Source: an uncultured Dehalococcoidia bacterium | Lineage (GTDB): Bacteria > Chloroflexota > Dehalococcoidia > Lucifugimonadales > Lucifugimonadaceae | Assembly (NCBI GenBank): GCA_958295935.1 | Contig: OY282385.1 | Coordinates: forward strand, 1,488,001 to 1,552,000 | Direction: 5' to 3' | DNA length: 64,000 nucleotides | In this document: positions 1-64,000 of the stretch, in pieces | How the letters are laid out: every line of letters begins with the position of its first letter | Numbering within the stretch: position 1 is the stretch's first letter | The notes under the pieces: generated by a model | Seen by the model: only the letters and a program-made list of their open reading frames with translations | What the model was told of the DNA's origin: nothing | The model's database searches: none | Translations under genes and position numbers: made by a program

Positions 1-78
1 GCCGGTGAAACCGTGCTCGGCGTTCCCGCCAGGCCCATGAAACGGAAGCCCCCAAGAGGAGATCATCAGCAACCATGA
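1..78 (+). CDS. C-terminal end of a probable left-handed beta-helix (hexapeptide) acyltransferase, partial
   Basis: The window opens inside a reading frame (frame 1) that ends with TGA at 76-78. The visible 25 residues begin AGETVLGVPARPMKR. A turn of the type GxPAR/K at the end of a helix is characteristic of hexapeptide-repeat acetyl/acyltransferases and gamma-carbonic anhydrases; the complete carbonic-anhydrase-like protein at 14467-15009 in this window has the comparable VRGVPGKPMGP. The family assignment rests on this short tail only. The stop overlaps the ATG of a tiny downstream frame at 75, suggesting an operon continuing to the CBS-domain gene at 158. Confidence 0.4.
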   Translation, partial: AGETVLGVPARPMKRKPPRGDHQQP

Positions 79-161
79 CGAATCTGGAAGAGCCCGGCTG
101 TAGTACCTGCGCCGGGGTAGACCCGGTAGATACGAACGCCGCGCCGGAGACCGCAACATGA
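75..161 (+). CDS. Possible 28-residue small protein between two overlapping genes
   Basis: ATG at 75 overlaps the upstream stop (ATGA), and its TGA at 159-161 overlaps the ATG of the CBS-domain gene at 158 (ATGA again). A purine-rich AAGAGGAGAT lies about 10 nt upstream of the ATG. The peptide starts MTNLEEPGCSTCAGVDP and has one CxxC pair, then an acidic, Ala/Thr-rich tail. No family is recognised. It could be a real small protein or a short coupling cistron passing ribosomes from one gene to the next. The double overlap is what makes it worth listing; coding is unproven. Confidence 0.3.
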   Translation: MTNLEEPGCSTCAGVDPVDTNAAPETAT

Positions 162-1399
162 CGGTCGAAGCGTGGCTGCCATGGGCGATAGTCGGCGCAT
201 GCGCCTTCCTCAAACTCATCCTGGCCCTAGTAAACAACACCTACGGCACGGCAGGACAGGGCAGGCCGGGAATCGCTCGCGGCCCAGATAACTCCGAAGA
301 AACTGAAACCCAACCACAGCTCGACCGGGAAGCGCAGGCCCTCGTGAACCTGCTGCGCTGGACGACTTTGCTCGCAGCGGCAGCAGCCCTCGCGGTAGCC
401 CTCGAAGGATCAGACCTCACCGTAAGGGGAATCGCAATCGCCGCCGCAGGATCCCTCGCAGCAGCAGCAGCAATAAGCTCCCTCGCCGCGGCGCTGGGCA
501 GCCGCCTCCGAAGATACCTGTGGGCACCGCTCTCCCCCGTTGCAACCGCGCTTAGAGTCGCTACGGCGCTGCCCGGAGTATCCGCAGCAGCAGCCGTCGT
601 CACCGGAAGAAAGCCCGGAAACGAGGACATCGACGAAGAAATGAGCGCCGCCCTGCGAGAAAGCTTCGACCTCCTCGAGGCAGCCCGCATACCGGAAGGC
701 GAGGAAGAACTACGCAGAATAAGGGGCGTGCTGCGAATGGATACCGTGAAAGTGCGGGAAATCATGCGCCCAAGAGTGGACGTGCTCGCCGCTGAGGCCA
801 ACTCCAAACCCGAAGACGTCACCGAAATGATGGCCGTCGGAGGCTATAGCAAGATACCCGTATACCAGGACTCCATCGACAACGTGACCGGTGTCATACA
901 CGCACGTGACCTCCTACGCTCAAGAGAAAAGGAAGACGGCAACTCAAGACTGGTGCAGAGACTCGCAAGACCCGCCATGTTCGTGCCGGAATCGCAGAAC
1001 CTCGAAAGCCTGCTGCAAGAATTCCAGGACAAACGCACCAGCATCGCCATAGTCGTCGACGAGTACGGAGGCGTTTCCGGACTCGTCACCGTGACCGACC
1101 TCATAGAAGAAATAGTCGGAGAACTCGAAGACGAATTCGACGTGGACGAGCCGGAACTACAGCGCATCAGCGAGTCCGAGTGCCTCGTGGACGCACGCGC
1201 CTCCGTAGATCTGCTCAACGAAAAGCTCGGCGCCCGTATCGAACCCCAGGGGTTCGATACCGTCGGCGGCCTCATCTACCGGGAGTTGGGAAAAATGCCC
1301 ACCAGCGGAGACACCATACGCGTCGACGGCCTCGAAATCACCGTACAGTCCACCATAGGAAGAAGAATCCACAGAGTCCGAGTCCGCAAACTACCCTAA
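158..1399 (+). CDS. CBS-pair / CorC_HlyC domain membrane protein (CorC/CNNM-like)
   Basis: 413 residues. The N-terminal ~200 residues hold about three hydrophobic segments (about 5-26, 68-86, 88-112) in the place of the CNNM (DUF21) membrane domain, separated by a polar Gln/Glu-rich linker. Then come a CBS pair (about 205-325, with VREIMRPRVDV, YSKIPVYQD, IAIVVDEYGGVSGLVTVTDLIEEIVGE) and a C-terminal CorC_HlyC transporter-associated domain (about 335-410). The family is implicated in Mg2+/Co2+ efflux or homeostasis, often annotated as hemolysin; adenine nucleotides bind the CBS pair. The membrane domain looks short and divergent compared with typical 420-450-residue members. The start is ATG overlapping the preceding small ORF, with GGAG 8 nt upstream. 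Confidence 0.85.
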   Translation: MTVEAWLPWAIVGACAFLKLILALVNNTYGTAGQGRPGIARGPDNSEETETQPQLDREAQALVNLLRWTTLLAAAAALAVALEGSDLTVRGIAIAAAGSLAAAAAISSLAAALGSRLRRYLWAPLSPVATALRVATALPGVSAAAAVVTGRKPGNEDIDEEMSAALRESFDLLEAARIPEGEEELRRIRGVLRMDTVKVREIMRPRVDVLAAEANSKPEDVTEMMAVGGYSKIPVYQDSIDNVTGVIHARDLLRSREKEDGNSRLVQRLARPAMFVPESQNLESLLQEFQDKRTSIAIVVDEYGGVSGLVTVTDLIEEIVGELEDEFDVDEPELQRISESECLVDARASVDLLNEKLGARIEPQGFDTVGGLIYRELGKMPTSGDTIRVDGLEITVQSTIGRRIHRVRVRKLP

Positions 1400-1846
1400 C
1401 CCCCGCCTACGCACGCACGCCCCGGCGCGTCGCCCCAGCACCCCCTGAGAATGCGTCCCCCACGTACCCCCTCGCACGCGCGCACGCGTACTCCTTAGAT
1501 AAATCCGAACCCGGAACCCGGAACCGGATGCCTCCAGGCGCCGCGTCCGTAGGGGCCGTTCGCGATCCGCCCTCCCCATTCCTGAACCACCCTAACCCCC
1601 GCGCCGCCGCGTACGTAACGTCATCGTCTATACACGTAGGGGCCGTTCCAGCGCGAGATCAGGCACGTTTACTTGCGGGAATCATCGTCTATACACGTAG
1701 GGGCCGTTCGCGAACGGCCCTCCCCATTCGTCAACGGCCCTGCTGACGGGGATGCCCCGCGCCCTCACGAACCCCATCCCCTCTTCATCATCCCCATCAC
1801 CAAAATCACACAAATCACGGTTCAGACAATCTCCACCCGCGCAAGA
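1400..1846. other. Gene-free stretch carrying a repeat cluster
   Basis: No credible gene: the frames crossing it have repetitive, Arg/Pro-rich, low-complexity translations. It holds a short GAACCCG tandem (about 1506-1525) and three copies of a palindromic repeat, listed separately. Confidence 0.7.
1548..1740. repeat. Cluster of three palindromic intergenic repeats
   Basis: Three related units begin with CGTAGGGGCCGTTC at 1548, 1635 and 1696. The units at 1621-1648 and 1682-1709 share 28 identical bases, and the ones at 1548 and 1696 share both the CGTAGGGGCCGTTCGCGA core and a downstream CCCTCCCCATTC. In the last copy the core completes a perfect 20-bp palindrome, GGGCCGTTCGCGAACGGCCC (1701-1720). 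This looks like a REP/MITE-type dispersed element that accumulated in one intergenic gap. The number of other genomic copies cannot be judged from this window. Confidence 0.7.
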
Positions 1847-1875
1847 GAAGGCCCCCGGCTAAGCCGGAGGCCTTC
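1847..1875 (-). terminator. Hairpin terminator of the collagen-like gene
   Basis: A strong hairpin (GAAGGCC..GGCT / AGCC..GGCCTTC, one mismatch, tiny loop) lies 35 nt past the stop of the minus-strand collagen-like gene. The following tract on that strand is TCTTGCG, so the U-run is weak. Confidence 0.55.
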
Positions 1876-1909
1876 TATATCCGATCAGTTGCGCCGCTGG
1901 AGCCGGCGG

Positions 1910-2641
1910 CTAGTCGGGCTTCTTGTCCACCATCACGAAGGCGGCGAACAACTCAGAACCCCGGTCACCCTTTGCTTCCAACTGGAGCGGCCCGTGGTTG
2001 TACCACGCGAACGGGTACGAGTCCGGGTCGTCAGGTACGGAAAGCACGTTCAGGTTGATGGTGGCGTGTATGGCGCCCGCGCCATTCGCCTCGCCGGCCC
2101 CAACCAGGAACCCGTCCCCGTGCTGATGACCGCGATTCCACTCCACCACCTCCGGCAGGTAAGTGCCTGCGGTGGGGATGCGAACCCGCAGCGTGACCAT
2201 CTCGCCAGCCACGAAGCCGGCGCCCAGCACCTGGGCCAGAGACTGGCTGTCGGAGCTGCCGTTGCCCACCAACTCCACGAAGCCGGCCGCGCCCGTGTCG
2301 TTGTCGGAAATCGTCAGCGAGTTGTTTTTGCCATCCACCCCGTCCTGTCCGTCACTCCCGGGCGGTCCGGGTGGTCCGGGAGGCCCGGAGGGACCTTGTT
2401 CACCCGGAGGTCCGGCGTTGCCGGGTTCTCCAGGAGCTCCGGGGGCGCCGGGTTTGCCGGGCTCTCCGGGGTTGCCGGGGTCGCCAGGGTTGCCGGGTTC
2501 GCCAGGCGCTCCGGGCAAGCCCGGCAATCCTGGGTCTCCTGGCGGGCCTTGCGGACCCGTGCAGGCGAGTACAGCCACAAGCATGGCAGTCGAAACTATT
2601 AGTAAGAGCGTGGCGAGCCTCTTGCGGAACAGACCACTCAT
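1910..2641 (-). CDS. Collagen-like (Gly-X-Y) repeat lipoprotein
   Basis: 243 residues from the ATG at 2641, which has AGGACGAGG just upstream; a longer upstream frame lacks support. Residues 1-27 are a lipoprotein signal (positive MSGLFRKR, hydrophobic stretch, lipobox LVAVLAC). The presumed acylated Cys is followed at once by about 25 perfect Gly-X-Y triplets rich in Pro at X/Y ([13 protein letters not shown]...), i.e. a collagen-like triple-helix stalk, then a C-terminal globular domain of about 140 residues without Cys and of no recognised family (it contains [10 protein letters not shown] and ends FVMVDKKPD). Probably a surface-anchored trimer whose stalk projects the C-terminal head; adhesion or matrix function is only a guess. 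Its own terminator-like hairpin follows; no operon partners. Confidence 0.8.
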
Positions 2642-3158
2642 TTGGCCTCGTCCTCCATATCGTCCTTCAGTCCCCCCCAAGGCTATTTCACCTGAGAAGT
2701 ACGCGCTCAGCCTGGCAGGACTCAAAATTTTGTTGGCGTTCACACAGCGCGCGCTGCGCACCCTGAGCACAGAGTGGCTAAGTGGGCATCTTATTCCCCG
2801 TCTTTCCACAATGTCAAGGAATGCAACAACGGACTTTCAATGACCTTGAAGACGATCTTACACCCCGCCCACAGCCCGAAACCCACTCCCGATGACCCCC
2901 CGCAAGGCCCCGCACACCCGCCTGAAACGACCAAATCCGGCCTCGCGCCAACTCCACGCGCCTCACGGAAGAGGAAGCCGACAAGCCCCGACAACCCGAA
3001 AGCCGGGATGGAACGAGCCTCCTCCCAACATCCACGCCCGAATATCCGGGGCAACGTGGTATCCTGTTAGGTAAGAGTAGGTAAGCGCACCGAGATGCGC
3101 CGGCTCCTGAGCCCCCTTGAACTTTGCAGTCAAAGATTGAACGGAGATATAAGGTACT
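2642..3158. other. Gene-free stretch between divergent genes, ending in the rpsO leader
   Basis: 517 bases between the collagen-like gene (minus) and rpsO (plus). The long frames here are shadows with Arg/Pro-rich compositions. It must contain both promoters, but no convincing -35/-10 pair stands out. The last 75 bases form the structured rpsO leader. Confidence 0.6.
3085..3135 (+). promoter_or_regulatory. Structured rpsO leader with three consecutive hairpins
   Basis: Directly upstream of the rpsO start are three short hairpins: GCGCA/TGCGC (3085-3100), GGCT/AGCC (3102-3113) and CTTTG-cagt-CAAAG (3122-3135). Ribosomal protein S15 is known to repress its own mRNA through leader structures that differ between phyla. 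The position suggests an S15-binding leader; this is inference. Confidence 0.4.
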
Positions 3159-3422
3159 TTGGACCAGTCCAAGAGAGCAGTCGTAATAGAGGAGAATCGA
3201 ACCCACCCAACCGACACAGGATCCCCTGAAGTCCAGATAGCTATCCTCACCGCACGCATCAACGAACTGACAGAGCACTTCCGAGAGCACAAACACGACC
3301 ACTCCAGCCGTCGAGGATTGCTCAAACTCGTTGGAAGGCGCCGACGGCTTCTCAGATACCTCGCAAGCGAGAACTTGGGACGCTACCGCTCCTTGGTAAG
3401 CAAGCTAGGGCTCCGAAGATAA
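3159..3422 (+). CDS. rpsO: 30S ribosomal protein S15
   Basis: 87 residues, the usual S15 length. It contains the family signature [22 protein letters not shown] and ends [23 protein letters not shown]...[13 protein letters not shown]15 binds the three-way junction of 16S rRNA helices 20-22 early in 30S assembly. The start is TTG at 3159; the sequence from [12 protein letters not shown] onward aligns to the normal N-terminus, and there is no ATG or GTG alternative. AAGG at 3151-3154 is close and GGAG at 3143-3146 is rather distant, so initiation looks weak, consistent with leader control. It is followed by a strong terminator and then pnp, the classic rpsO-pnp pair. Confidence 0.97.
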
Positions 3423-3425
3423 GTC

Positions 3426-3454
3426 GAACGCCCGACATAGGGCGTTCTTTTTTT
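3426..3454 (+). terminator. Rho-independent terminator between rpsO and pnp
   Basis: Perfect 8-bp stem GAACGCCC / GGGCGTTC with a 6-nt loop, followed by seven T. It separates rpsO from pnp, so pnp is expressed by read-through or from a promoter in the next 20-30 bases. Confidence 0.93.
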
Positions 3455-3475
3455 GATACCCCCCGCTTCAACAAG

Positions 3476-5887
3476 ATGGAAGCGCGGGCCTTGGAGATGA
3501 ATCACAGCATGATCTCGAAATTTGAAATGGAACTCGGGGGACAGACCCTCGAACTCGAAACAGGACGAATCGCCGGACTGGCAAACGGCGCCATCACCGC
3601 ACGATACGGAGACACCTTCCTACTCGTCACCGCCACCGCCAGCAAGAAACCCCGCACCGGAATCGACTTCCTCCCGCTAACCATCGACGTGGCCGAAAAA
3701 GCCTACGCCGCAGGGAAACTGCCAGGCGGATTCTTCAAGAGAGAAGGACGACCCACCTCCGAGGCCATACTCAACGGCAGACTCATAGACCGGCCACTGC
3801 GCCCACTCTTCCCGAAGAACTACCACAACGAAGTACAGATCATCGTTACCGTCATGTCATCGGACATGGTCAACCCCTATTCGCCCATCGGAATCATCGG
3901 AGCATCCGCCGCTCTGGCCATATCCGACATCCCGTTCGACGACCCCGTAGGGGCCTGCGTCATAGGCCTGCTCGACGGAGAACTCGTGGTCAACCCCACC
4001 TACCAGGACCTCGAAAAGAGCCAGCTCGACCTCACCGTCGCAGGCACCGGTGACGCCATCATGATGGTCGAGGCCGGCGCACGCTTCGTCCCCGAAGCCG
4101 TGCTGCTGGACGCCCTCCAACTCGCCCAGGAGGTCAACGGCGAGGTCGTGGCACAGATACGAGACATACAGGCAAAAGTCGGAAAGACCAAACTGCCTCA
4201 ACCCGATCCGTCCCCAAGCGCACAGGCGGCCGCAGCCGCCGTCCAAGAACGCGTCGGCGAACGAATCGAGAACGCCCTCGCAGGGCATGGAGAAAAGATC
4301 CAGCGGCAGGCCGCCGTAGACCAGGTGATGGATGAGGTCCTGGAGGCCCTTTCCGCAGAACACGACCCGGGACAAGTCCAGTCCGCACTCTGGGACCTGG
4401 AAAAGAAAGCCGTTCGCAAGGCAGTTCTAAACGAGGGACGAAGGCCCGACGGCCGGTCCCTGGAACAGGTTCGGGCCTTGTCCTCCGAAGTCGGCTACCT
4501 GCCCCGAGTACACGGTTCGGCCATCTTTACGAGGGGAGAAACCCAGGTCGTCAGCGCCGTGACGCTGGCATCCCTCGGAGAGCGGCAGCGACTCGATTCT
4601 CTGAGCCCGGAGACGGAACGCTACTTCATGCACCACTACAACTTCCCGCCCTACTCCACCGGTGAGACAGGCCGGTTCGGGTTCACCGGCAGGCGGGAGG
4701 TCGGCCACGGCGCACTCGCAGGCCGAGCCCTCGATCCCGTGATGCCCTCGCAGGAAGAATTCCCCTACACCGTAAGGGTCGTGTCGGACATCGTGAGCTC
4801 CAACGGCTCCACGTCCATGGCCAGCGTTTGCGGAGGAACCCTTTCACTCATGGACGCCGGCGTACCCATCGCCGCACCCGTGGCAGGCGTCGCCATGGGC
4901 CTCATCACCGGCGAAGAAGGAAAGCACGCCGTCCTCACAGACATCCAGGGCGCCGAAGACCACACCGGAGACATGGACTTCAAAGTGGCAGGCACCGCCG
5001 ACGGCGTCACCGCCCTGCAGATGGACATAAAGGTGAAGGGCATAGGGTTTAGCGTCATGGAGAAGGCCCTGGAACAGGCCCGAACCGCAAGACTCGAAAT
5101 ACTCGATCACCTGACCTCTACGATCACACAGCCCCGCGATGACCTCAGCCCATTCGCTCCCAGGATGATCAACTTCAAGGTGCCGACTGACAAGATCGGC
5201 GCAGTCATCGGACCCGGCGGAAGCGTGATCCGAGGCATGATCGAAGAGTACGGCGTCACTATAGACGTCTCGGACGACGGGACGGTCGTGATCGGATCGC
5301 CGGACCAGGACAGCGCCGACAAGGCCAAGGAACAGATAGACCTGCTCACCCGCGAAGTCGAGGTAGGAGCCACCTACACCGGCAAGGTCGTGCGCATCAT
5401 GCCCTTTGGCGCTTTCGTCCAGATCCTGCCCGGCAAGGACGGACTGGTACACATCAGCGAACTAACCGACCACCGCGTGCCGGACGTGGAGTCGGTCGTC
5501 AGCATCGGCGATGAACTAGAGGTCATGGTGATCAACATCGACCACATGGGACGAGTCGATCTGTCCGCCCGCGCAATCATCGAAAAGGCCCGAGGAATCG
5601 AGCCCCAACTCGGCAGCCCAAGGGACCGCGCCGGAGGTTCCGACCGGAATGGCGGCGGCCGGGGCGGAGACTTCAGACGGGAACGACGAGATAGAGACGG
5701 AGACCCTCGCCGCGAAAGACGAGGCGGGGACGGCGACCGCCGCCGAGAAGAGCGCAGCGGCGGATTCAGGCAGACGCGAGACGACGGCAGAGGCCCGCGC
5801 GAACAGCGCCCCCGCCGACAGGTCGGCGGATACTCCGGCGGCAGGGAGCCCAGGCGCAGGCCGCCTGACAGGCAGCGGGACTTTTAG
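3476..5887 (+). CDS. pnp: Polyribonucleotide nucleotidyltransferase (PNPase)
   Basis: 803 residues (family about 700). Phosphorolytic 3'-5' exoribonuclease, trimeric core of RNA decay. Domain order: RNase PH 1 (about 20-150), linker helical domain (about 155-245), catalytic RNase PH 2 (about 330-540, with FNFPPYSTGE-type NFPPYSTGETGRFGFTGRREVGHGALAGRAL), KH (about 565-630, IGAVIGPGGSVIRGM), S1 (about 635-710, GKVVRIMPFGAFVQILPGKDGLVHISEL). The last ~90 residues are an Arg/Gly/Asp-rich, probably disordered tail. The start is uncertain: ATG at 3476, 3497 and 3509 are all in frame and none has an ideal SD; 3497 or 3509 would give a more typical N-terminus. Confidence 0.96.
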   Translation: MEARALEMNHSMISKFEMELGGQTLELETGRIAGLANGAITARYGDTFLLVTATASKKPRTGIDFLPLTIDVAEKAYAAGKLPGGFFKREGRPTSEAILNGRLIDRPLRPLFPKNYHNEVQIIVTVMSSDMVNPYSPIGIIGASAALAISDIPFDDPVGACVIGLLDGELVVNPTYQDLEKSQLDLTVAGTGDAIMMVEAGARFVPEAVLLDALQLAQEVNGEVVAQIRDIQAKVGKTKLPQPDPSPSAQAAAAAVQERVGERIENALAGHGEKIQRQAAVDQVMDEVLEALSAEHDPGQVQSALWDLEKKAVRKAVLNEGRRPDGRSLEQVRALSSEVGYLPRVHGSAIFTRGETQVVSAVTLASLGERQRLDSLSPETERYFMHHYNFPPYSTGETGRFGFTGRREVGHGALAGRALDPVMPSQEEFPYTVRVVSDIVSSNGSTSMASVCGGTLSLMDAGVPIAAPVAGVAMGLITGEEGKHAVLTDIQGAEDHTGDMDFKVAGTADGVTALQMDIKVKGIGFSVMEKALEQARTARLEILDHLTSTITQPRDDLSPFAPRMINFKVPTDKIGAVIGPGGSVIRGMIEEYGVTIDVSDDGTVVIGSPDQDSADKAKEQIDLLTREVEVGATYTGKVVRIMPFGAFVQILPGKDGLVHISELTDHRVPDVESVVSIGDELEVMVINIDHMGRVDLSARAIIEKARGIEPQLGSPRDRAGGSDRNGGGRGGDFRRERRDRDGDPRRERRGGDGDRRREERSGGFRQTRDDGRGPREQRPRRQVGGYSGGREPRRRPPDRQRDF

Positions 5888-5914
5888 TAGCTCCGCCGGC
5901 GCGAGGTGAGTACC

Positions 5915-6727
5915 ATGCCCAATATAAAGGTAGCCGTAAACGGAGCGCTGGGCCGCATGGGAGCCACTGTGCTGGAAGCCGTGGCCGGCGAGTCGGACAT
6001 GACGCCGGTTGGAGGGGCCGACTTGCGAGCTGCCACAGGCGCCGCCCTGCCGCTCCCCAATGGATTAGGCAAAGTCCCCGCCGCCAACGACGTCGCGACT
6101 CTCCTCGACTCCGTAGCAGCGGACGTGGTCGTTGACTTCACAAACCGCGAAGGCGCCGAGACGACAATCCGCGAAGCCATAGACCGGGGGGTGCGAGTCG
6201 TATCCGGCTCTACGGGAGTTTCGCCAGCCGCCATCGAGAAAGCCAGGCAGCTTGCGGCAGAACACGGCGTCGGAGTCATATCTGCGTCCAATTTTGCTCT
6301 CGGAGCCGTACTACTCGGCCACCTCGCGGGCATAGCAGCGCGCTACTTCTCCTATGCCGATCTGGTCGAAAGTCATCATGAGGCCAAAGCAGACGCCCCC
6401 TCCGGAACGGCCCTGTCCATCGCAGAGTCGATGGCACGCGGTAGAGGCGCACCGTTCACGTCCGCCGCCACAGACGTGGAGACGCTCGCCGGCACACGGG
6501 GAGGGGCATACAAGGGGATAAACGTCCACAGCGCACGCATGCAGGGACGCGTCGCTCGGCATGAGGTCGTCTTTGGAGCGCAAGGCCAGACCTTGACCCT
6601 AATTCACGACTCCATTGACCGCGGTTCGTTCATGCCCGGCGTCATGACGGCCATAAGGCACGTCATGACACTGGACCATATGGTGATTGGACTGGATAAC
6701 GTCCTGGGACTTTCTGGCGACTCGTAG
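5915..6727 (+). CDS. dapB: 4-hydroxy-tetrahydrodipicolinate reductase
   Basis: 270 residues from ATG 5915, chosen over the GTG at 5906 because GAGGTGA (5903-5909) is a well-placed SD for it. Reduces HTPA to tetrahydrodipicolinate in the lysine/meso-diaminopimelate pathway, cytoplasmic. N-terminal Rossmann motif VNGALGRMG (residues 8-16), then VVDFTNREGAE, SGSTGVS, SASNFALGAVLL and the catalytic signature ESHHEAKADAPSGTA (His154/His155, Lys158). It lies 27 nt after pnp and is probably cotranscribed with it. asd and dapA, the two preceding enzymes of the same branch, follow on the same strand. Confidence 0.96.
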   Translation: MPNIKVAVNGALGRMGATVLEAVAGESDMTPVGGADLRAATGAALPLPNGLGKVPAANDVATLLDSVAADVVVDFTNREGAETTIREAIDRGVRVVSGSTGVSPAAIEKARQLAAEHGVGVISASNFALGAVLLGHLAGIAARYFSYADLVESHHEAKADAPSGTALSIAESMARGRGAPFTSAATDVETLAGTRGGAYKGINVHSARMQGRVARHEVVFGAQGQTLTLIHDSIDRGSFMPGVMTAIRHVMTLDHMVIGLDNVLGLSGDS

Positions 6728-6996
6728 GGCCTCTAAGAACCGTAACCTTTAGACCCCGCTTCAAGAATATCCGCCGACCGTTCCCCAGGCGCCGACGGCA
6801 GCGCGGCGCCGGCCCAGCGCAAGCTGTCTGAACCTACCGTGAGTACCGGGAAACTCAACAATCCCTTACCGGCTTCCGCACCAGACGAAACGGCGGTAGA
6901 CCGAGCAGGCTCCTCAGGATCGTCCCGCCCATTCACCGAATGCCTCGGCTATCCTTAACCTAATAGATGACCAGCGAGAAGGCGGGCAGCTAACGC

Positions 6997-8121
6997 GTGT
7001 CTACACACCACCTCAACATAGCCATCGTGGGCGCTACCGGCGCGGTCGGCCGCGTCGCTATGCAACTGCTCGAAGCGCGCAACCACCCAGTTTCCCATAT
7101 CGTGGCCATGGCATCGGCCCGGTCGGCAGGGAGGAAGCTCCCATACAACGGGAGCGAGGTCTTGGTCGCTGAGGCCGCGCCGGAGTTGTTCCACTCCGTA
7201 GACGTGGCTTTCATATCAGCCTCTTCGGCAGTAAGCCGCGAACTCGCGCCGGAGGCAGTGAAGCTCGGCGCGCTGGTCATAGACGACGGCAGCGCCTTTC
7301 GCATGGAGCCGGACGTACCCCTTGTAGTGCCGGAAGTAAACGGCGAGGACGTAGAATGGCACCAGGGCATCATCTCAATACCGAACTGCACCACCACCCC
7401 TTTGGTAATGGCGCTGCGAGCGCTTGAGAAAGCCGCAACGGTCGAGCGGGTAACCGTAGCCACGTACCAGTCGGTCTCAGGCACCGGAGCCGCGGCACAA
7501 CTGGAACTCTACCAGCAATCTCAGGCGATCCTGGCCGGGCGGTCCTATCAGCAAAACGTATATCCACACCGCATAGCTTTCAACGTCCTGCCGCAAGTCG
7601 ATGACTTTCTGGATGGGGGCTATACGGTGGAAGAGCAAAAGATGGTCAACGAGTCTCGCAAGATACTGCACGCGCCTCACCTGCCCATGTCTGCAACGTG
7701 CGTTCGAGTCCCTGTACAGGTGTCCCACAGCGAGGCCGCACATATCGAGTTCAACCGCCCGTTGTCTGCCAGTGAGGCGCGGGCGGCATTGGAAACCTTT
7801 CCTGGTTTGGCGGTTGTGGACGACCCAACGCGTAGCGTCTACCCTATGCCACACCATGCCGAGGGCCAAGACGACGTGTTCGTAGGGAGGATCCGGGAGG
7901 ACGCGTCTCACCCGCGCGGCATCGCTCTATGGCTAGCATGCGACAATCTGCGGAAAGGCGCCGCCCTGAACGCCCTTCAGATCCTCGACGAGGTCGTCAG
8001 GCGGGATTGTCTTGGAGGGCGTCCAACAAGCCCCTTGTACTCCAAGGGGGAAGGTCAGGGCCCGCCAAAGCAGGGGTGCGGGTCGAACGGGGTGGTACGG
8101 GGAGACGCGCCGGAAGGTTAG
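6997..8121 (+). CDS. asd: Aspartate-semialdehyde dehydrogenase
   Basis: 374 residues, GTG start. Converts aspartyl phosphate to aspartate semialdehyde with NADPH, feeding lysine, threonine and methionine synthesis. Rossmann motif IVGATGAVGRV (residues 10-20), catalytic Cys131 in SIPNCTTTPLVMAL, and the substrate/His region around VSHSEAAHIEF. The recognisable domain ends near residue 339 (ALNALQILDEVVRRDCL). The last ~35 residues (Gly/Pro/Ser-rich) are not part of the family and are encoded partly by a hairpin (8031-8049), so the normal stop appears lost to a repeat-like insertion. About 270 bases separate it from dapB; dapA follows 87 nt later. Confidence 0.95.
   Translation: MSTHHLNIAIVGATGAVGRVAMQLLEARNHPVSHIVAMASARSAGRKLPYNGSEVLVAEAAPELFHSVDVAFISASSAVSRELAPEAVKLGALVIDDGSAFRMEPDVPLVVPEVNGEDVEWHQGIISIPNCTTTPLVMALRALEKAATVERVTVATYQSVSGTGAAAQLELYQQSQAILAGRSYQQNVYPHRIAFNVLPQVDDFLDGGYTVEEQKMVNESRKILHAPHLPMSATCVRVPVQVSHSEAAHIEFNRPLSASEARAALETFPGLAVVDDPTRSVYPMPHHAEGQDDVFVGRIREDASHPRGIALWLACDNLRKGAALNALQILDEVVRRDCLGGRPTSPLYSKGEGQGPPKQGCGSNGVVRGDAPEG
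8031..8049 (+). repeat. Hairpin inside the 3' end of asd
   Basis: CCCCTTG-tactc-CAAGGGG, a perfect 7-bp stem with 5-nt loop, sits in the DNA encoding the non-conserved C-terminal tail of asd. It resembles short intergenic repeat hairpins more than coding sequence. Confidence 0.5.
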
Positions 8122-8208
8122 GCAAAGAGCCTCTGACGGAGAAAATTGTTTACCCTCTTAAACCCAGGGCGGTTGCAGAAATGGCCCATGAGGTGATGGA
8201 GTAAGACT

Positions 8209-9102
8209 ATGGCTGAACTCGGTCGACTGCTTACCGCAATGGTGACTCCGTTCACCGAGGACGGAGAGGTGAACTACGCCAAGGCGCGCCGACTAGCTAG
8301 CGGACTGCTCGATTCCGGCAGCGACGGCCTTGTCATAGGCGGCACGACTGGCGAGGCGCCGTCGATGAACAACGAAGAGCGGCTGCGCCTGTTCGGGGAA
8401 GTGAAGGACGAGATAGGCGACAGGGGCGCAGTGGTCGCGGGCACAACCGACAACAACACCCGCGGCTCCATCCAACTCTCCGTCGAGGCAGAGAGAGTGG
8501 GCGTAGATGCCCTGTTGCTAACCGTTCCCGCCTATAACAAGCCCCCCCAGGAAGGACTATACCGCCACTTCCGAGCCATCGCAGAGAGCGTCTCCTTGCC
8601 AGGGCTGCTATACAACGTGCCCAGCCGCACCTCCCTCAACATGGAGGCCGCCACAACGCTAAAACTGGCCGAAATCGACAACATCATTGGCGTGAAAGAA
8701 GCGTCAAGTATGCCCGACCAGATCACCAACGTCATAGAAGGCTCCCCGGACGGGTTCCGAGTATGGAGCGGCAACGACAACGAAACCTTCTCGATCATGT
8801 GCACAGGTGGTTTTGGCGTGGTTAGCGTCGCTTCCAACGTCATCGGCCTGCAGATACAAAGGATGATGGGCTTGATCTTGGAAGGCGAGATAGAGAGCGC
8901 AGCGAGGGAGCACCGCAGGCTTTTGCCTATCTTCAACGCGCTTTTCTGGGTTACCAACCCCATCCCTATCAAGTACGCCGTCAATCGAGCAGGCTTCGAC
9001 GTGGGCGCTCCGCGTTTGCCGATGGTCCAACCCCCAAATGACTTCAAAGCGCGCTTTGATCCGATTATGGACCGTTACGACATCGATTTGCCCATAGCCT
9101 GA
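8209..9102 (+). CDS. dapA: 4-hydroxy-tetrahydrodipicolinate synthase
   Basis: 297 residues, normal length, (beta/alpha)8 barrel. Condenses pyruvate with aspartate semialdehyde, the step between the asd and dapB products. Key residues seen: GGTTGE (Thr46, Thr47), Tyr135 and Arg140 in LLYNVPSRTS, Schiff-base Lys163 in GVKEASS. ATG start preceded by GGAG nine bases upstream. The substitution pattern is typical of real DapA rather than N-acetylneuraminate lyase, and the dapB-asd-dapA context supports that. Confidence 0.94.
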   Translation: MAELGRLLTAMVTPFTEDGEVNYAKARRLASGLLDSGSDGLVIGGTTGEAPSMNNEERLRLFGEVKDEIGDRGAVVAGTTDNNTRGSIQLSVEAERVGVDALLLTVPAYNKPPQEGLYRHFRAIAESVSLPGLLYNVPSRTSLNMEAATTLKLAEIDNIIGVKEASSMPDQITNVIEGSPDGFRVWSGNDNETFSIMCTGGFGVVSVASNVIGLQIQRMMGLILEGEIESAAREHRRLLPIFNALFWVTNPIPIKYAVNRAGFDVGAPRLPMVQPPNDFKARFDPIMDRYDIDLPIA

Positions 9103-9631
9103 AATGGTAGCCGGTAAGTCCGTCCCTTCCCTCGTCCGGAGAGGAGGGGCAGAGCCATCCTCTGATCGCGCAGGGGAAGGGAACCACAGCTTTTTGTTAT
9201 CGCTCCTGCGTTTGCGCCGTGAAACCAATGGCTCACGAGGAACCCGTACATAAGGTCTTCGGTCTAACTTAGAACGCTTTACCGGATCATCCGGTTGGGA
9301 GTTTTTTCTTCAGCCTGTGGGTTATGCAGCACGTCTCGGAACACTGAGGCCTGCTCTTAAATGCCCAGATCCCTGTCCCGCCCCCCTGCTGACAGGTTGC
9401 GCGCCATCGCTCTACCCACTTCTCCCGCCCGTTGCGCTCAGGGTCCGCGTAGGCTCCTTCGTATCAGATATATGTGGTATGCCGCCTGAGCACGACGAAC
9501 GTCCTCCCCCTGGCAGGGTACCCCGCACCGGGAATCAAGACGATGCAAGATACACACAGCCTACGCCGTCCCTGTAGGAATCCCTCGTACTCTCACCCGC
9601 CATTCCGACGAAAGAGAGAATCCAAAGGGGA
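9103..9631. other. Gene-free stretch between dapA and the tRNA-Ser pair
   Basis: 529 bases without a credible gene. A hairpin ACCGGA-tca-TCCGGT at 9281-9295 followed by TTTTTT (9302-9307) may terminate dapA transcripts, though 180 nt downstream. Near 9600 is a fragment CCATTCCGACGAAAGAGAGAATCCA that looks like a decayed copy of a dispersed repeat. Confidence 0.55.
9281..9307 (+). terminator. Possible terminator downstream of dapA
   Basis: Six-base-pair hairpin (ACCGGA/TCCGGT, 3-nt loop) followed after six bases by a run of six T. The gap between stem and T-run weakens the call. Confidence 0.35.
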
Positions 9632-9723
<92 letters not shown>

Positions 9724-9768
9724 ACGCCGCCAACACAATAGCCTAGACCCCGCCCCGACTCTTCGAAA

Positions 9769-9858
9769 TGGCGGAGAGGGCGGGATTCGAACCCGCGATA
9801 CCCAAAAGGGTATACCGGTTTTCGAGACCGGCGCTTTCAACCGCTCAGCCACCTCTCC
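9769..9858 (-). tRNA. tRNA-Ser (anticodon CGA)
   Basis: Minus strand starts GGAGAGGTGGCTGAGCGG. Same acceptor and T-arm as its neighbour, anticodon stem CCGGT/ACCGG with loop CTCGAAA (anticodon CGA), a long variable arm pairing TACCC/GGGTA, discriminator G and encoded CCA (9769-9771). 90 nt. Forms a tandem pair with tRNA-Ser(GGA), which lies 45 nt downstream. Confidence 0.96.
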
Positions 9859-9960
9859 ACACAACTAAATTGTATCAAAGGCCCTCTACTTCACCTCCCG
9901 AAATTCCGCTATCTCTAGCCCAAGCGCCTTGATTATCGGGCGACCGCCCAACCTCTGTCT

Positions 9961-11628
9961 CTACCGCGCTGGAGCTGGGGAACCTTGGCGCAGTTCTCCA
10001 CCACCGAGAAGCGAGTGCTGATCGCCTTCACGGAGAGCGCGGGCAGCCGCCTCGATGAACCCCCGGAAGAGGGGATGCGGCCTGTCCGGCCTGGACTCGA
10101 ACTCAGGGTGAAACTGCGAGCCCACCATGAAGGGGTGTCCAACCACTTCGGCTATTTCCACAAGAGAACCGTCGGGCGCCACTCCGCTAGCCGTGAGCCC
10201 AGCCGCCTCGAACCTCGCCCGGAAGTCGTTGTTGTACTCGTAACGATGCCGGTGTCGTTCGACCACCAATTCCTTCTCATATGCTTTTCCCGCTAGCGAT
10301 CCCGACAAAAGAACGCAGGGGTACGTACCCAACCGCATCGTGCCGCCTGTAGCCAGCAACTTCTCCTGACCAGGCAAGCACGCGATTACCGGGTACGGAG
10401 TAAGAGGATTGAACTCCTGCGAGTTCGCCCCGATCAGCCCAAGCCTGCTGCGTGCGTACTCTATAACCATCACCTGCATACCTAGGCACAGCCCTAAGTA
10501 CGGCACCCTATTTTCCCGCGCATAGCGTGCCGTAGCGATCATCCCCTCGATGCCTCTCGGCCCAAACCCGCCAGGTACCAGAATGCCCGACGCACGCGCC
10601 AGAAGACTCTCCGGCCCTTCCTCCTCCACGGCCTCGGCAGATACCCAGTTGATCCGAACATCCCGCTTGTGATGTAAGCCTGCGTGGTAAAGCGCCTCCC
10701 GTACGGAAATGTAGGCGTCATGAAGCTCAACGTATTTGCCCACGACCGCAATCTCAAGATCCTCGCCAGGCGTCTTGTCAAGAGTCACGATGTTGCGCCA
10801 AGAGTCGAGTGCCGGAACCGCACGCGGTAGGTCTAACGCATCCTCGAGGATCGACCCCAGGCCCTCGTCTTCCAGAACCAGCGGCGCCTCGTACACAGAG
10901 TCCAGTGTTGGAAGACCGATCACGTTACTCGCAGGTACGTCACAGTGAAGCGATATCTTCTCCCGTACAGGCAAATCTACAGCGTAGTCCGCCCTACAGA
11001 GGATGACGTCAGGCTGTATGCCCATGCCGCGTAACATCTGGACGCTGTGCTGCGTGGGCTTTGTCTTAAGCTCGCCAGTCGATCCTAGGTATGGCAAAAG
11101 GGTGACGTGCACGTAGCAGGTGTTGGAACGACCCACCTCATTTCGCATCTGGCGGATGGCTTCCAGGAAAGGCTGCCCCTCGATGTCCCCCACCGTACCC
11201 CCGACCTCCGCCACGATGACCTCGGCGCCCGTATCCTCGGTAAGTGCGCCTATACGTTCCTTGATAGCGTTTGTAACGTGGGGAACCGCCTGAATGGTCC
11301 CGCCCAGATAGATGCCCCGGCGTTCGTTCGCGATGACCTCGCTGTAAATCTGGCCCGCGGTAACGTTGGATAGGCCGGTAAGGTTCGTATCTATGAAACG
11401 CTCATAGTGGCCGAGGTCCAAGTCGGTCTCGCTGCCGTCAACCGTTACGTAAACCTCGCCGTGCTGGTAAGGCGACATAGTGCCGGGGTCCACGTTCAGA
11501 TACGGATCCAGCTTGAGAAGCGAGATTTTGACGCCGCGACTCTTGAGCATACGGCCAATCGATGCAACGGCGATGCCCTTGCCCAGGGAACTGACGACGC
11601 CGCCGGTCACGAAGATGTACTTGGTCAC
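9961..11628 (-). CDS. pyrG: CTP synthase
   Basis: 555 residues from the GTG at 11628, which yields the canonical N-terminus VTKYIFVTGGVVSSLGKG; a longer frame to 11772 adds 48 residues with no family match. Converts UTP to CTP with glutamine and ATP. The N-terminal synthetase domain (1-~270) has the P-loop-like GVVSSLGKGI, SLLKLDPYLNVDPGTMSP and HYERF motifs. The C-terminal class I glutaminase (~290-540) has LVPGGFGPRGIEG, the nucleophile Cys in YLGLCLGMQ and the His/Glu pair in FHPEFESRP. A short Ser/Gly/Pro tail extends it by about 15 residues. Lies downstream of divergent gatC with a 550-base gap. Confidence 0.96.
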   Translation of the reverse strand: MTKYIFVTGGVVSSLGKGIAVASIGRMLKSRGVKISLLKLDPYLNVDPGTMSPYQHGEVYVTVDGSETDLDLGHYERFIDTNLTGLSNVTAGQIYSEVIANERRGIYLGGTIQAVPHVTNAIKERIGALTEDTGAEVIVAEVGGTVGDIEGQPFLEAIRQMRNEVGRSNTCYVHVTLLPYLGSTGELKTKPTQHSVQMLRGMGIQPDVILCRADYAVDLPVREKISLHCDVPASNVIGLPTLDSVYEAPLVLEDEGLGSILEDALDLPRAVPALDSWRNIVTLDKTPGEDLEIAVVGKYVELHDAYISVREALYHAGLHHKRDVRINWVSAEAVEEEGPESLLARASGILVPGGFGPRGIEGMIATARYARENRVPYLGLCLGMQVMVIEYARSRLGLIGANSQEFNPLTPYPVIACLPGQEKLLATGGTMRLGTYPCVLLSGSLAGKAYEKELVVERHRHRYEYNNDFRARFEAAGLTASGVAPDGSLVEIAEVVGHPFMVGSQFHPEFESRPDRPHPLFRGFIEAAARALREGDQHSLLGGGELRQGSPAPAR

Positions 11629-12179
11629 GCCGAATACTCTCTGAGAATGACCCTGCAAACTGACGTCTTCTCCCGCATGGGAAACGGTAGATAAAGGAGA
11701 AAGGCGCCAATCCCTGAGAGCAAAGCTGGCGGGAATTTCCCCATCCTCCGAGCGACGTGCCCTCTGCTCCAACTAAGGCGGCCAACGTGATCAATACACC
11801 GGAACGGAGAAACCTCGGGCACGACGACAAGGTCGCAAACCCGCGCACACTTGCCGCTTTGGATCGAAAGTAGGGAGGGCCAAGCCCTCCGTACAGAACG
11901 GAAATTGCTGCGGTCGCGTGGTACTGATGGCTGCTTGGGGTAGATAGCGGTGCGTCTCCGGTTTCAGCTTCGGCCCCGTCGGTCTCCCGGGGCGAAACAA
12001 ACCCGCATGAGATTCTAGGGAGCATGATTTCGTAGTGTCAAACTAAACTGTCGAGGCGGGGAACGCGATGCTAGCCGCTGCCAGGTCAAAAGCCAGTTTG
12101 TTAAACTCAGCTACCGTCGGTCCCAGAAAACAGAGACTGCTTCTCTGTCCCCTCAACTCACCTGATCACCAGTCCCTAT
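11629..12179. other. Divergent intergenic region between pyrG and gatC
   Basis: 551 bases without a supported gene. It contains GGAGGGC-caa-GCCCTCC at 11874-11890 (7-bp stem) and ACAGAGA-ctgct-TCTCTGT at 12130-12148, the latter 32 bases before gatC. Both could be repeat or leader hairpins. No clear promoter was seen. Confidence 0.5.
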
Positions 12180-12470
12180 ATGCAACCGCTCTCCGCAGAA
12201 GACGTGCGCCACATAGCCCTGCTCACCCGTCTTGAGTTGTCAGACTCCGAAGTGGAGGAAATGCGCGCGCAACTCACCAACATACTCGAACATTTCCAAT
12301 CCCTGGCGGAAGTTCACACCACCGGAGTCGAGCCAACGGGCCACTCCACCAACGCACACACGGTGACCAGAGTAGATCGGCCAAGCGATTCACTCCTTCG
12401 GGAACAGGTCACCTCCAACGCTCCAAACCACGACGGCGAGTTCCTCCGCGTCAAGCCTATTCTGGAGTAG
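12180..12470 (+). CDS. gatC: Asp-tRNA(Asn)/Glu-tRNA(Gln) amidotransferase subunit C
   Basis: 96 residues, usual GatC size. Starts MQPLSAEDVRHIALLTRLELSDSEVEEM, the conserved helical start of the family, and ends with the LRVKPILE motif matching the typical V-P-x-V/I-L/I-E end. GatC wraps around GatA and stabilises the GatCAB complex, which amidates mischarged Asp-tRNA(Asn) and Glu-tRNA(Gln). gatA follows 10 nt later; gatB is not in the window. Confidence 0.93.
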   Translation: MQPLSAEDVRHIALLTRLELSDSEVEEMRAQLTNILEHFQSLAEVHTTGVEPTGHSTNAHTVTRVDRPSDSLLREQVTSNAPNHDGEFLRVKPILE

Positions 12471-12480
12471 AGGTCGCGCA

Positions 12481-13977
12481 GTGGCCATACGCAGCGGCGG
12501 CTCTGCCCAACCCATGCTCTTACCGGCGCATGAGGCGCGCCGTCTCCTAGCCTCGAAAAACATCTCGTCGGTAGAACTTACCCGCCTCGCGCTCGAACGA
12601 ATTGAGAAACTCGAACCCAAGATTCACGCCTTCCTCACCGTAACTCCGGAGCTGGCGCTCGAACAAGCGGAAGAGGCTGACAAACGACTGAATGGCAACG
12701 GGCCGCATCCCTGCGCACTAACCGGCATACCGGTCATGGTGAAGGACAACATGTCCACTGCCGGCGTAGCCACTACGGCCGGCTCCAGAATACTGGAGGG
12801 ATATGTCCCGCCTTACGACGCCACGGTCGTGGAATTGCTGAGATCCGCCGGCGCGATCATCGTAGGCAAAGGCAACCTCGACGAGTTCGCGATGGGGTCC
12901 TCCAACGAGAATTCCGCCTTCGCTCCGGTACGCAACCCTTGGGATACGAGCCGAGTGCCCGGAGGAAGCAGCGGCGGCGCAGCAGCGGCAGTCGCCGCGG
13001 GAGAGTGCTTCATCGCTCTTGGATCCGACACCGGCGGCAGTATCCGCCAACCCGCAGCGCTATGCGGAGTCGTCGGAATGAAACCCACCTACGGCCTCGT
13101 CAGCAGGTACGGGCTTATAGCCTTCGCCAGTTCGCTCGACCAGATCGGCCCTCTTGGAAGGGACGTGCTCGACTGCGCCCACACCCTCAACGTCATCGCA
13201 CGGAGAGACCCGCGAGATTCAACCTCAGTTCAGGGGCCGGAAGACGATTACACCAAAGGCATCGACGCAGGCGTAAGGGGAATGCGTCTGGCCGTCCCAC
13301 GAGAATACCTGGCGGAGGGTATTGAACCCGGCGTGCGGAGTGCATTCGAGAAAGCAGTGGGAAAACTCGAATCGCTGGGATCTCGCATTGAGGAAATCTC
13401 CCTGCCGCTCACTGGTCATGCCCTGGCCGTCTACTACATCATCGCACCGTCTGAGGCATCAGCGAACCTGGCAAGGTACGACGGATTCAAGTACGGGCTT
13501 TCAACAGCGGACGCGGCCAATTCATGGGAAGTCATGGACCAGACCAGAGGCCGGGGCTTTGGCCCTGAAGTGAAGCGGCGCATCCTGCTAGGCGCCTACG
13601 CTCTGTCCGCGGGATACTATGACGCTTACTACAAGAAGGCACAGCAGGTGCGTACACTGATCAGGCGAGAGTTCCAGCAGGCCTTTGAACGCTGCGACGC
13701 CCTGATAACTCCAACGTCGCCTACAGTTGCGTTCAAATTGGGGTCTCGTACCGATGACCCTATGTCGATGTACCTGAGCGACGTGTGCACCATACCGGCC
13801 AACATTGCCGGGCTGCCAGGCGTATCCGTGCCGGCAGGGTTCTCCGGCCATCTGCCTGTCGGCCTTCAGATCCTCGGACCGCCATTCGGAGACGCCGCGA
13901 TCCTGCGCACCGCATACGCGTACGAGCAGGCGACTGAATGGCGCCTCATGCACCCAAAATCTGATCTCATCCAATGA
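12481..13977 (+). CDS. gatA: Asp-tRNA(Asn)/Glu-tRNA(Gln) amidotransferase subunit A
   Basis: 498 residues, GTG start. Glutaminase subunit of GatCAB with the amidase-signature Ser-cisSer-Lys triad: Lys88 (MVKDN), Ser163 (PGGSSGG) and Ser187 (GSDTGGSIRQP). The GatA-specific stretches TAGSRILEGY, ALGSDTGGSIRQPAALCGVVG and MKPTYGLVSRYGLIAFASSLDQIGP are all present, which separates it from the second amidase at 17024. Directly follows gatC. Its stop overlaps the ATG of the next gene (ATGA). Confidence 0.96.
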   Translation: MAIRSGGSAQPMLLPAHEARRLLASKNISSVELTRLALERIEKLEPKIHAFLTVTPELALEQAEEADKRLNGNGPHPCALTGIPVMVKDNMSTAGVATTAGSRILEGYVPPYDATVVELLRSAGAIIVGKGNLDEFAMGSSNENSAFAPVRNPWDTSRVPGGSSGGAAAAVAAGECFIALGSDTGGSIRQPAALCGVVGMKPTYGLVSRYGLIAFASSLDQIGPLGRDVLDCAHTLNVIARRDPRDSTSVQGPEDDYTKGIDAGVRGMRLAVPREYLAEGIEPGVRSAFEKAVGKLESLGSRIEEISLPLTGHALAVYYIIAPSEASANLARYDGFKYGLSTADAANSWEVMDQTRGRGFGPEVKRRILLGAYALSAGYYDAYYKKAQQVRTLIRREFQQAFERCDALITPTSPTVAFKLGSRTDDPMSMYLSDVCTIPANIAGLPGVSVPAGFSGHLPVGLQILGPPFGDAAILRTAYAYEQATEWRLMHPKSDLIQ

Positions 13978-14453
13978 CGACTACGACAACTTGGCCGCCC
14001 CTACGGCCCCTGCGCTACACTCTCACGCTGGCCCTCACGCTGGCGGTCATCGCAGTCGCATGTAGCGGCGAGGCGGCGCACCCCTCTGATGTATGCGAAC
14101 TGGTCAGCGCTTACGCCCAGACCGGCCAGATCCAATTGCCGCCGGACGGCCCCCCTTCTTTCCCATACATCTTCCAGGGCGGCTTCACCATCGATGGAGA
14201 AAGCGGGCCGGCCGGCCTGACGATGTACGCTCGCATAGGCCGCGCAAAGTCACCCCTCATAGACACCGGAACAGGCGCCTACAGGAACATAATCATCGGC
14301 CCGCTCAGCGAAGAAGATCTGGACGCAGAAGTGGAGTTCTACTTGGGGACCCCTGAACAGAGCGGCGTGAAGGCGGATCAAGTGTTCCGTTTCGAGCCCG
14401 TCAGCGGGCCAAAGACCTTCGAATGCGAACTCTCCTTCCCCAGGCTGCCATAG
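13974..14453 (+). CDS. Small lipoprotein of unknown function
   Basis: 159 residues. Its ATG overlaps the gatA stop by 4 nt, indicating translational coupling. N-terminus: Thr-rich start, hydrophobic segment about 16-30 and lipobox VIAVACSG, so the mature protein is probably Cys-acylated at the outer face of the membrane. The remainder has a beta-rich pattern (GGFTIDGESGPAGLTMYARIG) and one further Cys pair candidate (SDVCEL, TFECEL). No family recognised. The link to gatA is probably positional only. Confidence 0.7.
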   Translation: MTTTTTWPPLRPLRYTLTLALTLAVIAVACSGEAAHPSDVCELVSAYAQTGQIQLPPDGPPSFPYIFQGGFTIDGESGPAGLTMYARIGRAKSPLIDTGTGAYRNIIIGPLSEEDLDAEVEFYLGTPEQSGVKADQVFRFEPVSGPKTFECELSFPRLP

Positions 14454-14466
14454 AAGCTGGACTGGA

Positions 14467-15009
14467 ATGACCATCAGAAAGCTGGGCGCGGAACAGCCGA
14501 AAGTGCATGAATCCGCCTTCGTCAGTGAAGCCGCGTACTTGGTGGGAAACGTTGAGGTAGGGCCGAGGTCGTCCATCTGGCCCGGCACCGTAATCAGGGC
14601 GGACAACGGCAAGATCGCCATCGGAGCCGGGACGAACGTTCAGGACAACTCCGTATTGCACGCCGACGCCGACGCCGTAATTGGAGACGACGTAACGATC
14701 GGCCACGGGGTGGTGTGCCATGCCCGGCGCATCGGGGACGGCGCGCTGATAGGCAATGGAGCAGTACTGAACGACGGCGTCGAGGTGGGCGCAGGTTCAC
14801 TGATAGCCGCGGGCGCCGTACTTACGGAAAATACCGTCATCCCTGATGGAACGCTGGTACGCGGTGTCCCAGGCAAGCCCATGGGGCCGGTCAGGGAACG
14901 TCACCGCCAGCTCATGCTCAGGGCAGCCGCTTCATACGTCAAGCGAATCGCTCGCTACAATTCTGAACCAGGATTGCGCGCCGACCTCCCTGGACCTGAC
15001 GACGCCTGA
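14467..15009 (+). CDS. Gamma-carbonic-anhydrase-like hexapeptide protein
   Basis: 180 residues forming a left-handed beta-helix of hexapeptide repeats (VGNVEVGPRSSIWPGTVIRADNGKIAIGAGTNVQDN). The three metal-binding His of the Cam/YrdA family are present: VLHADAD and GHGVVCH with the characteristic HxxxxH spacing. Ends with a C-terminal helix (ERHRQLMLRAAASYVKRIARYN) that packs along the trimer. Likely a trimeric metal enzyme or CO2/bicarbonate-handling protein; many members have no proven activity. 13 nt after the lipoprotein gene and same strand, convergent with argS. Confidence 0.88.
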   Translation: MTIRKLGAEQPKVHESAFVSEAAYLVGNVEVGPRSSIWPGTVIRADNGKIAIGAGTNVQDNSVLHADADAVIGDDVTIGHGVVCHARRIGDGALIGNGAVLNDGVEVGAGSLIAAGAVLTENTVIPDGTLVRGVPGKPMGPVRERHRQLMLRAAASYVKRIARYNSEPGLRADLPGPDDA

Positions 15010-15017
15010 TCCGGTAT

Positions 15018-16691
15018 TCACATTCGCTCGGGGATGGTCATCCCCATGATGACCAGAGTGCGGGCAAGAGCCACCCGCGCAGCGTCCACAAGCAGGAGCC
15101 GGGCTTGCGAAACGGGCAGGTCGCCGGGATCGTTCGACACAACCCTGCACTCTTCATAGAACCGTTGCAATGACTTGGCGAGGTCATAAGCGTAGTGCGG
15201 CAGATGATGAGGCTCTAGTCGGGTCGCTGCATGGTGGACGATATCTGGCAGCCGGATGATGGTCTTTATCAGCTCCATCTCCATGGGGTGACGCAGATTA
15301 GAGACGTCCCCTGCCGCATAGTCCAGATCGCGACGGGCCGCCTCGCGCTGAATAGATCGGATGCGGGCATGGGCATACTGTACGTAGTAAACCGGATTGT
15401 CTGCTGACTGCCGCCGCGCCAGATCAAGATCGAACTCCATCTGGGAATCCGGGGACCGACTCAGGAAAATGTAACGGCATGCGTCGGCCCCTACCTCATC
15501 CAGCAACTCCCGCACCGTTAGTATCACGCCCTTCCTCTTGCTGAAACGAACGGCTCGATCCCCCTCCTTGAAGCTGACAATCTGATTGATGATCACCACA
15601 AGGTCGTCCGGTTCCCTCCCCAGCGCCCTCGCCACCGCCTTCATACGGCCCACGTGGCCATGGTGATCGGCCCCCCACACATTGATCACCCGGTCGAATT
15701 CGCGCACCAGAAATTTATCGTAGTGGTAGGCAAAGTCCGTGCCGAAGTAAGTAGGCCCTCCCTTGTCACTGCGGATCAGTACGTTGTCCTTCTCCTCTCC
15801 AAGCCTGGTTGAAAGAAACCACCTGGCTCCCTCGCGGTCAGCAAGGTAACCTCGCGCTTCCAAAAACTTGATGGCCCGGTCGAACTGGCCATCCTCGATA
15901 AGCGACTTCTCACTGAACCAGCGGTCATAACGCACCCCCAGCTCGTCTAGGTCGTCGCGGATAAGCTCGAGGGTGGATTCCAACGCCGCCGGCGCCAGCG
16001 CCGCTATCACCTCCGCTTTTGGGCGTGATAGCAGAGCATCGCCGTGACGGGCGTACAGCCTTTCCGCCAGGTCCACCAAGTACTCTCCCGGATATGCCGG
16101 GTCGGGCAAGGGTTCGTCGTGTCCTGCGGCCTGCATCACGCGGGCATACAACGTGTCGTTGAACACCTGCATCTGGTTTCCCGCATCGTTTACGTAATAC
16201 TCCCGCTGCACCTCATACCCGGCGGCCTCGAGAAGATTGGCGAGCCCGCTCCCGATCACAGCGCCGCGAGTATGCCCAACGTGCAGCGGCCCGGTGGGAT
16301 TCACACTCACGAACTCGACCTGCACCCGTTGACCTGCGCCCGTGTCCACGTTGCCAAACTCTTCGCCAGCGGAGAGTATCGTGGCAACCTGGCCGCGGAG
16401 AAAGTCGTCGGACAACTCCAGGTTGATAAAACCGGGCGCAGCCACCCAGACCCGCTTCAGGAGGTCGTTATCAGGAATAGCCTCGGCTATCATCTCTCCG
16501 ATCTTCATCGGAGACATGCGCATGGCGCGCGCCAATCGCAGCGGCAGGCTGGTGCTGAAGTCACCATGCTCGGCCAACTGGGGTTTCTCGATATTGACCG
16601 CAGCATCCCCGGAGGGGGGCAGAGACCCCGACTCTTGGGCCGCAGCCAAGGCGCTCGATACCAGTTCGGAAAGGGTTTCCGCAGTTCGCAT
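15018..16691 (-). CDS. argS: Arginyl-tRNA synthetase
   Basis: 557 residues from ATG 16691 (MRTAETLSEL); an in-frame GTG at 16739 would add 16 residues with poor SD and low similarity, so it is not preferred, but the start is not certain. Class I synthetase: N-terminal additional domain (~1-100, with EHGDFSTSLPLRLAR), signature VNPTGPLHVGHTRGAVIGS (HIGH variant HVGH), DHHGHVGRMKAVARALG, KMSKS-region equivalent VRFSKRKGVILTVRELLDEVG, and the C-terminal DALR anticodon-binding domain ending LLLVDAARVALARTLVIMGMTIPERM. Convergent with the preceding gene and divergent from the AtzG-like gene at 16766. Confidence 0.96.
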   Translation of the reverse strand: MRTAETLSELVSSALAAAQESGSLPPSGDAAVNIEKPQLAEHGDFSTSLPLRLARAMRMSPMKIGEMIAEAIPDNDLLKRVWVAAPGFINLELSDDFLRGQVATILSAGEEFGNVDTGAGQRVQVEFVSVNPTGPLHVGHTRGAVIGSGLANLLEAAGYEVQREYYVNDAGNQMQVFNDTLYARVMQAAGHDEPLPDPAYPGEYLVDLAERLYARHGDALLSRPKAEVIAALAPAALESTLELIRDDLDELGVRYDRWFSEKSLIEDGQFDRAIKFLEARGYLADREGARWFLSTRLGEEKDNVLIRSDKGGPTYFGTDFAYHYDKFLVREFDRVINVWGADHHGHVGRMKAVARALGREPDDLVVIINQIVSFKEGDRAVRFSKRKGVILTVRELLDEVGADACRYIFLSRSPDSQMEFDLDLARRQSADNPVYYVQYAHARIRSIQREAARRDLDYAAGDVSNLRHPMEMELIKTIIRLPDIVHHAATRLEPHHLPHYAYDLAKSLQRFYEECRVVSNDPGDLPVSQARLLLVDAARVALARTLVIMGMTIPERM

Positions 16692-16765
16692 CAAGGCAGG
16701 GATGCTAGCACAACGCTGCCCCGCTCCCGCTATACTCACCTAACGGCGAATCAGCACGATTCAAC

Positions 16766-17020
16766 ATGGCGCGGCCAGAGAACGAGGATCTGGAATTGCC
16801 GGACGAGATATCCATTGACAATACGCCGGGGGAATCCCCGGAGTCATATGCAGCGACAGCGGCGCTGGCTGGACTGCACGTCAGCGCGGAACACGCCGCT
16901 AACGTCGCAGAGCGCATAGCAGCGCGCCGTCAGGCGGAAGCCGCAGTGCGGGACATAGACACTTCGCAATGTGAACCAGCCAACGCGTTCAGACCCCGCA
17001 GAACTGAACGGTCGTATTGA
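16766..17020 (+). CDS. AtzG-like small protein, probable partner of the adjacent amidase
   Basis: 84 residues. Acidic N-terminus, then a short helical region (SYAATAALAGLHVSAEHAANVAERIAA-type) and the ending DTSQCEPANAFRPRR. AtzG/DUF4089 proteins are GatC-like small subunits that bind the amidase AtzE, and typically have the same layout: YxxAxAxxLGL, AxRVAxH, and a final EPAxxFRP. The match is from memory of the family pattern, not a search. The amidase gene starts 3 nt after the stop and has no good SD of its own, consistent with translational coupling of two subunits of one complex. Confidence 0.65.
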   Translation: MARPENEDLELPDEISIDNTPGESPESYAATAALAGLHVSAEHAANVAERIAARRQAEAAVRDIDTSQCEPANAFRPRRTERSY

Positions 17021-17023
17021 CCC

Positions 17024-18454
17024 ATGACTCACGAGATCGTATTCGCTTCCATAGAAGAACTATCGGACGACATCCGGTCGGGCGCCCTATCACCCGTGGA
17101 AGTCGTAGACGCTTCTCTCAAGCGAATACACCAGACCGAGCCCAAACTCAACGCCTTCCTCGAACTATTCGAGGAAGGCGCCCGAAACGCAGCGCGCCTG
17201 GCAGAAGCTGAGATCAGGGAGGGACGATACAGGGGGCCGCTGCACGGCATCCCGGTCGGCCTCAAGGATCTAGTGAACGTCGCAGGTTCGCCCACCACCG
17301 GCGGCTCGCCCCTCTTTCAGCAGAACGTGGCACACGCGGACGCAACAATCGCCCGCCGGTTCCGCCAAGCCGGCGCCATCATCATCGGCAAGACCAACCT
17401 CGTCATGCACGCCATGGGCGCGGCTGGCCTCAACCCATACACCGGCCACCCTCACAACCCTTGGGATCTCAACCGATGCACCGGGGGATCCTCTAGTGGA
17501 TCGGGAGCCGCGGTGGCCGCGGGTTGCATCCCGGCCGCCATCGGCACGGACACCGGCGGCTCCATACGAATGCCCGCCGCCCTGTGCGGAATAGCAGGAC
17601 TGAAACCCACGTACGGACGGGTCTCGCGCGCCGGAGTGATGGATCTGAGTTGGAGCTGCGATCACGTCGGCCCTATGGCCCGGCGAGTGTCCGACTGCGC
17701 CTACGTGATGAACGCGCTGGCCGGCTTTGACCCGCATGACCCCGCTTCCGCGGACGAGCCGGTCGAAGACTACACCTTGGCCCTCAATCGCGGCCTTGAG
17801 GGACTGCAAATCGGAGTCCCCTCAGACTACTTCTTTGAGGAAAGTGTTGATCCCGAAATCAAAGCCGCGGTATACACGGCTATCGAACTAATGATGTCCA
17901 ACGGTGTAGAGGCAATCGAAATCCCGATGCCATGGGCGCAAGTTGGCCGCAGCATAAACATGGGCATCGTCATGCCGGAGTCCGTGGCCGTACACAAACA
18001 AAACATCAGCAACCATCCCGAAACCTACACGGACGAGATAAGGGCGAGGCTGCAATCCGCCATGACCATCGCAGCAGTGGACTACGTGCAAGCGCAGCGC
18101 GCACGCCGATGGTTCATAGAGAAGATGAACCACGCTATGCGGCGCGTGGACGTGATCATAACGCCCACAGTGCCGGAGCAGACTCCCACCATCGAGGAGG
18201 CTGATACGCGGCCGGGCGAGAACGTAGCGCAAAAGGGTGGAGACCTGCCCAATTTTACCGGCGTCTTCAACACCACCGGCCAGCCGTCTATGTCAGTGCC
18301 ATGCGGGTTCACCAAGAACGGTATGCCCATTGGTCTGATGATTACCGGCCATCACTTCGACGAAGCGACCGTCCTGCGCGTCGGCAACGCATATGAAAGC
18401 CTCGCTCCCTGGCACACCTACCGCCCCGCGTTTTCCCCATCCGACCCGAAGTGA
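17024..18454 (+). CDS. Amidase-signature hydrolase (GatA/AtzE-like)
   Basis: 476 residues. Complete Ser-cisSer-Lys triad: Lys81 (HGIPVGLKDLV), Ser156 (CTGGSSSGSG) and Ser180 (GTDTGGSIRMPAALCGIAGLKPTYGRVS). It lacks the GatA-specific sequences seen in the gene at 12481, so it is a metabolic amidase rather than a duplicate GatA. Sitting 3 nt after an AtzG-like subunit gene, it may act as an AtzE-type enzyme on a small urea/biuret-like or carboxamide compound; the substrate cannot be read from the sequence. Convergent with the enolase-family gene. Confidence 0.88.
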   Translation: MTHEIVFASIEELSDDIRSGALSPVEVVDASLKRIHQTEPKLNAFLELFEEGARNAARLAEAEIREGRYRGPLHGIPVGLKDLVNVAGSPTTGGSPLFQQNVAHADATIARRFRQAGAIIIGKTNLVMHAMGAAGLNPYTGHPHNPWDLNRCTGGSSSGSGAAVAAGCIPAAIGTDTGGSIRMPAALCGIAGLKPTYGRVSRAGVMDLSWSCDHVGPMARRVSDCAYVMNALAGFDPHDPASADEPVEDYTLALNRGLEGLQIGVPSDYFFEESVDPEIKAAVYTAIELMMSNGVEAIEIPMPWAQVGRSINMGIVMPESVAVHKQNISNHPETYTDEIRARLQSAMTIAAVDYVQAQRARRWFIEKMNHAMRRVDVIITPTVPEQTPTIEEADTRPGENVAQKGGDLPNFTGVFNTTGQPSMSVPCGFTKNGMPIGLMITGHHFDEATVLRVGNAYESLAPWHTYRPAFSPSDPK

Positions 18455-18523
18455 ACAAACACAGGGGCGCGTCTCAGACCCCGCCGTCATTCCAGCTTCC
18501 GCTGCCTGCGACGAAAGACCCCG

Positions 18524-19693
18524 TCACCCCCACACGACGCGGTCCACTCTGTTGCGCTCGATGAAGTCCCAGTCCAACCCCACCCCAAGACCCGGCCCCT
18601 CCGGCACCTGCACACAGCCGTTTTCGTCGATCGAGTCGAGCTGGTCCTCGTAGCCGCCCAGGTAAACGGTCGGCGCAGACGTACCGGTCTTGGGGTGCAC
18701 GAGTCCCATCTCGTAGTAGTTGCAGTTACGAATCGCCGCCATCGTGTGGCGGCTGGCCGGGCCGGGGCCGTGCGGCTCTGCATCCAGCCCAAAACCCTCC
18801 GCTGCATGAGCCAACTTCATGCACCCCGTCACTCCCCCGTCATAGTCCAAGTCGTAGCGTACGAAGTCCGTGCCGTCCGCCACGATGAAATCTACGTGCT
18901 GCTCAAGGCCACGGATGTTCTCTGTCTGGAGTATCGGCGTTCTCATGTAGTGCCGTAACTTGCGGTGCCCGAACGCCGATACGCCGCCGTCCAGATAAGG
19001 GTCCTCGAACCAGAAAAACCCATACTCGTCGCACACCTTGCCGACCTTGATCGCCTCTCCCCAAGTTTTGAAGGTGCACGCCGGATCTATCATCAGGTCC
19101 ATCTTGCCGCCGACCCGTTCTCCCACGGCCCGGATCATGGCGACGTGCCGCTCGAACGGGGCATCCCGCCAAGTGTGGATCTTGAACCCCGGATAACCCA
19201 TCTCGAAACACTGTTCGGCAAAGTCGGCGTACGCTTCAGGCGAGCCCAGACCGTCAGGAGTTTCGTCCCCGATCGTCGTCGATGCATAGCAGGGTAGATC
19301 CTTCCGGTACTCCCCCAGCAACTCATACACCGGCGCGTCATAGTACTTGCCTGCTATGTCCCAAAGAGCTATGTCAACCTGGCTCAAACCCATACGCGCC
19401 GACTGTTTCAATATCTGTTTGGCGCGGTTGTAGAACGCCTCCCTGGCCAGCGCATTGCGGCCAATGAGCCAAAATGCCGTCTGCGCAATCGCCGCGTGCT
19501 CAGACTCGCTGCCGCCGAGGTACTCGCCCACGATGCCCTGGTCCGTGAATATCCTCAACACGCGGGCCGTGCGCGTCATATTTGCGCCGGGCGTGTAAGT
19601 GAGCTGGCCGCCCACCGGGTGCACCGCCATGTCGGGCACGTCGTACTTGAAACTCGTCGACTCGATCTTGGTGACTATCGGCGGTTTGCCCAT
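18524..19693 (-). CDS. Mandelate racemase/enolase-superfamily sugar-acid dehydratase
   Basis: 389 residues. N-terminal capping domain (to ~130) and (beta/alpha)7beta barrel. Metal ligands Asp203 (MIDPAC), Glu230 (FWFEDP) and Glu258 (LQTENIRG). Barrel strand 2 carries Lys171-x-His173 (FKIHTW), a variant of the KxK base motif. Asp283 lies in RYDLDYDGG, and His308 in EPHGPG is the likely partner of the Asp-His dyad. This pattern suits acid-sugar dehydratases of the mandelate-racemase subgroup. It is last in an operon with uxuA and a cupin, supporting a sugar-acid role. GGGAGAGG precedes the ATG. The exact substrate is unknown. Confidence 0.88.
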   Translation of the reverse strand: MGKPPIVTKIESTSFKYDVPDMAVHPVGGQLTYTPGANMTRTARVLRIFTDQGIVGEYLGGSESEHAAIAQTAFWLIGRNALAREAFYNRAKQILKQSARMGLSQVDIALWDIAGKYYDAPVYELLGEYRKDLPCYASTTIGDETPDGLGSPEAYADFAEQCFEMGYPGFKIHTWRDAPFERHVAMIRAVGERVGGKMDLMIDPACTFKTWGEAIKVGKVCDEYGFFWFEDPYLDGGVSAFGHRKLRHYMRTPILQTENIRGLEQHVDFIVADGTDFVRYDLDYDGGVTGCMKLAHAAEGFGLDAEPHGPGPASRHTMAAIRNCNYYEMGLVHPKTGTSAPTVYLGGYEDQLDSIDENGCVQVPEGPGLGVGLDWDFIERNRVDRVVWG

Positions 19694-19722
19694 GCCTCTC
19701 CCCCAGTAGAGGGCACTTGCAA

Positions 19723-20100
19723 CTACACGCGCACCGGCGCGGTAACTAGCAGGTGCGTGATCCAGTCGTCCGAGTCGTTTATCAACTGGTGCTTCACCCT
19801 TGGAGGTATGTGCACCGCGTCGCCCTCCCGCACATCGTAGAATTTACCATCCAGCTTCATCCTGCCCCTCCCCTCAGTGAAGTAATAGACCTGCTCCTTG
19901 TCCTCATGTTCGTGGTAGTCCCCGGAGCGGCCGCCCTGCATACGGTGAATGGTGAAACCCACCATGTCGAGTAGCGCCGCCGCTTCCGGCGGAACGCCCT
20001 CATGGCCCCTCCCACGAAATATCGGCCAAATGATCGCCGACTCGTGGTCCACGTAAGGCGTCACCTGCCGCCAGTTCCGCACCGTCGGTTCGCCCGTCAT
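19723..20100 (-). CDS. Cupin-domain protein
   Basis: 125 residues, a single cupin barrel. Motif 1 is GDYHEHEDKEQVYYFTEGRGRM, motif 2 is VREGDAVHIPPRVKHQL, giving the usual His/His/Glu/His metal site. The ATG overlaps the uxuA stop (ATGA), and the enolase-family gene follows 29 nt later, so all three genes form one transcript. It may be an isomerase or sugar-binding/sensing accessory for the sugar-acid pathway; cupin function cannot be assigned from sequence alone. Confidence 0.85.
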   Translation of the reverse strand: MTGEPTVRNWRQVTPYVDHESAIIWPIFRGRGHEGVPPEAAALLDMVGFTIHRMQGGRSGDYHEHEDKEQVYYFTEGRGRMKLDGKFYDVREGDAVHIPPRVKHQLINDSDDWITHLLVTAPVRV

Positions 20101-21086
20101 ACCGTTGACCCCTCATTCGCCGCCTGAATCATGGCGTGGATGTATCCGTAGCAGTATGCGAATCCGACCTGATGCGCCTCGTCGCCGTCGATGCCAGGCA
20201 CGTGGTCCGGCATGAGCATGTACGGGTAATCGACCTCCTTGTACGTGCGAACAGCCCGCAGCATGTCAACGTCCCCCTCGTCAGGGAACACCTCCACGAA
20301 GTCCAGTACCCCGCCCTTGATGTTGCGGAAATGTACGTTGAATATCTTCTTGCGGCTCCCAAAGTAACGGATTACGTCGTAGATCTCCTCCCCGGGCTTT
20401 TCCAGCATCTCCGAAACGGTGCCCTGGCAAAAGTTGAGGCCGTGGTACGGGTTCTCGTGCATAGACACAAGCCTCTTGAGTCCGTCGACCGTTCCCATGA
20501 CACGCGCCACCCCGCGGTACTCATACTCCTTGATGCCTGGATCCTGAGGATGACATGCCATCTGTACCTTGTACTCGTTAGCTACCGGCGCCACGCGGCC
20601 CAGAAAGTAGTCGATCCGCTCCCACATAACATCCGCGTCCGCAGCCCCACCCTCGAACTCAGACAGCGATTGGTCGAGATCAGAGTAGTTGAAAGACGAC
20701 AGCTTGGCCCCGCCTCGCCCGTAGCGCGGTTCGGTGCGAAGGTGCCCCAAGATGGTAATGTTGTAGAGCAGCCCGCGCAGACCGGCCTCCGACGCCATCC
20801 GGATGACCTCGCAAAGACCGTCCAACTCCCGCTCCTTCTCATCGCTCGGGCCAAGAAATACGTGCGACATGTCGTTGTGGAACGCGTCCCGGGAGCCGAG
20901 CGGAGAGTGCATAGTCTCCACCGTAATGCCGTACTTCGCATACTTCTCACGGATAGACGAAAGCAGATCCGGCGTCCACTCGGTCCAATGCTCCTTGGGC
21001 GTCACGTCCACGTGCTCCACCCCTAGTTGCGCAAGCTGCCGGATATCCGTTTCATGACGCGCGCCAAACTGCGTTCCCACGTACAT
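20097..21086 (-). CDS. uxuA: Mannonate dehydratase (UxuA family)
   Basis: 329 residues from ATG 21086 (MYVGTQFGARHETD), preceded by GGAAAGGCGG; the longer frame begins at a GTG and adds 12 Cys/Lys-rich residues. TIM-barrel with UxuA hallmarks: metal-site motifs ACHPQDPG, LNFCQGT, IFNVHFRN and MLMPDHVPG, and HSPLGSRD. Dehydrates D-mannonate to 2-keto-3-deoxygluconate. First gene of the operon uxuA-cupin-enolase. The downstream steps (KDG kinase, KDPG aldolase) are encoded at 46044-47856 in this window. Confidence 0.88.
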   Translation of the reverse strand: MYVGTQFGARHETDIRQLAQLGVEHVDVTPKEHWTEWTPDLLSSIREKYAKYGITVETMHSPLGSRDAFHNDMSHVFLGPSDEKERELDGLCEVIRMASEAGLRGLLYNITILGHLRTEPRYGRGGAKLSSFNYSDLDQSLSEFEGGAADADVMWERIDYFLGRVAPVANEYKVQMACHPQDPGIKEYEYRGVARVMGTVDGLKRLVSMHENPYHGLNFCQGTVSEMLEKPGEEIYDVIRYFGSRKKIFNVHFRNIKGGVLDFVEVFPDEGDVDMLRAVRTYKEVDYPYMLMPDHVPGIDGDEAHQVGFAYCYGYIHAMIQAANEGSTV

Positions 21087-21335
21087 GGCCGAACCGCCTT
21101 TCCATATCTCGCAAACACACACGCCGACCCCGTCTCCCTACGACCTGTAGCGCGGAATCGACAGATCCGAGGATAGAGTTCGTCGCGTTAGGGTGTCAAC
21201 GCGGCTCGCCCTGGCTCTAGGCCGGCAGATTCACGCGACGCATACGGATCTGACCTGCAACACGTAGATACGGCGGCGAATGATTTCTTGACGGCCGCGC
21301 AGGTCTGCCGTAGCGTCCTGTATGGGGGAAGAACT

Positions 21336-22838
21336 TTGCCAGCGCATTACCTGGGGATAGACATAGGCACCACAGCCGTAAAGGCCCTCGTCGTGGACGA
21401 GGCCGGCGAGGTCGCCGCTGAGGCCGAAGTACCCCTCCAACTATCAACCCCGGCGCCGGGATGGTCCGAGCAACACCCCGGTGACTGGTGGAAAAGCGCG
21501 GCCGAGGCTGTCCGCTCCGCGTGCGCTGACGCACGCGTTCGGGAAGTCAGCTCGATCGGATTGTCCGGCCAAATGCACAGCTCGGTAGTGTTGGATAAAG
21601 CCGACCGCGTGCTCCGACCGGCGATCCTCTGGAACGACGTACGTACCACCGCACAATGCCGATTCATAGCAGACAGGGTTGGCAAAACAGGTTTGCGGCG
21701 GCTGGTGGGCAATCCGTCGCTAGAGGGCTTTACCGCACCCAAACTGCTGTGGATGCGTGACGAAGAACCGCGGCTGTTCGATCAGGCGCGCACTCTGCTG
21801 CTGCCCAAAGACTACGTGCGGCTGGTATTGACCGGGGAGAAGGCCACCGATCCCTCAGACGCATCAGGCACCTTGCTGTTCGACGTAAGGAAATGCCGTT
21901 GGTCGGAAGAGATGATAACCGGGCTGCAACTGGACCCGTCGATGCTGCCCGCCGTACTCGGATCGACCGCCATAACCGGCAAGCTGACGACCGCCTCGGC
22001 GGGAATTCTCGGTCTCCCCGAGGGTATACCGGTAGTTGGAGGAGGCGCAGACAACGCTGCCGCGGCGGTCGGCTCCGGCGTCGTGATGCAAGGCGCCATG
22101 CAAACCTCTATTGGCACCTCTGGCGCGGTGGTCGCCCCCATCGAGCGGCCTCGAGTCGATCCACATATGCGAATACATTCCTTCAACCACGCCGTCGCCG
22201 ATACCTGGTACCTCATGGGCGTAGTTCTATCGGCAGGCGCAGCCCTCGCCTGGTTCAGGCGCGCCCTCGCGGGCTACAACGGGACGTCTCCCCCTTACGA
22301 AGAGTTGATAGCCGAAGCCGATTCCACCCCGCCGGGCGCAGACGGGCTCACGTTCCTCCCATACCTGACCGGCGAACGCACGCCTCACGCCGACTCCAAC
22401 GCCCGAGGTGTGTTTGCAGGTATGCACACCGGTCACGAGCGCAGCCACCTCGCTCGCGCCGTACTGGAGGGAGTGACGTTTGCGTTGCGCGACTCCCTTG
22501 AATTGATGCGGCGTTTGGGTGTCGACGCGGCTGAGGCTATCGCCGTTGGAGGAGGAGCGCGCAGCCCAACGTGGAGGCAGATGCAGGCCGACGTACTACG
22601 CGTGCCAGTGGTCACAGTAGCCCCATCAGGCGGAGCGCCCTACGGCGCCGCGATACTAGCCGCCGTAGGAGTTAACCAATTCGGATCCGTTGAAGAGGCA
22701 TGTCGGGCGTGGATCCGCCCGCTCGACCGTATTGAGCCTAGGCCAAAATCCGCGCACGCATATGAACAAGCATATAAGCGTTACCGCCAACTCTACCCGC
22801 GACTAAAGCGATACTTCGCAGACTGGGCACAAGAGTAG
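21336..22838 (+). CDS. xylB: FGGY-family carbohydrate kinase, probable xylulokinase
   Basis: 500 residues from TTG 21336, chosen because GGGGGA lies 6 nt upstream and the protein then starts LPAHYLGIDIGTTAVK; a TTG at 21288 is the alternative. Two actin-like ATPase domains: phosphate-1 motif GIDIGTTAVKALV, SGQMHSSVVLD, ILWNDVRT, LLLPKDYVRLVLTGEKATDPSDASGTLLFD (xylulokinase-type), VVGGGADNAAAAVGSG and the C-terminal adenosine motif AIAVGGGARSPTWRQMQADVLRVPV. Phosphorylates D-xylulose or a related ketose. Divergent from uxuA with about 250 bases between; both may be induced by plant- or algal-type sugars. Confidence 0.88.
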   Translation: MPAHYLGIDIGTTAVKALVVDEAGEVAAEAEVPLQLSTPAPGWSEQHPGDWWKSAAEAVRSACADARVREVSSIGLSGQMHSSVVLDKADRVLRPAILWNDVRTTAQCRFIADRVGKTGLRRLVGNPSLEGFTAPKLLWMRDEEPRLFDQARTLLLPKDYVRLVLTGEKATDPSDASGTLLFDVRKCRWSEEMITGLQLDPSMLPAVLGSTAITGKLTTASAGILGLPEGIPVVGGGADNAAAAVGSGVVMQGAMQTSIGTSGAVVAPIERPRVDPHMRIHSFNHAVADTWYLMGVVLSAGAALAWFRRALAGYNGTSPPYEELIAEADSTPPGADGLTFLPYLTGERTPHADSNARGVFAGMHTGHERSHLARAVLEGVTFALRDSLELMRRLGVDAAEAIAVGGGARSPTWRQMQADVLRVPVVTVAPSGGAPYGAAILAAVGVNQFGSVEEACRAWIRPLDRIEPRPKSAHAYEQAYKRYRQLYPRLKRYFADWAQE

Positions 22839-22931
22839 CGCACGCCAACTAATACTCCCGCGACACGGCGGACGTGGTGAGAGACCCATCATCTCCACGC
22901 TCTTGAAGAGAGGCGCGCCACGAGGTTGACG

Positions 22932-24314
22932 TCATTCACCCTCCCACACCTCATGGGCCGCGTCCACACACGCCCTCAACGCCTCTTCACCGGCCCCGGC
23001 GCGTAGAGGCGTATTGCCAACCTCATAACCGCCCTCCTCGTAAGCCGCCGCCGTCGGCATGTACCCGTACAGGCCGTTGCTGTACCCCGCAAACCCGGTG
23101 AGCAGCGCGGGAGACAGACGTTTCATCTCACCCGCGAACTCAGCAAAAGGCTCCACCGGCAGCCCAATCAGGATCGTACCGCCAACGCGCATCGCCTGCA
23201 CCCACAACCTCAGCCAACCCTTGGCAGCAGCGCGCGCGTTAGTCACCGTGAAGCTGGCCCGCTTGGCAGACATGACCGCAGCCTTTATCGACGATTCGTC
23301 ACCGCCCTGCCTGGCAACACTCAGATCGCGTAGCTTCTCTTCCAATACACACCGGGCTTCTTCCTCCGTTGGAAAGTCTCCGGTGGGCAGGTCGACGTAA
23401 CGATTGACCACTCTCAGCGAGTCGTCCACTTTGCCGACCGGGACATCCTCGTACATGCCAAGGTCCGCGCCCGACGGCACAATTTCCACAAGGCGTTCCT
23501 CTCTTGGCACAGGGTCGATCTTCATACGCACCGACGCCGCCTCCAATCCCAACATCTTGCCCTGCCTGCGCGCAACCTCCACGTCGCCCACAAACCCGTG
23601 CACCGGTCCCTGGTTTCCGGCAGAGCCTTGCAGAAAGATGCACAGCCCATCGATATTGTTCTCAACCGTCCGGCGCGCATGGCCGGGGTAGTCGGGCGAA
23701 AGAAGACGGTTCGCAGGGCCCAGCGCCGTAGGGTGGCAAGCGTATTGCAAAATAGTCGCTATCGGCTTGCCGGAAACATCGTCGAATCCAATGACCAGAA
23801 CCTCAGGGTCAACGTATCCGTCCCAGTTGCGGCCGGTAAACAACCTCCCCGAAGAGTCAGCCGGCCGACGGTTGACGTTGATGCCGCAAGCGCCGGTCGC
23901 CGCGCCTGTGACAACGGGCTTGGCATTGTCCCGCGCGGCCGCCGCGGCCGAGGCTGCCTTTTCCGGCAATCCATCGTGGTACTGCTCCAGAAGTTCAACA
24001 CCCTTGACCAGCCATGGACCGCCAAACACCGGTGCCGAATGTGTGTGAGTGGACGAAATGCGAATGTGGTCCACCGGTACCGCCGTCGCATCGGATACCG
24101 CCTGCCTGATGCGGCTGTCTAGCGGCTCTACGACTCCCGTGATATCCAGGTCGATTATCAGCGCCTGCGTCTCATCGCCAGCCAAGTAGAGGGCAGTACA
24201 GTAGAACGGCATGTCCACGCCCTCGGCGCACTCGTGCGCGGCAGCTCCCCAACCGGCGTGCGCTATGCCCACGGGGGGCGTAATGTCGGTCCGCCCTGCG
24301 CCTGCTATCAACAT
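22932..24314 (-). CDS. Neutral/alkaline ceramidase N-terminal-domain-like hydrolase
   Basis: 460 residues. Matches the neutral ceramidase fold: AGAGRTDITPPVGIAHAGWG near the N-terminus, zinc-site HTHSAP in ISSTHTHSAP (about residue 90), YACHPTALGP and FLQGSAGNQGP. It has no signal peptide and lacks the C-terminal immunoglobulin-like domain of true ceramidases (family about 650 residues), so it is probably an intracellular member acting on an amide or alkyl substrate not known. GAGAGGAGC eight bases before the ATG is a clear SD. Convergent with xylB. Confidence 0.8.
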   Translation of the reverse strand: MLIAGAGRTDITPPVGIAHAGWGAAAHECAEGVDMPFYCTALYLAGDETQALIIDLDITGVVEPLDSRIRQAVSDATAVPVDHIRISSTHTHSAPVFGGPWLVKGVELLEQYHDGLPEKAASAAAAARDNAKPVVTGAATGACGINVNRRPADSSGRLFTGRNWDGYVDPEVLVIGFDDVSGKPIATILQYACHPTALGPANRLLSPDYPGHARRTVENNIDGLCIFLQGSAGNQGPVHGFVGDVEVARRQGKMLGLEAASVRMKIDPVPREERLVEIVPSGADLGMYEDVPVGKVDDSLRVVNRYVDLPTGDFPTEEEARCVLEEKLRDLSVARQGGDESSIKAAVMSAKRASFTVTNARAAAKGWLRLWVQAMRVGGTILIGLPVEPFAEFAGEMKRLSPALLTGFAGYSNGLYGYMPTAAAYEEGGYEVGNTPLRAGAGEEALRACVDAAHEVWEGE

Positions 24315-24472
24315 GCAAAAAGCTCCTCTCGCCGGAGATTCGAGGTCAACCTAGAGAAAGATATTACCCCGTGCAACCAGCCAGGCGGTACAGGCCAAGG
24401 CAACTTCCGCTCCACGCCACATGACCGCTTGACCCTTGATGCGCTCGTCTGAGAACCGAGAGACACGGATAC

Positions 24473-24502
24473 TTGCCACATAGAACAAATGTTTAGTATA
24501 GT
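24473..24502 (+). promoter_or_regulatory. Sigma-70-type promoter for the DNA methyltransferase
   Basis: TTGCCA (24473-24478) and TATAGT (24497-24502) with an 18-bp spacer, about 70 bases before the likely ATG. The region is AT-richer than its surroundings. Confidence 0.5.
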
Positions 24503-24571
24503 CGGTTCCAGCACTACCGCAAACCGGCGTTGCCAGCCTGCGCCGTGCACGTTACACATGAAACGATTGAA

Positions 24572-25855
24572 ATGATTGTCGCCGCACGGAGCGAATACGG
24601 TTCCTTCCGGGACAGTCTGCGCGCACCAATTCATCGATGGTTCACGTATCCGGCAGGCTATTCATACAAATTTGTAGAGGCCAAATTAGACGAGCATGGC
24701 CTGACAAAAGGGGCGACCGTTGGTGATCCATTCCTGGGCACGGGAACGACCTCAGTTACAGCAAAGACGCTGGGAGTCAACTCCGTAGGAGTAGAAGCCC
24801 ATAGCTTCGTCCACTGGGTAGCCACAACCAAGATCTTTTTCGATCACGACCTGATAAAGCTGTCCACTACAATTGCCGAAACGGTAGAACGGGCAAAAGC
24901 TCTGGCTCAGAGAGTCGAATGGTCAGACATCTGGCCGCCCCTTGTCTACAAGTGCTTTACAGATGAAAATCTAAAGGCCCTAGCGGCATTGCGCCAAACT
25001 ATTATGGAATTGAACACTGAAGCCAATACGCGCGATTTTCTAAAGCTCGCATTAACTGCAACGCTGCGAATCGTAACGACCGCAGGCGCAGGCTGGCCAT
25101 ACATCGCCCCCGGCAAGTACCACGCGCGGAAAGTAACGCGAGATGCGTTAGCAGAGTTTCAAGCCAAGTGTGACACAATGATCGGAGACCTCCAACAACT
25201 CCGCCGGGCAAACATTCCCGCCTCGCAGCATAGAGTAATACTGGGAGATGCCAGGGAATTCGATTCCTACGTTGACGAAGAATCTCTTGACCTTATTGTG
25301 ACGTCTCCGCCATATCTCAATAACTACGATTACGCAGATCGAACCCGGCTTGAAACATATTTTTGGGGTATATACGATTCATGGGCGCAAATATCCCAAG
25401 AAGTACGAGAGCGCCTGTTAATGGCAGCCACAACCCAGGTGAAAATTGCATCCATGAATGGTACCCGAGCATGTCCCGGAATTCGGCAAGCAGACAGACA
25501 GATACACGAAGAATTATCGAAGATCATCCATGAATTGGCAAGGATGAGATCAATGAAACCAGGCAAGAAAACTTATGATTACGTGGTCGCGGGATACTTC
25601 GAGGACATGCTCAAAGTGCTGACAAGCGCACGGAACACTCTCAAGCCCGGAGCCAAATTCGTACTCGTCCTTGGTGATTCGGCCCCGTATGGAATTCACG
25701 TGCCGACTGAAGAACTAGTTGGCAAACTGGCAATTGCAGTGGGGTTCTCGGGATACCAAGTGGAGAAACTTCGGACGAGGGGACGCAAGTGGGGAAATAA
25801 TTCCCAACGCCACAAGGTCCCTTTGCGAGAAAGCATTCTGACCATATCCAAGTAA
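24572..25855 (+). CDS. Orphan DNA methyltransferase (N4/N6 amino-methyltransferase)
   Basis: 427 residues from ATG 24572 (TTG 24530 would add 14). SAM-binding motif I is GDPFLGTGTT (about residues 51-60) and the catalytic motif IV is TSPPYLNNYDY (about 244-254). SPPY is typical of N4-cytosine and some N6-adenine enzymes. Motif I preceding motif IV, with DP before FxGxG as at the end of beta-class enzymes, suggests a circularly permuted arrangement. The middle ~180 residues should hold target recognition. No restriction endonuclease gene is next to it. Base composition is AT-richer than neighbours, suggesting acquisition by transfer. Could be a regulatory or anti-restriction methylase. Confidence 0.85.
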   Translation: MIVAARSEYGSFRDSLRAPIHRWFTYPAGYSYKFVEAKLDEHGLTKGATVGDPFLGTGTTSVTAKTLGVNSVGVEAHSFVHWVATTKIFFDHDLIKLSTTIAETVERAKALAQRVEWSDIWPPLVYKCFTDENLKALAALRQTIMELNTEANTRDFLKLALTATLRIVTTAGAGWPYIAPGKYHARKVTRDALAEFQAKCDTMIGDLQQLRRANIPASQHRVILGDAREFDSYVDEESLDLIVTSPPYLNNYDYADRTRLETYFWGIYDSWAQISQEVRERLLMAATTQVKIASMNGTRACPGIRQADRQIHEELSKIIHELARMRSMKPGKKTYDYVVAGYFEDMLKVLTSARNTLKPGAKFVLVLGDSAPYGIHVPTEELVGKLAIAVGFSGYQVEKLRTRGRKWGNNSQRHKVPLRESILTISK

Positions 25856-25883
25856 GAAAAGACTTGATACGGACCGATTAAAT

Positions 25884-26579
25884 TCAGTCCCACGTAACCG
25901 TCTGACCCTCTCGATATGAAAGGGCGCCGCTCCGTCCGCGCACTTCCACGCGCCCGCCGCCTCTCACCTCGAACCGACCTTGGCGCCGAACCAGCGCGGT
26001 ATCCCGCTCGATCCCCAGCAACGTCATCCTGTTCAAACGGGAGGCGCGCACCAGACGGGCAAGCCAGCCGGGAACCTCGTCATAGTGAGGCAGGACAAAG
26101 GCCCCGGGTATTTCACAGAAACCTGTATGCCAAGGCCAGACCCGCCTCGGATACCCGGGGAACTTCTCTCCCCAGATCATCGCGCCTGCGCTGCACCCCG
26201 CGACCACGCCCCCCGCATCCAGCACGCCGCGAATCGCCGCCCACACGGGCGTACCCTCGAGGCAGGCGTGCAGGTAGTCAGGTCTGCCGCCGGATAAATA
26301 GACGAAGTTGCACCCCGCTATATGCTCCGCCACCCGTTCGTCCAACATGGCGCGGCGGTCCGGCGCGTCCAGCGGTTCAACCTGCGCGCCTAGCCGACTG
26401 AAGTGCTCCACACCAAGATCAAGCCAATAATGGACACGGCGAAGCCCTTGATTCCCGGAAGCGGTCGGCACCAAAGCCACTCGCGGCTCTCCCGCAACCC
26501 GGCCCAGCAGCCACCTATCGACCCGCGCCATAGTCGGCAAGTACTCACCGCTGCCAACAAGCGCTAACGTTCCCGCCAT
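25884..26579 (-). CDS. Peptidase S51 / cyanophycinase-like serine hydrolase
   Basis: 231 residues from ATG 26579 (MAGTLALVGSGEYLP); the frame extends 25 residues further upstream into the preceding gene, unlikely. Class I glutaminase-like fold with nucleophile Ser in AGCSAGAMIWG and the pre-nucleophile YLSGGRPDYLH, as in dipeptidase E and cyanophycinase. The His of the triad is probably in PWHTGFCEIPGAFVLPHYDE. Starts 1 nt after the stop of the membrane-anchored protein at 26581-27228, so coupled. Likely cytoplasmic; whether it degrades cyanophycin or alpha-aspartyl dipeptides is undetermined. Confidence 0.75.
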   Translation of the reverse strand: MAGTLALVGSGEYLPTMARVDRWLLGRVAGEPRVALVPTASGNQGLRRVHYWLDLGVEHFSRLGAQVEPLDAPDRRAMLDERVAEHIAGCNFVYLSGGRPDYLHACLEGTPVWAAIRGVLDAGGVVAGCSAGAMIWGEKFPGYPRRVWPWHTGFCEIPGAFVLPHYDEVPGWLARLVRASRLNRMTLLGIERDTALVRRQGRFEVRGGGRVEVRGRSGALSYREGQTVTWD

Positions 26580-26580
26580 C

Positions 26581-27228
26581 TCATTCTCGCAGCAAAGGCC
26601 CGGCGCAGTTAGCCTCGAATATCTCCCCGTTGAAGTCGTGCACCCACACCTCATCCAGGTATATGTGCGATCGGTAAGGAATCCTTTGCATGCCCTCCCA
26701 ATCGGTCTGCCCAGCGTAGCGGTGAGTCTCCCAGATCGGTTGCTGACCGCCCGTTATACGCACGTGCCAGCTGCTCTCGCGTATTACCAGGTCGTTCTCC
26801 ACGATGGGCCGCCACTCGATTTCAAAGTCCGGAAAACCATCGGTCATCAACATCATGCGGTCATAGCACGTGAAGCCCACGGGCCACCGCACCTCCACCC
26901 CGTAGCGAAGCAGACGGCCGAGGCGGATGAATGGGCGCGCACTCCCGACGATGACTCCCCCCGCCTCTTCCACGGCGCTCTCGTGGCCGTCGAATATGGG
27001 CATCGAAGTCATCGGCGCTTGTGACCGATAATGATCGATCACCAACTCCCTTATTCCATCCGCAGAATACGTCGGCTCATAGCTGGAACGAGTGGCATCC
27101 CACACGAAGGGTAGAGCAATCAGGCCAACGATAGCTACGCCGGTCGCGATCAGAGAAAGATACAGTGGCCTGCGCCACCACCTCTTTCCTCTGCCGGTCA
27201 AACCGGTGAACCGTGGATAGATTCGCAA
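26581..27228 (-). CDS. Membrane-anchored protein of unknown function
   Basis: 215 residues, TTG start (no ATG until residue 73). A basic N-terminus (RGKRWWRRP) and one transmembrane helix (about 22-44) are followed by an extracytoplasmic domain of ~170 residues with two Cys (TCYDRM, EANCAGP) that could form a disulfide. Trp-rich (SSWHVRIT, WETHRY, WEGMQRI). No family recognised. Its stop is adjacent to the start of the peptidase S51-like gene. Confidence 0.65.
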   Translation of the reverse strand: MRIYPRFTGLTGRGKRWWRRPLYLSLIATGVAIVGLIALPFVWDATRSSYEPTYSADGIRELVIDHYRSQAPMTSMPIFDGHESAVEEAGGVIVGSARPFIRLGRLLRYGVEVRWPVGFTCYDRMMLMTDGFPDFEIEWRPIVENDLVIRESSWHVRITGGQQPIWETHRYAGQTDWEGMQRIPYRSHIYLDEVWVHDFNGEIFEANCAGPLLRE

Positions 27229-27375
27229 GTAAGCGCCCGCGTCAACCTGAAGAATGCAACTTGCGACTAGCTCACCGATCCGAAGCTTCGTCGAGTGTTA
27301 TCGCCCTGGCGGAGTGTGTTGGGCATACGGCCATTGTCTGAGTGAGTCAGATCAACCCGCGGCCCCAGCCTGCTT

Positions 27376-28245
27376 CTATCTTACCCGCCGGAATTTCTGC
27401 AGGCGCTGGCCCTCGAGGACCTCCCCCACGTACAGATCGCCATGGGAATCGACCCATACACCGTGCGGGGCGTAGAACATACCGGGGTCAGCCGTGGGAA
27501 ACCTGCCCCACCGGGTGATCACGCGTCCACTCAGATCACAGATCGACATGCGGTTGCGCAACTCGCCCACGTAAGCGATGTCATTCGAGTCCACGTAAAT
27601 ATCCGTGGGTTGTATGAAGTCCGGCCAGGTATCCAGGTGACTGCCCTCCAGGTCGAACACTTGGATTCGCTGGTTCTCCCTGTCAGCTACGTACACCGCG
27701 TCCTTGTGAATCCAGATGTTGTGAGGCAGATTGAAGTCCCCGTCCCACACGCCGGGCAACCCTTCCGTCTGGCCCCACGAGAACTTGTACGCGCCGCTAT
27801 CGTCAAACACGTGAATGCGAGTGTTCCCATAACCGTCGGACACGTACAGATCGCCGTTGGACGCTACCGCCACGTCCGTAGGCTTGTTGAATGGCTCGCC
27901 TTCAGCCGCCGGGACACCCAGCGTTCCCAGCGTTTTAACGTGCTCCCCGGTGCGTGTAAACCGCTTGACCGTATGGTCGACGTTATCAGCCAGCCACAGC
28001 GTACCGTCATTGGCAAAGCAAAGGCCGTGCGCGCTGGTAAAGTGACCCTCGCCCCATGATCGAACGAAGTTGCCGGCCCTGTCGAACACGATAACCGGAT
28101 GCTCTGAGCGGTTGAAGGCATACACGTTGTCGTCTTCGTCTACGGCCACCGCCGCCACTTGGGTAAACTTCCAGCCCTCGGGCAACTTAGCCCAGCCCTC
28201 CACCAGATCGTAGGTGTATTCTCCGCTGCCAACCCTGATGGGCAT
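27376..28245 (-). CDS. NHL-repeat beta-propeller protein
   Basis: 289 residues from ATG 28245, which has a near-perfect GAGGAGGT SD 5 nt upstream; an upstream ATG at 28281 is less likely. About six NHL/SMP-30-type blades with repeating units of the form VAVDEDDNVYAFNR, LCFANDGTLWLADN, VAVASNGDLYVSDGYGNTRIHVFD, IWIHKDAVYVADRENQRIQVFD, IYVDSNDIAYVGE. Similar propellers occur in peptidyl-alpha-hydroxyglycine lyases and gluconolactonases. No signal peptide is visible, so the location is uncertain. Divergent from the MFS gene. Function unknown beyond ligand or metal binding. Confidence 0.8.
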   Translation of the reverse strand: MPIRVGSGEYTYDLVEGWAKLPEGWKFTQVAAVAVDEDDNVYAFNRSEHPVIVFDRAGNFVRSWGEGHFTSAHGLCFANDGTLWLADNVDHTVKRFTRTGEHVKTLGTLGVPAAEGEPFNKPTDVAVASNGDLYVSDGYGNTRIHVFDDSGAYKFSWGQTEGLPGVWDGDFNLPHNIWIHKDAVYVADRENQRIQVFDLEGSHLDTWPDFIQPTDIYVDSNDIAYVGELRNRMSICDLSGRVITRWGRFPTADPGMFYAPHGVWVDSHGDLYVGEVLEGQRLQKFRRVR

Positions 28246-28338
28246 GTCGACCTCCTCGATCTTCTTATGTAACGGTGGCATGATTCTACAGCGCGGCTAG
28301 GCTCGCTACCGACGGCAAATGCCCCGGCTGAGAGAAAC

Positions 28339-29652
28339 TTGCCTGACATACCCGAACGAACACAACCCGGCGCCGGCAGGACGAGGCAAATACCAGGACG
28401 GGGCCGCCCAATCTTCTACGGTTGGTGGATTCTCGCCGCATCCGCACTGACTAACGGCCTGGGGGGAAGCATCCACTGGCAGGGCTTCACCGTCTTCTTC
28501 CTGCCCATCGCCCATAGCCTCGGCCTGTCGCACGCCGCAACTGCTCTGCCCTTCGCTCTATCGAGAGCGGAAGGCGGAATCATGGGGCCAATAACAGGAT
28601 GGCTCATCGACCGCTTCGGAGTGCGTCCGCTGATGATCATAGGAACCATCATCGTGGGCGTCGGCTACATAGCCCTCTCACGCACCTCGACCTACCTGGC
28701 TTTCCTCCTGGTTTACCTGCTGGTGATCTCGGTAGGAGCGTCCACCAGCTTCATGCAGGCCACCACCGCGGCACTCAATATGTGGTTCGTGCGCAGAAGA
28801 GGCATAGCCTTGGCCGTCAACAGCGCCGCCTTCCGGCTAGGCTCGGCAGGGTTAGTCCCGCTCCTGTCTATCGTCATACTCAACTACGGCTGGGAGAGAG
28901 CCTCTATGTGGATAGGGCTACTGATGATAGCGTTCATAGCCCCCCTCGCGCTGGTCTTCAGGAAGTCCCCTGAAAGCGTCGGCCTAAGACCCGACGGCGA
29001 CCCGCCTGCCTGGACGAGGTCGCTTGACGCAAGAACCACTGTGAGCTCAGAGGAGGAGCAAGATTGGGGTGTAAGAGAAGCGGTAAGGAGCCGGGCCTTC
29101 TGGGTACTGGCTGCCGGCACTGTGCTCAGAATGTCCGTACACGGAGCCATCTTCGTACACCTCATCGCCATCTTGGTATGGAAGGGAGAAGAGCAGCAGA
29201 CCGCAGCGAACTTGATCGGTCTGCTGGCCCTAACTGCCGTGCCGCTCATCCTCTTCGCAGGCTGGCTAAGCGACCGCACTTCCCGCCAAGTTGTTCTGGC
29301 GATGATGTACGTATCATCGGCGTTGAGCCTGTTCCTGCTGAATCTCGTCCAGGGAACTTGGCCCGTCTTTGGGGCGCTGTTGCTGTTCGCAGGCACCGAG
29401 GCGGGAAGCGCCCTCAACTGGGCGCTGGTCGGCGACATGTTCGGCCGAAGGCGCTTCGCCACAATTCGAGGCCTGCTCGCGCCGATGTACAATGCAGCCC
29501 TTCTCGTCACCCCGGTCCTTACGGGCTGGGTGTTCGACAGGACCGGCTCATACGAACTCGTACTGATAGTTGGGGGCGCGCTCATGCTCGGAGCCGCAGC
29601 CGTGTTCCTCACCTTGAAGCACACCCCCACGGTATCCAACCTGCGGCCCTGA
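28339..29652 (+). CDS. MFS transporter (monocarboxylate/oxalate-formate antiporter-like)
   Basis: 437 residues, TTG start, 12 predicted membrane segments in two groups of six around a central loop (about 215-245). Begins FYGWWILAASALTNGLGGS, typical of the OFA/monocarboxylate MFS subfamily, followed by GPITGWLIDRFGVRPLMIIG (loop 2-3 motif) and the second-half equivalent LSDRTSRQVVLAM. Probably imports small organic acids. Divergent from the NHL-repeat gene, and they may share regulation. Confidence 0.88.
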   Translation: MPDIPERTQPGAGRTRQIPGRGRPIFYGWWILAASALTNGLGGSIHWQGFTVFFLPIAHSLGLSHAATALPFALSRAEGGIMGPITGWLIDRFGVRPLMIIGTIIVGVGYIALSRTSTYLAFLLVYLLVISVGASTSFMQATTAALNMWFVRRRGIALAVNSAAFRLGSAGLVPLLSIVILNYGWERASMWIGLLMIAFIAPLALVFRKSPESVGLRPDGDPPAWTRSLDARTTVSSEEEQDWGVREAVRSRAFWVLAAGTVLRMSVHGAIFVHLIAILVWKGEEQQTAANLIGLLALTAVPLILFAGWLSDRTSRQVVLAMMYVSSALSLFLLNLVQGTWPVFGALLLFAGTEAGSALNWALVGDMFGRRRFATIRGLLAPMYNAALLVTPVLTGWVFDRTGSYELVLIVGGALMLGAAAVFLTLKHTPTVSNLRP

Positions 29653-30418
29653 GAGCATCGAATAACGGCCTGTTTCACCGGACTCAGACGGTGTTCGACC
29701 GGTAGCGCCGGAAACGTTGGAGAACTCTACGAAGAAACGCCGCGCCCTTGCACCGCTCCTTTGAATATCGGCAAGGGCGGCCTCCTCCGACCAAGGCTCG
29801 CGCTCGGGCCGGACGGACGGAACTCGTCGAGCAGCGAGGTCGTCACAGAGCCCAACGATGCGCCTTCCTGCCGGCGGTGTGCCAGCAGATCCAGCGCATG
29901 AGCAGTGAGCCCGGAACGAGGGCGCAACTCCACCGGATACCAGCGATGGCACCTACGTTGGCTCACAAGCGCCGGCCTCGGAGTCGCAGACCCGCAGGCG
30001 TGAGCCCAAGGGCACATGTAGGCGATGCACAGGGTAGATTCCCCAGCGAGTGGGGACCCCGAAGTCGCCAAGCCAACACGCCGTAGAGCATCCAATCGCT
30101 CCCGGCGTATCTTCCTGTTACGCCTGTTAACCCACGTACGAGGCTTACCCTTCACAGAACACCCCCATAAGCCCGCGCGGTCGGAGAAATGCTTACTCCA
30201 AGCAAAGTTTGTACGCCAATTTCAAGAAAGATCGGGCAGGGTAAAACGGCCATGGTGACATATCCCCGCCCCGATCGACCTCGCCGCTGTCAGCAGGTTT
30301 CTATGAATGAGGGAACCATGAAGGCGAGGCCGTCAGGCCTGCAACGGATCTCGACAGAGACCCATGCAAGCGCGGGCATCCCCTCTACGGAGAGAATGAG
30401 CATCACCCAAACACAACT
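29653..30418. other. 766 bases without a recognisable gene
   Basis: Several overlapping open frames exist on both strands (for example 29727-30155 minus, 29748-30086 plus), but their translations are Arg/Ser/Pro-rich and match nothing known. They may be shadows or the remains of a decayed gene. No tRNA, repeat or clear terminator was found. Confidence 0.5.
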
Positions 30419-31576
30419 TTAGGGAGACTCGCTTAAAGTCACCTCCAACCCGTGGACAGTGAAACCATACAGATAACTGCCCCGGAGCACCGTGACGCTT
30501 ACATCCTCGCCGGCGGTGTGATTGCGTAGGAAATTATTCAGGTCAGCCCCGCCCCGGATCACCATTCCATCCACTTCCACGATGATGTCATCCATTTCTA
30601 TACCTGCATCCGCAGCTGGCGAATTCGGATCGATCTGCGTGACGACGAAGCCCCCGGACGACGGCAGCCCTAACGCGGCCGCCAGCGCCGGTCTGACGTC
30701 CAACCCGAACGCTCCGAGATAGCCCGGCGGAGGAAGCGGACCTAGCGCTATCAGTCTCCCAGCCGTAGTACGAGTCAGGTTGATGTTCAAAGCAAATCCC
30801 ACACCCTCACCGGCACTCATCTTGGAGGAGTTCATACCGACCACTTCACCGCGCGTATTCACCAGCGGCCCGCCGCTGTTACCGTCATTGATCGCGGCGT
30901 CGGTCTGAATTAGCCCGCTAAGCTGTATCCCGGAGGAACTGACGATCGCTCTGTCGAGTGCGCTAACCACGCCCTTGCTCACTGTAGGCCCCCCCTCGAG
31001 ACCAAGCGCATGACCCACCGCGATCACCTCTTCCCCCACCCGCAATTCATCAGAATTGCCGAACTGAGCAGGCACGAGGGAACCCTCGTCGATCTTTATC
31101 ACCGCGAGGTCATTCAGCGGGTCTTCCCGGAACAGATGGCCCGTCCTCACCTCTCCATTCCACAGTGAAACCTTTATCACCTGCGCACTACCCACAACGT
31201 GGAAATTAGTCAGTACGTGGCCCGCGTCATCGAAGACGATGCCCGTTCCCACGCCCGGACGCGAGCTATCGCCCAAGGTCACCGCGATCTGAACTACGGA
31301 CGGACTGATGATGTCCACGATGTCAGGAACGCTGAGCTCCTCTCCGGAGCGCTTCGCCTCAACCGGAATAGGCGAGCGAGTATCTGGCGGAACTTCAGCC
31401 GTTGGAGTGGGCATAATAGCCACAGCCGTGGAAACCTCAGGAAGGTCCACGTTGGGCGAGGCCGTCGGTAGAGCGCGCGGCGTAGCGGTTTGCAACGGCG
31501 CGGCAGGCGCACACGCTGCTAAGACCGCTGCAGCGGCTATGACAAGAATTGCAGACTTGGGCCGGGTCAAGATCAA
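30419..31576 (-). CDS. HtrA/DegP-type serine protease lipoprotein with PDZ domain
   Basis: 385 residues, TTG start. Lipoprotein signal with lipobox LAACAP (Cys22), then a Pro/Thr/Ala-rich linker (23-80). Trypsin-like domain with full triad: His126 (LTNFHVVGS), Asp156 (NDLAVIK) and Ser234 (DGNSGGPL). One PDZ domain (about 290-380: LGLPSSGGFVVTQIDPNSPAADAGIEMDDIIVEVDGMVI). A membrane-tethered quality-control protease on the outer face of the cytoplasmic membrane. Divergent from the FtsX-type permease genes with a 150-bp shared intergenic region. Confidence 0.92.
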   Translation of the reverse strand: MILTRPKSAILVIAAAAVLAACAPAAPLQTATPRALPTASPNVDLPEVSTAVAIMPTPTAEVPPDTRSPIPVEAKRSGEELSVPDIVDIISPSVVQIAVTLGDSSRPGVGTGIVFDDAGHVLTNFHVVGSAQVIKVSLWNGEVRTGHLFREDPLNDLAVIKIDEGSLVPAQFGNSDELRVGEEVIAVGHALGLEGGPTVSKGVVSALDRAIVSSSGIQLSGLIQTDAAINDGNSGGPLVNTRGEVVGMNSSKMSAGEGVGFALNINLTRTTAGRLIALGPLPPPGYLGAFGLDVRPALAAALGLPSSGGFVVTQIDPNSPAADAGIEMDDIIVEVDGMVIRGGADLNNFLRNHTAGEDVSVTVLRGSYLYGFTVHGLEVTLSESP

Positions 31577-31726
31577 AGAGAAATTATTTCATCAGACAAA
31601 CCGGGTAACGACAGCCAAAAAAGGATACTGTACGTATTCTGATGAGCAGGATGGATCTTTCACGATCTGCAGAACCGAACCAAGTATAGGTCAATACCGG
31701 ACGGAAACCTTGAAGAGACTAATCAG

Positions 31727-34700
31727 GTGAACCTGCCCCGTTACGTTCTCAGAAGAGCGCGAACTGACAGACGGTTGCTGGCGGGCGCAACGGTAGCCAC
31801 CGTTATCGCCGCAGTGGTCATAGCGGCTGCGCCCGTCTATCTGCGCTCCCTCGAAAAGGTCGGAGTCCAGCACCGACTCGCGGTACTGGGGCAGTCGAGA
31901 ACCGCGTTGCACGTAAACACCAGTTGGCTACCCCTTGAACGAGCAGCATACGAAGAATCCGACACACTCATAGACGCCGCACGGGACAACCACGCCGCAC
32001 AGATCGTTACTGGAAAAACCAGGTTCGTCAAATCACGATCATATCTCTGGAACTACGATGGACGGCCCGTAAGAGCAGGAGCGCAAGACTCCAGGAGCCA
32101 CTTCCATCTCATAAGCGGACTTGAGCGGCGCGTTACCTATGTCGAAGGACGGCCCCCAAGCCCAAACGTGGCATTCGAGCGCGGGATCCCTCTCATAGAA
32201 GTCGCGGTCTACGCACCACGCGCGTCTATCCTCGGAGTAGAGGTAGGCGACCTGCTGACCAACCTGGCCGAGGAAGCCAAGACCGGGCAGGTCAGGGCCC
32301 GCATCACCGGCGCTTTCGAGATAACCGACCCTCAGAACGACTACTGGCTAGACTTGGCCGTTCCCATCATCGCACCCGTCGCGAGCGTACAGGACCGCCT
32401 CCCGCCCCTGCCGCTTTTTACTGCCGGCGAATCCATCATCGAAGGTGTAGGCCCCAGCCACGGCGGACTGCCCGCGAGCTACTCGTGGTTCCTATACGTA
32501 GACCATGAAACCCTGGGACGGATGGAGACAGGGCAGATCGTAAGCATGACCGACGCGTTCGAGTCCCAGATCGAAGCAGACGTCGTACGTTCAAGTCTGA
32601 TTACTGCGCTTGACAATTCCTTCATCGACCTCAGCCGCCGACTTTTGTTCGCGCGTATACCCATGTTCCTGCTCGCCGCTCTGTCCATGGCGACGGTCGC
32701 TTACTACCTCCTACTCGTCGGAGGACTGCTCGCAAAGAGAAGATCCGCTGAAACGCTGATGCTGCGAAGCCGAGGACTAAACTACTGGCAAATCGTCTCG
32801 ATCCAGTCCATCGAATCAGCCCTGCTCGTCGGTATACCTGTAGCCATAGCCCCCCTGCTGGCGATGCTCACGGTGTCCCAGATCGGACGACTACCGGTGT
32901 ATCGAAATACGAGCGGCGGTGGAACGCTGCCCGTGGAATTCACCTGGGTATCCTGGCTTTGGGCGCTAGGCGCAGGCATAACCATCTTCATCATCCTCCT
33001 GGCCCCCGTACTTACCGAAGCCAGACGCCGAGTCGTAGAAGGCATACTTACCGGGGAGGCGAGGCCGGATAGCCCCCCCCTGTTCCAACGCTATTTTATA
33101 GACGTGCTGGTACTGGCCCTAGGCGCTCTCGTGTGGTGGGAATTAAGGTCCAGAGGATCGGTTGTGGCCGGAGACCTCGACCAGCGCAGCGCAGACATGA
33201 CCCTACTCTTCTTTCCTGCCATATTCCTCGTCGCCGCAGCCCTCATCTTCATGCGCATATTCCCCGCGGCCGCAAAGGGAGCCGGATGGCTCGCAGGCAG
33301 AACCGCCAGAGCCGGGCTGGCTCTTGGCTTCTGGAGGCTTGGCCGCAGCCCATACTGGTACACGTGGCCCGTCATTTTGATCGTGCTCGCAACTGGCCTC
33401 GGAGTTATGTCCGGCGCAATAGCATCCACCCTCGAACGATCGAACCGGGAGCGCATCTCGTTCGCCACTGCCGCCGACCTGCGCATCACTCCAGGCAACT
33501 CGAACTACCCGGCAAACGCATACAACGTGGCGCTCCTCGAATCACATGATGCCGTCCTGGAGGCAACACCCGTATACCGCACTGACGGCCGGATAGGCAC
33601 CACCGGATCGGGCGCTGCATACGCGCTGGTAGCAGTAGACCCGGAAGAGTTTTCGGCGGTGTCCTGGTTCCGGGAAGACTTCGCAGAGTTGACCCTGCCA
33701 GCGATGCTGGACCGAATCCACGTCGAGATTTCACCACAAACTATTCAACTGCCCACAGGCACGCGAAGCCTGGCGATTTGGGCAAAGGCGACCCCCAAGG
33801 TCGAAAACACCTTCCTATGGATCGCCATGCGAGGCGCCAACGGAGCAATGGACACCGTCACTTTTGGTCAACTCGAGGGCGAATGGACGCGCATGACGGC
33901 GAGTATGGGATCCCTGCCAGAACCCATAGAACTCGTCTCCATACAGGTCTTCGAGCCCGCAGGGCCGGATTCCGGAGTCCCGTTCACCATGCTGCTGGAC
34001 GACTTGGTAGCCATTCAGAGCGGCGGTTCTGAACAGTCGCTGCTCGACTTTGAACTTGAGGAATTCTGGACCGGGCTCCCCACTTCCGAGGGCTTCGACA
34101 CCCACTTCTCCCTGGTCCCGGAAGACGAAGCAGGCCGATCGATCGGCCCTTTCAAAGGAAGCAAAGTTGCCAAGGTGAGCCTGGGCAGAGGCATAAACGC
34201 AGGCATCCGAGGCATCTATCGCTCCACAAGCGAGGGCCCTATCCCCGTGATTGCCTCTAGAGGATTCGACGCACGCACGCAGACGCCTGAAGATGAGCCC
34301 TTCGTCGTCGAGATAAACGGGCAGCTTGCACCAGTGAAAGTAGTGGGCACAGTCGATATGTTCCCAACCATACATCCCCGCACGTTGCCCTATCTGATAG
34401 CCGATATCAACGCTCTGCAAGACTTCCTTTCAATTCGAATACCCGAACCTTTCCAACCCAACGAGGCTCTCGTCTCCGCAGTGCCGGGGCGCGAAGAGGA
34501 AGCCGAAGCGGCCGCAAGGCAAGTGTTCGGTATTGCCAACATCCAGAACCGTAACCGACTGCTGGAAAGATCTTTGATCGACCCTCTGGTCGTGGCTGGC
34601 TGGCGAGGCATGGGGTTCATCACAATAGCAATAGCCCTGGCCGCCGTTGGACTCGGATACCTGACCTACATAACGGCGCACGAGGGCCGAACCCGCAACG

Positions 34701-35020
34701 AGTCCGCATTCATACTCGCCCTCGGTTTCACCCGACGATCATTCTTGCTGCTAACACTCATAGAACACGCCCTTGTTGCCCTCATGGGAGCCGCGCTCGG
34801 AGTGGCCGCAGGCGTCGCAGTAAGCAGAATCACTGTCTCCAGCATTGCCCACACCCAGGCAGGCGGTGAACTTGTACCCCCATTCGTGCTAGAAACAAAC
34901 TGGATACCCGCCATACTCGTTATAACCGCGGTCGCGCTCATAACCGCAGCGGCTATCGTCACCCTGCGCCGCGCTTATCCCAAACTGCCGGTGCATGAAC
35001 TTACAAGCGCGAGAGGCTGA
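31727..35020 (+). CDS. Large FtsX-type ABC transporter permease
   Basis: 1097 residues, GTG start. One N-terminal membrane helix (about 17-39), a large extracytoplasmic domain (to ~310), a first FtsX-like core (helices about 315-435 with AKRRSAETLMLRSRGLNYWQI), further helices (about 455-560), a second large external domain (about 570-940) and the C-terminal FtsX core of three helices (about 955-1085, with GRTRNESAFILALGFTRRSFLL). Two tandem FtsX modules, as in lipid- or lipoprotein-export and mechanotransmitting permeases. 26-nt overlap with the next gene, a divergent paralogue. No ATPase gene is nearby. Confidence 0.85.
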   Translation: MNLPRYVLRRARTDRRLLAGATVATVIAAVVIAAAPVYLRSLEKVGVQHRLAVLGQSRTALHVNTSWLPLERAAYEESDTLIDAARDNHAAQIVTGKTRFVKSRSYLWNYDGRPVRAGAQDSRSHFHLISGLERRVTYVEGRPPSPNVAFERGIPLIEVAVYAPRASILGVEVGDLLTNLAEEAKTGQVRARITGAFEITDPQNDYWLDLAVPIIAPVASVQDRLPPLPLFTAGESIIEGVGPSHGGLPASYSWFLYVDHETLGRMETGQIVSMTDAFESQIEADVVRSSLITALDNSFIDLSRRLLFARIPMFLLAALSMATVAYYLLLVGGLLAKRRSAETLMLRSRGLNYWQIVSIQSIESALLVGIPVAIAPLLAMLTVSQIGRLPVYRNTSGGGTLPVEFTWVSWLWALGAGITIFIILLAPVLTEARRRVVEGILTGEARPDSPPLFQRYFIDVLVLALGALVWWELRSRGSVVAGDLDQRSADMTLLFFPAIFLVAAALIFMRIFPAAAKGAGWLAGRTARAGLALGFWRLGRSPYWYTWPVILIVLATGLGVMSGAIASTLERSNRERISFATAADLRITPGNSNYPANAYNVALLESHDAVLEATPVYRTDGRIGTTGSGAAYALVAVDPEEFSAVSWFREDFAELTLPAMLDRIHVEISPQTIQLPTGTRSLAIWAKATPKVENTFLWIAMRGANGAMDTVTFGQLEGEWTRMTASMGSLPEPIELVSIQVFEPAGPDSGVPFTMLLDDLVAIQSGGSEQSLLDFELEEFWTGLPTSEGFDTHFSLVPEDEAGRSIGPFKGSKVAKVSLGRGINAGIRGIYRSTSEGPIPVIASRGFDARTQTPEDEPFVVEINGQLAPVKVVGTVDMFPTIHPRTLPYLIADINALQDFLSIRIPEPFQPNEALVSAVPGREEEAEAAARQVFGIANIQNRNRLLERSLIDPLVVAGWRGMGFITIAIALAAVGLGYLTYITAHEGRTRNESAFILALGFTRRSFLLLTLIEHALVALMGAALGVAAGVAVSRITVSSIAHTQAGGELVPPFVLETNWIPAILVITAVALITAAAIVTLRRAYPKLPVHELTSARG

Positions 35021-38000
35021 ACGGACAGTGCTCGCAACTTCTCTACAACTGATCCTGAAGCGCGCCATAGCTCACTGGAAGCTCCTGATTGCCGTAGTCG
35101 TCGGCGTAATGCTGGCAGTGACCATCATGGCCACCTCAAGCGTCTACTTCGACAGCTTGCGCGAACTTGGACTGCAGAGAGTGTTGAACGACTATCCCGA
35201 TACACAGTTAGACGTCCTCGTAGATGCATCCATCAGGCCAATCGACGACGGCTCCCACGGCTCCATCACCAACGTTATCGATAACAGGGTCGTCCGCCCG
35301 CTAGCCAGACATCTGCACGGCAAGAACCTCGCCCTAAGATCGTGGACCTTCTTCTTCGCCGAGCAGCCCCCGCCGATGGCCCCGGCCAACGAGTGCCCAT
35401 GCGTACATAGACCAAACCTATCGCAGGACGACGGCGGACCAGCGCAAATGATCGAGTGCGACTGCCGCCGAATATCGTTCCTCACAGTTCCCGAACAAGA
35501 CCAACGCATAACCATCCTGCAAGGAAGGCCCCCAAAACCAGTCGTAGAACTCCCAGCCGGAGACCAAACCCTGATGATCGAAGGACTAGTCTCCGCCGAG
35601 ACGGCCGCCCTCTTCGACCTCAGCGTGGGCTCCGTCTTGGCCGCCAGGCCCTTTTGGGATGAAGAACACAGCAGCGTAGAAGCCGTCATAACCGGAATCT
35701 ACCGGCGATCCGATCAGGATGACCCGGTATGGCGCATATGGAGGGAATCATTTAACTATCGGGGAACCACGCTGGAGTTCGCAGACGTCGTCGTGCCAGA
35801 GGAGACGCTAAGGGGCGCGCTGGCAGCCTACTTCCCCTTCATGGGCGCCGAATATGCATGGCTGCTCAACGTCAACGCATCCAGCATCCACCCCACCGAT
35901 ACCCCTCGCATCCGAGGAGCTATAGACCATCTGGTAGGACAGCTCAGCGCAAACGTCAATGGATTCAGGTTCAGAAGCCAGTTGCCCGACGCACTCGAAC
36001 GATTCGAGATTGAACTCTTCTTCAACCGCCTGCCGATGTTCATAGTCCTGATACTCATCGTCCTCATAGCCCTCTACTACGTGGTCACGCTTGGGTCGAT
36101 GCTGGTCGACGCACAAAAACCCGAGATCGCCATGCTCAGATCCCGGGGCGCCACCTCGGTACAGATACTCGCAGTATTCGTGGTAGAGGCGGCGCTGCTC
36201 TCCGCCGGCGCGCTCGCGGTATGCCCATTCCTCGCGCTTGGCGCAGTAAGCCTTACCGGCATAGTGCCGGGACTCGCAGACCTGAACGGCGGCGCAGCTT
36301 TACCCGTCCGTCTCACCGGCGAGGTCTACAGATTGGCAGCCCTCGGCTCCGGCCTGACCCTGCTCGCCCTCATGATCCCGGCCATACGAGCCTCACGCAT
36401 CGGATTGCTCAGAGAACGCCGATCAAGAACAAGGCCCAACCGATTGGCCGTCGCTCAACGCTACTACCTGGACCTCGGATTCCTAGGCATAGTCCTCTTC
36501 CTCTTTTGGCAACTCACCAAACAAGGGTCCTTCGTAGCCACCAGGCTGCTAGGAGAGACAGCCGTGAACCAGCTGATATTGGCGGCGCCCGCAGTCTTCT
36601 TGGTCGCCGCAGCCCTGGTCATACTGCGAGTGTTTCCCCTGATACTCGACGTGATGGGAAGGTTGCTGGCAAGCCGCTACGCGAGTGGGCTCACCCCGCT
36701 CGCGATCGTGCTGGGCATATGGCAGATGTCCAGAAATCCCGCCCACTACATGCAACTGGGCCTGTTGATCATTCTAGGAGCAGGACTCGGCGTCTTTGCA
36801 GCCACCTTTGCAGCCACACTCGAACGCAGCGCACAGGACGGAGCCCTGTACGAGTCCGGCGCCGACGTGCGAGTCACCTCGTTCACAATGCCGACAGGAG
36901 GACAGAGCTACTCGATGAAGGAACTGATCGCCGGCGTGGACAGTGTGGAAACGGTAGCTACGGTAAACCGACTGCGCAGCTTCCCGGCCGGCGGACTCAA
37001 CTTCGACACCTTCAACCTGCTGGCCGTTGACGTCGAAAACTTTGCCGCCGTGGCATACGAACGGGACGACTTCATGGCCGGAAACCTGCACGACTCGATC
37101 TCAAAAATCAAACTAGACGATCCGCCGCCTCTGAGGCTGCCGGACGGAACCGAACGTATCAGCCTGGCAGTACGGCCCACCACGCCAAGGCCCGATGTAA
37201 ACGTGTTCGCGCGAATGAGCGACGCGAACAGTCGCTACTTCTCAGTGAACCTGGGCAGTCTGACCCCACAATCGGATCTCCCAGGCTTCCGCTGCGACCA
37301 GGGGAACAACGACTCCGGCGGCGGATGGTGCCGCATCGGCGCTAACGTCAACCCAACAGGCCGGCGCGCCCTCCACCCAAAACCACCCATATACCTGCAC
37401 TACATCGGCATATGGTCCTTCGACGAACTCCAACCCGGACAGTTCCTGATTGACGACATCTCAGCCCATACGAGGCTGGCAGAGCAGCAAACAGTCCTCG
37501 AAGATTTCCAGTCGGTAAAGGGCTGGCATGAACTCAGGCCCGGTCGCAGGTCCTTGGGAGACGCCTTCACTCAGGCGCTCGACAGTAGCGGAAACCCCCT
37601 CCCCGGCATCGGCAGGTTCCGCTGGACCGAGGGTGTACGCGGAGAGGCGAGAGGGTTCTCCGCCTCAAGCCTCGCAGACCCCATGCCCGCGCTCGCTACA
37701 CAGTCCTTCATGGACTCATACGGCGCTGAAATAGGCGACACACTGGCCGCTTCCACGCAGTCCACCGCTTTCGACGTACAAGTCGTCGAGACAATCGACT
37801 ACTTCCCCACGATGGACCCACAGGACGACCCCTTCCTGATCGTCGACGTCAACGCGCTGCATCGCCGGGTAAACACGGCAAGCCCATACGCCGAACGCAG
37901 CCCAAACGAGTACTGGGCCAGTGTCGCCGGGCCGATCGACCACGACCGGCTGGCAGCCACCCTGAACTCCAATGGGGGACGATACAGAGAGGTGATCGAT

Positions 38001-38471
38001 CGTGTGGACGTACTACAGCGTGCCGCTATAGACCCGCTGGTATCCGCCGGATGGAAAGCGCTGCTGGGCCTCGCCTTCATCACAGTGCTCATAGTGGCCG
38101 CCCTCGGATTCACAGTCCACTCGAGAATATCGTTCGAAGCCCGGCGCGGCGAGTTCGCAACCCTGCGCTCCGTGGGCATGTCCATGCGACAACTCGCAAG
38201 CCTAGTACTCACAGAGCAACTGCTCATCATCGCCACGGCCGTCGGCTTCGGAGTCTTCCTGGGACTGCGCACCGGAGCAATCGTCATGCCCTATCTGGCA
38301 AACACCTCAGTCACCGGGCAAATAACGCCCCCCATGCTGCTGGAAGTCGACTGGAGTGGGTTTGCAGTCACCTTTGGGCTGTTCTTCATAGTGTTCGCCG
38401 TGGTACTGGCCATCCTCGTCGCCACGGTCTACCGCACCGCCATACACAGCGTCATGCGCGCCTCCGAATAA
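34995..38471 (+). CDS. Second large FtsX-type ABC transporter permease
   Basis: 1158 residues. Same architecture as its upstream neighbour: N-terminal helix (about 25-47), external domain, FtsX core with DAQKPEIAMLRSRGATSVQIL (about 340-475), helices to ~600, a second external domain (about 610-1020) and the C-terminal core ARRGEFATLRSVGMSMRQLASLVLTEQLLII. The external part contains a Cys-rich patch (ECPCVH, ECDCRR) near residues 130-155, perhaps a disulfide or metal site. The ATG at 34995 overlaps the upstream gene by 26 nt; a GTG at 35028 is an alternative. The two probably form a heterodimeric permease driven by an ATPase encoded elsewhere. Confidence 0.85.
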   Translation: MNLQAREAERTVLATSLQLILKRAIAHWKLLIAVVVGVMLAVTIMATSSVYFDSLRELGLQRVLNDYPDTQLDVLVDASIRPIDDGSHGSITNVIDNRVVRPLARHLHGKNLALRSWTFFFAEQPPPMAPANECPCVHRPNLSQDDGGPAQMIECDCRRISFLTVPEQDQRITILQGRPPKPVVELPAGDQTLMIEGLVSAETAALFDLSVGSVLAARPFWDEEHSSVEAVITGIYRRSDQDDPVWRIWRESFNYRGTTLEFADVVVPEETLRGALAAYFPFMGAEYAWLLNVNASSIHPTDTPRIRGAIDHLVGQLSANVNGFRFRSQLPDALERFEIELFFNRLPMFIVLILIVLIALYYVVTLGSMLVDAQKPEIAMLRSRGATSVQILAVFVVEAALLSAGALAVCPFLALGAVSLTGIVPGLADLNGGAALPVRLTGEVYRLAALGSGLTLLALMIPAIRASRIGLLRERRSRTRPNRLAVAQRYYLDLGFLGIVLFLFWQLTKQGSFVATRLLGETAVNQLILAAPAVFLVAAALVILRVFPLILDVMGRLLASRYASGLTPLAIVLGIWQMSRNPAHYMQLGLLIILGAGLGVFAATFAATLERSAQDGALYESGADVRVTSFTMPTGGQSYSMKELIAGVDSVETVATVNRLRSFPAGGLNFDTFNLLAVDVENFAAVAYERDDFMAGNLHDSISKIKLDDPPPLRLPDGTERISLAVRPTTPRPDVNVFARMSDANSRYFSVNLGSLTPQSDLPGFRCDQGNNDSGGGWCRIGANVNPTGRRALHPKPPIYLHYIGIWSFDELQPGQFLIDDISAHTRLAEQQTVLEDFQSVKGWHELRPGRRSLGDAFTQALDSSGNPLPGIGRFRWTEGVRGEARGFSASSLADPMPALATQSFMDSYGAEIGDTLAASTQSTAFDVQVVETIDYFPTMDPQDDPFLIVDVNALHRRVNTASPYAERSPNEYWASVAGPIDHDRLAATLNSNGGRYREVIDRVDVLQRAAIDPLVSAGWKALLGLAFITVLIVAALGFTVHSRISFEARRGEFATLRSVGMSMRQLASLVLTEQLLIIATAVGFGVFLGLRTGAIVMPYLANTSVTGQITPPMLLEVDWSGFAVTFGLFFIVFAVVLAILVATVYRTAIHSVMRASE

Positions 38472-38627
38472 GCCGGCGAACGCCTAAAACGCGGCTCTGC
38501 CATCAAGGTCCGAGAATGCCGCGTCGCTCAGTAGGAATTAGCCAACTCGATACCTGACAGGTCATGTATTAGGCCCACGCTATCCCCGTTTTCTGTCCCG
38601 CAAGGCCGGAATAAATACAGATACGCG

Positions 38628-38670
38628 CAACGGACACAGAACCGGCCATGCGCCAGCCCTGTGTCCGTTG
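38628..38670. terminator. Bidirectional terminator-like hairpin between convergent genes
   Basis: Perfect 12-bp inverted repeat CAACGGACACAG / CTGTGTCCGTTG with a 19-nt loop, placed between the stop of the permease gene (38471) and the stop of the minus-strand gene at 38723. No strong U-run on either side. Confidence 0.55.
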
Positions 38671-38722
38671 ACGATTACAGCTCTACCCAGGGCGAAACTT
38701 CGCCCAGCGCGATGCCTTGCTC

Positions 38723-39493
38723 TTAGCGGTTCCCTGCCTCGCCTATGCGAGACGCTACTCTAGCCACGCCCCGGCCCATCGGCCCCACCACGTAGCCCTC
38801 GATGAAACCCGCCGCAAACGCAAAGGCGAACATCGCCAGTTGCCCGACCAACACGCCGCCGCCGCCAAGACCGGACAGGAACACTATCGGCGTCTCCGTC
38901 GTCTGGTCTGAGACGATCGGAAGCGAAATGATCCCCGCCCCGAAGGTGGCGAACACCGCCATGGCCAGCACGCCGCCAACCAGAGGCCTGGCAAGCCCAT
39001 ACACCAGCAGCGCGCCTCGGTCCGTGTGCTCGTTCTGCATCAACACCGTGCGCAACAGGACTCGGAACGCAGAACCCGCCACTCCGAAGATTGCCGCAGC
39101 AAGCACGATCTGCACAGGAGTGCCCAAGAAGAGAGTGCTTTCAAGTACCGCCCAGGCGGTGAAAGCCCAGAGAGCGCCGCCCAAGAGAGCCATACCGGCC
39201 AGCGGGTTCACCACTCGTCGGAGAAGCGTGCGCGTGTGGATCATCTCATCCACACCTTGGGTCAGTGTCTCGACCACCTCATCACCCGTCTTGGAGACGT
39301 CCAGAGCGCCAGACATTGCTCGGTCAATCCACGCCTGTAGGTTCTGGAGCATAGAGTCATGATCTCTGAGCTTCGCACTCTTCACTCGAATGATGAGGCG
39401 CTCCACATGGGCGATGAACAGGGCCGTATCGCCCATGGTGCTCCGCTCACCTTCACTGGGCTTCACGTCCTGTAGAAGAACAGGCTCTGCCAT
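38723..39493 (-). CDS. Four-helix membrane protein of unknown function
   Basis: 256 residues from ATG 39493, which has AAGGAG 7 nt upstream; the frame reaches further upstream but without support. The N-terminal ~110 residues are soluble and helical (LFIAHVERLIIRVKSAKLRDHDSMLQNLQAWIDRAM), followed by about four membrane helices (about 100-125, 128-150, 170-195, 205-235) and a basic C-terminus. No recognised domain. It has its own promoter (39585-39614) and a hairpin terminator downstream, so it is a single-gene unit. Confidence 0.7.
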   Translation of the reverse strand: MAEPVLLQDVKPSEGERSTMGDTALFIAHVERLIIRVKSAKLRDHDSMLQNLQAWIDRAMSGALDVSKTGDEVVETLTQGVDEMIHTRTLLRRVVNPLAGMALLGGALWAFTAWAVLESTLFLGTPVQIVLAAAIFGVAGSAFRVLLRTVLMQNEHTDRGALLVYGLARPLVGGVLAMAVFATFGAGIISLPIVSDQTTETPIVFLSGLGGGGVLVGQLAMFAFAFAAGFIEGYVVGPMGRGVARVASRIGEAGNR

Positions 39494-39814
39494 ATCTGGC
39501 TCCTTTCTCGACAAAAGTTGTAAAACTACACCCGCCCATCGCTGGAAACGCTCCTTGAACGCATTCGCCGGGCAGGTCAAACTGACAATACCAGCACATA
39601 CGATTAAGGGTCAAGGAATACTGGGGCGGCGTACCATCACTAATCGCCGGTTTCGAGCTTTCCCAGGATACCAATAGCGATTCACCCCTAAGCGCGTGGG
39701 GGCGTGAGCCAAGCCACCTGGGCCTAATCCCAAGATCGGTAGCGCCGGACGGACAACCATTCGCCATGAGCCGGAACCCGCTGCTGACCGCGTAGCAGGC
39801 CTGGCCGCGGCCCT
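39494..39814. other. Intergenic region with the promoter of the four-helix protein
   Basis: 321 bases between two minus-strand genes. Besides the sigma-70-type promoter listed separately, nothing recognisable. Confidence 0.5.
39585..39614 (-). promoter_or_regulatory. Sigma-70-type promoter
   Basis: On the minus strand TTGACC (39614-39609), 18-bp spacer, TATTGT (39590-39585). It would start transcription near 39577, about 85 nt ahead of the ATG at 39493. Confidence 0.5.
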
Positions 39815-40465
39815 TTACGAACGTTCCGCTTCCTCGCCCTCCGGTGATACGCCGATGGCGCGTCCCTGAGAAATTCCCCGCGCCCTCCTCGTCCTGCGGG
39901 ATTGAAAGACAAGCCACGCAACGCCCGCGGCGAAGGCAAGGATGATCAGCCCCAGCACGGCAGTCCCATAAGGGACGTTTTCCCCGCTGCGTACTCTGGG
40001 CTCAACTTTCAGAATTCCCTCAGCCCCAGCAACCCCCGCCCCAGCCTCAACTTCCACGTCGATAGTCCATACCCCGTCTTTATTCAGCGATATCTGGGAT
40101 ATGTAGGTCAGACGATCAGATGGAGAGTTTAGCGCCGGACTATACAGACGGCGGCCTCCATCGGGAGGCGTGCCGAAAACCGCGATGCGGGCGTCTGTGA
40201 TCGGCTCTCCGGACGAAACTTCCAGAACGTTCACCATAACGCGCTGTGTCCCCGAAACTGACTTCGATCCCGTGGCGCGAGCGGTGATGCGATAAGGACC
40301 CGACACCTCATCGACGATCCCCTGGCTGGGAAACGAATCCGGACTTTGAGCCAAGACCAACTCGCCTGTGCGGGAGGCCTGCCATAATGCAGCAGCCAAG
40401 AGCAGCGCAGCCAAAGCTGCCGTGAACACTCTGCAGCCTGTCGATTTTGTAATCACATCCTCCAA
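39815..40465 (-). CDS. Secreted/membrane-anchored protein with C-terminal helix
   Basis: 216 residues, start uncertain (TTG 40465; a GTG three codons later also follows a GGAGG). N-terminal signal segment (about 13-28) with possible cleavage after LAQS, an extracytoplasmic beta-sandwich-like domain (about 40-165) and one C-terminal membrane helix (about 167-188) followed by an Arg-rich tail (QSRRTRRARG). The signal-domain-helix layout and the phrases GPYRITARATGS and RVMVNVLEVSSGEPITDARIAV recall FixH/YtkA-like or carboxypeptidase-regulatory-like domains, but no assignment is safe. Divergent from the flippase-like gene. Confidence 0.65.
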   Translation of the reverse strand: MEDVITKSTGCRVFTAALAALLLAAALWQASRTGELVLAQSPDSFPSQGIVDEVSGPYRITARATGSKSVSGTQRVMVNVLEVSSGEPITDARIAVFGTPPDGGRRLYSPALNSPSDRLTYISQISLNKDGVWTIDVEVEAGAGVAGAEGILKVEPRVRSGENVPYGTAVLGLIILAFAAGVAWLVFQSRRTRRARGISQGRAIGVSPEGEEAERS

Positions 40466-40543
40466 TATATCTGCTCAAATCCCGATGCAGACCACAAACG
40501 CGCAATCTGCCGTCCAACCGACCTGACCGTTCCGGGGATATTC

Positions 40544-41656
40544 ATGAGCGTCAGATTCAATACAGGCACGGTGATGACTATCGCACTGATCGCGCTTGCC
40601 GTCGCCGGGTTGGGCGTCATGCTCAGCGCGTGGGCGGACGTCCGCCAGGCCATCGGAAACGCCAATTGGCGGCCTCTGTTGTTGGCGCTCGTGGCGACCG
40701 CGATTACATACGCCGCCATAAGTGTACGGTTCGCCGCTCTCGCTCGCGCCGTAAGGATCCGGGCTCCTTTCAGGCTGCTCTGCGAACTCGGCGGTGTATC
40801 CACTCTACTCGGTCGCGTCGCAATAGGAGGCGGAACCGCGGGAATGCTCCTCCGTATCGTGACCCTCAAGCGGCGGTCCGCATCCATCTCAGCCGCTGCC
40901 GCCGCCTCGATCGCTCACTCTTACCTCAGCTTCATACTGGCGATTATCGTGCTTGTGGCGGCAATCGCCTACGCCGCCTCGGCAGGTTGGCTGGGCAGCA
41001 TTCAGACCGGCACGATCGCAGCCGCGACCATACTGCTCTTGGCCTGTGCAGCGTTCATTGCCGCGGCGCTATTCGCCAAACCCTTGAGAGACCGGCTAAC
41101 CGCCGGAATCACGCGGATGCTCTTCCGAGCAACCGGCAATGACCTCCGCGCTGAAGCGCTCCGTTTTGCACGTATCATCGATCAGGGAGCCAGAGGCGTA
41201 TGTAGCAGGCCCGCCCTGCCCGCCATGATAGCCGCGCTGCTCGTCATCGAAGCCGCGGCCGCGGGGGCCGCTTTGTGGCTGTGTTTCGCCGCCATCGGGC
41301 AGCCAATGAGCGCCGGCATTCTTCTTTTAGGATACGGCGTCGGCGTAGCCGTTGGCATGGTCTCCATGATCCCAGGCGGACTAGGCGTTCAGGAAGGCTC
41401 TATGGCGGGGGTCTACAGCCTGCTCGGAGTACCGCTCGAAGATGCAGTCGCGACCACGGTGCTGTTTCGGGCCGTACACTACTTCGCCCCGTTCCTCGCA
41501 AGCATACTCCTGTACCGCAAGATGCTCATAACGGAGTCAGGCACAAGCCTCAACACCAGTACGACCACCGCACAAAACACGTCAGACAGCACAGATGGCC
41601 GCGACGCAACACAGTCATCCGCGCTCACGGCCAACTCCTCGAAAAACACGCGCTGA
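40544..41656 (+). CDS. YbhN/UPF0104-type (lysylphosphatidylglycerol synthase TM region-like) membrane protein
   Basis: 370 residues, about eight membrane helices. The hallmark of the family is the C-terminal GMVSMIPGGLGVQEGSMAGVYSLLGVPLEDAVATTVLFRAVHYFAPF, corresponding to the MprF flippase domain signature. Also present is the early VRFAALARAVRIRAPF segment. Members are thought to move polar lipids or polyprenyl-linked molecules across the membrane; the catalytic aminoacyl transferase domain of MprF is absent. The C-terminal ~40 residues are Thr/Ser/Asn-rich and disordered. GGGGA lies 8 nt before the ATG. Confidence 0.83.
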   Translation: MSVRFNTGTVMTIALIALAVAGLGVMLSAWADVRQAIGNANWRPLLLALVATAITYAAISVRFAALARAVRIRAPFRLLCELGGVSTLLGRVAIGGGTAGMLLRIVTLKRRSASISAAAAASIAHSYLSFILAIIVLVAAIAYAASAGWLGSIQTGTIAAATILLLACAAFIAAALFAKPLRDRLTAGITRMLFRATGNDLRAEALRFARIIDQGARGVCSRPALPAMIAALLVIEAAAAGAALWLCFAAIGQPMSAGILLLGYGVGVAVGMVSMIPGGLGVQEGSMAGVYSLLGVPLEDAVATTVLFRAVHYFAPFLASILLYRKMLITESGTSLNTSTTTAQNTSDSTDGRDATQSSALTANSSKNTR

Positions 41657-41702
41657 CCAGCACACTTTCCCTCTGCCCGCGTCTAGAGCCCCGCATCTAC
41701 GA

Positions 41703-41755
41703 CGTAATTCAGCCGGAATTACGATACACACTACGGCATCTTTGAATTACGATAC
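41703..41755 (+). promoter_or_regulatory. Operator-like inverted repeat with a third half-site
   Basis: CGTAATTC-agccg-GAATTACG (41703-41723) is a perfect 8-bp inverted repeat; GAATTACGATAC occurs at 41716 and again, identical over 12 bp, at 41744. Lies about 95-145 bases before the TIM-barrel gene. Looks like binding sites for a dimeric regulator. Confidence 0.45.
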
Positions 41756-41848
41756 GCGCCCCGGTCCGTTCAACCCTTCCGGGCGCGAGCTTCACTACCG
41801 CCCCCGAAACCCCACCTCTAAAACACAGAGCGCGAGCACGTTTGCCAC

Positions 41849-42706
41849 ATGAATCTCAGTGACCGCATCGGCTTCGACGCAGGTTCCACGCGGCTTGAAG
41901 ACGCACTAGGCTGGGCTGCAGAAAACGGGTTCTATTACCTGGACTTCAACGCCGACTCCGGACCAAATCACCTCGACGCATGGCCCACTGAACGCATCCG
42001 GGCGGTCCGCAATCTGGCCCAAAAATACGACATCCACCTGGGACTGCACACCCTCTCCGCCGTCAACGTCGCAGAGTTCTCACCGCACGTTGCAAGAGCC
42101 GTCGACCAATACCTGATAGCCAACATCGACGTGGCGAACCGACTGGGATGCGAGTGGGTCGTCGTTCATGCCGGATACCATTTCACCGCCGACGTGCCCA
42201 ACCGCACAGAGGCATCCATCGACCGCCTCACCAGGGTCTCCAGGTACGCCGCAGATACCGGAGCGAGGCTGCTTCTGGAAAACCTGAACTTCGAGCCTGA
42301 CCGCGCAGAGGTGCACTATCTCGCCCACAACGTCGAGGAACTCCACAAGTTCTTCGACGCCATCCCCCCCAACCGCCTTGGCTGGTCCTTCACCGTCAAC
42401 CACGCACACCTCGTGCCCGAGGGCATCCACGGATTCCTCGACGAATTCGGCGCGGAACGCATAGGAGAGGTACGACTGGCAGACAATACCGGCGAGTACG
42501 AAGTACACCTCGTACCCGGCGAGGGCACGATAGACTTTGCAGCCCTCATATCCCGTCTGGAGGAAGCAAGATACCGCGGACACTACACGATGGCCTACGG
42601 CTCGAAAGAGCAGAAGCTGCAATCGCGCAACGCGCTGGCCGCCCTATGGCCCGGCGAGCATGGACAACGCCAGGAACTGCGTAAAACCACCGGAGAGTTG
42701 CAATGA
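41849..42706 (+). CDS. Xylose-isomerase-like TIM-barrel protein (sugar phosphate isomerase/epimerase family)
   Basis: 285 residues. TIM barrel of the AP_endonuc_2 superfamily: LGLHTLSAVN, WVVVHAGYHF, RLLLENLNFEPD, LGWSFTVNHAHL, VRLADNTGEYEVHLVPGEGTIDFAAL. Conserved Glu/His/Asp metal ligands are plausible at LLLEN, VNHAH and LVPGEGTIDF. Members isomerise or epimerise ketoses, inosose or hydroxypyruvate. Its stop overlaps the ATG of the gamma-glutamyltransferase gene (ATGA), so the two are cotranscribed and coupled, though a metabolic link is not obvious. An operator-like inverted repeat lies upstream. Confidence 0.82.
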   Translation: MNLSDRIGFDAGSTRLEDALGWAAENGFYYLDFNADSGPNHLDAWPTERIRAVRNLAQKYDIHLGLHTLSAVNVAEFSPHVARAVDQYLIANIDVANRLGCEWVVVHAGYHFTADVPNRTEASIDRLTRVSRYAADTGARLLLENLNFEPDRAEVHYLAHNVEELHKFFDAIPPNRLGWSFTVNHAHLVPEGIHGFLDEFGAERIGEVRLADNTGEYEVHLVPGEGTIDFAALISRLEEARYRGHYTMAYGSKEQKLQSRNALAALWPGEHGQRQELRKTTGELQ

Positions 42707-44358
42707 TCGAGATGTTTCCGAGCGACACGGCCCACGGCAGATCTAACCGAGCCCCCGCAACAGGACGCAGGGGAATGGTAGCGTCAGCACACCCACTGGC
42801 TACGCACGCCGGCCTGAACGTTCTCCGGGACCGCGGCAACGCAATCGACGCCGCAGTCGCAGTCGCAGCCGCGTTGAACGTCGTCGAGCCGTACATGTCA
42901 GGCATGGGCGGCGTCGGCGTCGCACTCGTATACGTCGCCTCGGAGGGACGAACTCGCTACCTCGACTTCTCAGGCCGAGCCGCCTCCACCGCACAACCCC
43001 AAATGTTCGACAACGTCACCCGAGACATGGGCCCCCTCGCGCCCCTCGTGCCCGGAAACTTGTCCGGCTGGATCACAATGCACGGCGCATACGGATCCTT
43101 GCCGCTCAGCCGCCTATTCAAGGAGGCCATCGACTACGCCGAAAACGGCTATCCCATCACTCCTATGAACGCCCACGTCATCGAGGGCGCTGTAGAACGC
43201 TTCGCACAGGTGGGATGGTCCTCAGAAGCCTTGGTCCGCCACGGCGACGCGCCTCCCACCGGATCGATGCTAAGACAACCCGACCTTGCCGAATCTCTGG
43301 CGCGGGTAGCAGCCGGAGGCGAAGAAGTATTCTACCGAGGCGAACTCGGCGACCGTATCTGCGAGGGACTCGCCGCGGCAGGAGGAATCATCAGCCGAGA
43401 CGACCTGGCATCATACCGCGCCGCTTGGGGAGAGCCTATCTGCACCAATTACCGAGGCCTGAACGTACGCGTCCCCCCACCCAATTCAGCAGGGTTCCAG
43501 ATACTCGAAACCCTCAACATACTGGACGGCTACGAGCATTTGGAATACGGAACGCCGGAAACCTTGCACCTGCTGATTGAAGCCGTGATGGCAGCAGCCG
43601 AAGACAGGGTCCGATTTGCAGGAGACCCGGACCACACAGAAATCCCGCTAGAACGGCTCATATCACCGGAATATGCCGCTGAACTGCGTTCGCGCATAGA
43701 CCTGAACCGCGCCAACAGCCCCCCAAAAGAGATGTTCGCCAGAGCGCAGATCGACTTGGTACCCGAGTTCGCCGTCATGCCGAAGGTACCGATGCCCGAA
43801 TTGACCACCCACTTCGCCACGGCTGACGCGGACGGAAACGTCGTTACCATTACGCAAACCTTGGGCGGAGGATTTGGGTCCGGCGTAGCACCCGGCGGCA
43901 CAGGCGTATTCCTGAATAACATGGGAAAATGGTTCGACATAGACCCAGACTGCGAAAGCCCAAACCTCATAGCCCCGGGCAAGCGCGTCGACTTCTGCGT
44001 AGCGCCCGCACAAATCTTCTCCGGTGACAAGATCGTACTCAGTATCGGGACCCCCGGAAGCTACGGCATCCTGCACACCACCGCGCAAATGATTCACCAC
44101 TACGCAGACGCAGGCATGAACGTGCAAGAGGCGATTGAGGCCCCAAGGTTCCGCTTATACGACACCGGCGACGTCTTCTACGAAGACAGAGTGCCCACAA
44201 AGACTCTGAACGAACTCCGCCGCATCGGACGCGTCATTGGAACCCTCCCAGCGTGGACCTCGGCCGTCGGAGGCGGACACGGCATTCAGTTCACGGAGTT
44301 CGGCACATTCTTGGGCGGCGCAGATCCAAGACGAGACGGAACCGCGGCAGGCTGGTAG
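42703..44358 (+). CDS. ggt: Gamma-glutamyltransferase-family Ntn hydrolase
   Basis: 551 residues. Self-cleaving N-terminal nucleophile hydrolase. The predicted cleavage and nucleophile is Thr368 in ELTTHFATADADGNVVTITQTLGGGFGSG. Other signatures are GMVASAHPLATHAGLNVLRDRGNAIDAAVA, SGMGGVGVALVY, VPGNLSGWITMHGAYG and the C-terminal SIGTPGSYGILHTTAQMI (oxyanion/Ser-Ser region variant GTPGSYG). No signal peptide, unlike many periplasmic GGTs, so a cytoplasmic role (glutathione-like, acyl-amide or cephalosporin-acylase-type activity) is possible. 4-nt overlap with the TIM-barrel gene. Confidence 0.88.
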   Translation: MIEMFPSDTAHGRSNRAPATGRRGMVASAHPLATHAGLNVLRDRGNAIDAAVAVAAALNVVEPYMSGMGGVGVALVYVASEGRTRYLDFSGRAASTAQPQMFDNVTRDMGPLAPLVPGNLSGWITMHGAYGSLPLSRLFKEAIDYAENGYPITPMNAHVIEGAVERFAQVGWSSEALVRHGDAPPTGSMLRQPDLAESLARVAAGGEEVFYRGELGDRICEGLAAAGGIISRDDLASYRAAWGEPICTNYRGLNVRVPPPNSAGFQILETLNILDGYEHLEYGTPETLHLLIEAVMAAAEDRVRFAGDPDHTEIPLERLISPEYAAELRSRIDLNRANSPPKEMFARAQIDLVPEFAVMPKVPMPELTTHFATADADGNVVTITQTLGGGFGSGVAPGGTGVFLNNMGKWFDIDPDCESPNLIAPGKRVDFCVAPAQIFSGDKIVLSIGTPGSYGILHTTAQMIHHYADAGMNVQEAIEAPRFRLYDTGDVFYEDRVPTKTLNELRRIGRVIGTLPAWTSAVGGGHGIQFTEFGTFLGGADPRRDGTAAGW

Positions 44359-44531
44359 CGCCCACGCGCCCCCCATTACCGGAGGGCAACAGGCAAGATC
44401 CATCCAACCATTCCTCCCGGCAGTATTTCGCCGCCGTAATCACGCACGTATCATCTTTGAATGCAACGCGCGCGCCTTGAGAACCAACCGATACGTGTAG
44501 GCCCGCTTTCCTGAGTGCCGAGAACCAGCTG

Positions 44532-46016
44532 ATGGTCCGCTTGTGGTTCCTCAGAACAATAGCGGCCGCGATCGCCGTAGCGGTTGCGGCCGCGTGTTCA
44601 GAGGGCGGCGGAGAGGCTGCACCGACGCCTGTCATAGGTGACGAACCGGCGATAACGCGGCACATCAGCCAGGAAGACGTCGAGGCCGGCAAGTACTCCA
44701 CTGAGGAACTCCTCCAGCATGGCCGAGACATCTTCATGGCGAGCTTCAACACGCTGGACGGAGCAGGCAGGCCCGAATTGACAGGCGACGGCTCGGCTCG
44801 ACGCGCACGCATGATGCCGGACAACTTCAACCGCATCTCCGGCCCTGACGCCAACTCCTGCATGGGATGCCACAACCTGCCCGAGCTTGGCGGAGGCGGC
44901 GACAACGTTTCCAACACATTCGTCCTGGCACAAAACAACCCCTTCGTAGACTTTGACGGCGACCTCGACGAAGGAGGCCCCAACCAGACTTTGAAGACCG
45001 TGGGCAATGAACGCGGAACGGTCGGCATGTTCGGCTCAGGGTTCGTCGAGTTGCTGGCGAGGGAAATGACCCTGGATCTGCACGCCATACGAGACGATGC
45101 AATGCGGCAGGCTAGAGAATCAGGCCAGCCAGTAACCGCAAACCTCGAAACCAAAGGCGTCAGCTTCGGTGAAATTACCTGTATGCCGGACGGATCCATC
45201 GATCCATCCGCGGTCGAAGGCGTCAATGAGGATTTGATCATCAGACCCTTCAGCCAGAAGGGATCGGTGGTCTCACTGCGAGAGTTCACTAACAACGCCA
45301 CCCTCCACCACCATGGAATTACGTCCAACGATCGCACCGGCGAAAATCGAGACCCTGACTTCGACCAGCGAGTCAACGAACTAACGGTGGGAGACATAAC
45401 CGCCCTGACCCTCTTTCAGGCCACTCTCCCGGCGCCGGTAGAAGTTGCGCCCGAAACAGAGGCAGAACGAGAAGCGGCGGCGCTCGGAAGAAAACTGTTC
45501 CACTCGGTAGGATGCTCCGTTTGCCATGTGCCCGCGCTACCCCTCGCCAGCATCGAGTTCACCGAGCCAGGACCGTTCAACCCGCGCGACCCCCTGAACT
45601 CCGAAGACGATCTCAGGCCGGAAGACGTGACCGAACTCGTGAGGGTTGATCTGTCAAAATTCACAAGCGGCCTCAAGCGAGACAAAGACGGCAACTACGT
45701 CATTCCTTTGTTTTCCGACCTGAAGCGGCACGACATGGGCCCACTGCTCGACAACGAAACCCTTCCACAGGAATTGCAACGGCAGTCACCGCCGCTGGAA
45801 CGCCTCGTACCTACGGAAATGTGGCTCACCAGGAAGCTATGGGGCTTTGCATCGGAGCCGCCCTTCTTGCACCACGGCAGGGCCACCTTGATATCAGAAG
45901 CTATTGCCGCACATGGGGGTGAGGCGGAAGCGGCCCGCCGCTCCTTCCAGGCTCTATCACCCTACGAACAAGCAGCCCTGATCGAATTCCTGCAAACACT
46001 CAGGATCGAAAATTGA
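44532..46016 (+). CDS. Di-heme oxidoreductase lipoprotein (DUF1111, thiol oxidoreductase-like)
   Basis: 494 residues. Lipobox AAACSE (Cys22), so it is anchored outside the cytoplasmic membrane. Two CxxCH haem c sites: CMGCH (110-114) and CSVCH (about 335). Typical DUF1111 context: GPDANSCMGCHNLPELGGGGDNVSNTFV, GMFGSGFVELLAREM, SQKGSVVSLREFTNNATLHHHGI and RTPPLWG-like RKLWGFASEPPFLHHGRATLISEAIAAHGGEA. Probably an electron-transfer enzyme or peroxidase with a periplasm-like location. Convergent with the KDG kinase gene, single-gene unit. Confidence 0.88.
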   Translation: MVRLWFLRTIAAAIAVAVAAACSEGGGEAAPTPVIGDEPAITRHISQEDVEAGKYSTEELLQHGRDIFMASFNTLDGAGRPELTGDGSARRARMMPDNFNRISGPDANSCMGCHNLPELGGGGDNVSNTFVLAQNNPFVDFDGDLDEGGPNQTLKTVGNERGTVGMFGSGFVELLAREMTLDLHAIRDDAMRQARESGQPVTANLETKGVSFGEITCMPDGSIDPSAVEGVNEDLIIRPFSQKGSVVSLREFTNNATLHHHGITSNDRTGENRDPDFDQRVNELTVGDITALTLFQATLPAPVEVAPETEAEREAAALGRKLFHSVGCSVCHVPALPLASIEFTEPGPFNPRDPLNSEDDLRPEDVTELVRVDLSKFTSGLKRDKDGNYVIPLFSDLKRHDMGPLLDNETLPQELQRQSPPLERLVPTEMWLTRKLWGFASEPPFLHHGRATLISEAIAAHGGEAEAARRSFQALSPYEQAALIEFLQTLRIEN

Positions 46017-46043
46017 GGACAGCGGCTCCGTACCCGCCCCCCA

Positions 46044-47063
46044 TCACCTCAGCATTCTGCCGCCGCCGCCAATCGCCTGCTCAACCTCCGCCGCCGATGC
46101 CAGGCCGAAATCCCCATGGAAGGTATGAGCGACCCCTCCGGATGCGACCGCAAAATCAACAGTGCGCTGACCGTCCCAGCCCAGCAAGTTGCCGTAGATT
46201 ATCCCCGCAGCAAAGGCATCCCCACCGCCCACCCGGTCTACCATGCCGCGCAGCTCCATCACGCAACCCCGACGAAACCCCGAGCCGTCCATGTAGCAGG
46301 CCGAAACGTCGTTAGAGTCGGCGAACTTACCCCGGCGGAGCGTCAAACCCACGCGACTAAAACCGAACTGCTCCACAAGGCCCGCGATCGCCTCCTCACA
46401 AGCCTCGTGCCCCATTCCATCCCTGGACCGCGCCTTTTCAACCCTCACGTCCAGACACAGGTCGGCGTCCTCAAGCCCGCCTATCAGCATGTCCACGTTA
46501 GCCATCAATGGCCGCATAGCCTCACGGGCCTCGCCCGGACTCCACAAGGCGGAACGGTAATTGAGGTCGCAACTCACCGTCAGCCCCGCATCTTTCGCCG
46601 CACACACCGCCTCCGCGCACACCGCACGGGCCGATTCTGAAACAGCCGGGGAAATGCCGGTGAAGTGGAACCAGTCCGCCCCATTCAGAGCCGACGCCCA
46701 GTCGATATCGCCAGGACTCAACTCCGAGAAAGAACTGCCCGCGCGGTCGTAAATGACTTTGGATGAGCGGACCGAAGCCCCGGGCTCCAGGAAGTTGAGG
46801 CCCAGCCTACTTCCGCGGCGAATCACTCGGGAGGTGTCCACCCCGTACTGTCGTATGTAATTGATCGCAGCCTGACCAAGGTCGTTGTCCGGAAAAGCCG
46901 ACACGAACGCCGCATCCACCCCAAAGTGAGACAGCGCAACAGCCACGTTGCACTCGGCTCCGCCGTAGATGACGTCCAAATGGCGCGCCTGAGTGAAACG
47001 CTCATTGCGCGGCGCAGACATGCGCATCATCACTTCCCCAAACGTGATCACTTTCCTTGGCAT
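46044..47063 (-). CDS. kdgK: 2-dehydro-3-deoxygluconokinase (PfkB family)
   Basis: 339 residues. PfkB sugar kinase: VITFGEVMMRMSAP start, YGGAECNVAVALSHFG (substrate site), LNFLEPGASVRSSKVIYDRAGSSF (typical of KDG kinases), and the catalytic C-terminal DRVGGGDAFAAGIIYG with the base Asp. Phosphorylates KDG to KDPG. The KDPG aldolase gene lies 103 bases upstream on the same strand, so the two final steps of the hexuronate pathway are adjacent; uxuA, which makes KDG, is 25 kb away. Confidence 0.9.
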   Translation of the reverse strand: MPRKVITFGEVMMRMSAPRNERFTQARHLDVIYGGAECNVAVALSHFGVDAAFVSAFPDNDLGQAAINYIRQYGVDTSRVIRRGSRLGLNFLEPGASVRSSKVIYDRAGSSFSELSPGDIDWASALNGADWFHFTGISPAVSESARAVCAEAVCAAKDAGLTVSCDLNYRSALWSPGEAREAMRPLMANVDMLIGGLEDADLCLDVRVEKARSRDGMGHEACEEAIAGLVEQFGFSRVGLTLRRGKFADSNDVSACYMDGSGFRRGCVMELRGMVDRVGGGDAFAAGIIYGNLLGWDGQRTVDFAVASGGVAHTFHGDFGLASAAEVEQAIGGGGRMLR

Positions 47064-47166
47064 CTAGGCCCCTCGTTCCCCGGCGATGACCGCCCTGCAG
47101 TGTGGACAAGAATACGGACAAGCGTCTTTCACAGGCCCCGCAGTAGCAGAGCCTTGAAGCGCCCAG

Positions 47167-47856
47167 CTATTCATCCGACTTTCCCTTCCCCCTGATTTCC
47201 TCGATCAGTGAGACCGTCTCGCTGCACCGACGCCTCAACTCATCCCAATCGCGCCTGTCAACTATCTCCCGAGAGACCAGCGCCGACCCAAGACCCACTG
47301 CTACGGCCCCGGCGGCGAACCAGGGATCCAGAGATTCCCGGTCGATACCGATGCCCCCCGTAGGCATGATCGAAGACCAAGGCATCGGACCCAGCAAGTC
47401 CCTGATAAAGCCAGGCCCCCCGCTTGAATCTGCCGGAAACAGCTTGACTATCTCGCAGCCCCACTCCTCGGCAGTCGATACCTCGGACACCGTACCGCAG
47501 CCCGGAATGTAAGCTACCTTGCGCCGGTTGCAAATTCGCGCGACCGCCGGATTACCCGCCGGCCCGACAATGAAACTGGCGCCGGAGTTGATGAAAAGGG
47601 CCGCCGTACCAGGATCCAGTATCGAACCCGCTCCGAGAATCACCCCAGGCATCTCGGCCGATAAAATCCTCTGCAGCGACTCAAACACCCTCGGCGCGCC
47701 CATGCCGCGATTCGTGAACTCAAGTACACCCATACCGCCCGCAGCGCATGCCCGTGAGATAGATACCGCGCTGTCTGCGTCCGGGTCATAGAAGACAGGC
47801 GCCGCTCCGACCCTTGCTATGGCAGCATAGACCGACAGTCTATCGTGTGTTGGCAT
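47167..47856 (-). CDS. eda: 2-keto-3-deoxy-6-phosphogluconate aldolase
   Basis: 229 residues. KDPG/KHG aldolase with Glu46 (VLEFTNRG) and Schiff-base Lys138 (CEIVKLFPAD), plus GAGSILDPGTAALFINSGASFIVGP, YIPGCGTVSE and IMPTGGIGID. Cleaves KDPG to pyruvate and glyceraldehyde 3-phosphate. Upstream partner of kdgK on the same strand. The N-terminal Arg of the family (usually VPVIR) appears as APVFYDP here, a substitution worth noting since this segment contacts substrate. Confidence 0.88.
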   Translation of the reverse strand: MPTHDRLSVYAAIARVGAAPVFYDPDADSAVSISRACAAGGMGVLEFTNRGMGAPRVFESLQRILSAEMPGVILGAGSILDPGTAALFINSGASFIVGPAGNPAVARICNRRKVAYIPGCGTVSEVSTAEEWGCEIVKLFPADSSGGPGFIRDLLGPMPWSSIMPTGGIGIDRESLDPWFAAGAVAVGLGSALVSREIVDRRDWDELRRRCSETVSLIEEIRGKGKSDE

Positions 47857-48105
47857 TGGCTCGTATCATCGGCTGTATAGACGTGAGCGCAGGATGAGAG
47901 AAGCGGCCAAAGACTTTGACGCCGCGCCGGACGGAAGTGTATGCCACGCGAGCGGCTCCGAGAACCGCCGCCCTGGACTACAGGCTGCCGCCTTCCAATC
48001 CTCCTCCTAATTTCGCCGGCAGCTGCAATCTGGACCCCAACCCCGGTCAAGTAACCCGGTAACCTCGGCCTGCCGTACGAACGAGGACATCAACTCCACT
48101 CGCCG

Positions 48106-49371
48106 CTAGAGGAGAGACTCTCCGTTCAGCTTCACCACTCGGCCGCCTTGCACCACGGTGACTGCGTTGATCAGGGCCCGTATGTTCGCCGCAGGATCCC
48201 CCCGAAAGACCGCAAGATCAGCGACCTTACCCGGCTCTATGCGCCCCACCTCGTCACCCACGCGCAGGGCCGCCGCCGTATCCGCCGTATTGGCGCGAAT
48301 CGCCTTCCACGTGTCCCAACCCAACCACTCATGGAATGACCAGGCATTGGCGCCGGAGTTGGCATGGCTTGAGTACGGCATACCCATGTCCAGCCCGGCC
48401 GTAAAGCGCACGCCCGCATCATGCATACCCCGGATTGTCGCGATGTGCTCCTCCTCTGTGATCGTCACCTGCTGCATAGACCAGGGTTTCACCTGAAGGG
48501 GATTCTCAACAGCAGCTCTCGCCTCGTCCCCAAGCAGGTGATGACCTATGGTTGGATCGACCCATTGCCCATTCTCCGCCATCCTCTCCGCAACGCGAGG
48601 GTCGAACGCCAGCTTCTTGGCAGGGTCGGCATCAAGCCAACGGGCATGTATTAGATGATGGATGCCTGCATCCACACAGTTGCGAGTTCCCTCCGCAGAT
48701 AGAGTGTGAGCAACGATCTGCACGTCCATTCGCTCCGCTTCGCGGACCGCGGCGCGCAGGGTGTCCGCGTCGTACTGCGGCATACGCGGATTGGCGGTCG
48801 GGGTGAACATTCCCCCGGTGGCCATCATCTTGATAACCCGGGCGCCTAGCTTGACCTGGCGGCGGATCGCCTGAACCACCTGCTCCTTGGTGTCGGCCTC
48901 AGTACCAAAGAACCAGCAGTGGCCCGACGTTATAGTGATGGGAGTGCCGGCGCAGATGAGCCTCGGCCCGGGAATGACTCCGGACTCGATGCCCGATAGT
49001 ACGGCGAACGACACCTCATTTCGGGAGCCGATGTCCCGCACCGTCGTCGTGCCGCTCATCAGGATGCGCCGCATGGCGGTCACCGCGCGCATCAGCAGAA
49101 CGTCATTTCCCTCGGTTAGAGCCTGCTCCTGCGCGTTCGGCTCGGCCGAGCAGTGCATGTGGCAATGCGCGTCGCACAGGCCGGGCAGCAGAGATACGTC
49201 CCCAAGTTCGTAAACCTCGTACCGCGACCGCGTATCGTCGGGAAGTTGTGAAGAGGGAGCCACAGCCGATATCCGTCCAGAGTCCACGATGACGGCGTGG
49301 TCCGGCAGCCAGGCCGTGAGCTCTGCGTTGGCAACGCGGGCGGCTTTGAATACTGTGCTCTTTGCTTGCAA
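48106..49371 (-). CDS. Metal-dependent amidohydrolase (imidazolonepropionase/prolidase-like)
   Basis: 421 residues, TTG start with AGGAG about 6 nt upstream. Amidohydrolase superfamily: HxH in LCDAHCHMHC, carbamylatable Lys in VIKMMATGGM, His in IVAHTLSAEG and HHLIHARW, final Asp in FTAGLDMGMPY. The composite N/C-terminal beta domain ends GKVADLAVFRGDPAANI...VVQGGRVVKLNG. The layout matches the Xaa-Pro dipeptidase/imidazolonepropionase-like group that hydrolyses N-acyl or dipeptide-type substrates. The substrate is undetermined. Stands alone. Confidence 0.85.
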   Translation of the reverse strand: MQAKSTVFKAARVANAELTAWLPDHAVIVDSGRISAVAPSSQLPDDTRSRYEVYELGDVSLLPGLCDAHCHMHCSAEPNAQEQALTEGNDVLLMRAVTAMRRILMSGTTTVRDIGSRNEVSFAVLSGIESGVIPGPRLICAGTPITITSGHCWFFGTEADTKEQVVQAIRRQVKLGARVIKMMATGGMFTPTANPRMPQYDADTLRAAVREAERMDVQIVAHTLSAEGTRNCVDAGIHHLIHARWLDADPAKKLAFDPRVAERMAENGQWVDPTIGHHLLGDEARAAVENPLQVKPWSMQQVTITEEEHIATIRGMHDAGVRFTAGLDMGMPYSSHANSGANAWSFHEWLGWDTWKAIRANTADTAAALRVGDEVGRIEPGKVADLAVFRGDPAANIRALINAVTVVQGGRVVKLNGESLL

Positions 49372-49530
49372 GATGGCTCCTGCCGGCCGCGACCACGCAC
49401 GGCCTAGACGATGACTTCAGACCTACAGAGCCGCGAGTATTGCACAAGCGCAAACGGATGGCATCGACCCAGACAGGAACTATACACAGCCCAATGATGA
49501 CGAAACAGGCGGCCGGTTACGTGTAAAAGA

Positions 49531-49563
49531 ATCCCCGGCAGGTTCCCGCGCCCTGCCGGGGAT
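49531..49563 (-). terminator. Rho-independent terminator of pstS
   Basis: Perfect 12-bp stem ATCCCCGGCAGG / CCTGCCGGGGAT with a 9-nt loop, 33 nt past the pstS stop. On the minus strand it is followed by TCTTTTACAC, a short U-rich tract. Confidence 0.9.
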
Positions 49564-49595
49564 TGCAGAAAAAGGTGAACTTCTTCGTGCCGCCT

Positions 49596-50564
49596 CTACT
49601 GGATTGCCGCCAGCCCGGCGTCATAGTCGCTCTGAGGCAAGGCCACGTAACCCACCTCCGAAGCCAACTCCGCCGCGTTCTCGAGGTAGAACGTGATGAA
49701 CGCCTTCATCTCAGGACGCTCCAGAGATGCCCTGTTCACGTAGATGAACAGAGGGCGGGACAACGGAGAGTAACTGCCGTCGTTGATGCTCGACGAAGAC
49801 GGCGCAACGCAACCCGAACCATTGTCAACCGCGACCAGCTTCAACTTGTCCCTGTTCTCAACGTAGTAGGCGTACCCAAAGTAGCCAAGAGCATTCCGGT
49901 CACCACCTATCCCCTGCACCAAAACGTTGTCGTCCGCACTCTGCGTGTAGTCCGCACGAGACGCATCCTCCTCGCCATTGATAGCGTCCGTGAAGTAGTC
50001 GAAAGTACCCGAATCAGTGTCCGGACCATACAGCCGGATCTCACGGTCCGGCCAGCCAGCACGTATCTCGTTCCAATTGTCAACCGTGCTGCCAGGTTCC
50101 CAAAGCTTCTTCAACTCCTCAGTCGTCATGCACGTAGCAAAATCGTTGTCAGGGTTCACCATCACCGAGAGGCCGTCGAAGGCCACGCTAAGTTGGATGA
50201 ACTCGACACCGTTCTCCGCAGCCAACTCGCGCTCAGAATCCTTGATCGAACGTGAAGCGTTCGAAATTTCGGTCTCCCCCACGACGAAACGCTTGAATCC
50301 ACCACCGGTCCCGGAAATACCCACCGGTATCTGCACCCTCCCGTGAACCTTCCTGAACTCCTCAGCAACAGCCTGGCTGATCGGAAAGACCGTCGAGGAA
50401 CCGTCTATCTCGATCGTCCCAGAAAGATCCGGGACAGACTCAGAAGCAGCTGCCCCCGTGGGATCTGGATCACTGCCGCCTCCGCATGCCAGGACCGCCA
50501 TCCCAAAAATCGCGGCGGCCAGCCATAGCCGCCTGAAAATTCCCGCTCTCATTCGAAAGAACAT
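49596..50564 (-). CDS. pstS: Phosphate-binding lipoprotein (PstS)
   Basis: 322 residues. Lipoprotein signal with lipobox AVLACG, Ser/Pro/Asp linker, then the phosphate-binding fold: [65 protein letters not shown] and [14 protein letters not shown]. High-affinity capture protein of the Pst ABC system. No pstC, pstA, pstB or phoU gene follows within the window; a terminator closes the unit, so it is monocistronic. ATG 50564 is used, with ATG 50552 an alternative. A Pho-box-like array lies 84-127 bases upstream. Confidence 0.93.
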
Positions 50565-50647
50565 CCTCTATGAACCCCTTATGTCACTGCCGTTCGCGCT
50601 GTACAGGCGGGCGAACGTCGTGCCCGCCAACAGGCAAGGCTGTAGCA

Positions 50648-50691
50648 GACGCGTTAATTTTCCGCTAAACGCCCATTAAGCCTTGATTAAC
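50648..50691 (-). promoter_or_regulatory. Pho-box-like array of four 11-bp direct repeats
   Basis: Reading the minus strand from 50691: GTTAATCAAGG, CTTAATGGGCG, TTTAGCGGAAA, ATTAACGCGTC, four consecutive 11-mers each with TTAR at positions 2-5. Pho boxes bound by PhoB/PhoP response regulators are 11-bp direct repeats (7-mer plus 4 bases). The location ahead of pstS fits. Confidence 0.6.
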
Positions 50692-50754
50692 CCGAAGGTG
50701 TCTTAGGGAAGCTGGAATGCCTCTACGTGAAAGTCCATTAGACATCCCGAAATA

Positions 50755-50769
50755 TGATAAACAGTATCA
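50755..50769 (+). promoter_or_regulatory. Fur/Zur-family box 1
   Basis: TGATAAACAGTATCA, a 7-1-7 inverted repeat close to the TGATAATnATTATCA consensus of Fur-family regulators. Lies 56 bases upstream of the TATAAT. Confidence 0.5.
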
Positions 50770-50825
50770 ATAGCATGCCGCCCAGCGAAATGCTTTCACT
50801 ATGCTGCATCATTACGCATTGGGTG

Positions 50826-50831
50826 TATAAT
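50826..50831 (+). promoter_or_regulatory. -10 element of the metal-binding lipoprotein promoter
   Basis: Perfect TATAAT between the two Fur/Zur-type boxes; transcription would start near 50838. No clear -35 was found 16-18 bases upstream, suggesting activation or an unusual promoter. Confidence 0.5.
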
Positions 50832-50844
50832 ACGAGTATGTTTC

Positions 50845-50859
50845 AGATACACAGTATCA
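50845..50859 (+). promoter_or_regulatory. Fur/Zur-family box 2
   Basis: AGATACACAGTATCA, 13 of 15 bases identical to box 1 and exactly 90 bp downstream of it, just past the predicted transcription start, the position expected of a repressor-binding operator. Confidence 0.5.
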
Positions 50860-50955
50860 ATTGGGGTGGCATACCTCCGCAGCTCGGCCCTCTCCGGACT
50901 GACTCTTGCGGATGTTGCCGAGGCAGCGCTCCAAGCGCTGGAACAGGAACGGAAA

Positions 50956-52071
50956 ATGCTTAAGACAACTCCCGCAAACCGCAGGATCATGGGTTCTCTG
51001 CTTTCGCTGGCCGCCTTGGCTATCCTCGCCGTAGCTTGTGGGGCGGACACAGCTCCAACGCCCACACAGCCGCCGGTGGCTGACAATCCCTCGCCGACCG
51101 TAACCGATACGCCGGCCGGACCTATCGCCGTAGTTACCACCATCTACCCGATCACGTGGCTCGCAGAACAGATCGGGGGTGACCGCGTATCGGTAGAATC
51201 CTTGGTCAAGCCGGGAGTGGATGCCCATGACTTTGAGCCCACCCCCGGTGACCTCCTGACACTCTCCCGGGCGGATGTCTTCATATACAACCACTCATCG
51301 TTCGAAACATGGGCGCTCGACGCGCTGAATAACATCGAAAACAATCCCCCCATCGCGATTCAGGCGGCCGACTTGCCCGAGGATATCGAGATTGAGCACG
51401 GCCACGATGATGAGGAAGAGGATCACGACGAAGCCGGGGAAGAACACGGTGATGAGGAAGAAGAACACGACGAAGCCGGGGAAGAACACGGTGATGAGGA
51501 AGAAGAACACGACGAAGCCGGGGAAGAGCACGGTGAGGAAGCCGTAGACCCGCACGTCTGGCTCGACCCCACACAGGCTGTCAGTATGGTCCGCCGCATT
51601 CAGGAAGGGTTTACAAACGCCGATCCAGCCGGCGCGGCAGTGTACAAAAGCAACGCAGACGCACTTGCAGTGAGGCTAAATGACCTGGATGGCCAGTTCC
51701 AGGACGCGCTCGAGTCCTGCCGCAGCGATCACGTCGTCGTCTCGCACTTGGCATACGGCCACCTCGCCGAGCGGTATGGATTAGAGCAGATCGGGCTGGC
51801 AGGTCTCTCAGCCGAGTTCGAGTCCGGGCCTCGGCGCATAGCGGAAATTGTCGACCGAATGGAAGAGCTTGGCATCAAGTACATACTTGAAGAACCGGTA
51901 TCAGGTTCTGGCCTTAGCGATACTGTCGCGGCAGAAGCCGGCGCACAGACCTTGACACTTCACCCCATGGAGTCATTGACCCCGGATGAGGTCGCAGCCG
52001 GAGAAGACTACTTCTCGATCATGGACAAGAACATCGAAACCCTGAAACTGGCGCTCGAATGCACACCCTAG
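50956..52071 (+). CDS. znuA: ZnuA/TroA-type metal-binding lipoprotein with His/Glu/Asp repeats
   Basis: 371 residues from ATG 50956, preceded by AGGAACGGAA; an in-frame GTG at 50866 would put 30 residues before the signal peptide. Lipobox AVACGA, Pro/Thr linker, then the cluster A-1 metal-binding fold: VVTTIYPITWLAEQIGGDRVSVESLVKPGVDAHDFEPTPGDLLTLSRADVFIYN (first His), VDPHVWLDPTQA (second His), VSHLAYGHLAERYGL (third). A central loop (about 150-195) is an acidic His-rich tandem repeat, the zinc/manganese-capturing loop typical of ZnuA. No permease or ATPase follows. The predicted Zur-type operators upstream support zinc. Confidence 0.9.
   Translation: MLKTTPANRRIMGSLLSLAALAILAVACGADTAPTPTQPPVADNPSPTVTDTPAGPIAVVTTIYPITWLAEQIGGDRVSVESLVKPGVDAHDFEPTPGDLLTLSRADVFIYNHSSFETWALDALNNIENNPPIAIQAADLPEDIEIEHGHDDEEEDHDEAGEEHGDEEEEHDEAGEEHGDEEEEHDEAGEEHGEEAVDPHVWLDPTQAVSMVRRIQEGFTNADPAGAAVYKSNADALAVRLNDLDGQFQDALESCRSDHVVVSHLAYGHLAERYGLEQIGLAGLSAEFESGPRRIAEIVDRMEELGIKYILEEPVSGSGLSDTVAAEAGAQTLTLHPMESLTPDEVAAGEDYFSIMDKNIETLKLALECTP
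51406..51543 (+). repeat. 42-bp tandem repeat in the metal-binding loop of the ZnuA-like gene
   Basis: Two exact 42-bp units (51424-51465 and 51466-51507) followed by a partial third and preceded by a partial one, encoding 14-residue units HDEAGEEHGDEEEE. In frame, so copy number changes alter the loop length without breaking the gene. Confidence 0.9.
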
Positions 52072-52125
52072 CGGCAAACTTCCGGCAGCCTCGCTAGCGC
52101 ATCCGGAGCGTACCCTGCGACCCTC

Positions 52126-52860
52126 ATGACCTCAGCAAATCTGGAAGGACGGACCGCTATCGTCACCGGCGCCGGGCGCGGCATAGGGCGAGCCATCGCT
52201 CTACGCTATTCCCGCGCCGGGGCAGCCGTAGCGGTCGCAGCCCGCTCCGAAGACCAGATCGAGGCAGTGGCCGCACAGATCAACGCTATCGGAGGCCAGG
52301 CTCTCCCCGTCCGGTGTGACGTAACGTGTGAAAACGACGTCGCCAGGCTCGTCGAAGCCGCCATCGAGCAGTTCGGACGGATCGACGTCCTTGTAAACAA
52401 CGCAGGGGTGAATATACCCCCGATCGACTCAGTGCACGTCGACCCTGCCGACTGGCGCAAAATCATCGAGGTCAACCTCACAGGGGCCTTCCTTTGCGCC
52501 CGCGCCGCATTGCCGCACATGATCGACAAACGCAGCGGCGCGATCCTCAACATTTCGAGCTCCGGGGGGCGGCTGGGCGCCGCCGGAAGAGGACCCTATC
52601 GGGCATCCAAAGCCGCCCTGATCAACTTTACTGAGACGCTAGCCGCCGAAGTCTCCACCAAGGGGATCAGGGTCGTATGCCTCTGCCCTGGCGGCGTAGA
52701 TACCGATATGATGCGAGAAATCGGCATGGGACGCGGCAGGAATCTGATGACGCCCGATCAATTCGCAGAAGTAGCGGCCTACGTCGTCAGCGATCAGGCG
52801 GCCGTTCTGAACGGAGCGGCCATCGACGTACCGGGCCCGGCCAACACCCTGCTCGGCTGA
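52126..52860 (+). CDS. Short-chain dehydrogenase/reductase
   Basis: 244 residues. Classical SDR: cofactor motif TGAGRGIG (14-21), NNAG (91-94), Asn117 in VNLTG, catalytic Ser144-146 region (NISSSGG), Tyr158 and Lys162 in GPYRASKAAL. The motif order and Arg40/Ser41 after beta2 (VAARSED) suggest NADP(H). Resembles 3-oxoacyl-ACP reductase or sugar/alcohol dehydrogenases; the substrate is not readable. It starts 54 bases after the metal-binding lipoprotein and could be cotranscribed with it. Confidence 0.88.
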   Translation: MTSANLEGRTAIVTGAGRGIGRAIALRYSRAGAAVAVAARSEDQIEAVAAQINAIGGQALPVRCDVTCENDVARLVEAAIEQFGRIDVLVNNAGVNIPPIDSVHVDPADWRKIIEVNLTGAFLCARAALPHMIDKRSGAILNISSSGGRLGAAGRGPYRASKAALINFTETLAAEVSTKGIRVVCLCPGGVDTDMMREIGMGRGRNLMTPDQFAEVAAYVVSDQAAVLNGAAIDVPGPANTLLG

Positions 52861-53000
52861 GTCGCACACCCCGCAGGTCACGGCGGAGCGCGCGTACGCA
52901 CCTTGCAGCAGCGACGGCAGGCATCTGCATAGTCTGGATCGCATTGGTAGCCCTAGGCGCGTACCGTCCTTCCAGCAGCGGCAGCAAGCATATACGTCGT

Positions 53001-54449
53001 TCAGGGTAAGGCGGAAATTTCTGGCAACGGAACAGTGTCGCCCGTCCGGCGCTGCCACGCCCTCAGCCGTTCCGTCATGTCCAACACTCTGGCCCTGTGC
53101 GATGGATCCTCGAAAAGGTTGAACTCCTCGTATGGATCCGAGTTCAGATCGTACAACTCGCACTGGTCCCCGATACTCAGGTTGATCTTCCAGCCGTCGC
53201 TGCTGATGAGGCCCCTGTGAGGCGCGTTCTGTATACGATCGACCTCAAGGCCAAGCGGATGGCGAGAGCGGTCGCGGCCGTTCCAGTCCAGTATCGCGTC
53301 ATGGCCGTCCAGCGTATCCACACCCGCCAAAACCCCCGCGCGACTTCGACCCTGAAGATGCCCGGGCAGATCTGCCCCGATCAGGTCCAGCAGCGTGGGC
53401 ACGAGGTCCACGTGGCTCCAGCGGCCCGGAATCATCCGATGCTCCAAGCCCAGCCACGGCACGCGCATCAGCAAGGGCACCTTCACCGACTGCTCGTAGA
53501 AGGCAGACTTCTGGTAGATGTTGTGCTCGCCCAACTGGTCGCCGTGCTCGCTCGTAAACGCCACCACCGTGTTGTCCGCGGCTCCTGACTCATCCAGCGC
53601 CTCGAGTATTCGCCCAACCGCCTTGTCAACTAGCGTGACCAGCCCCCAGTAACGCGCTATCAAACGGCGCCAGCCATCCTCGTTCCAGGCCGCAGCAGGC
53701 AGATCCTCCTCATCGGAGTGCCGTTGAATAAGTCGGTGCATCAGGGCGGCGTTGTGCGGAGGCGGCTTCAGGAAGGTAGGCGGCAGCGGAATCGACGCCG
53801 GATCGTAGAGATCGTCGAACGGCCCGGTATAGGGCGGGTGCGGCTCGAAGATGTTCACGTAAAGAGCCCACGGGCGTTGCCGGTAAGTCAGGATGAACTC
53901 GGCGGCCCGCTCCGCCAGGAACATCGCCTTGGTGTGCTCCTCCTTCACTTGGGCGGCAAGATGGCGGGAGAATACTTTAGCCCCCTCGAAATCGCGGTCC
54001 GGTTCATAGCCGTGCCCCATTAGAAAATGGTAGTGGTCGGAGAAGACCGAAGCGTATTCTCCGGCACGGTAATAATCACGGTACTGATCCTCTATGCTCA
54101 CCCACCGGTCGAAGCCGCGCTGCTTGACCACCTCGTTGCCCAAATGCCACTTGCCGTAGTAACCGGAAACGTAGTCAGCCGGCAGCATCTCGGCAACGAC
54201 CGGCGTCGACTCCGGCAGGGGATAGTTGTTCTTGAGAACGCCGCTGGTGTGGGGCCACAAGCCGGTCATGATCGTGGAGCGGGAGGGAGAGCAGATAGGC
54301 GCGCTTACGTAAGCGTTCTCGAAGACGAAACTCTGGCCGCTAAGCCCATCGAGATTCGGAGTGCGAATCAGCGAGTTGCCGTAGCAGGCCATTGTGTCGG
54401 CCCGTTGCTGGTCGGTGAATATGAAGAGCAGGTTCGGTCTCTCAGGCAT
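53001..54449 (-). CDS. Sulfatase (formylglycine-dependent type I)
   Basis: 482 residues. Alkaline-phosphatase superfamily. [20 protein letters not shown] with metal ligands Asp13 and Gln14, the formylglycine motif CSPSR (Cys53) in [15 protein letters not shown], and a later metal site in [14 protein letters not shown]. The intact C-x-P-x-R means a formylglycine-generating enzyme should activate it. GGAG 7 nt before the ATG. Its start overlaps the 3' end of the J-domain gene by 8 nt. The substrate (sulfated glycan or small ester) is unknown. No signal peptide, so probably cytoplasmic. Confidence 0.9.
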
Positions 54450-55566
54450 GGTTCGTCTCCTTTTGTTGAACTAGCCGCTTGGACGTCTGAATTTGACTTG
54501 AATTCCTCAACAAACACTTCAACGTTCGATGGCCCAATTCCCAACTCGCAGAAGTTGGAGAAGTATAATAATTTCGGCCAATTTGAGGACATCTTTCCGA
54601 AGCCACGTCACGAAAATAATCCGCGCCAGGATACTCTTCATCAGATGATAATTCAATCAATACCAACTCCGTTACCATGAAATCCCAAGAAGAATCACAG
54701 GATACAACATTTACCAAATCAAGACGATTTAGATCAGCATCAGGTGTTTGAAGCTTGAAACAGTCTGCCTTTAGAAGTTCCACAAATCGCGCCTCGCCAA
54801 GAAAAGGACGCTCGCGCACACTGTTCAATTCCGCCGCTTTATTCATGTCATCGATCAGAGATTGTGCAGAACTATTGGGATTACATAAACTAGACCTCAC
54901 AAATATGATAATTACTGCCACTACTACTCCAAAAATAAGCAATTGCAAAAAACAAGTACACGCTGACTTCCCATCTGAAGTATCATTATCATCCCCTTCA
55001 GACTCCTCTTGTGTGGCCTCGCTTTGTGAGGCGCTCTGAATAATCTTCTCAGCACTAAATTTGTTCATCCCCGGATAGGATCTGATCAACTCTTCTATAA
55101 TTTCTTCAAAATCATATCCGGCGGCCATTCGTTCCTTGGCTAGTGTCTCGGGGTCAACGGGTGGTTTATCATCTTCAGACTCTTGCCATCTTTTCTCAGA
55201 ATTACTAGTCTCACTGTGGAGACCACGGTCGTAATCCGCACGCTTCTGAGGGTCGCTCAGAATCTGATATATCGCGTTGATCTGTTTGAACCGTTCTGCA
55301 GCCCCAGAGTTGGTGTTACGATCCGGATGGACCTGTAGAGCCTTCCGCCTGAACGCATTTCTGATATCCTCGGCCGATGCAGTTCGGGATATGCCGAGCA
55401 CCTCATAGTAATCGCGCACAATCATATCGCGGCTGGCAGTTCCTACAATACCCCTGACCTTCAAAATATCAATGCTGGCGCCCGTCAGTTCTTGAATGAC
55501 CCGCTCAGGCTCCGCGCCCACGGCCAGCCTATCTATGGCGTACCGATATATCTCTTTATCCTTCAA
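54442..55566 (-). CDS. J-domain membrane protein with Septum_form-like C-terminal domain
   Basis: 374 residues, TTG start with GGAGAG five bases upstream. A helical N-terminal segment (1-50), a J domain at 52-115 with HPD (LQVHPDRNT), an acidic linker containing [19 protein letters not shown], a Cys-rich membrane helix (about 205-228, [22 protein letters not shown]) and a C-terminal external domain (about 250-365). The pattern DCF...[13 protein letters not shown]...EYPG...F.D.ASERC...[20 protein letters not shown] resembles the actinobacterial Septum_form family (PF13845), from memory. Markedly AT-richer than both neighbours, so probably acquired horizontally. Joins the cytoplasmic Hsp70 system to an external domain. 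Confidence 0.75.
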
Positions 55567-55684
55567 TTACTCTCTCCAGCAGGTTATCCGAGACCCTTGG
55601 CAAGAAGAATTGCCAGCAAAGCCGCCTCTGCCCCAACCTGCTTAAATGGCTCAGGTAACTGTAGACCCCCATCTTCCTCGATTC

Positions 55685-57076
55685 TTACAACCGCAGGTCC
55701 ATCCTGGGCTCCAGCAGGTGCGGCGCCACGCCGGTCTCCTTCATGAAGCGGACGAGGTATCCGTGGAGTTGTCGGGCCGCCGCCTCGTTCTGATGGATGA
55801 CGTTGAGTTGCTGCCTCGGGTCACTCCGCAGGTCGTAAAGTTCGGAAACGCCTGGGTCCGCGCTGTACAGCAGCGCCCATTCATCCGTGGTCACCGTTGT
55901 GACGATGCCCGCCGCAAGCGACCTGCGAATGTTGTCAACCGATCTCACGTCCTCGCCGGGGTTGGCGAACGGAATCGTGCTGACGTTGAACTCGCGCCCC
56001 ACTGTGTTCTCTCCCTTGACGATGGGCAGCAGAGATCTCCCGTCCACCTCTGCCGGAACCGCCTGCCCAAGCGTCTCGAGTACGGTCGGCATCACGTCCA
56101 CTACCGAGGTCAGACCGGAGTAGCTGCCCGGCGCGTGGTCAGGGTGGCAAATCAGCAGAGGGATTGTCGTGAGCTCCTCGTATAGAGGCGAAAAATCCCA
56201 CCTCGACTCAGGGTCGCCATGCTGGAAGAGCGAGCCGTCCGACCGTTTGGCAAAGGTCATCTTGCCGAACAGGCCCCCGTGTTCCCCAAAGTAGAAGCCA
56301 TGATCCGACGTGAAAATCACCATAGTGCGACCGGCGATTCCCATATTCTCAACCTTCTGTAGCAGGCCGCCCACCCAGCTATCCACCATCGTCACCTCGC
56401 CCCGGTAGGTGGCAAGAGCCTTTCGGACCTTGGCCTCCGTGAAGCCCGGCTCATCCTGCCAGTGCGCATACAGTGGCTGCACGATCTCTCCGTCGTACTC
56501 AGGCATGTACAGCTCCGTGTACCACGGCGGCGCGTCCCAGGGTTCGTGCGGGTCCCAGGTATCGACGTAGAGGAAGAAATCCTCCTTATAGTGACGCTCC
56601 AGCCAGTCGCCGGCCTTGGTCATAGTTTGAGCTACGTTGCGGTCAGACTCCTTGCGCCACCATGCGACCACGTCACGCGATTCGTGATGCCCTATCCCTT
56701 GCACTCTCGTCGCTGAGCCCTCCTGCCCCTGAACGGTGAAGAAGGTGTGGAAGCCGCGGTCATAGTTCATGCCGTGCCGCCAGTAGAAAGGCGTATCCAC
56801 CACCGCGGCCGTGTGATAGCCCGCATCCGCCAGCATCTGCGCCAAAGTCGTGGCGTCGTCCGGCAGCGCCTCCCAGCCCATGAACGACATCGTGAAACGA
56901 CCCGTAGAGTGGTCCGCGCGGGTGGGCATCGTCGGAAAACCGCCTATGTAGTGGCGGTCGAAGCGCATCGACTTCGCAGCCAGGGCGTCGAGGGATGGCG
57001 TGCGCATCACCGGATTCCCATATGCCCCCAGACAATCACGGCGAAAGGTGTCGGCCACTATCCAGATAACGTTCAT
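55685..57076 (-). CDS. Sulfatase-superfamily hydrolase lacking the formylglycine cysteine
   Basis: 463 residues. Sulfatase fold: MNVIWIVADTFRRDCLGAYGN (metal Asp9), PTSLDALAAKS-type PSLDALAAKSMRFDRHYIG, WDPHEPWDAPPWYTE, VIFTSDHGFYFGEHG (metal Asp/His) and the C-terminal SELYDLRSDPRQQLNVI. At the formylglycine position the sequence is FPTMPTRAD: TMPTR (Thr49) replaces C-x-P-x-R. The nucleophile is therefore probably Thr49, as in Thr-nucleophile phosphodiesterases of the same superfamily, so this is more likely a phospho- or phosphonate ester hydrolase or a divergent sulfatase. Flanks the J-domain gene on the same strand. Confidence 0.85.
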   Translation of the reverse strand: MNVIWIVADTFRRDCLGAYGNPVMRTPSLDALAAKSMRFDRHYIGGFPTMPTRADHSTGRFTMSFMGWEALPDDATTLAQMLADAGYHTAAVVDTPFYWRHGMNYDRGFHTFFTVQGQEGSATRVQGIGHHESRDVVAWWRKESDRNVAQTMTKAGDWLERHYKEDFFLYVDTWDPHEPWDAPPWYTELYMPEYDGEIVQPLYAHWQDEPGFTEAKVRKALATYRGEVTMVDSWVGGLLQKVENMGIAGRTMVIFTSDHGFYFGEHGGLFGKMTFAKRSDGSLFQHGDPESRWDFSPLYEELTTIPLLICHPDHAPGSYSGLTSVVDVMPTVLETLGQAVPAEVDGRSLLPIVKGENTVGREFNVSTIPFANPGEDVRSVDNIRRSLAAGIVTTVTTDEWALLYSADPGVSELYDLRSDPRQQLNVIHQNEAAARQLHGYLVRFMKETGVAPHLLEPRMDLRL

Positions 57077-57251
57077 CTCGTCTCCTATCCCGTTTCCCGT
57101 GGCGAACCGTAGAGGGTCGCCAAACGTCAGATCACAGAGCTCAGCCCGACGGCTCAGGGGCAGTGTAAAGCAGACTGGCCCGCGCAGAGCGCCGGATTAT
57201 GCCAACCGTTCCACCGGACGCAGGGCCGACGGGCAGCTAACCGCTCGCAGT

Positions 57252-57293
57252 CTGATGGAACAGGGAACGGCCGGACGCTAAAGGTTCCATCAG
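57252..57293 (+). promoter_or_regulatory. 10-bp inverted repeat next to a TATAAT
   Basis: CTGATGGAAC at 57252 and GTTCCATCAG at 57284 form a perfect 10-bp inverted repeat with a 22-nt gap, ending 9 bases before TATAAT (57303-57308). Position fits a regulator-binding site or attenuator for the membrane-protein gene at 57379. Confidence 0.45.
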
Positions 57294-57302
57294 GTTTCAG
57301 CG

Positions 57303-57308
57303 TATAAT
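57303..57308 (+). promoter_or_regulatory. -10 element upstream of the four-helix protein at 57379
   Basis: TATAAT about 71 bases before the ATG. No good -35 at 16-18 bases upstream; the inverted repeat lies there instead. Confidence 0.45.
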
Positions 57309-57378
57309 CAGCGGCCATTCGGCTATCCATTCGCCGTCTTTGGGGCTGGACAAGTCACCTTCGAGGAGGTTGCACGCC

Positions 57379-57813
57379 ATGACATTAGTCAAGCTACCGA
57401 TCGGGATGTTCCTCATTGCAATAGCCCTTGCGGCATTCACCAACTGGATCATCACTCCGCTCTTTGACAACAGTTCGGGGGACTACGCCGTTTGGCGATA
57501 CCTGAACTATTTCATGGCCGCGGCGACGCTCATAGCATTGGCATACAATCTCGCCCGCAAGATCGGACTGGGCAAAGGCGACCCCGACGGCCCAATCACG
57601 CGCAGATACCTTGAGACCAACCTCGCGCTATACGCCTCGATTGTGCTCACCGGCTGGTTCTTCTGGAACTGGCTCTTTGGATTCTTCCCGGAAAATGAGC
57701 CCGCGATCGTAGGACAGGTACACCTCGCTTCATGGGTGTTGGTAGACCCATTGTTCTACCTCGTGAGCGGCACCACCGGCTTTCGGCTGCTGCGAGAAGC
57801 CATGGCCAAATAG
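57379..57813 (+). CDS. Small four-helix membrane protein
   Basis: 144 residues from ATG 57379, which has GAGGAGG nine bases upstream. About four membrane helices (about 7-25, 36-56, 80-103, 112-132) with short loops (ARKIGLGKGDPDGPITRR cytoplasmic candidate). Trp/Phe-rich third helix (LTGWFFWNWLFGFF). No recognised family. Single gene followed by a GC-rich hairpin. Confidence 0.7.
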   Translation: MTLVKLPIGMFLIAIALAAFTNWIITPLFDNSSGDYAVWRYLNYFMAAATLIALAYNLARKIGLGKGDPDGPITRRYLETNLALYASIVLTGWFFWNWLFGFFPENEPAIVGQVHLASWVLVDPLFYLVSGTTGFRLLREAMAK

Positions 57814-57818
57814 CCTTT

Positions 57819-57845
57819 CGGTCAGCGCGCGGCGCGCGCTGACCG
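57819..57845. terminator. GC-rich hairpin between convergent genes
   Basis: CGGTCAGCGCGC-ggc-GCGCGCTGACCG, a perfect 12-bp stem immediately after the stop of the preceding gene and 59 bases past the stop of the convergent monooxygenase gene. No U-run. Confidence 0.6.
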
Positions 57846-57903
57846 ACCCGACCCTCCCGGCCAAGGGGAAGACGGCAAAAGCTCCCCCGGGTGCAGACCC
57901 GCT

Positions 57904-58980
57904 CTATACCGGCAACTGGGGAACCACCTGCTCTTTGAGCAGGCGCGCGGAGCGTTCCCACGCATCCCGGGGCGCCCATTCGTGCGCCATGATCAGCAGA
58001 ACGCCAAAACCGCCAACCTCTTCGTACAGGCGGGTGAGCTTCGCCGCCGCGTCATCGGGACTGCCCACAACCCATACGTTCTCCATCATGTACTCGACCG
58101 TGCAATCCTCGTCGGACATCGCAGGGTCGATCTTGGTGAGCTTCAACATGTCGTCCCGCTTTAGCAAAGGCCAGAAGTACTCCTCCCAATCCCGACGCAT
58201 CACGCCTTCCAGCGTCTCCTTCCGCGCAGCCGCCGTGGTGTCCGCAATGAAGACCTCGCGCGCAATGCGCCAGTTCGACCGGTCAGGGCTCTTCCCAGCC
58301 TTCCGAGCGCCTTCCGAGTATGCCTCCCAGTGGGTCTTGAGCACCCAGTTGGGAACCAGGTTGATGCTAAGGGGCAGCCAGCCTCGCGCGCCGGCCGCAG
58401 ACAAAGAGCCGGAGCGCGGGGTCACGCCGGAAATGCCAATGGGCGGATGCGGTCTCTGATACGGCTTCACGTGGACGCCCAAGCCGATCTGCGGCTCCGG
58501 CGACGGCACCGTATAGTCGTAGAACTCATTGACGTAGCGCCCCGGCTCCGGGTCATTCCACAGATCCAGCACGTCGCTAACAGCCCGCTGCATCATGGCC
58601 CGACTGTCTTTTTGCCCCTCGCCGTAGCCAAAGACGGCAAGATCGCCAGGGAAACCACCCGACCCTACGCCCCATTGAAAGCGCCCCTTGGCCATGTGGT
58701 CGAGCTGCGCGATGCGGTGCGCAAGCACAAACGGGTTGTGGTTGGGCATGCAGCTAACGCCCGTTCCCAGTTTGATCTGGCGAGTGCGGCCAAGGGCCTG
58801 TGCAATGAAGAGGTCGGGCGCAGGGATGTTCTCCCACGCGGCAGTGAAGTGTTCGCCCACCCAGACTTCCCGGTAGCCCAGATCATCGAGATGAACGACC
58901 TGGCTCAAATCGTGTTCTAACGTCTCCGAGAAATCCGACCCCGGCGGATGCAGGGGCATCATGAAGCAGCCTAGTTCCAT
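57904..58980 (-). CDS. Luciferase-like flavin-dependent monooxygenase (LLM class)
   Basis: 358 residues, TIM barrel of the bacterial luciferase/F420 reductase superfamily. MELGCFMMPLHPPGSDF start, LDDLGYREVWVGEHF, IKLGTGVSCMPNHNPFVLAHRIAQLDHMAKGRFQWGVGSGGFPGD and VGSPDDAAAKLTRLYEEVGGFGVLLIMAHEW are standard superfamily motifs. Oxidises organic substrates with reduced FMN (or uses F420); the substrate is unknown. Expansion of this family is characteristic of SAR202-type Chloroflexota, from published genome surveys. Convergent with the four-helix protein gene. Confidence 0.9.
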   Translation of the reverse strand: MELGCFMMPLHPPGSDFSETLEHDLSQVVHLDDLGYREVWVGEHFTAAWENIPAPDLFIAQALGRTRQIKLGTGVSCMPNHNPFVLAHRIAQLDHMAKGRFQWGVGSGGFPGDLAVFGYGEGQKDSRAMMQRAVSDVLDLWNDPEPGRYVNEFYDYTVPSPEPQIGLGVHVKPYQRPHPPIGISGVTPRSGSLSAAGARGWLPLSINLVPNWVLKTHWEAYSEGARKAGKSPDRSNWRIAREVFIADTTAAARKETLEGVMRRDWEEYFWPLLKRDDMLKLTKIDPAMSDEDCTVEYMMENVWVVGSPDDAAAKLTRLYEEVGGFGVLLIMAHEWAPRDAWERSARLLKEQVVPQLPV

Positions 58981-59365
58981 GAGCTATGTCCTCGTTGGCC
59001 GCTGCGTTGAAAAAGGCGGCGCCAACATAACTTATCAGGATGGAGACAACGTGGGAGACCCAACATCTATTCCGCGTGCCAATACTGGAGACCAAGCCGG
59101 CTGACACACGCGTCGCCGGAGAAGAAACGTACTCCCGCGTTCCAACACTCACCCACCCCGATTCGCGGCCCGTCGAGGCAATCACCTGTTTGGAGAGCCA
59201 TACCGGATTTCTGGCATACTATGCGCCCCCGTAGGCAGTCCTCCGCGGTCCCCTGAGCCAACCGATGCATGTCCCCGATCGACTTGGCTCCCCATTCGAT
59301 TGCCATTCCTTGTCCCGCATCGTGCATGTTCGCTCATAGCAAATCACCGGCAGAGCCGACGCAGT
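58981..59365. other. Intergenic region between divergent genes
   Basis: 385 bases without a credible gene, containing the promoter regions of the monooxygenase (minus) and the first hydrolase (plus). No clear elements were seen. Confidence 0.5.
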
Positions 59366-60535
59366 ATGATTGAACGAACGATGGAACAGGCGCAGACGCC
59401 CTTACAACCCGATTCCGTATCCGCCGACTTGACTGACACGGGCAAAGCCATGATCAGGGAGGTGTTCAACAGGCATCTCGGAAACGGCTTGCATCCGGCA
59501 GCCGGCGTGGCCGTGTATCTCAGGGGCAACCTGGTATTCGAGATGAGCGGCGGGCGCACGCTGGGACGCCAAGACTCCCCGGTTGACCGCAATACCCTCT
59601 TCCGGGTTTTTTCCTGCTCAAAGCCCTTGGCCGCAGCCTCGCTGTGGGTACTGAAGGATCGCGGGAAACTCCAATGGGACGACCCCGTAGCGAAACACTG
59701 GCCGGAGTTCGGATCCAACGGCAAAGAGCGCATCACCATAGAGCAGGTGCTGACTCACCGCGCCGGTCTACCCAGCCTACCGCCCGGAATCGGCTGGTTC
59801 GATTTTGCAGACTGGGGGCGAGTTATCGCCGCCCTGGAGGACGCCGCGCCTGAGTACGAGCCGGGCGCCCGCATCGAGTACCACGAATACACTTTCGGCT
59901 GGATCGTGGGAGAGTTGGCCGCGCGGATCTCCAACAAGCCGGTCAACCATTTCTTCGAACAGGAGGTGCTAAACCCGCTCGGCCTCGACGACACCTGGTT
60001 CGTACTGCCAGACGGTGAGTCGGGACGCGTGGCCCGCGTGCAGGCCATGCCGGGAACGGAACATGAGCTCTTCGCCCAAGGAGTCAACGACGAAAACACC
60101 TACTCCGCGCTCGTACCCGCCGGGAACTGCTTCGCTCCGGCAAGAGACCTCGCCCGCTTCTACGACGCGCTGACCGCGGACGGCGTGACCAGCCGCGGCG
60201 CGAGGTGGCTGAGCGAGGAAACCGTGCAAGAGGTGACCCGGTGCTGGGCCGACCTCGTGACCCCAGAGACCGGGCGCAGGCGGCGAGTCGGACTGGGTAT
60301 GCGATTGGCAGAAGGCGAATACGACAAGTTCGGCACGAACGACCCAGGGCCGACCTTCGGCCACGGGGGTATGGCATGCTGCGAGTCTTGGGGCGACCCC
60401 CAACTGAAGTTATCGGCCGCTTACGCGCTCACCGGCCTACAGCTCCGCGAAGTCGACGTCCAGCGGCAGTATGAAATGTCCTCGGCGATTCGCCAAGCTG
60501 CCGCTGAGTCGGTGAAAGCTCGCGAAGATGGATAA
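59366..60535 (+). CDS. Beta-lactamase-fold serine hydrolase (class C / EstB-like)
   Basis: 389 residues from ATG 59366; TTG 59300 and ATG 59381 are alternatives. Nucleophile motif SxxK is SCSK (Ser83-Lys86) in FRVFSCSKPLAAASLWVL. The YxN site appears as EYHEYTFGWIVGELA (Tyr with Glu instead of Asn), and the third motif is FGHGGM (HxG/KTG equivalent). No signal peptide, so an intracellular esterase/amidase rather than a penicillin-binding enzyme. Its last 8 bases overlap the start of a second, divergent member of the same superfamily. Confidence 0.85.
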   Translation: MIERTMEQAQTPLQPDSVSADLTDTGKAMIREVFNRHLGNGLHPAAGVAVYLRGNLVFEMSGGRTLGRQDSPVDRNTLFRVFSCSKPLAAASLWVLKDRGKLQWDDPVAKHWPEFGSNGKERITIEQVLTHRAGLPSLPPGIGWFDFADWGRVIAALEDAAPEYEPGARIEYHEYTFGWIVGELAARISNKPVNHFFEQEVLNPLGLDDTWFVLPDGESGRVARVQAMPGTEHELFAQGVNDENTYSALVPAGNCFAPARDLARFYDALTADGVTSRGARWLSEETVQEVTRCWADLVTPETGRRRRVGLGMRLAEGEYDKFGTNDPGPTFGHGGMACCESWGDPQLKLSAAYALTGLQLREVDVQRQYEMSSAIRQAAAESVKAREDG

Positions 60536-61610
60536 CCCGCACCTCAGCCCCAAACACAAGACGGACGCGGAATGGCCCGGGGATCAGTGGAAAACCGCAG
60601 AACCCGAAGAGGCCGGGATCGACCGCACGCGCCTCGCACAGGCCGGCAAATGGCAGGCCAACGACGCCGACGGAAAACCCTATCGCGTACTTGTCGCACG
60701 CGAGGGCCGGATCGTCGCCGAGTGGAACTTCCGCACCGACCCATTACAACATGCAAATATGGCCTCAGCGTCTAAGTCCATCTACTCCAACGTGCTCGGC
60801 ATAGCCGTGCGAGAGGGCGTGATCGGATCGGTGGACGACTTGGTGACCGACTACTATCCGGAGATGATGCAAGTCCCGCCTGGACGCGGCCCAAAGGAAG
60901 GAAGGCACGCCTTCCCACAGAACGCCAACGTCACCTTCCGGCAGCTCATCGGCAATACCTCCGGATACATGAAGCCGGGAGAGCCTCCGGGGAAAACGTT
61001 TCATTACCAGTCGTGGGGCATGAACATACTGACCCACGCCGTCGCCTCCGCTTACAACCTCTACAAGACCGCAGAACCTGAGCGCGGCCCCGGCTTCGGC
61101 GCCCTTACCGATTGCAAGATACGCAACCCCATAGGGGGAACCTGGTTCTGGCGTTACCACAATCCACAGACCCAACCGCTGGCCAATATCTCAGTATTCG
61201 GGCACTACACCGCCTACCACGTGACCCCGCGCGACATGGCCCGGGTGGGCTTGCTGTGGCTGCGAGGCGGCGAATGGCAGGGAGAACAGGTCGTGCCGCG
61301 CGAGTGGCTAAAAGAGTCCACCAGGGTCTCCAAGGAGATCATAGAGAACGAGCCGGAGGAGCGCCGCGTATACGGCCTCGGCTTCTGGTGCAACGACACC
61401 GGCGCACTATGGCCGAACCTGCCGCGGGACTGCTTCGCCGCAAGAGGGGCTGGAAAACAACAAATCTGGGTCTGCCCAAGCCTCGATCTAGTAGTCGCTC
61501 AGAGCCCGGGCACCTTCCCACAGGCCGGAGCACTCGATTCGCCGGAGTCACTGAGGCGAAGCCGCTACGAGCAGAACCTGCTAGGACTCATTGCCGAAGC
61601 GGTGGTGTAA
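60528..61610 (+). CDS. Second beta-lactamase-fold serine hydrolase
   Basis: 360 residues, ATG inside the end of the upstream gene (8-nt overlap). Nucleophile motif SASK (Ser80-Lys83) in ANMASASKSIYSNVLGIAVREG, then FHYQSWGMNILTHAVA (YxN-type site) and the C-terminal HTG/KTG-equivalent DCFAARGAGKQQIWVCPSLDLVVAQSPG. Related to beta-lactamase class C/6-aminohexanoate-oligomer hydrolase types that act on amides and esters. Operon partner of the hydrolase before it. The two may be subunits or successive enzymes on related substrates. Confidence 0.85.
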   Translation: MDNPHLSPKHKTDAEWPGDQWKTAEPEEAGIDRTRLAQAGKWQANDADGKPYRVLVAREGRIVAEWNFRTDPLQHANMASASKSIYSNVLGIAVREGVIGSVDDLVTDYYPEMMQVPPGRGPKEGRHAFPQNANVTFRQLIGNTSGYMKPGEPPGKTFHYQSWGMNILTHAVASAYNLYKTAEPERGPGFGALTDCKIRNPIGGTWFWRYHNPQTQPLANISVFGHYTAYHVTPRDMARVGLLWLRGGEWQGEQVVPREWLKESTRVSKEIIENEPEERRVYGLGFWCNDTGALWPNLPRDCFAARGAGKQQIWVCPSLDLVVAQSPGTFPQAGALDSPESLRRSRYEQNLLGLIAEAVV

Positions 61611-61669
61611 GCCTGGAGTCAGGTCGAGCAGAGGCTCGGTGATAGACTGCCTCTGTCTTTTGCCCGTCT

Positions 61670-62410
61670 GTGCACACGAACCGGAGCCAGCGCTTGCAAC
61701 GACCACTGTATGCACTCTCCATCGCCGGGGGCCGCGGAGAGCGCCTCAGGCCAATCACCGACGACCTGCCCAAGTCCATGGTGCCGGTAAACGGCAGGCC
61801 GCTCTTGGAACACCAGGTCGAATGGCTCGCAGCGCAAGGCGTGACAGACGTGGTCTTTCTATGCGGCTACCTGGGCGACAGAATCCGCGAACACTTCGGA
61901 GACGGAGCGCCATTCGGCGTAAAAGCCCACTACTCCTTCGAGGACGCTCCACTCGGTAGAGGCGGGGCCGTGCGGAAGGGTATGGAGCTGGTCCCAAAGG
62001 ACGCCGATCGCGTCGTGGTCACCAACGGCGACAACCTGACCTCGCAGAGGCTGGACGAACTGCTGGAACTTCACGTTGCCCGGAACGCCATGGCCACGAT
62101 GATGCTAACGCCCTTCCCAAGCCAGTACGGAGTGGTCGAGTCGGACGAGTCGAACATGGTCACCTCGTTCATCGAGAAGGGCAAACTGCCGGTCTGGATA
62201 AACGCCGGCGTATACGTCTTCTCGACCGACATAGCCAACCTGCTCCCCGAAAGAGGAGACCACGAGACCACCGCGTTCCCCGCCCTCGCCGCCCGGCGGA
62301 GGATGGCCGCGCTGCGTTCCACAGCCCCCTGGTACACCATCGACAGCCCAAAGGAACTGCGCGAGGTCTCGGAACTCGTGAAGAGCGGCGCGCTGCTTTC
62401 CGCACGCTGA
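61670..62410 (+). CDS. Sugar-nucleotide nucleotidyltransferase
   Basis: 246 residues, GTG start (a TTG at 61694 is an alternative). NTP-transferase fold: LSIAGGRGERLRPITDDLPKSMVPVNGRPLLEHQVEWLAAQGV (nucleotide-binding GGxGxRLxP), VVVTNGDNLTS (metal Asp, usually GD in this family) and SFIEKGKLPVWINAGVYVF (typical of glucose/mannose-1-phosphate transferases). Forms an NDP-sugar from a sugar 1-phosphate; a short C-terminus means no acyltransferase or hexapeptide domain. Could feed cell-surface glycan synthesis. The preceding hydrolase genes are unlikely to be functionally linked. Confidence 0.88.
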   Translation: MHTNRSQRLQRPLYALSIAGGRGERLRPITDDLPKSMVPVNGRPLLEHQVEWLAAQGVTDVVFLCGYLGDRIREHFGDGAPFGVKAHYSFEDAPLGRGGAVRKGMELVPKDADRVVVTNGDNLTSQRLDELLELHVARNAMATMMLTPFPSQYGVVESDESNMVTSFIEKGKLPVWINAGVYVFSTDIANLLPERGDHETTAFPALAARRRMAALRSTAPWYTIDSPKELREVSELVKSGALLSAR

Positions 62411-62538
62411 CCGGGGCCGACGGCGCTAGAGCCTGCCTACCCCTCGCTCCGGAGAAACCGACAAGCCGCAACCATGAGGTCGCGTTCTACCGCGCCGCTG
62501 CTCCCGACCGAGCTAAAGACGAAGAAGGCGCGCTGGCC

Positions 62539-63384
62539 TTACTTTTCGATCGGAGCTCCCACCAGGCTGCCGTACTCCGTCCAGGAACCATCGTAGTTGC
62601 TGACGTTGTCATAGCCCAGCAACTGCGTGAGCGCGAACCAGGTGTGCGCCGACCTCTCGCCGATGCGGCAGTACGTGATCACGTCCGAGCTTCCGTCAAT
62701 GCCCTTCAAGCCGTATATCTCACCGAGTTCCGCAGCAGACTTGAAGGTCCCGTCGTCGTTCACCGCAGTAAGCCAAGGGATGCTCGCCGCGCCAGGAACG
62801 TGGCCGGAACGCTGCGCACCCTCCTGAGGCATGTTCTCAGGCGCTATCACCTCGCCGGAGAACTCCGCAGGCGAGCGAACGTCCACAAGTTGCGTACCCC
62901 CCGAGGCAACCGCCGCCAGAACCTGGTCCCTAAGCGCTCTGGTACTAGCGTCAGCGCTGGGAACCGAGTAACTGACCGCATCCGGGCTGGGAACCTCGTC
63001 GGTCAAGGCCCGTCCTTCTGCCACCCACTTGGCCCGCCCGCCGTTCATCAACTTGGCGTTGCCGTGACCGTACATCCGCAGAAACCAGAACGCCCACGCA
63101 GCAAACCAGTTGTTGTTGTCGCCGTAGAGTACGACCGTGGTGTCGTTAGATATGCCGGATCGACCAAGCACGTCCGCCAACTCTTCGCCGGTAAGGAGCT
63201 CGCGCGTAAGGGTGTTCTGCAGATCCGTCTGCCAGTTCCAGCCCACCGCTCCCTCGACGTGGCCCGACTCATAGGCCGAGGTGTCCACGTCTACCTCGGC
63301 CAGCACGATGCCCGGTTCGCCGAGGCGGTCGGCCACCCATTGCGTGTCCACGAGCGAGTCAGGGTGTGCGTATTCGGTTGTCAT
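62539..63384 (-). CDS. Thiosulfate / 3-mercaptopyruvate sulfurtransferase (two rhodanese domains)
   Basis: 281 residues. N-terminal inactive rhodanese domain (about 5-125, GDNNNWFAAWAFWFLRMYGH) and C-terminal active domain (about 150-275, QLVDVRSPAEF). The catalytic Cys239 lies in ITYCRIGERSAHTWFAL. GGGGGGA 8 nt before the ATG is a good SD. Transfers sulfane sulfur to cyanide or thiols. Same strand as the peroxiredoxin upstream (135 bases apart), so a redox/sulfur operon is possible. TST families end CRxGxR(S/T): here CRIGERS. Confidence 0.92.
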   Translation of the reverse strand: MTTEYAHPDSLVDTQWVADRLGEPGIVLAEVDVDTSAYESGHVEGAVGWNWQTDLQNTLTRELLTGEELADVLGRSGISNDTTVVLYGDNNNWFAAWAFWFLRMYGHGNAKLMNGGRAKWVAEGRALTDEVPSPDAVSYSVPSADASTRALRDQVLAAVASGGTQLVDVRSPAEFSGEVIAPENMPQEGAQRSGHVPGAASIPWLTAVNDDGTFKSAAELGEIYGLKGIDGSSDVITYCRIGERSAHTWFALTQLLGYDNVSNYDGSWTEYGSLVGAPIEK

Positions 63385-63519
63385 GTAGTCGATCCCCCCT
63401 GCCGGCGCCTATCGCGCGCCAAGCCAGTCATCTTGTTTGCGCCCATTATCGCACTAAGCGCGTCAATAGTCATAGCCAGAGTTGCGAGCGGCGGGAAACG
63501 AGGGCCGACAGCCGCCTAG

Positions 63520-63981
63520 CTACAGCCCCTTGGCCGTTTCCAGAAGCGCAACCGGGTCGGGAAACTCCCCAGGCGGATAGGCGCGGGAGTCGCGTATGAC
63601 GCCGCCCCTGTCGATGACGAACGACGCCCGCCCCGCGATCCCCCGCTCGCCGTTGTAGATGCCGTATGCCTTGGCCACCGCCCCCTTTGGGTGAAAGTCC
63701 GCCAGCAGTGGAAAGCCCACTCCTCCCAGAGACTCGGCCCAAGCCTTCTGCACAGGCGCGTTGTCCACGCTTATCTCCAGCAGCCGTATCCCGGCGGCCA
63801 GGTAAGCCTCGTAGTTCGCACGGAACTCACTAACCTGATTGGTTCAGCCACCAGTGAAACTGGCCGGATGAAAGGCCAGCACCACCGGCGCCCCGCGGTA
63901 GTCGGACAGCGACACCGGGGCGCCTTCGTGTGACGTGAGCGTGAAATCCGGGGCTACCGTCCCGGCCTTGAGTGGGGGCAT
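63520..63981 (-). CDS. Probable selenocysteine-containing AhpE-like peroxiredoxin
   Basis: 153 residues with TGA at 63846-63844 read as Sec (Sec46). ATG 63981 is preceded by AGGAGT (SD spaced about 11 nt). Read through, the sequence is an AhpC/TSA peroxiredoxin of the one-Cys AhpE type: [12 protein letters not shown]...[31 protein letters not shown], then [41 protein letters not shown], all in one frame. The PxxxTxxC motif is PASFTGGU, so the stop sits exactly at the peroxidatic residue. A hairpin AGTTC-cgtgc-GAACT lies 21 nt after the TGA, matching the bacterial SECIS model. Alternatives are a sequencing error or nonsense mutation; without Sec the gene gives only 45 residues, and an independent start at 63768 lacks the active site. 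Confidence 0.75.
63813..63827 (-). promoter_or_regulatory. bSECIS-like hairpin following the in-frame TGA
   Basis: Minus-strand AGTTC (63827-63823), loop CGTGC, GAACT (63817-63813): a perfect 5-bp stem with a 5-nt loop whose second base is G, starting 16 nt and looping 21 nt after the TGA. This fits the published bacterial SECIS consensus (16-37 nt spacing, G among the first two loop bases). Confidence 0.55.
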
Positions 63982-64000
63982 ACGCGGGGAAACTCCTGTA

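Follow-up and report, generated by a model that had tools for sequence, protein, structure and literature searches.

Features upstream of the znuA gene

The window, i.e. the whole stretch of 64 000 nt (64 kb) analysed here, comes from an uncultured Dehalococcoidia bacterium with a genome of 2.75 Mb in one contig. It contains a gene for a zinc-type ABC substrate-binding lipoprotein, znuA, preceded by two 15-bp near-palindromic boxes with a TATAAT hexamer between them (Table 1).

Table 1. Positions of the features discussed in the text (plain coordinates refer to the window)
Feature	Position	Strand	Basis
Box 1, predicted Zur operator	50755..50769	.	Best match in the window with the relatives-only matrix (22.6 bits)
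Box 2, predicted Zur operator	50845..50859	.	Second-best match in the window with the same matrix (16.5 bits)
Candidate −10 hexamer (TATAAT), located between boxes 1 and 2	50826..50831	+	Inferred promoter
znuA, zinc-type ABC substrate-binding lipoprotein, 371 aa	50956..52071	+	PF01297, E = 7e-77
42-bp tandem repeat (3.2 copies) encoding the ZnuA His/Asp/Glu-rich loop	51403..51536	+	Repeat in sequence
zur, only Fur-family gene of the genome	C1:340414-340878	−	PF01475, 81 bits
Cys-less DUF5679-like genes of relatives, with 1–3 boxes	L058:1545-1730, L185:2092-2274, L186:1889-2071, L060:1531-1716, L004:1215-1397

The preliminary description had called the lipoprotein ZnuA-like, and the domain match and the nearest solved relatives agree with this: the closest PDB structures are those of zinc AdcA (7jj8) and B. 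subtilis YcdH (2o1e). The protein has the features of ZnuA/AdcA lipoproteins, namely the PF01297 fold family, a lipobox (Cys28), a His-rich loop and three conserved histidines (H91, H200 and H264). In the alignment these histidines and a Glu have the AdcA-type arrangement; we take the four residues to be the metal ligands. The curated NCBIfam equivalog cut-offs were missed (181.9 bits versus 700 for AdcA, the best match, and 102 versus 268 for ZnuA). The length of the His/Asp/Glu loop differs between relatives; in the window's protein, unlike in AdcA/ZnuA (YcdH), the loop is made of the tandem repeat listed in Table 1.

The start of znuA was placed at the ATG at 50956; the longest ORF opens at a GTG (50866). 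The 5′ extension of the ORF (50866–50955) was also considered as a remnant of a Cys-less DUF5679 gene (see below) and rejected, as the alignment was no better than those of shuffles. Upstream and divergent, with a start 190 bp from box 1, is a gene for a PstS-family phosphate-binding protein (49596–50564; TIGR02136). On the other side, a gene at 54442–55566, located between sulfatase-like genes, encodes a DnaJ-domain protein with a weak septum-formation-type match at its C-terminus.

Box 1 is TGATAAACAGTATCA and box 2 is AGATACACAGTATCA. Identity at 13 of the 15 positions, a start-to-start distance of 90 bp and a TATAAT flanked by the two boxes were all confirmed. Both boxes are inverted repeats, as had been claimed; TGATA-N5-TATCA describes them better than a perfect 7-1-7 repeat does, box 1 having perfect arms of 5+5 and box 2, whose first base is A, arms of 4+4. 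All six bases of the candidate −10 fit the hexamer, but GCTGCA makes a poor −35, and a promoter scan upstream of znuA scored no sigma-70-type promoter, so the znuA promoter is put forward as a proposal only. A search of the same upstream region against Rfam gave no match.

Excess of the boxes over chance

We scanned the 64-kb window with a matrix built from 37 training sites that came exclusively from the znuA loci of relatives, the window's genome being excluded. The top two places were those of box 1 and box 2. The score of box 1 was never attained in 9.6 Mb of simulated sequence, in which the null rate for the score of box 2 was 0.3 per Mb. With up to one mismatch, TGATA-N5-TATCA was seen four times in the window versus 0.6 expected from window shuffles.

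The third-best matrix match of the window is a perfect TGATAGCCGATATCA at 34395–34409. It lies within a long ORF, presumably FtsX-like, and is probably a chance match.

The zur-znuC-znuB operon

A genome-wide search for the box, suggested earlier as a check, found it again at a distant operon. TGATANNNNNTATCA has three occurrences in the 2.75-Mb genome; of the exact TGATA-N5-TATCA sites, one is box 1, another falls within an ORF and the third lies at the start codon of a Fur-family gene. The only PF01475 gene of the genome adjoins its only ABC-3 permease gene. The gene order on the minus strand is fur (zur), znuC, znuB, and the exact box is located at the start codon of the first of the three. 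The Fur-family gene is tied to the box both by the box at its start and by the operon it forms with znuCB, and a near-palindromic box is found upstream of zinc-uptake genes at znuA as well as at zur-znuC-znuB. The operon is 1.2 Mb away from the window's znuA, which, unlike the AdcA/ZnuA (YcdH) systems, has no adjoining permease or ATPase gene. With TGATA-N5-TATCA present at both loci, the orphan znuA and the distant znuCB have one predicted operator in common.

Other near-matches in the genome, as far as examined, are mostly within genes. TGAKACNNNGTMTCA with one mismatch has nine sites in this genome, three of them the real ones, and the reversed control has nine as well; given this equality we claim no more regulon members in the window's genome.

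Recurrence in relatives

In the related genomes the box is associated with the zur clade and with zinc-transporter genes. Of 60 relatives, 50 gave a match to the ZnuA protein, and 22 of the 29 loci with a readable ORF have a box near the znuA start, often overlapping the ATG. Box 2 of the window departs from the consensus and sits ∼100 bp upstream of the znuA ATG. TGATACNNNGTATCA is present in 17 of the 60 relatives (reversed-pattern control, zero), and in a phylum-wide sample of 201 genomes TGAKACNNNGTMTCA is present in 93, the reversed pattern in 27. Where zur and znuA of relatives form an operon, a further box lies upstream of zur, 475–555 bp from the znuA box; znuCB of three relatives (G004, G015 and G025) also has a box upstream.

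The predicted Zur operator of the lineage is spelled TGA(T/G)AC-N3-GT(A/C)TCA. A second spelling, TGAGAATNATTCTCA, occurs in some relatives at zur/znuA or at the Cys-less DUF5679 genes described below (L229, L230, L231, L232, L234 and L235), which suggests that the spelling of the operator has changed within the group.

Genes of FAD/NAD-dependent oxidoreductases that look homologous to each other are located directly behind a box in two relatives, with the first spelling in G019 (L184:1516-2748) and the second in G044 (L228:1501-2668). This flavoprotein-like oxidoreductase, which presumably resembles CzcO, is a candidate member of the Zur regulon.

The regulator

Proteins of the zur clade have the signature GRATVYRT...CKL..PDG...HHHH, and nearly every locus of this clade among the relatives has a box at the gene start. 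The other Fur-family clade (TPQR...HHHMVC) has a box at the gene start in none of ∼11 loci. Both CxxC pairs of the zur clade (C105, C108, C145 and C148), the structural Cys4 site of the Fur family, are invariant. An extra cysteine, Cys81, is invariant in 10 zur-clade sequences, whereas the other Fur clade lacks it; in the alignment, Fur proteins have a Thr or Val-Thr region at this place. Known Zur sensory sites, of the N2OS type, include one Cys beyond the CxxC pairs (PMC4219657, PMC6103462). Cys81 may correspond to His77 or Cys88, two ligands of EcZur.

Sequence profiles put the regulator nearest to Fur proteins, and the name Zur therefore owes more to the genomic context than to the protein itself. 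The score against the curated enterobacterial Zur model NF008646 was 28.9 bits (cut-off 167) and scores against the Fur models were also far under their cut-offs; as these models are lineage-specific, the name Zur is used here in a functional sense, drawn from context.

Boxes at Cys-less DUF5679-like genes

In relatives, boxes are also located upstream of a gene for a 60-aa protein that resembles DUF5679, with a match at E = 0.002 that does not reach the curated cut-off, and is without most or all of the four cysteines. Such boxes were found in G004, G015, G025 and G030 (twice in the latter), second-spelling boxes in G007 and G027 and a second-spelling site with one mismatch in G051. In some relatives this gene is in an operon with znuA. 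The ∼10 Cys-bearing DUF5679 loci examined have no box at any of them. Still, the rule of a box at the Cys-less gene is not universal, as there are other Cys-less copies that carry no recognisable box. A PDB search with a DUF5679 protein gave no match.

Zur-controlled Cys-less (C−) ribosomal paralogues offer a parallel, since in the relatives too the Cys-less zinc-ribbon copy is boxed and the Cys-bearing copy is not. Unlike them, the protein is DUF5679-like, not a known ribosomal protein, and the Cys-less copy is absent from the window's genome, which has a Cys-bearing DUF5679 copy only (AYCMKCKAKREM...GFCPTCGTKMFKI). On balance, and by a narrow preference, we think that Zur of the lineage may control both zinc uptake and the swap of DUF5679 for its Cys-less copy, much as with the zinc-free ribosomal paralogues. 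On this reading, DUF5679 would serve as an abundant zinc holder, perhaps linked to the ribosome. If the swap reading is true, Zur of the window's organism, with the Cys-bearing copy alone, acts on uptake alone. The boxes at the Cys-less genes are more novel than the Zur operator pair itself.

Interpretation of the paired boxes

The boxes upstream of znuA are very probably docking sites of the zinc-sensing repressor Zur. We strongly favour the explanation, built on the sequence patterns above, that the two boxes are operators of Zur from the distant zur-znuC-znuB operon, a protein that would coordinate znuA with znuCB in response to zinc. Our inferred scheme, which covers binding, the effector (zinc), repression, the place where transcription starts and what each box does, is as follows. 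With ample zinc, zinc-loaded Zur dimers would occupy the operon box and both znuA boxes. Box 2 follows shortly after the candidate −10, at about +8 to +22 relative to the predicted start, and its occupancy would block RNA polymerase. Box 1, ∼70–80 bp upstream of the predicted start, could provide independent added occupancy or cover a second promoter. On a drop in zinc, Zur would leave both loci, so that the lipoprotein and the distant permease and ATPase would be made together. Some features speak against this explanation: the profiles that put the regulator nearest to Fur, its low score with the Zur model, the poor −35, and a box 2 that is off the consensus and well ahead of the ATG, whereas the box of relatives often overlaps that codon.

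The preliminary description had proposed Fur/Zur-type boxes and zinc control. On the sequence side this picture is well supported: boxes without recurrence near other metal genes would have counted against it, and the box does recur, at zur-znuC-znuB and at znuA, zur and znuCB of relatives. Zinc, rather than iron or manganese, we infer from gene content and ligand pattern. It is unlikely that the same Fur-family protein acts at the boxes but senses manganese or iron, with the ABC system importing that metal. Manganese and iron proteins are also found within PF01297, the profiles place the regulator nearest to Fur, and box 1 resembles the Bacillus Fur box, TGATAAT-N-ATTATCA, from which, by our reckoning, it differs at only 2 of the 14 specified positions. 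Unlike the Bacillus Fur box, however, the consensus of the relatives has an inner C...G, and its sites go with zinc-uptake genes and zur. The lipoprotein has zinc AdcA and YcdH as its best solved relatives, a His-rich loop and the AdcA-type set of three histidines and Glu (in the ligand roles presumed above), all of which speak for zinc. So do the invariant Cys81 and the boxes that relatives have upstream of the Cys-less zinc-ribbon paralogue, typical of zinc economy.

A looping repressor had also been suggested, with Zur dimers at both boxes bridging and trapping the promoter in between. We give this idea little credence, even though the candidate −10 has a box on either side and several relatives also have promoters with more than one box. 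At other znuA genes the boxes are 76, 87, 104, 130 and 134 bp apart; G005 has four boxes upstream of znuA (L064:559-829), with distances of 88, 79 and 89 bp, and at the Cys-less DUF5679-like gene the distances are 80–82 bp. The 16 multi-box spacings vary from 75 to 134 bp; their phases are spread over the helical turn, and a Rayleigh test found no significant phasing (p ∼0.09). The window's own pair, at 90 bp or ∼8.6 turns, is near opposite faces of the helix, and one box is enough at many znuA and zur genes. We consider looping less likely than independent action of the paired boxes or cover of a second promoter. Promoters with several sites for a Fur-family regulator are also known from S. 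coelicolor (znuA) and B. subtilis (yciC), and there the double boxes most likely act independently (PMC6103462). The double boxes of Actinobacteria and Bacillales overlap the −35 and the −10, unlike those described here, which are 90 bp apart.

That the boxes belong to another regulator, either the DtxR/MntR-family protein of the genome or an unrelated factor, is very improbable: the genome does have one DtxR-family (PF02742) protein, but the exact TGATA-N5-TATCA list of the genome has no site near its gene (C1:1236536), and the box goes with the zur clade, at whose genes it is a site of autoregulation. A chance resemblance, of which the third high-scoring site of the window is a probable example, is scarcely credible for the znuA boxes given their ranks with the relatives-only matrix, the simulated null and the recurrence at orthologous genes.

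Comparison with known systems and significance

The 7-1-7 operators to which Zur binds in Actinobacteria and Bacillales are, as here, 15-bp near-palindromes at zinc-uptake genes (PMC6103462). The system described here is distinguished from them by the half-site TGA(T/G)AC with its conserved inner C...G, by the 1.2 Mb between znuA and zur-znuCB and by the extra Cys81 of the regulator, conserved in its own clade. In the open-access literature searched we found no study on Zur in Chloroflexota, on zinc control in SAR202 or on DUF5679; RegPrecise has a Chloroflexi collection. The conserved Zur-type operator pair is real and ordinary in kind, and apparently undescribed for the lineage. As the box is common to zur's own operon and to zinc genes of many, mostly uncultured, related Chloroflexota, the switch is of a kind already known, here in a group that has received little study.

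The results provide a concrete spelling of the Zur box and a small regulon for the mostly uncultured Chloroflexota of the SAR202/Dehalococcoidia type. The shared box would account for co-regulation of the orphan znuA with the distant znuCB, and DUF5679, a family of unknown function, becomes a testable zinc-economy protein.

Follow-up and report, generated by a model that had tools for sequence, protein, structure and literature searches.

A UGA codon very likely read as selenocysteine in an AhpE-like peroxiredoxin gene of an uncultured Dehalococcoidia bacterium

The type example of the selenocysteine (Sec, U) peroxiredoxins with the motif PxxxTxxU is the enzyme of Eubacterium acidaminophilum. 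Peroxiredoxins of this kind have long been known (PMC13188914, PMC9312934, PMC2398784, PMC5029168, PMC9402790). The selenoproteome tables of PMC13188914 and PMC9312934 contain peroxiredoxin (Prx) rows that are not split into AhpE and other subfamilies. Sec Prx were reported in 78 organisms (PMC5029168), and 253 marine Sec Prx sequences, which may include the AhpE-like type, were described in PMC2398784. AhpE was previously found in one class only, the actinobacteria; the AhpE-like cluster of the same study, with 1,489 sequences, has a broader range that extends to archaeal proteins (PMC5302317). The AhpE motif is given there as PxAF(T/S)xxC, and a Gly before the catalytic residue as a PrxQ trait. 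In the open-access literature, no description was found of an AhpE or AhpE-like enzyme with Sec, or of the selenoproteome of Chloroflexota, passing mention of either being possible.

The locus studied here lies in a 64-kb window, the whole stretch of DNA that was analyzed, at 1551520-1551981 of a single-contig genome (2.75 Mb, 95% complete). The features of the gene are listed below in window positions.

63520..63981, minus strand: peroxiredoxin gene, 153 aa with the TGA read as selenocysteine, without cysteine
63844..63846, minus strand: in-frame TGA, codon 46, at the peroxidatic position of PASFTGGU
63993..63997, minus strand: AGGAG, probable ribosome-binding site, 11 nt upstream of the ATG (direct sequence reading)
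63520..63768, minus strand: 82-aa open reading frame (ORF) with a GTG start, the sole piece of the peroxiredoxin frame in the standard ORF list

The frame runs from the ATG through a single TGA to a TAG stop, the protein ends in TAKGL, and the AhpC-TSA domain covers residues 7-131 (Pfam, E = 2e-35). A preliminary description of this DNA had proposed one continuous peroxiredoxin through the TGA, with the motif PASFTGGU and with the start, the Shine-Dalgarno sequence and both halves in the same frame. This was borne out, TGA 63846-63844 being the only interruption between the ATG and the stop. It had also expected ordinary annotation to yield the downstream half from 63768 alone, and the ORF list indeed gives just the 82-aa piece. 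A gene split in this way by routine gene finding is easily missed. UGA 63846-63844 very probably encodes selenocysteine in a one-domain 1-Sec AhpE-like peroxiredoxin, since the TGA falls at the catalytic site and is conserved, the genome holds Sec genes, the codons on both sides of it are under selection, and the nearest structures are AhpE.

The subfamily was examined by sequence, fold and phylogeny. The seven best PDB matches were all AhpE (2.4e-31 to 3.2e-29), followed by a 2-Cys Prx at 8.7e-17. The AlphaFold2 model (pLDDT 97.4) was searched with Foldseek, and the first 12 matches were AhpE (TM up to 0.95, rmsd 1.1), ahead of Sulfolobus Bcp. The protein has the AhpC/TSA fold and the peroxiredoxin residues T43, C/U46 and R118, which are invariant across 29 aligned homologous rows; R118 is presumably the catalytic Arg. 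PrxQ and Prx1/6 references were included in a phylogenetic tree, from which L135 (FSxxC, odd upstream frame) was left out; there, the window protein was placed in a clade of 16 rows, 15 of them Sec (95/90). The neighbors of this clade were an actinobacterial clade (99/95) and another Sec clade (98/92), the order of joining being open, and it lay outside the PrxQ (100/99) and Prx1/6 (99/97) clades.

The 1-Cys AhpE of Mycobacterium and other Actinomycetota is the best match by sequence and fold, has the same length and likewise carries one catalytic chalcogen residue, whereas the window protein has Sec for Cys, the motif PASFTGGU, a separate clade in the tree and an origin in another phylum. In PASFTGGU, Ser replaces the Ala of the AhpE motif and Gly precedes the catalytic residue. 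This Gly is shared with PrxQ/BCP (PMC5302317), from which the protein differs in its score against the PrxQ/BCP model NF006960 (64.4 bits, below the cut-off of 140) and in its place outside the PrxQ clade. With the Sec peroxiredoxins of the PxxxTxxU type it shares the AhpC/TSA domain, the peroxidatic Sec and the bacterial Sec machinery; it differs from the PrxU model (NCBIfam NF040737, 233 positions) in its score of 76.8 bits, below the cut-off of 270, and in being a 153-aa AhpE-like form. The preliminary description had called the enzyme AhpE type. That holds for the nearest relatives by sequence and fold and does not hold for the published motif, and the tree leaves open whether the protein joins actinobacterial AhpE. 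Because the motif is incompletely matched, the Gly is of PrxQ type and the joining order is open, AhpE-like is what the data allow. Some Sec relatives have PLAFTGGU or PAAFTGGU (L066, L067). The Pro of PxxxTxxC was replaced by Val or Ile (e.g. FHVFDFTGGU) in L044, L048-L051, L053, L055, L059, L062-L065 and L074; these rows are relatives of the Sec AhpE-like group, and L059 among them is Cys.

Homologues were found at E ≤ 0.001 in 56 of 60 genomes, the window's own included. The alignment of 29 rows was made without L057, which has a masked run and also carries TGA at the catalytic codon, and alignment A2 was made without L044. The peroxidatic column was TGA in 28 of the 29 rows (window included) and TGT in one, a placement that chance does not explain. 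Other than at the catalytic site, no cysteine occurred in 15 of the 29 homologues. Substitution rates were compared on the two sides of the TGA. In seven close pairs, dN was 0.07-0.15 upstream and 0.03-0.17 downstream, with dS of 0.70-2.1; between the window gene and six relatives, dN was 0.25-0.40 and dS 0.87-2.1, one value being saturated. These values show purifying selection upstream and downstream of the TGA alike.

It is very unlikely that the UGA is a working stop, which would leave a 45-residue piece and a downstream 82-aa ORF translated alone or not at all. The GTG at 63768 would provide a start for such an ORF. Codons 47-71, however, lie between the TGA and this GTG and belong to neither separate ORF, and in them pN was lower than pS in 9/9 pairs, most clearly among close relatives (pN 0.31 and pS 0.41, a weak contrast, for the window gene and L032). 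The site is moreover the catalytic column, where homologues have Cys in its place.

Even less likely is a TGA produced by a sequencing or assembly error, or by a nonsense mutation in a Cys peroxiredoxin gene undergoing decay. A lone TGA at one codon of one assembly would fit such an origin, as would the existence of Cys homologues, and an alignment check proposed in the preliminary description did find these, with TGT in L059 and TGC or TGT in other genomes of the class. A general occurrence of TGC or TGT in close relatives, which along with read evidence would have marked the TGA as an error according to that description, did not emerge: the codon was TGA in 29 of the 30 best homologous loci fetched (28 of 29 without the window's own), the exception being L059. 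It was TGA also in 34 of the best 80 of at least 593 loci from named genomes, and purifying selection persists on the downstream codons in relatives. Sequencing error explains poorly why independent genomes throughout an order keep the TGA. Cys versions among the homologues are as expected for a predicted Sec/Cys pair.

The Sec reading was further examined through the machinery of the genome. Only matches above the cut-off were counted, since control genomes also match related families. The genome search suggested in the preliminary description recovered all four components: selA (515.7 bits, cut-off 267.9), selB (337.2 bits, cut-off 242.25), selD (380.7 bits, cut-off 125) and tRNA-Sec (70 bits, cut-off 47; ARAGORN: tRNA-SeC, anticodon tca). 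The reading of UGA as selenocysteine thus passed one challenge set in that description, a genome with no Sec machinery, and the presence of this set also speaks against an error or nonsense mutation. Four places in the genome exceeded the tRNA-Sec cut-off (70, 50, 49.4 and 48.3 bits), and ARAGORN was run on the best alone. The genome-wide selA and selB matches above the cut-off were outside the window, in line with the earlier remark that it holds no selA, selB or selC; tRNA-Sec was not found within the 64 kb, where both tRNAs present were tRNA-Ser. One in-frame TGA was observed in selD itself (L026, C1:970798-971724), so the selenophosphate synthetase of this genome is probably a selenoprotein too.

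Among the matches listed (hand-compiled, paralogues included), a TGA-bearing homologue was present in 40 of the 60 genomes. selA exceeded the cut-off in 36 of these 40, compared with 10 of the remaining 20 (Fisher test, p = 0.001, an optimistic value given the relatedness of the genomes). Four genomes had a TGA homologue and no selA above the cut-off (G007, G022, G023 and G027); they were 61-86% complete, and G023 had a partial selA match of 65.6 bits. A general code change in this lineage, with UGA read as another amino acid such as Trp, would be compatible with an in-frame TGA taken by itself and is barely credible, given the Sec set and the tRNA-Sec with anticodon tca, the lack of a second TGA inside the frame in any of the 29 aligned rows, the six aligned homologous genes read as ending in TGA, and the Cys carried at the site by the exchange partners. 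The frame, the conserved TGA, the Sec set of the genome and the two-sided selection all support UGA-encoded Sec at the peroxidatic site, the central proposal of the preliminary description.

Two hairpins downstream of the UGA were considered as candidate SECIS elements.

63813..63827, minus strand: 5-bp hairpin AGUUC-CGUGC-GAACU, candidate bacterial SECIS core, loop 21 nt after the UGA
63802..63830, minus strand: longer imperfect stem with loop CGAAC, 25 nt after the UGA, −8.5 kcal/mol

The published limits of the bacterial SECIS (bSECIS) model include a loop of 3-9 nt that has a G among its first two positions, a stem of 4-16 bp, a distance of 16-37 nt from the UGA and a minimum free energy (MFE) of at most −7.5 (PMC13188914). 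The 5-bp hairpin, with G second in its loop, lies within all of these limits except that on energy (−2.5 kcal/mol alone, vs −7.5). The preliminary description had presented it as fitting the bacterial model; its position, loop and second-place G agree with the model and its energy does not. The longer stem lies within the published limits and was rejected as a conserved SECIS, with 52.1% of cells paired, no better than in shuffles.

Pairing in the 5-bp helix was counted in 12 close relatives (11 distinct rows) of the 16 family members, L040, L042, L045 and L057 being left out, three of which have no helix there. In this set, 94.5% of cells were paired, and two of the five pairs were changed on both sides (11 distinct rows). 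The covariation score was 0.451, compared with 0.253 in shuffles, of which 0/500 scored as high, and with at most 0.095 in slid controls. Two of the five helix measures were not above shuffles (both-side changes, 220/500; pair types, 186/500). All five pairs were kept in 10 of the 16 family members, whereas 5,000 synonymous-codon trials averaged 3.1 such members and never exceeded 9; this control overstates the case for the helix because the rows are related. At the hairpin place, three members had one pair and three more had three or four. In the window gene alone, with amino acids held, five pairs arose by chance in 24% of synonymous versions.

The bSECIS check on the locus, also proposed earlier, yielded candidate hairpins, but the scan did not separate Sec from Cys homologues: a qualifying hairpin was found in 51 of the 63 Sec genes and in 34 of the 46 Cys genes (L135 left out), and folding z-scores were −1.03 for Sec and −1.21 for Cys (p = 0.90 for lower values in Sec). 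With Cys homologues scoring similarly, SECIS by energy alone was dropped as evidence. A SECIS downstream of the UGA is plausible and partly supported, and it does not carry the case for Sec.

The spread of the Sec and Cys forms was surveyed in named genomes with the C-terminal half as the query, and the best 80 of at least 593 confirmed loci were analyzed. The 34 TGA loci among these 80 were in records titled Chloroflexota, Acidobacteriota, Myxococcota, Planctomycetota, Sulfobacillus, Gammaproteobacteria (two) and unclassified (one), none in a record titled Actinomycetota. The other 46 were Cys, all from Actinomycetota, with 24 FTxxC (TGC 21, TGT 3) and 22 FSxxC. The catalytic codon of L119 was TGA, and L199 read WTGGU, a Sec form. 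Within the class, 119 genomes gave 34 matches of at least 120 bits (window's included), 23 with TGA and 11 with an open frame (hand count). Eight of the 11 open-frame matches were fetched and all had Cys codons, L204 among them grouping with E. coli Bcp (PrxQ-like). A strict rule of Sec in every relative outside Actinomycetota, which the 80 named-genome loci do follow, was rejected in view of this wider sample.

In a tree of 82 rows, the Sec/Cys label changed five times, two of these changes being forced by well-supported branches. Two loci in records titled Gammaproteobacteria, L066 and L068, have Sec AhpE-like genes that grouped with L067 of Chloroflexota (99/92 and 99/94 in two trees); mislabelled bins or gene transfer would account for this grouping. 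What looks new is the occurrence of Sec AhpE-like enzymes, alongside Cys ones, in Chloroflexota and a number of further phyla. We lean slightly towards the view that AhpE-like peroxiredoxins, of which earlier reports gave Cys forms from actinobacteria alone, are largely a selenoprotein family across Chloroflexota, Acidobacteriota, Myxococcota, Planctomycetota and others, one that has been under-counted through UGA stops and has exchanged Sec and Cys repeatedly.

Judged from its sequence, the predicted Sec peroxiredoxin is very likely functional. SelA would make Sec-tRNA(UCA) using selenophosphate from SelD, and SelB would carry the charged tRNA and read UGA 63846-63844 as selenocysteine, aided by an RNA structure that follows closely after the codon. 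Thr43 and Arg118 would hold the Sec46 selenolate, and its attack on the peroxide would yield a selenenic acid. As the protein is without a cysteine that could resolve the selenenic acid, the reductant would be an outside thiol, such as a thioredoxin-, glutaredoxin- or mycoredoxin-like protein or a small thiol.

A rhodanese-like gene (62539-63384, minus strand, two matched stretches) lies 135 nt downstream of the peroxiredoxin gene. No rhodanese match was found in the other 109 loci L032-L140 (tblastn, E ≤ 1e-5; most with 1.5 to 3 kb per side), so no conserved partner is shown, and a peroxiredoxin-rhodanese operon was dropped as a candidate because rhodanese does not stand beside the homologues. 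With rhodanese as the one gene compared, no conserved neighbor pointed to the reductant.

Further selenoprotein candidates were observed. At L147:6234-8345 (minus strand, about C1:2060233-2062344), a predicted lipoprotein of about 700 aa has AhpC-TSA domains in a tandem of three. Each domain contains a single in-frame TGA, read as the U of a U-G-x-C motif, which makes three predicted Sec in the chain. The reading frame probably terminates at a fourth TGA close to its end, and the lipobox was judged by eye. The whole chain matched the NCBIfam SelL-related redox protein model (135.5, cut-off 120). Stretches from five relatives were compared, with two adjacent single-domain genes in L187, one each in L188 and L189 and a two-domain fusion in L191; in L190 none was found by the pattern used. 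In the same order, L181 (G043:C1:128936-129472) has a Prx1/AhpC-type peroxiredoxin with a catalytic TGA (FTFVU) that grouped with E. coli AhpC (98/90) and is, by its predicted product, a second, separate Sec Prx type in the order.

The locus points to a selenium-based antioxidant enzyme, split by standard gene calling, in uncultured Dehalococcoidia and their relatives. The more interesting lead, here partly tested, is that AhpE-like enzymes may be largely Sec outside Actinomycetota. It prompts one to ask if gene truncation at UGA has contributed to the narrow distribution reported for AhpE. As this small enzyme occurs naturally with either Sec or Cys, it would allow the benefit of selenium to be measured.
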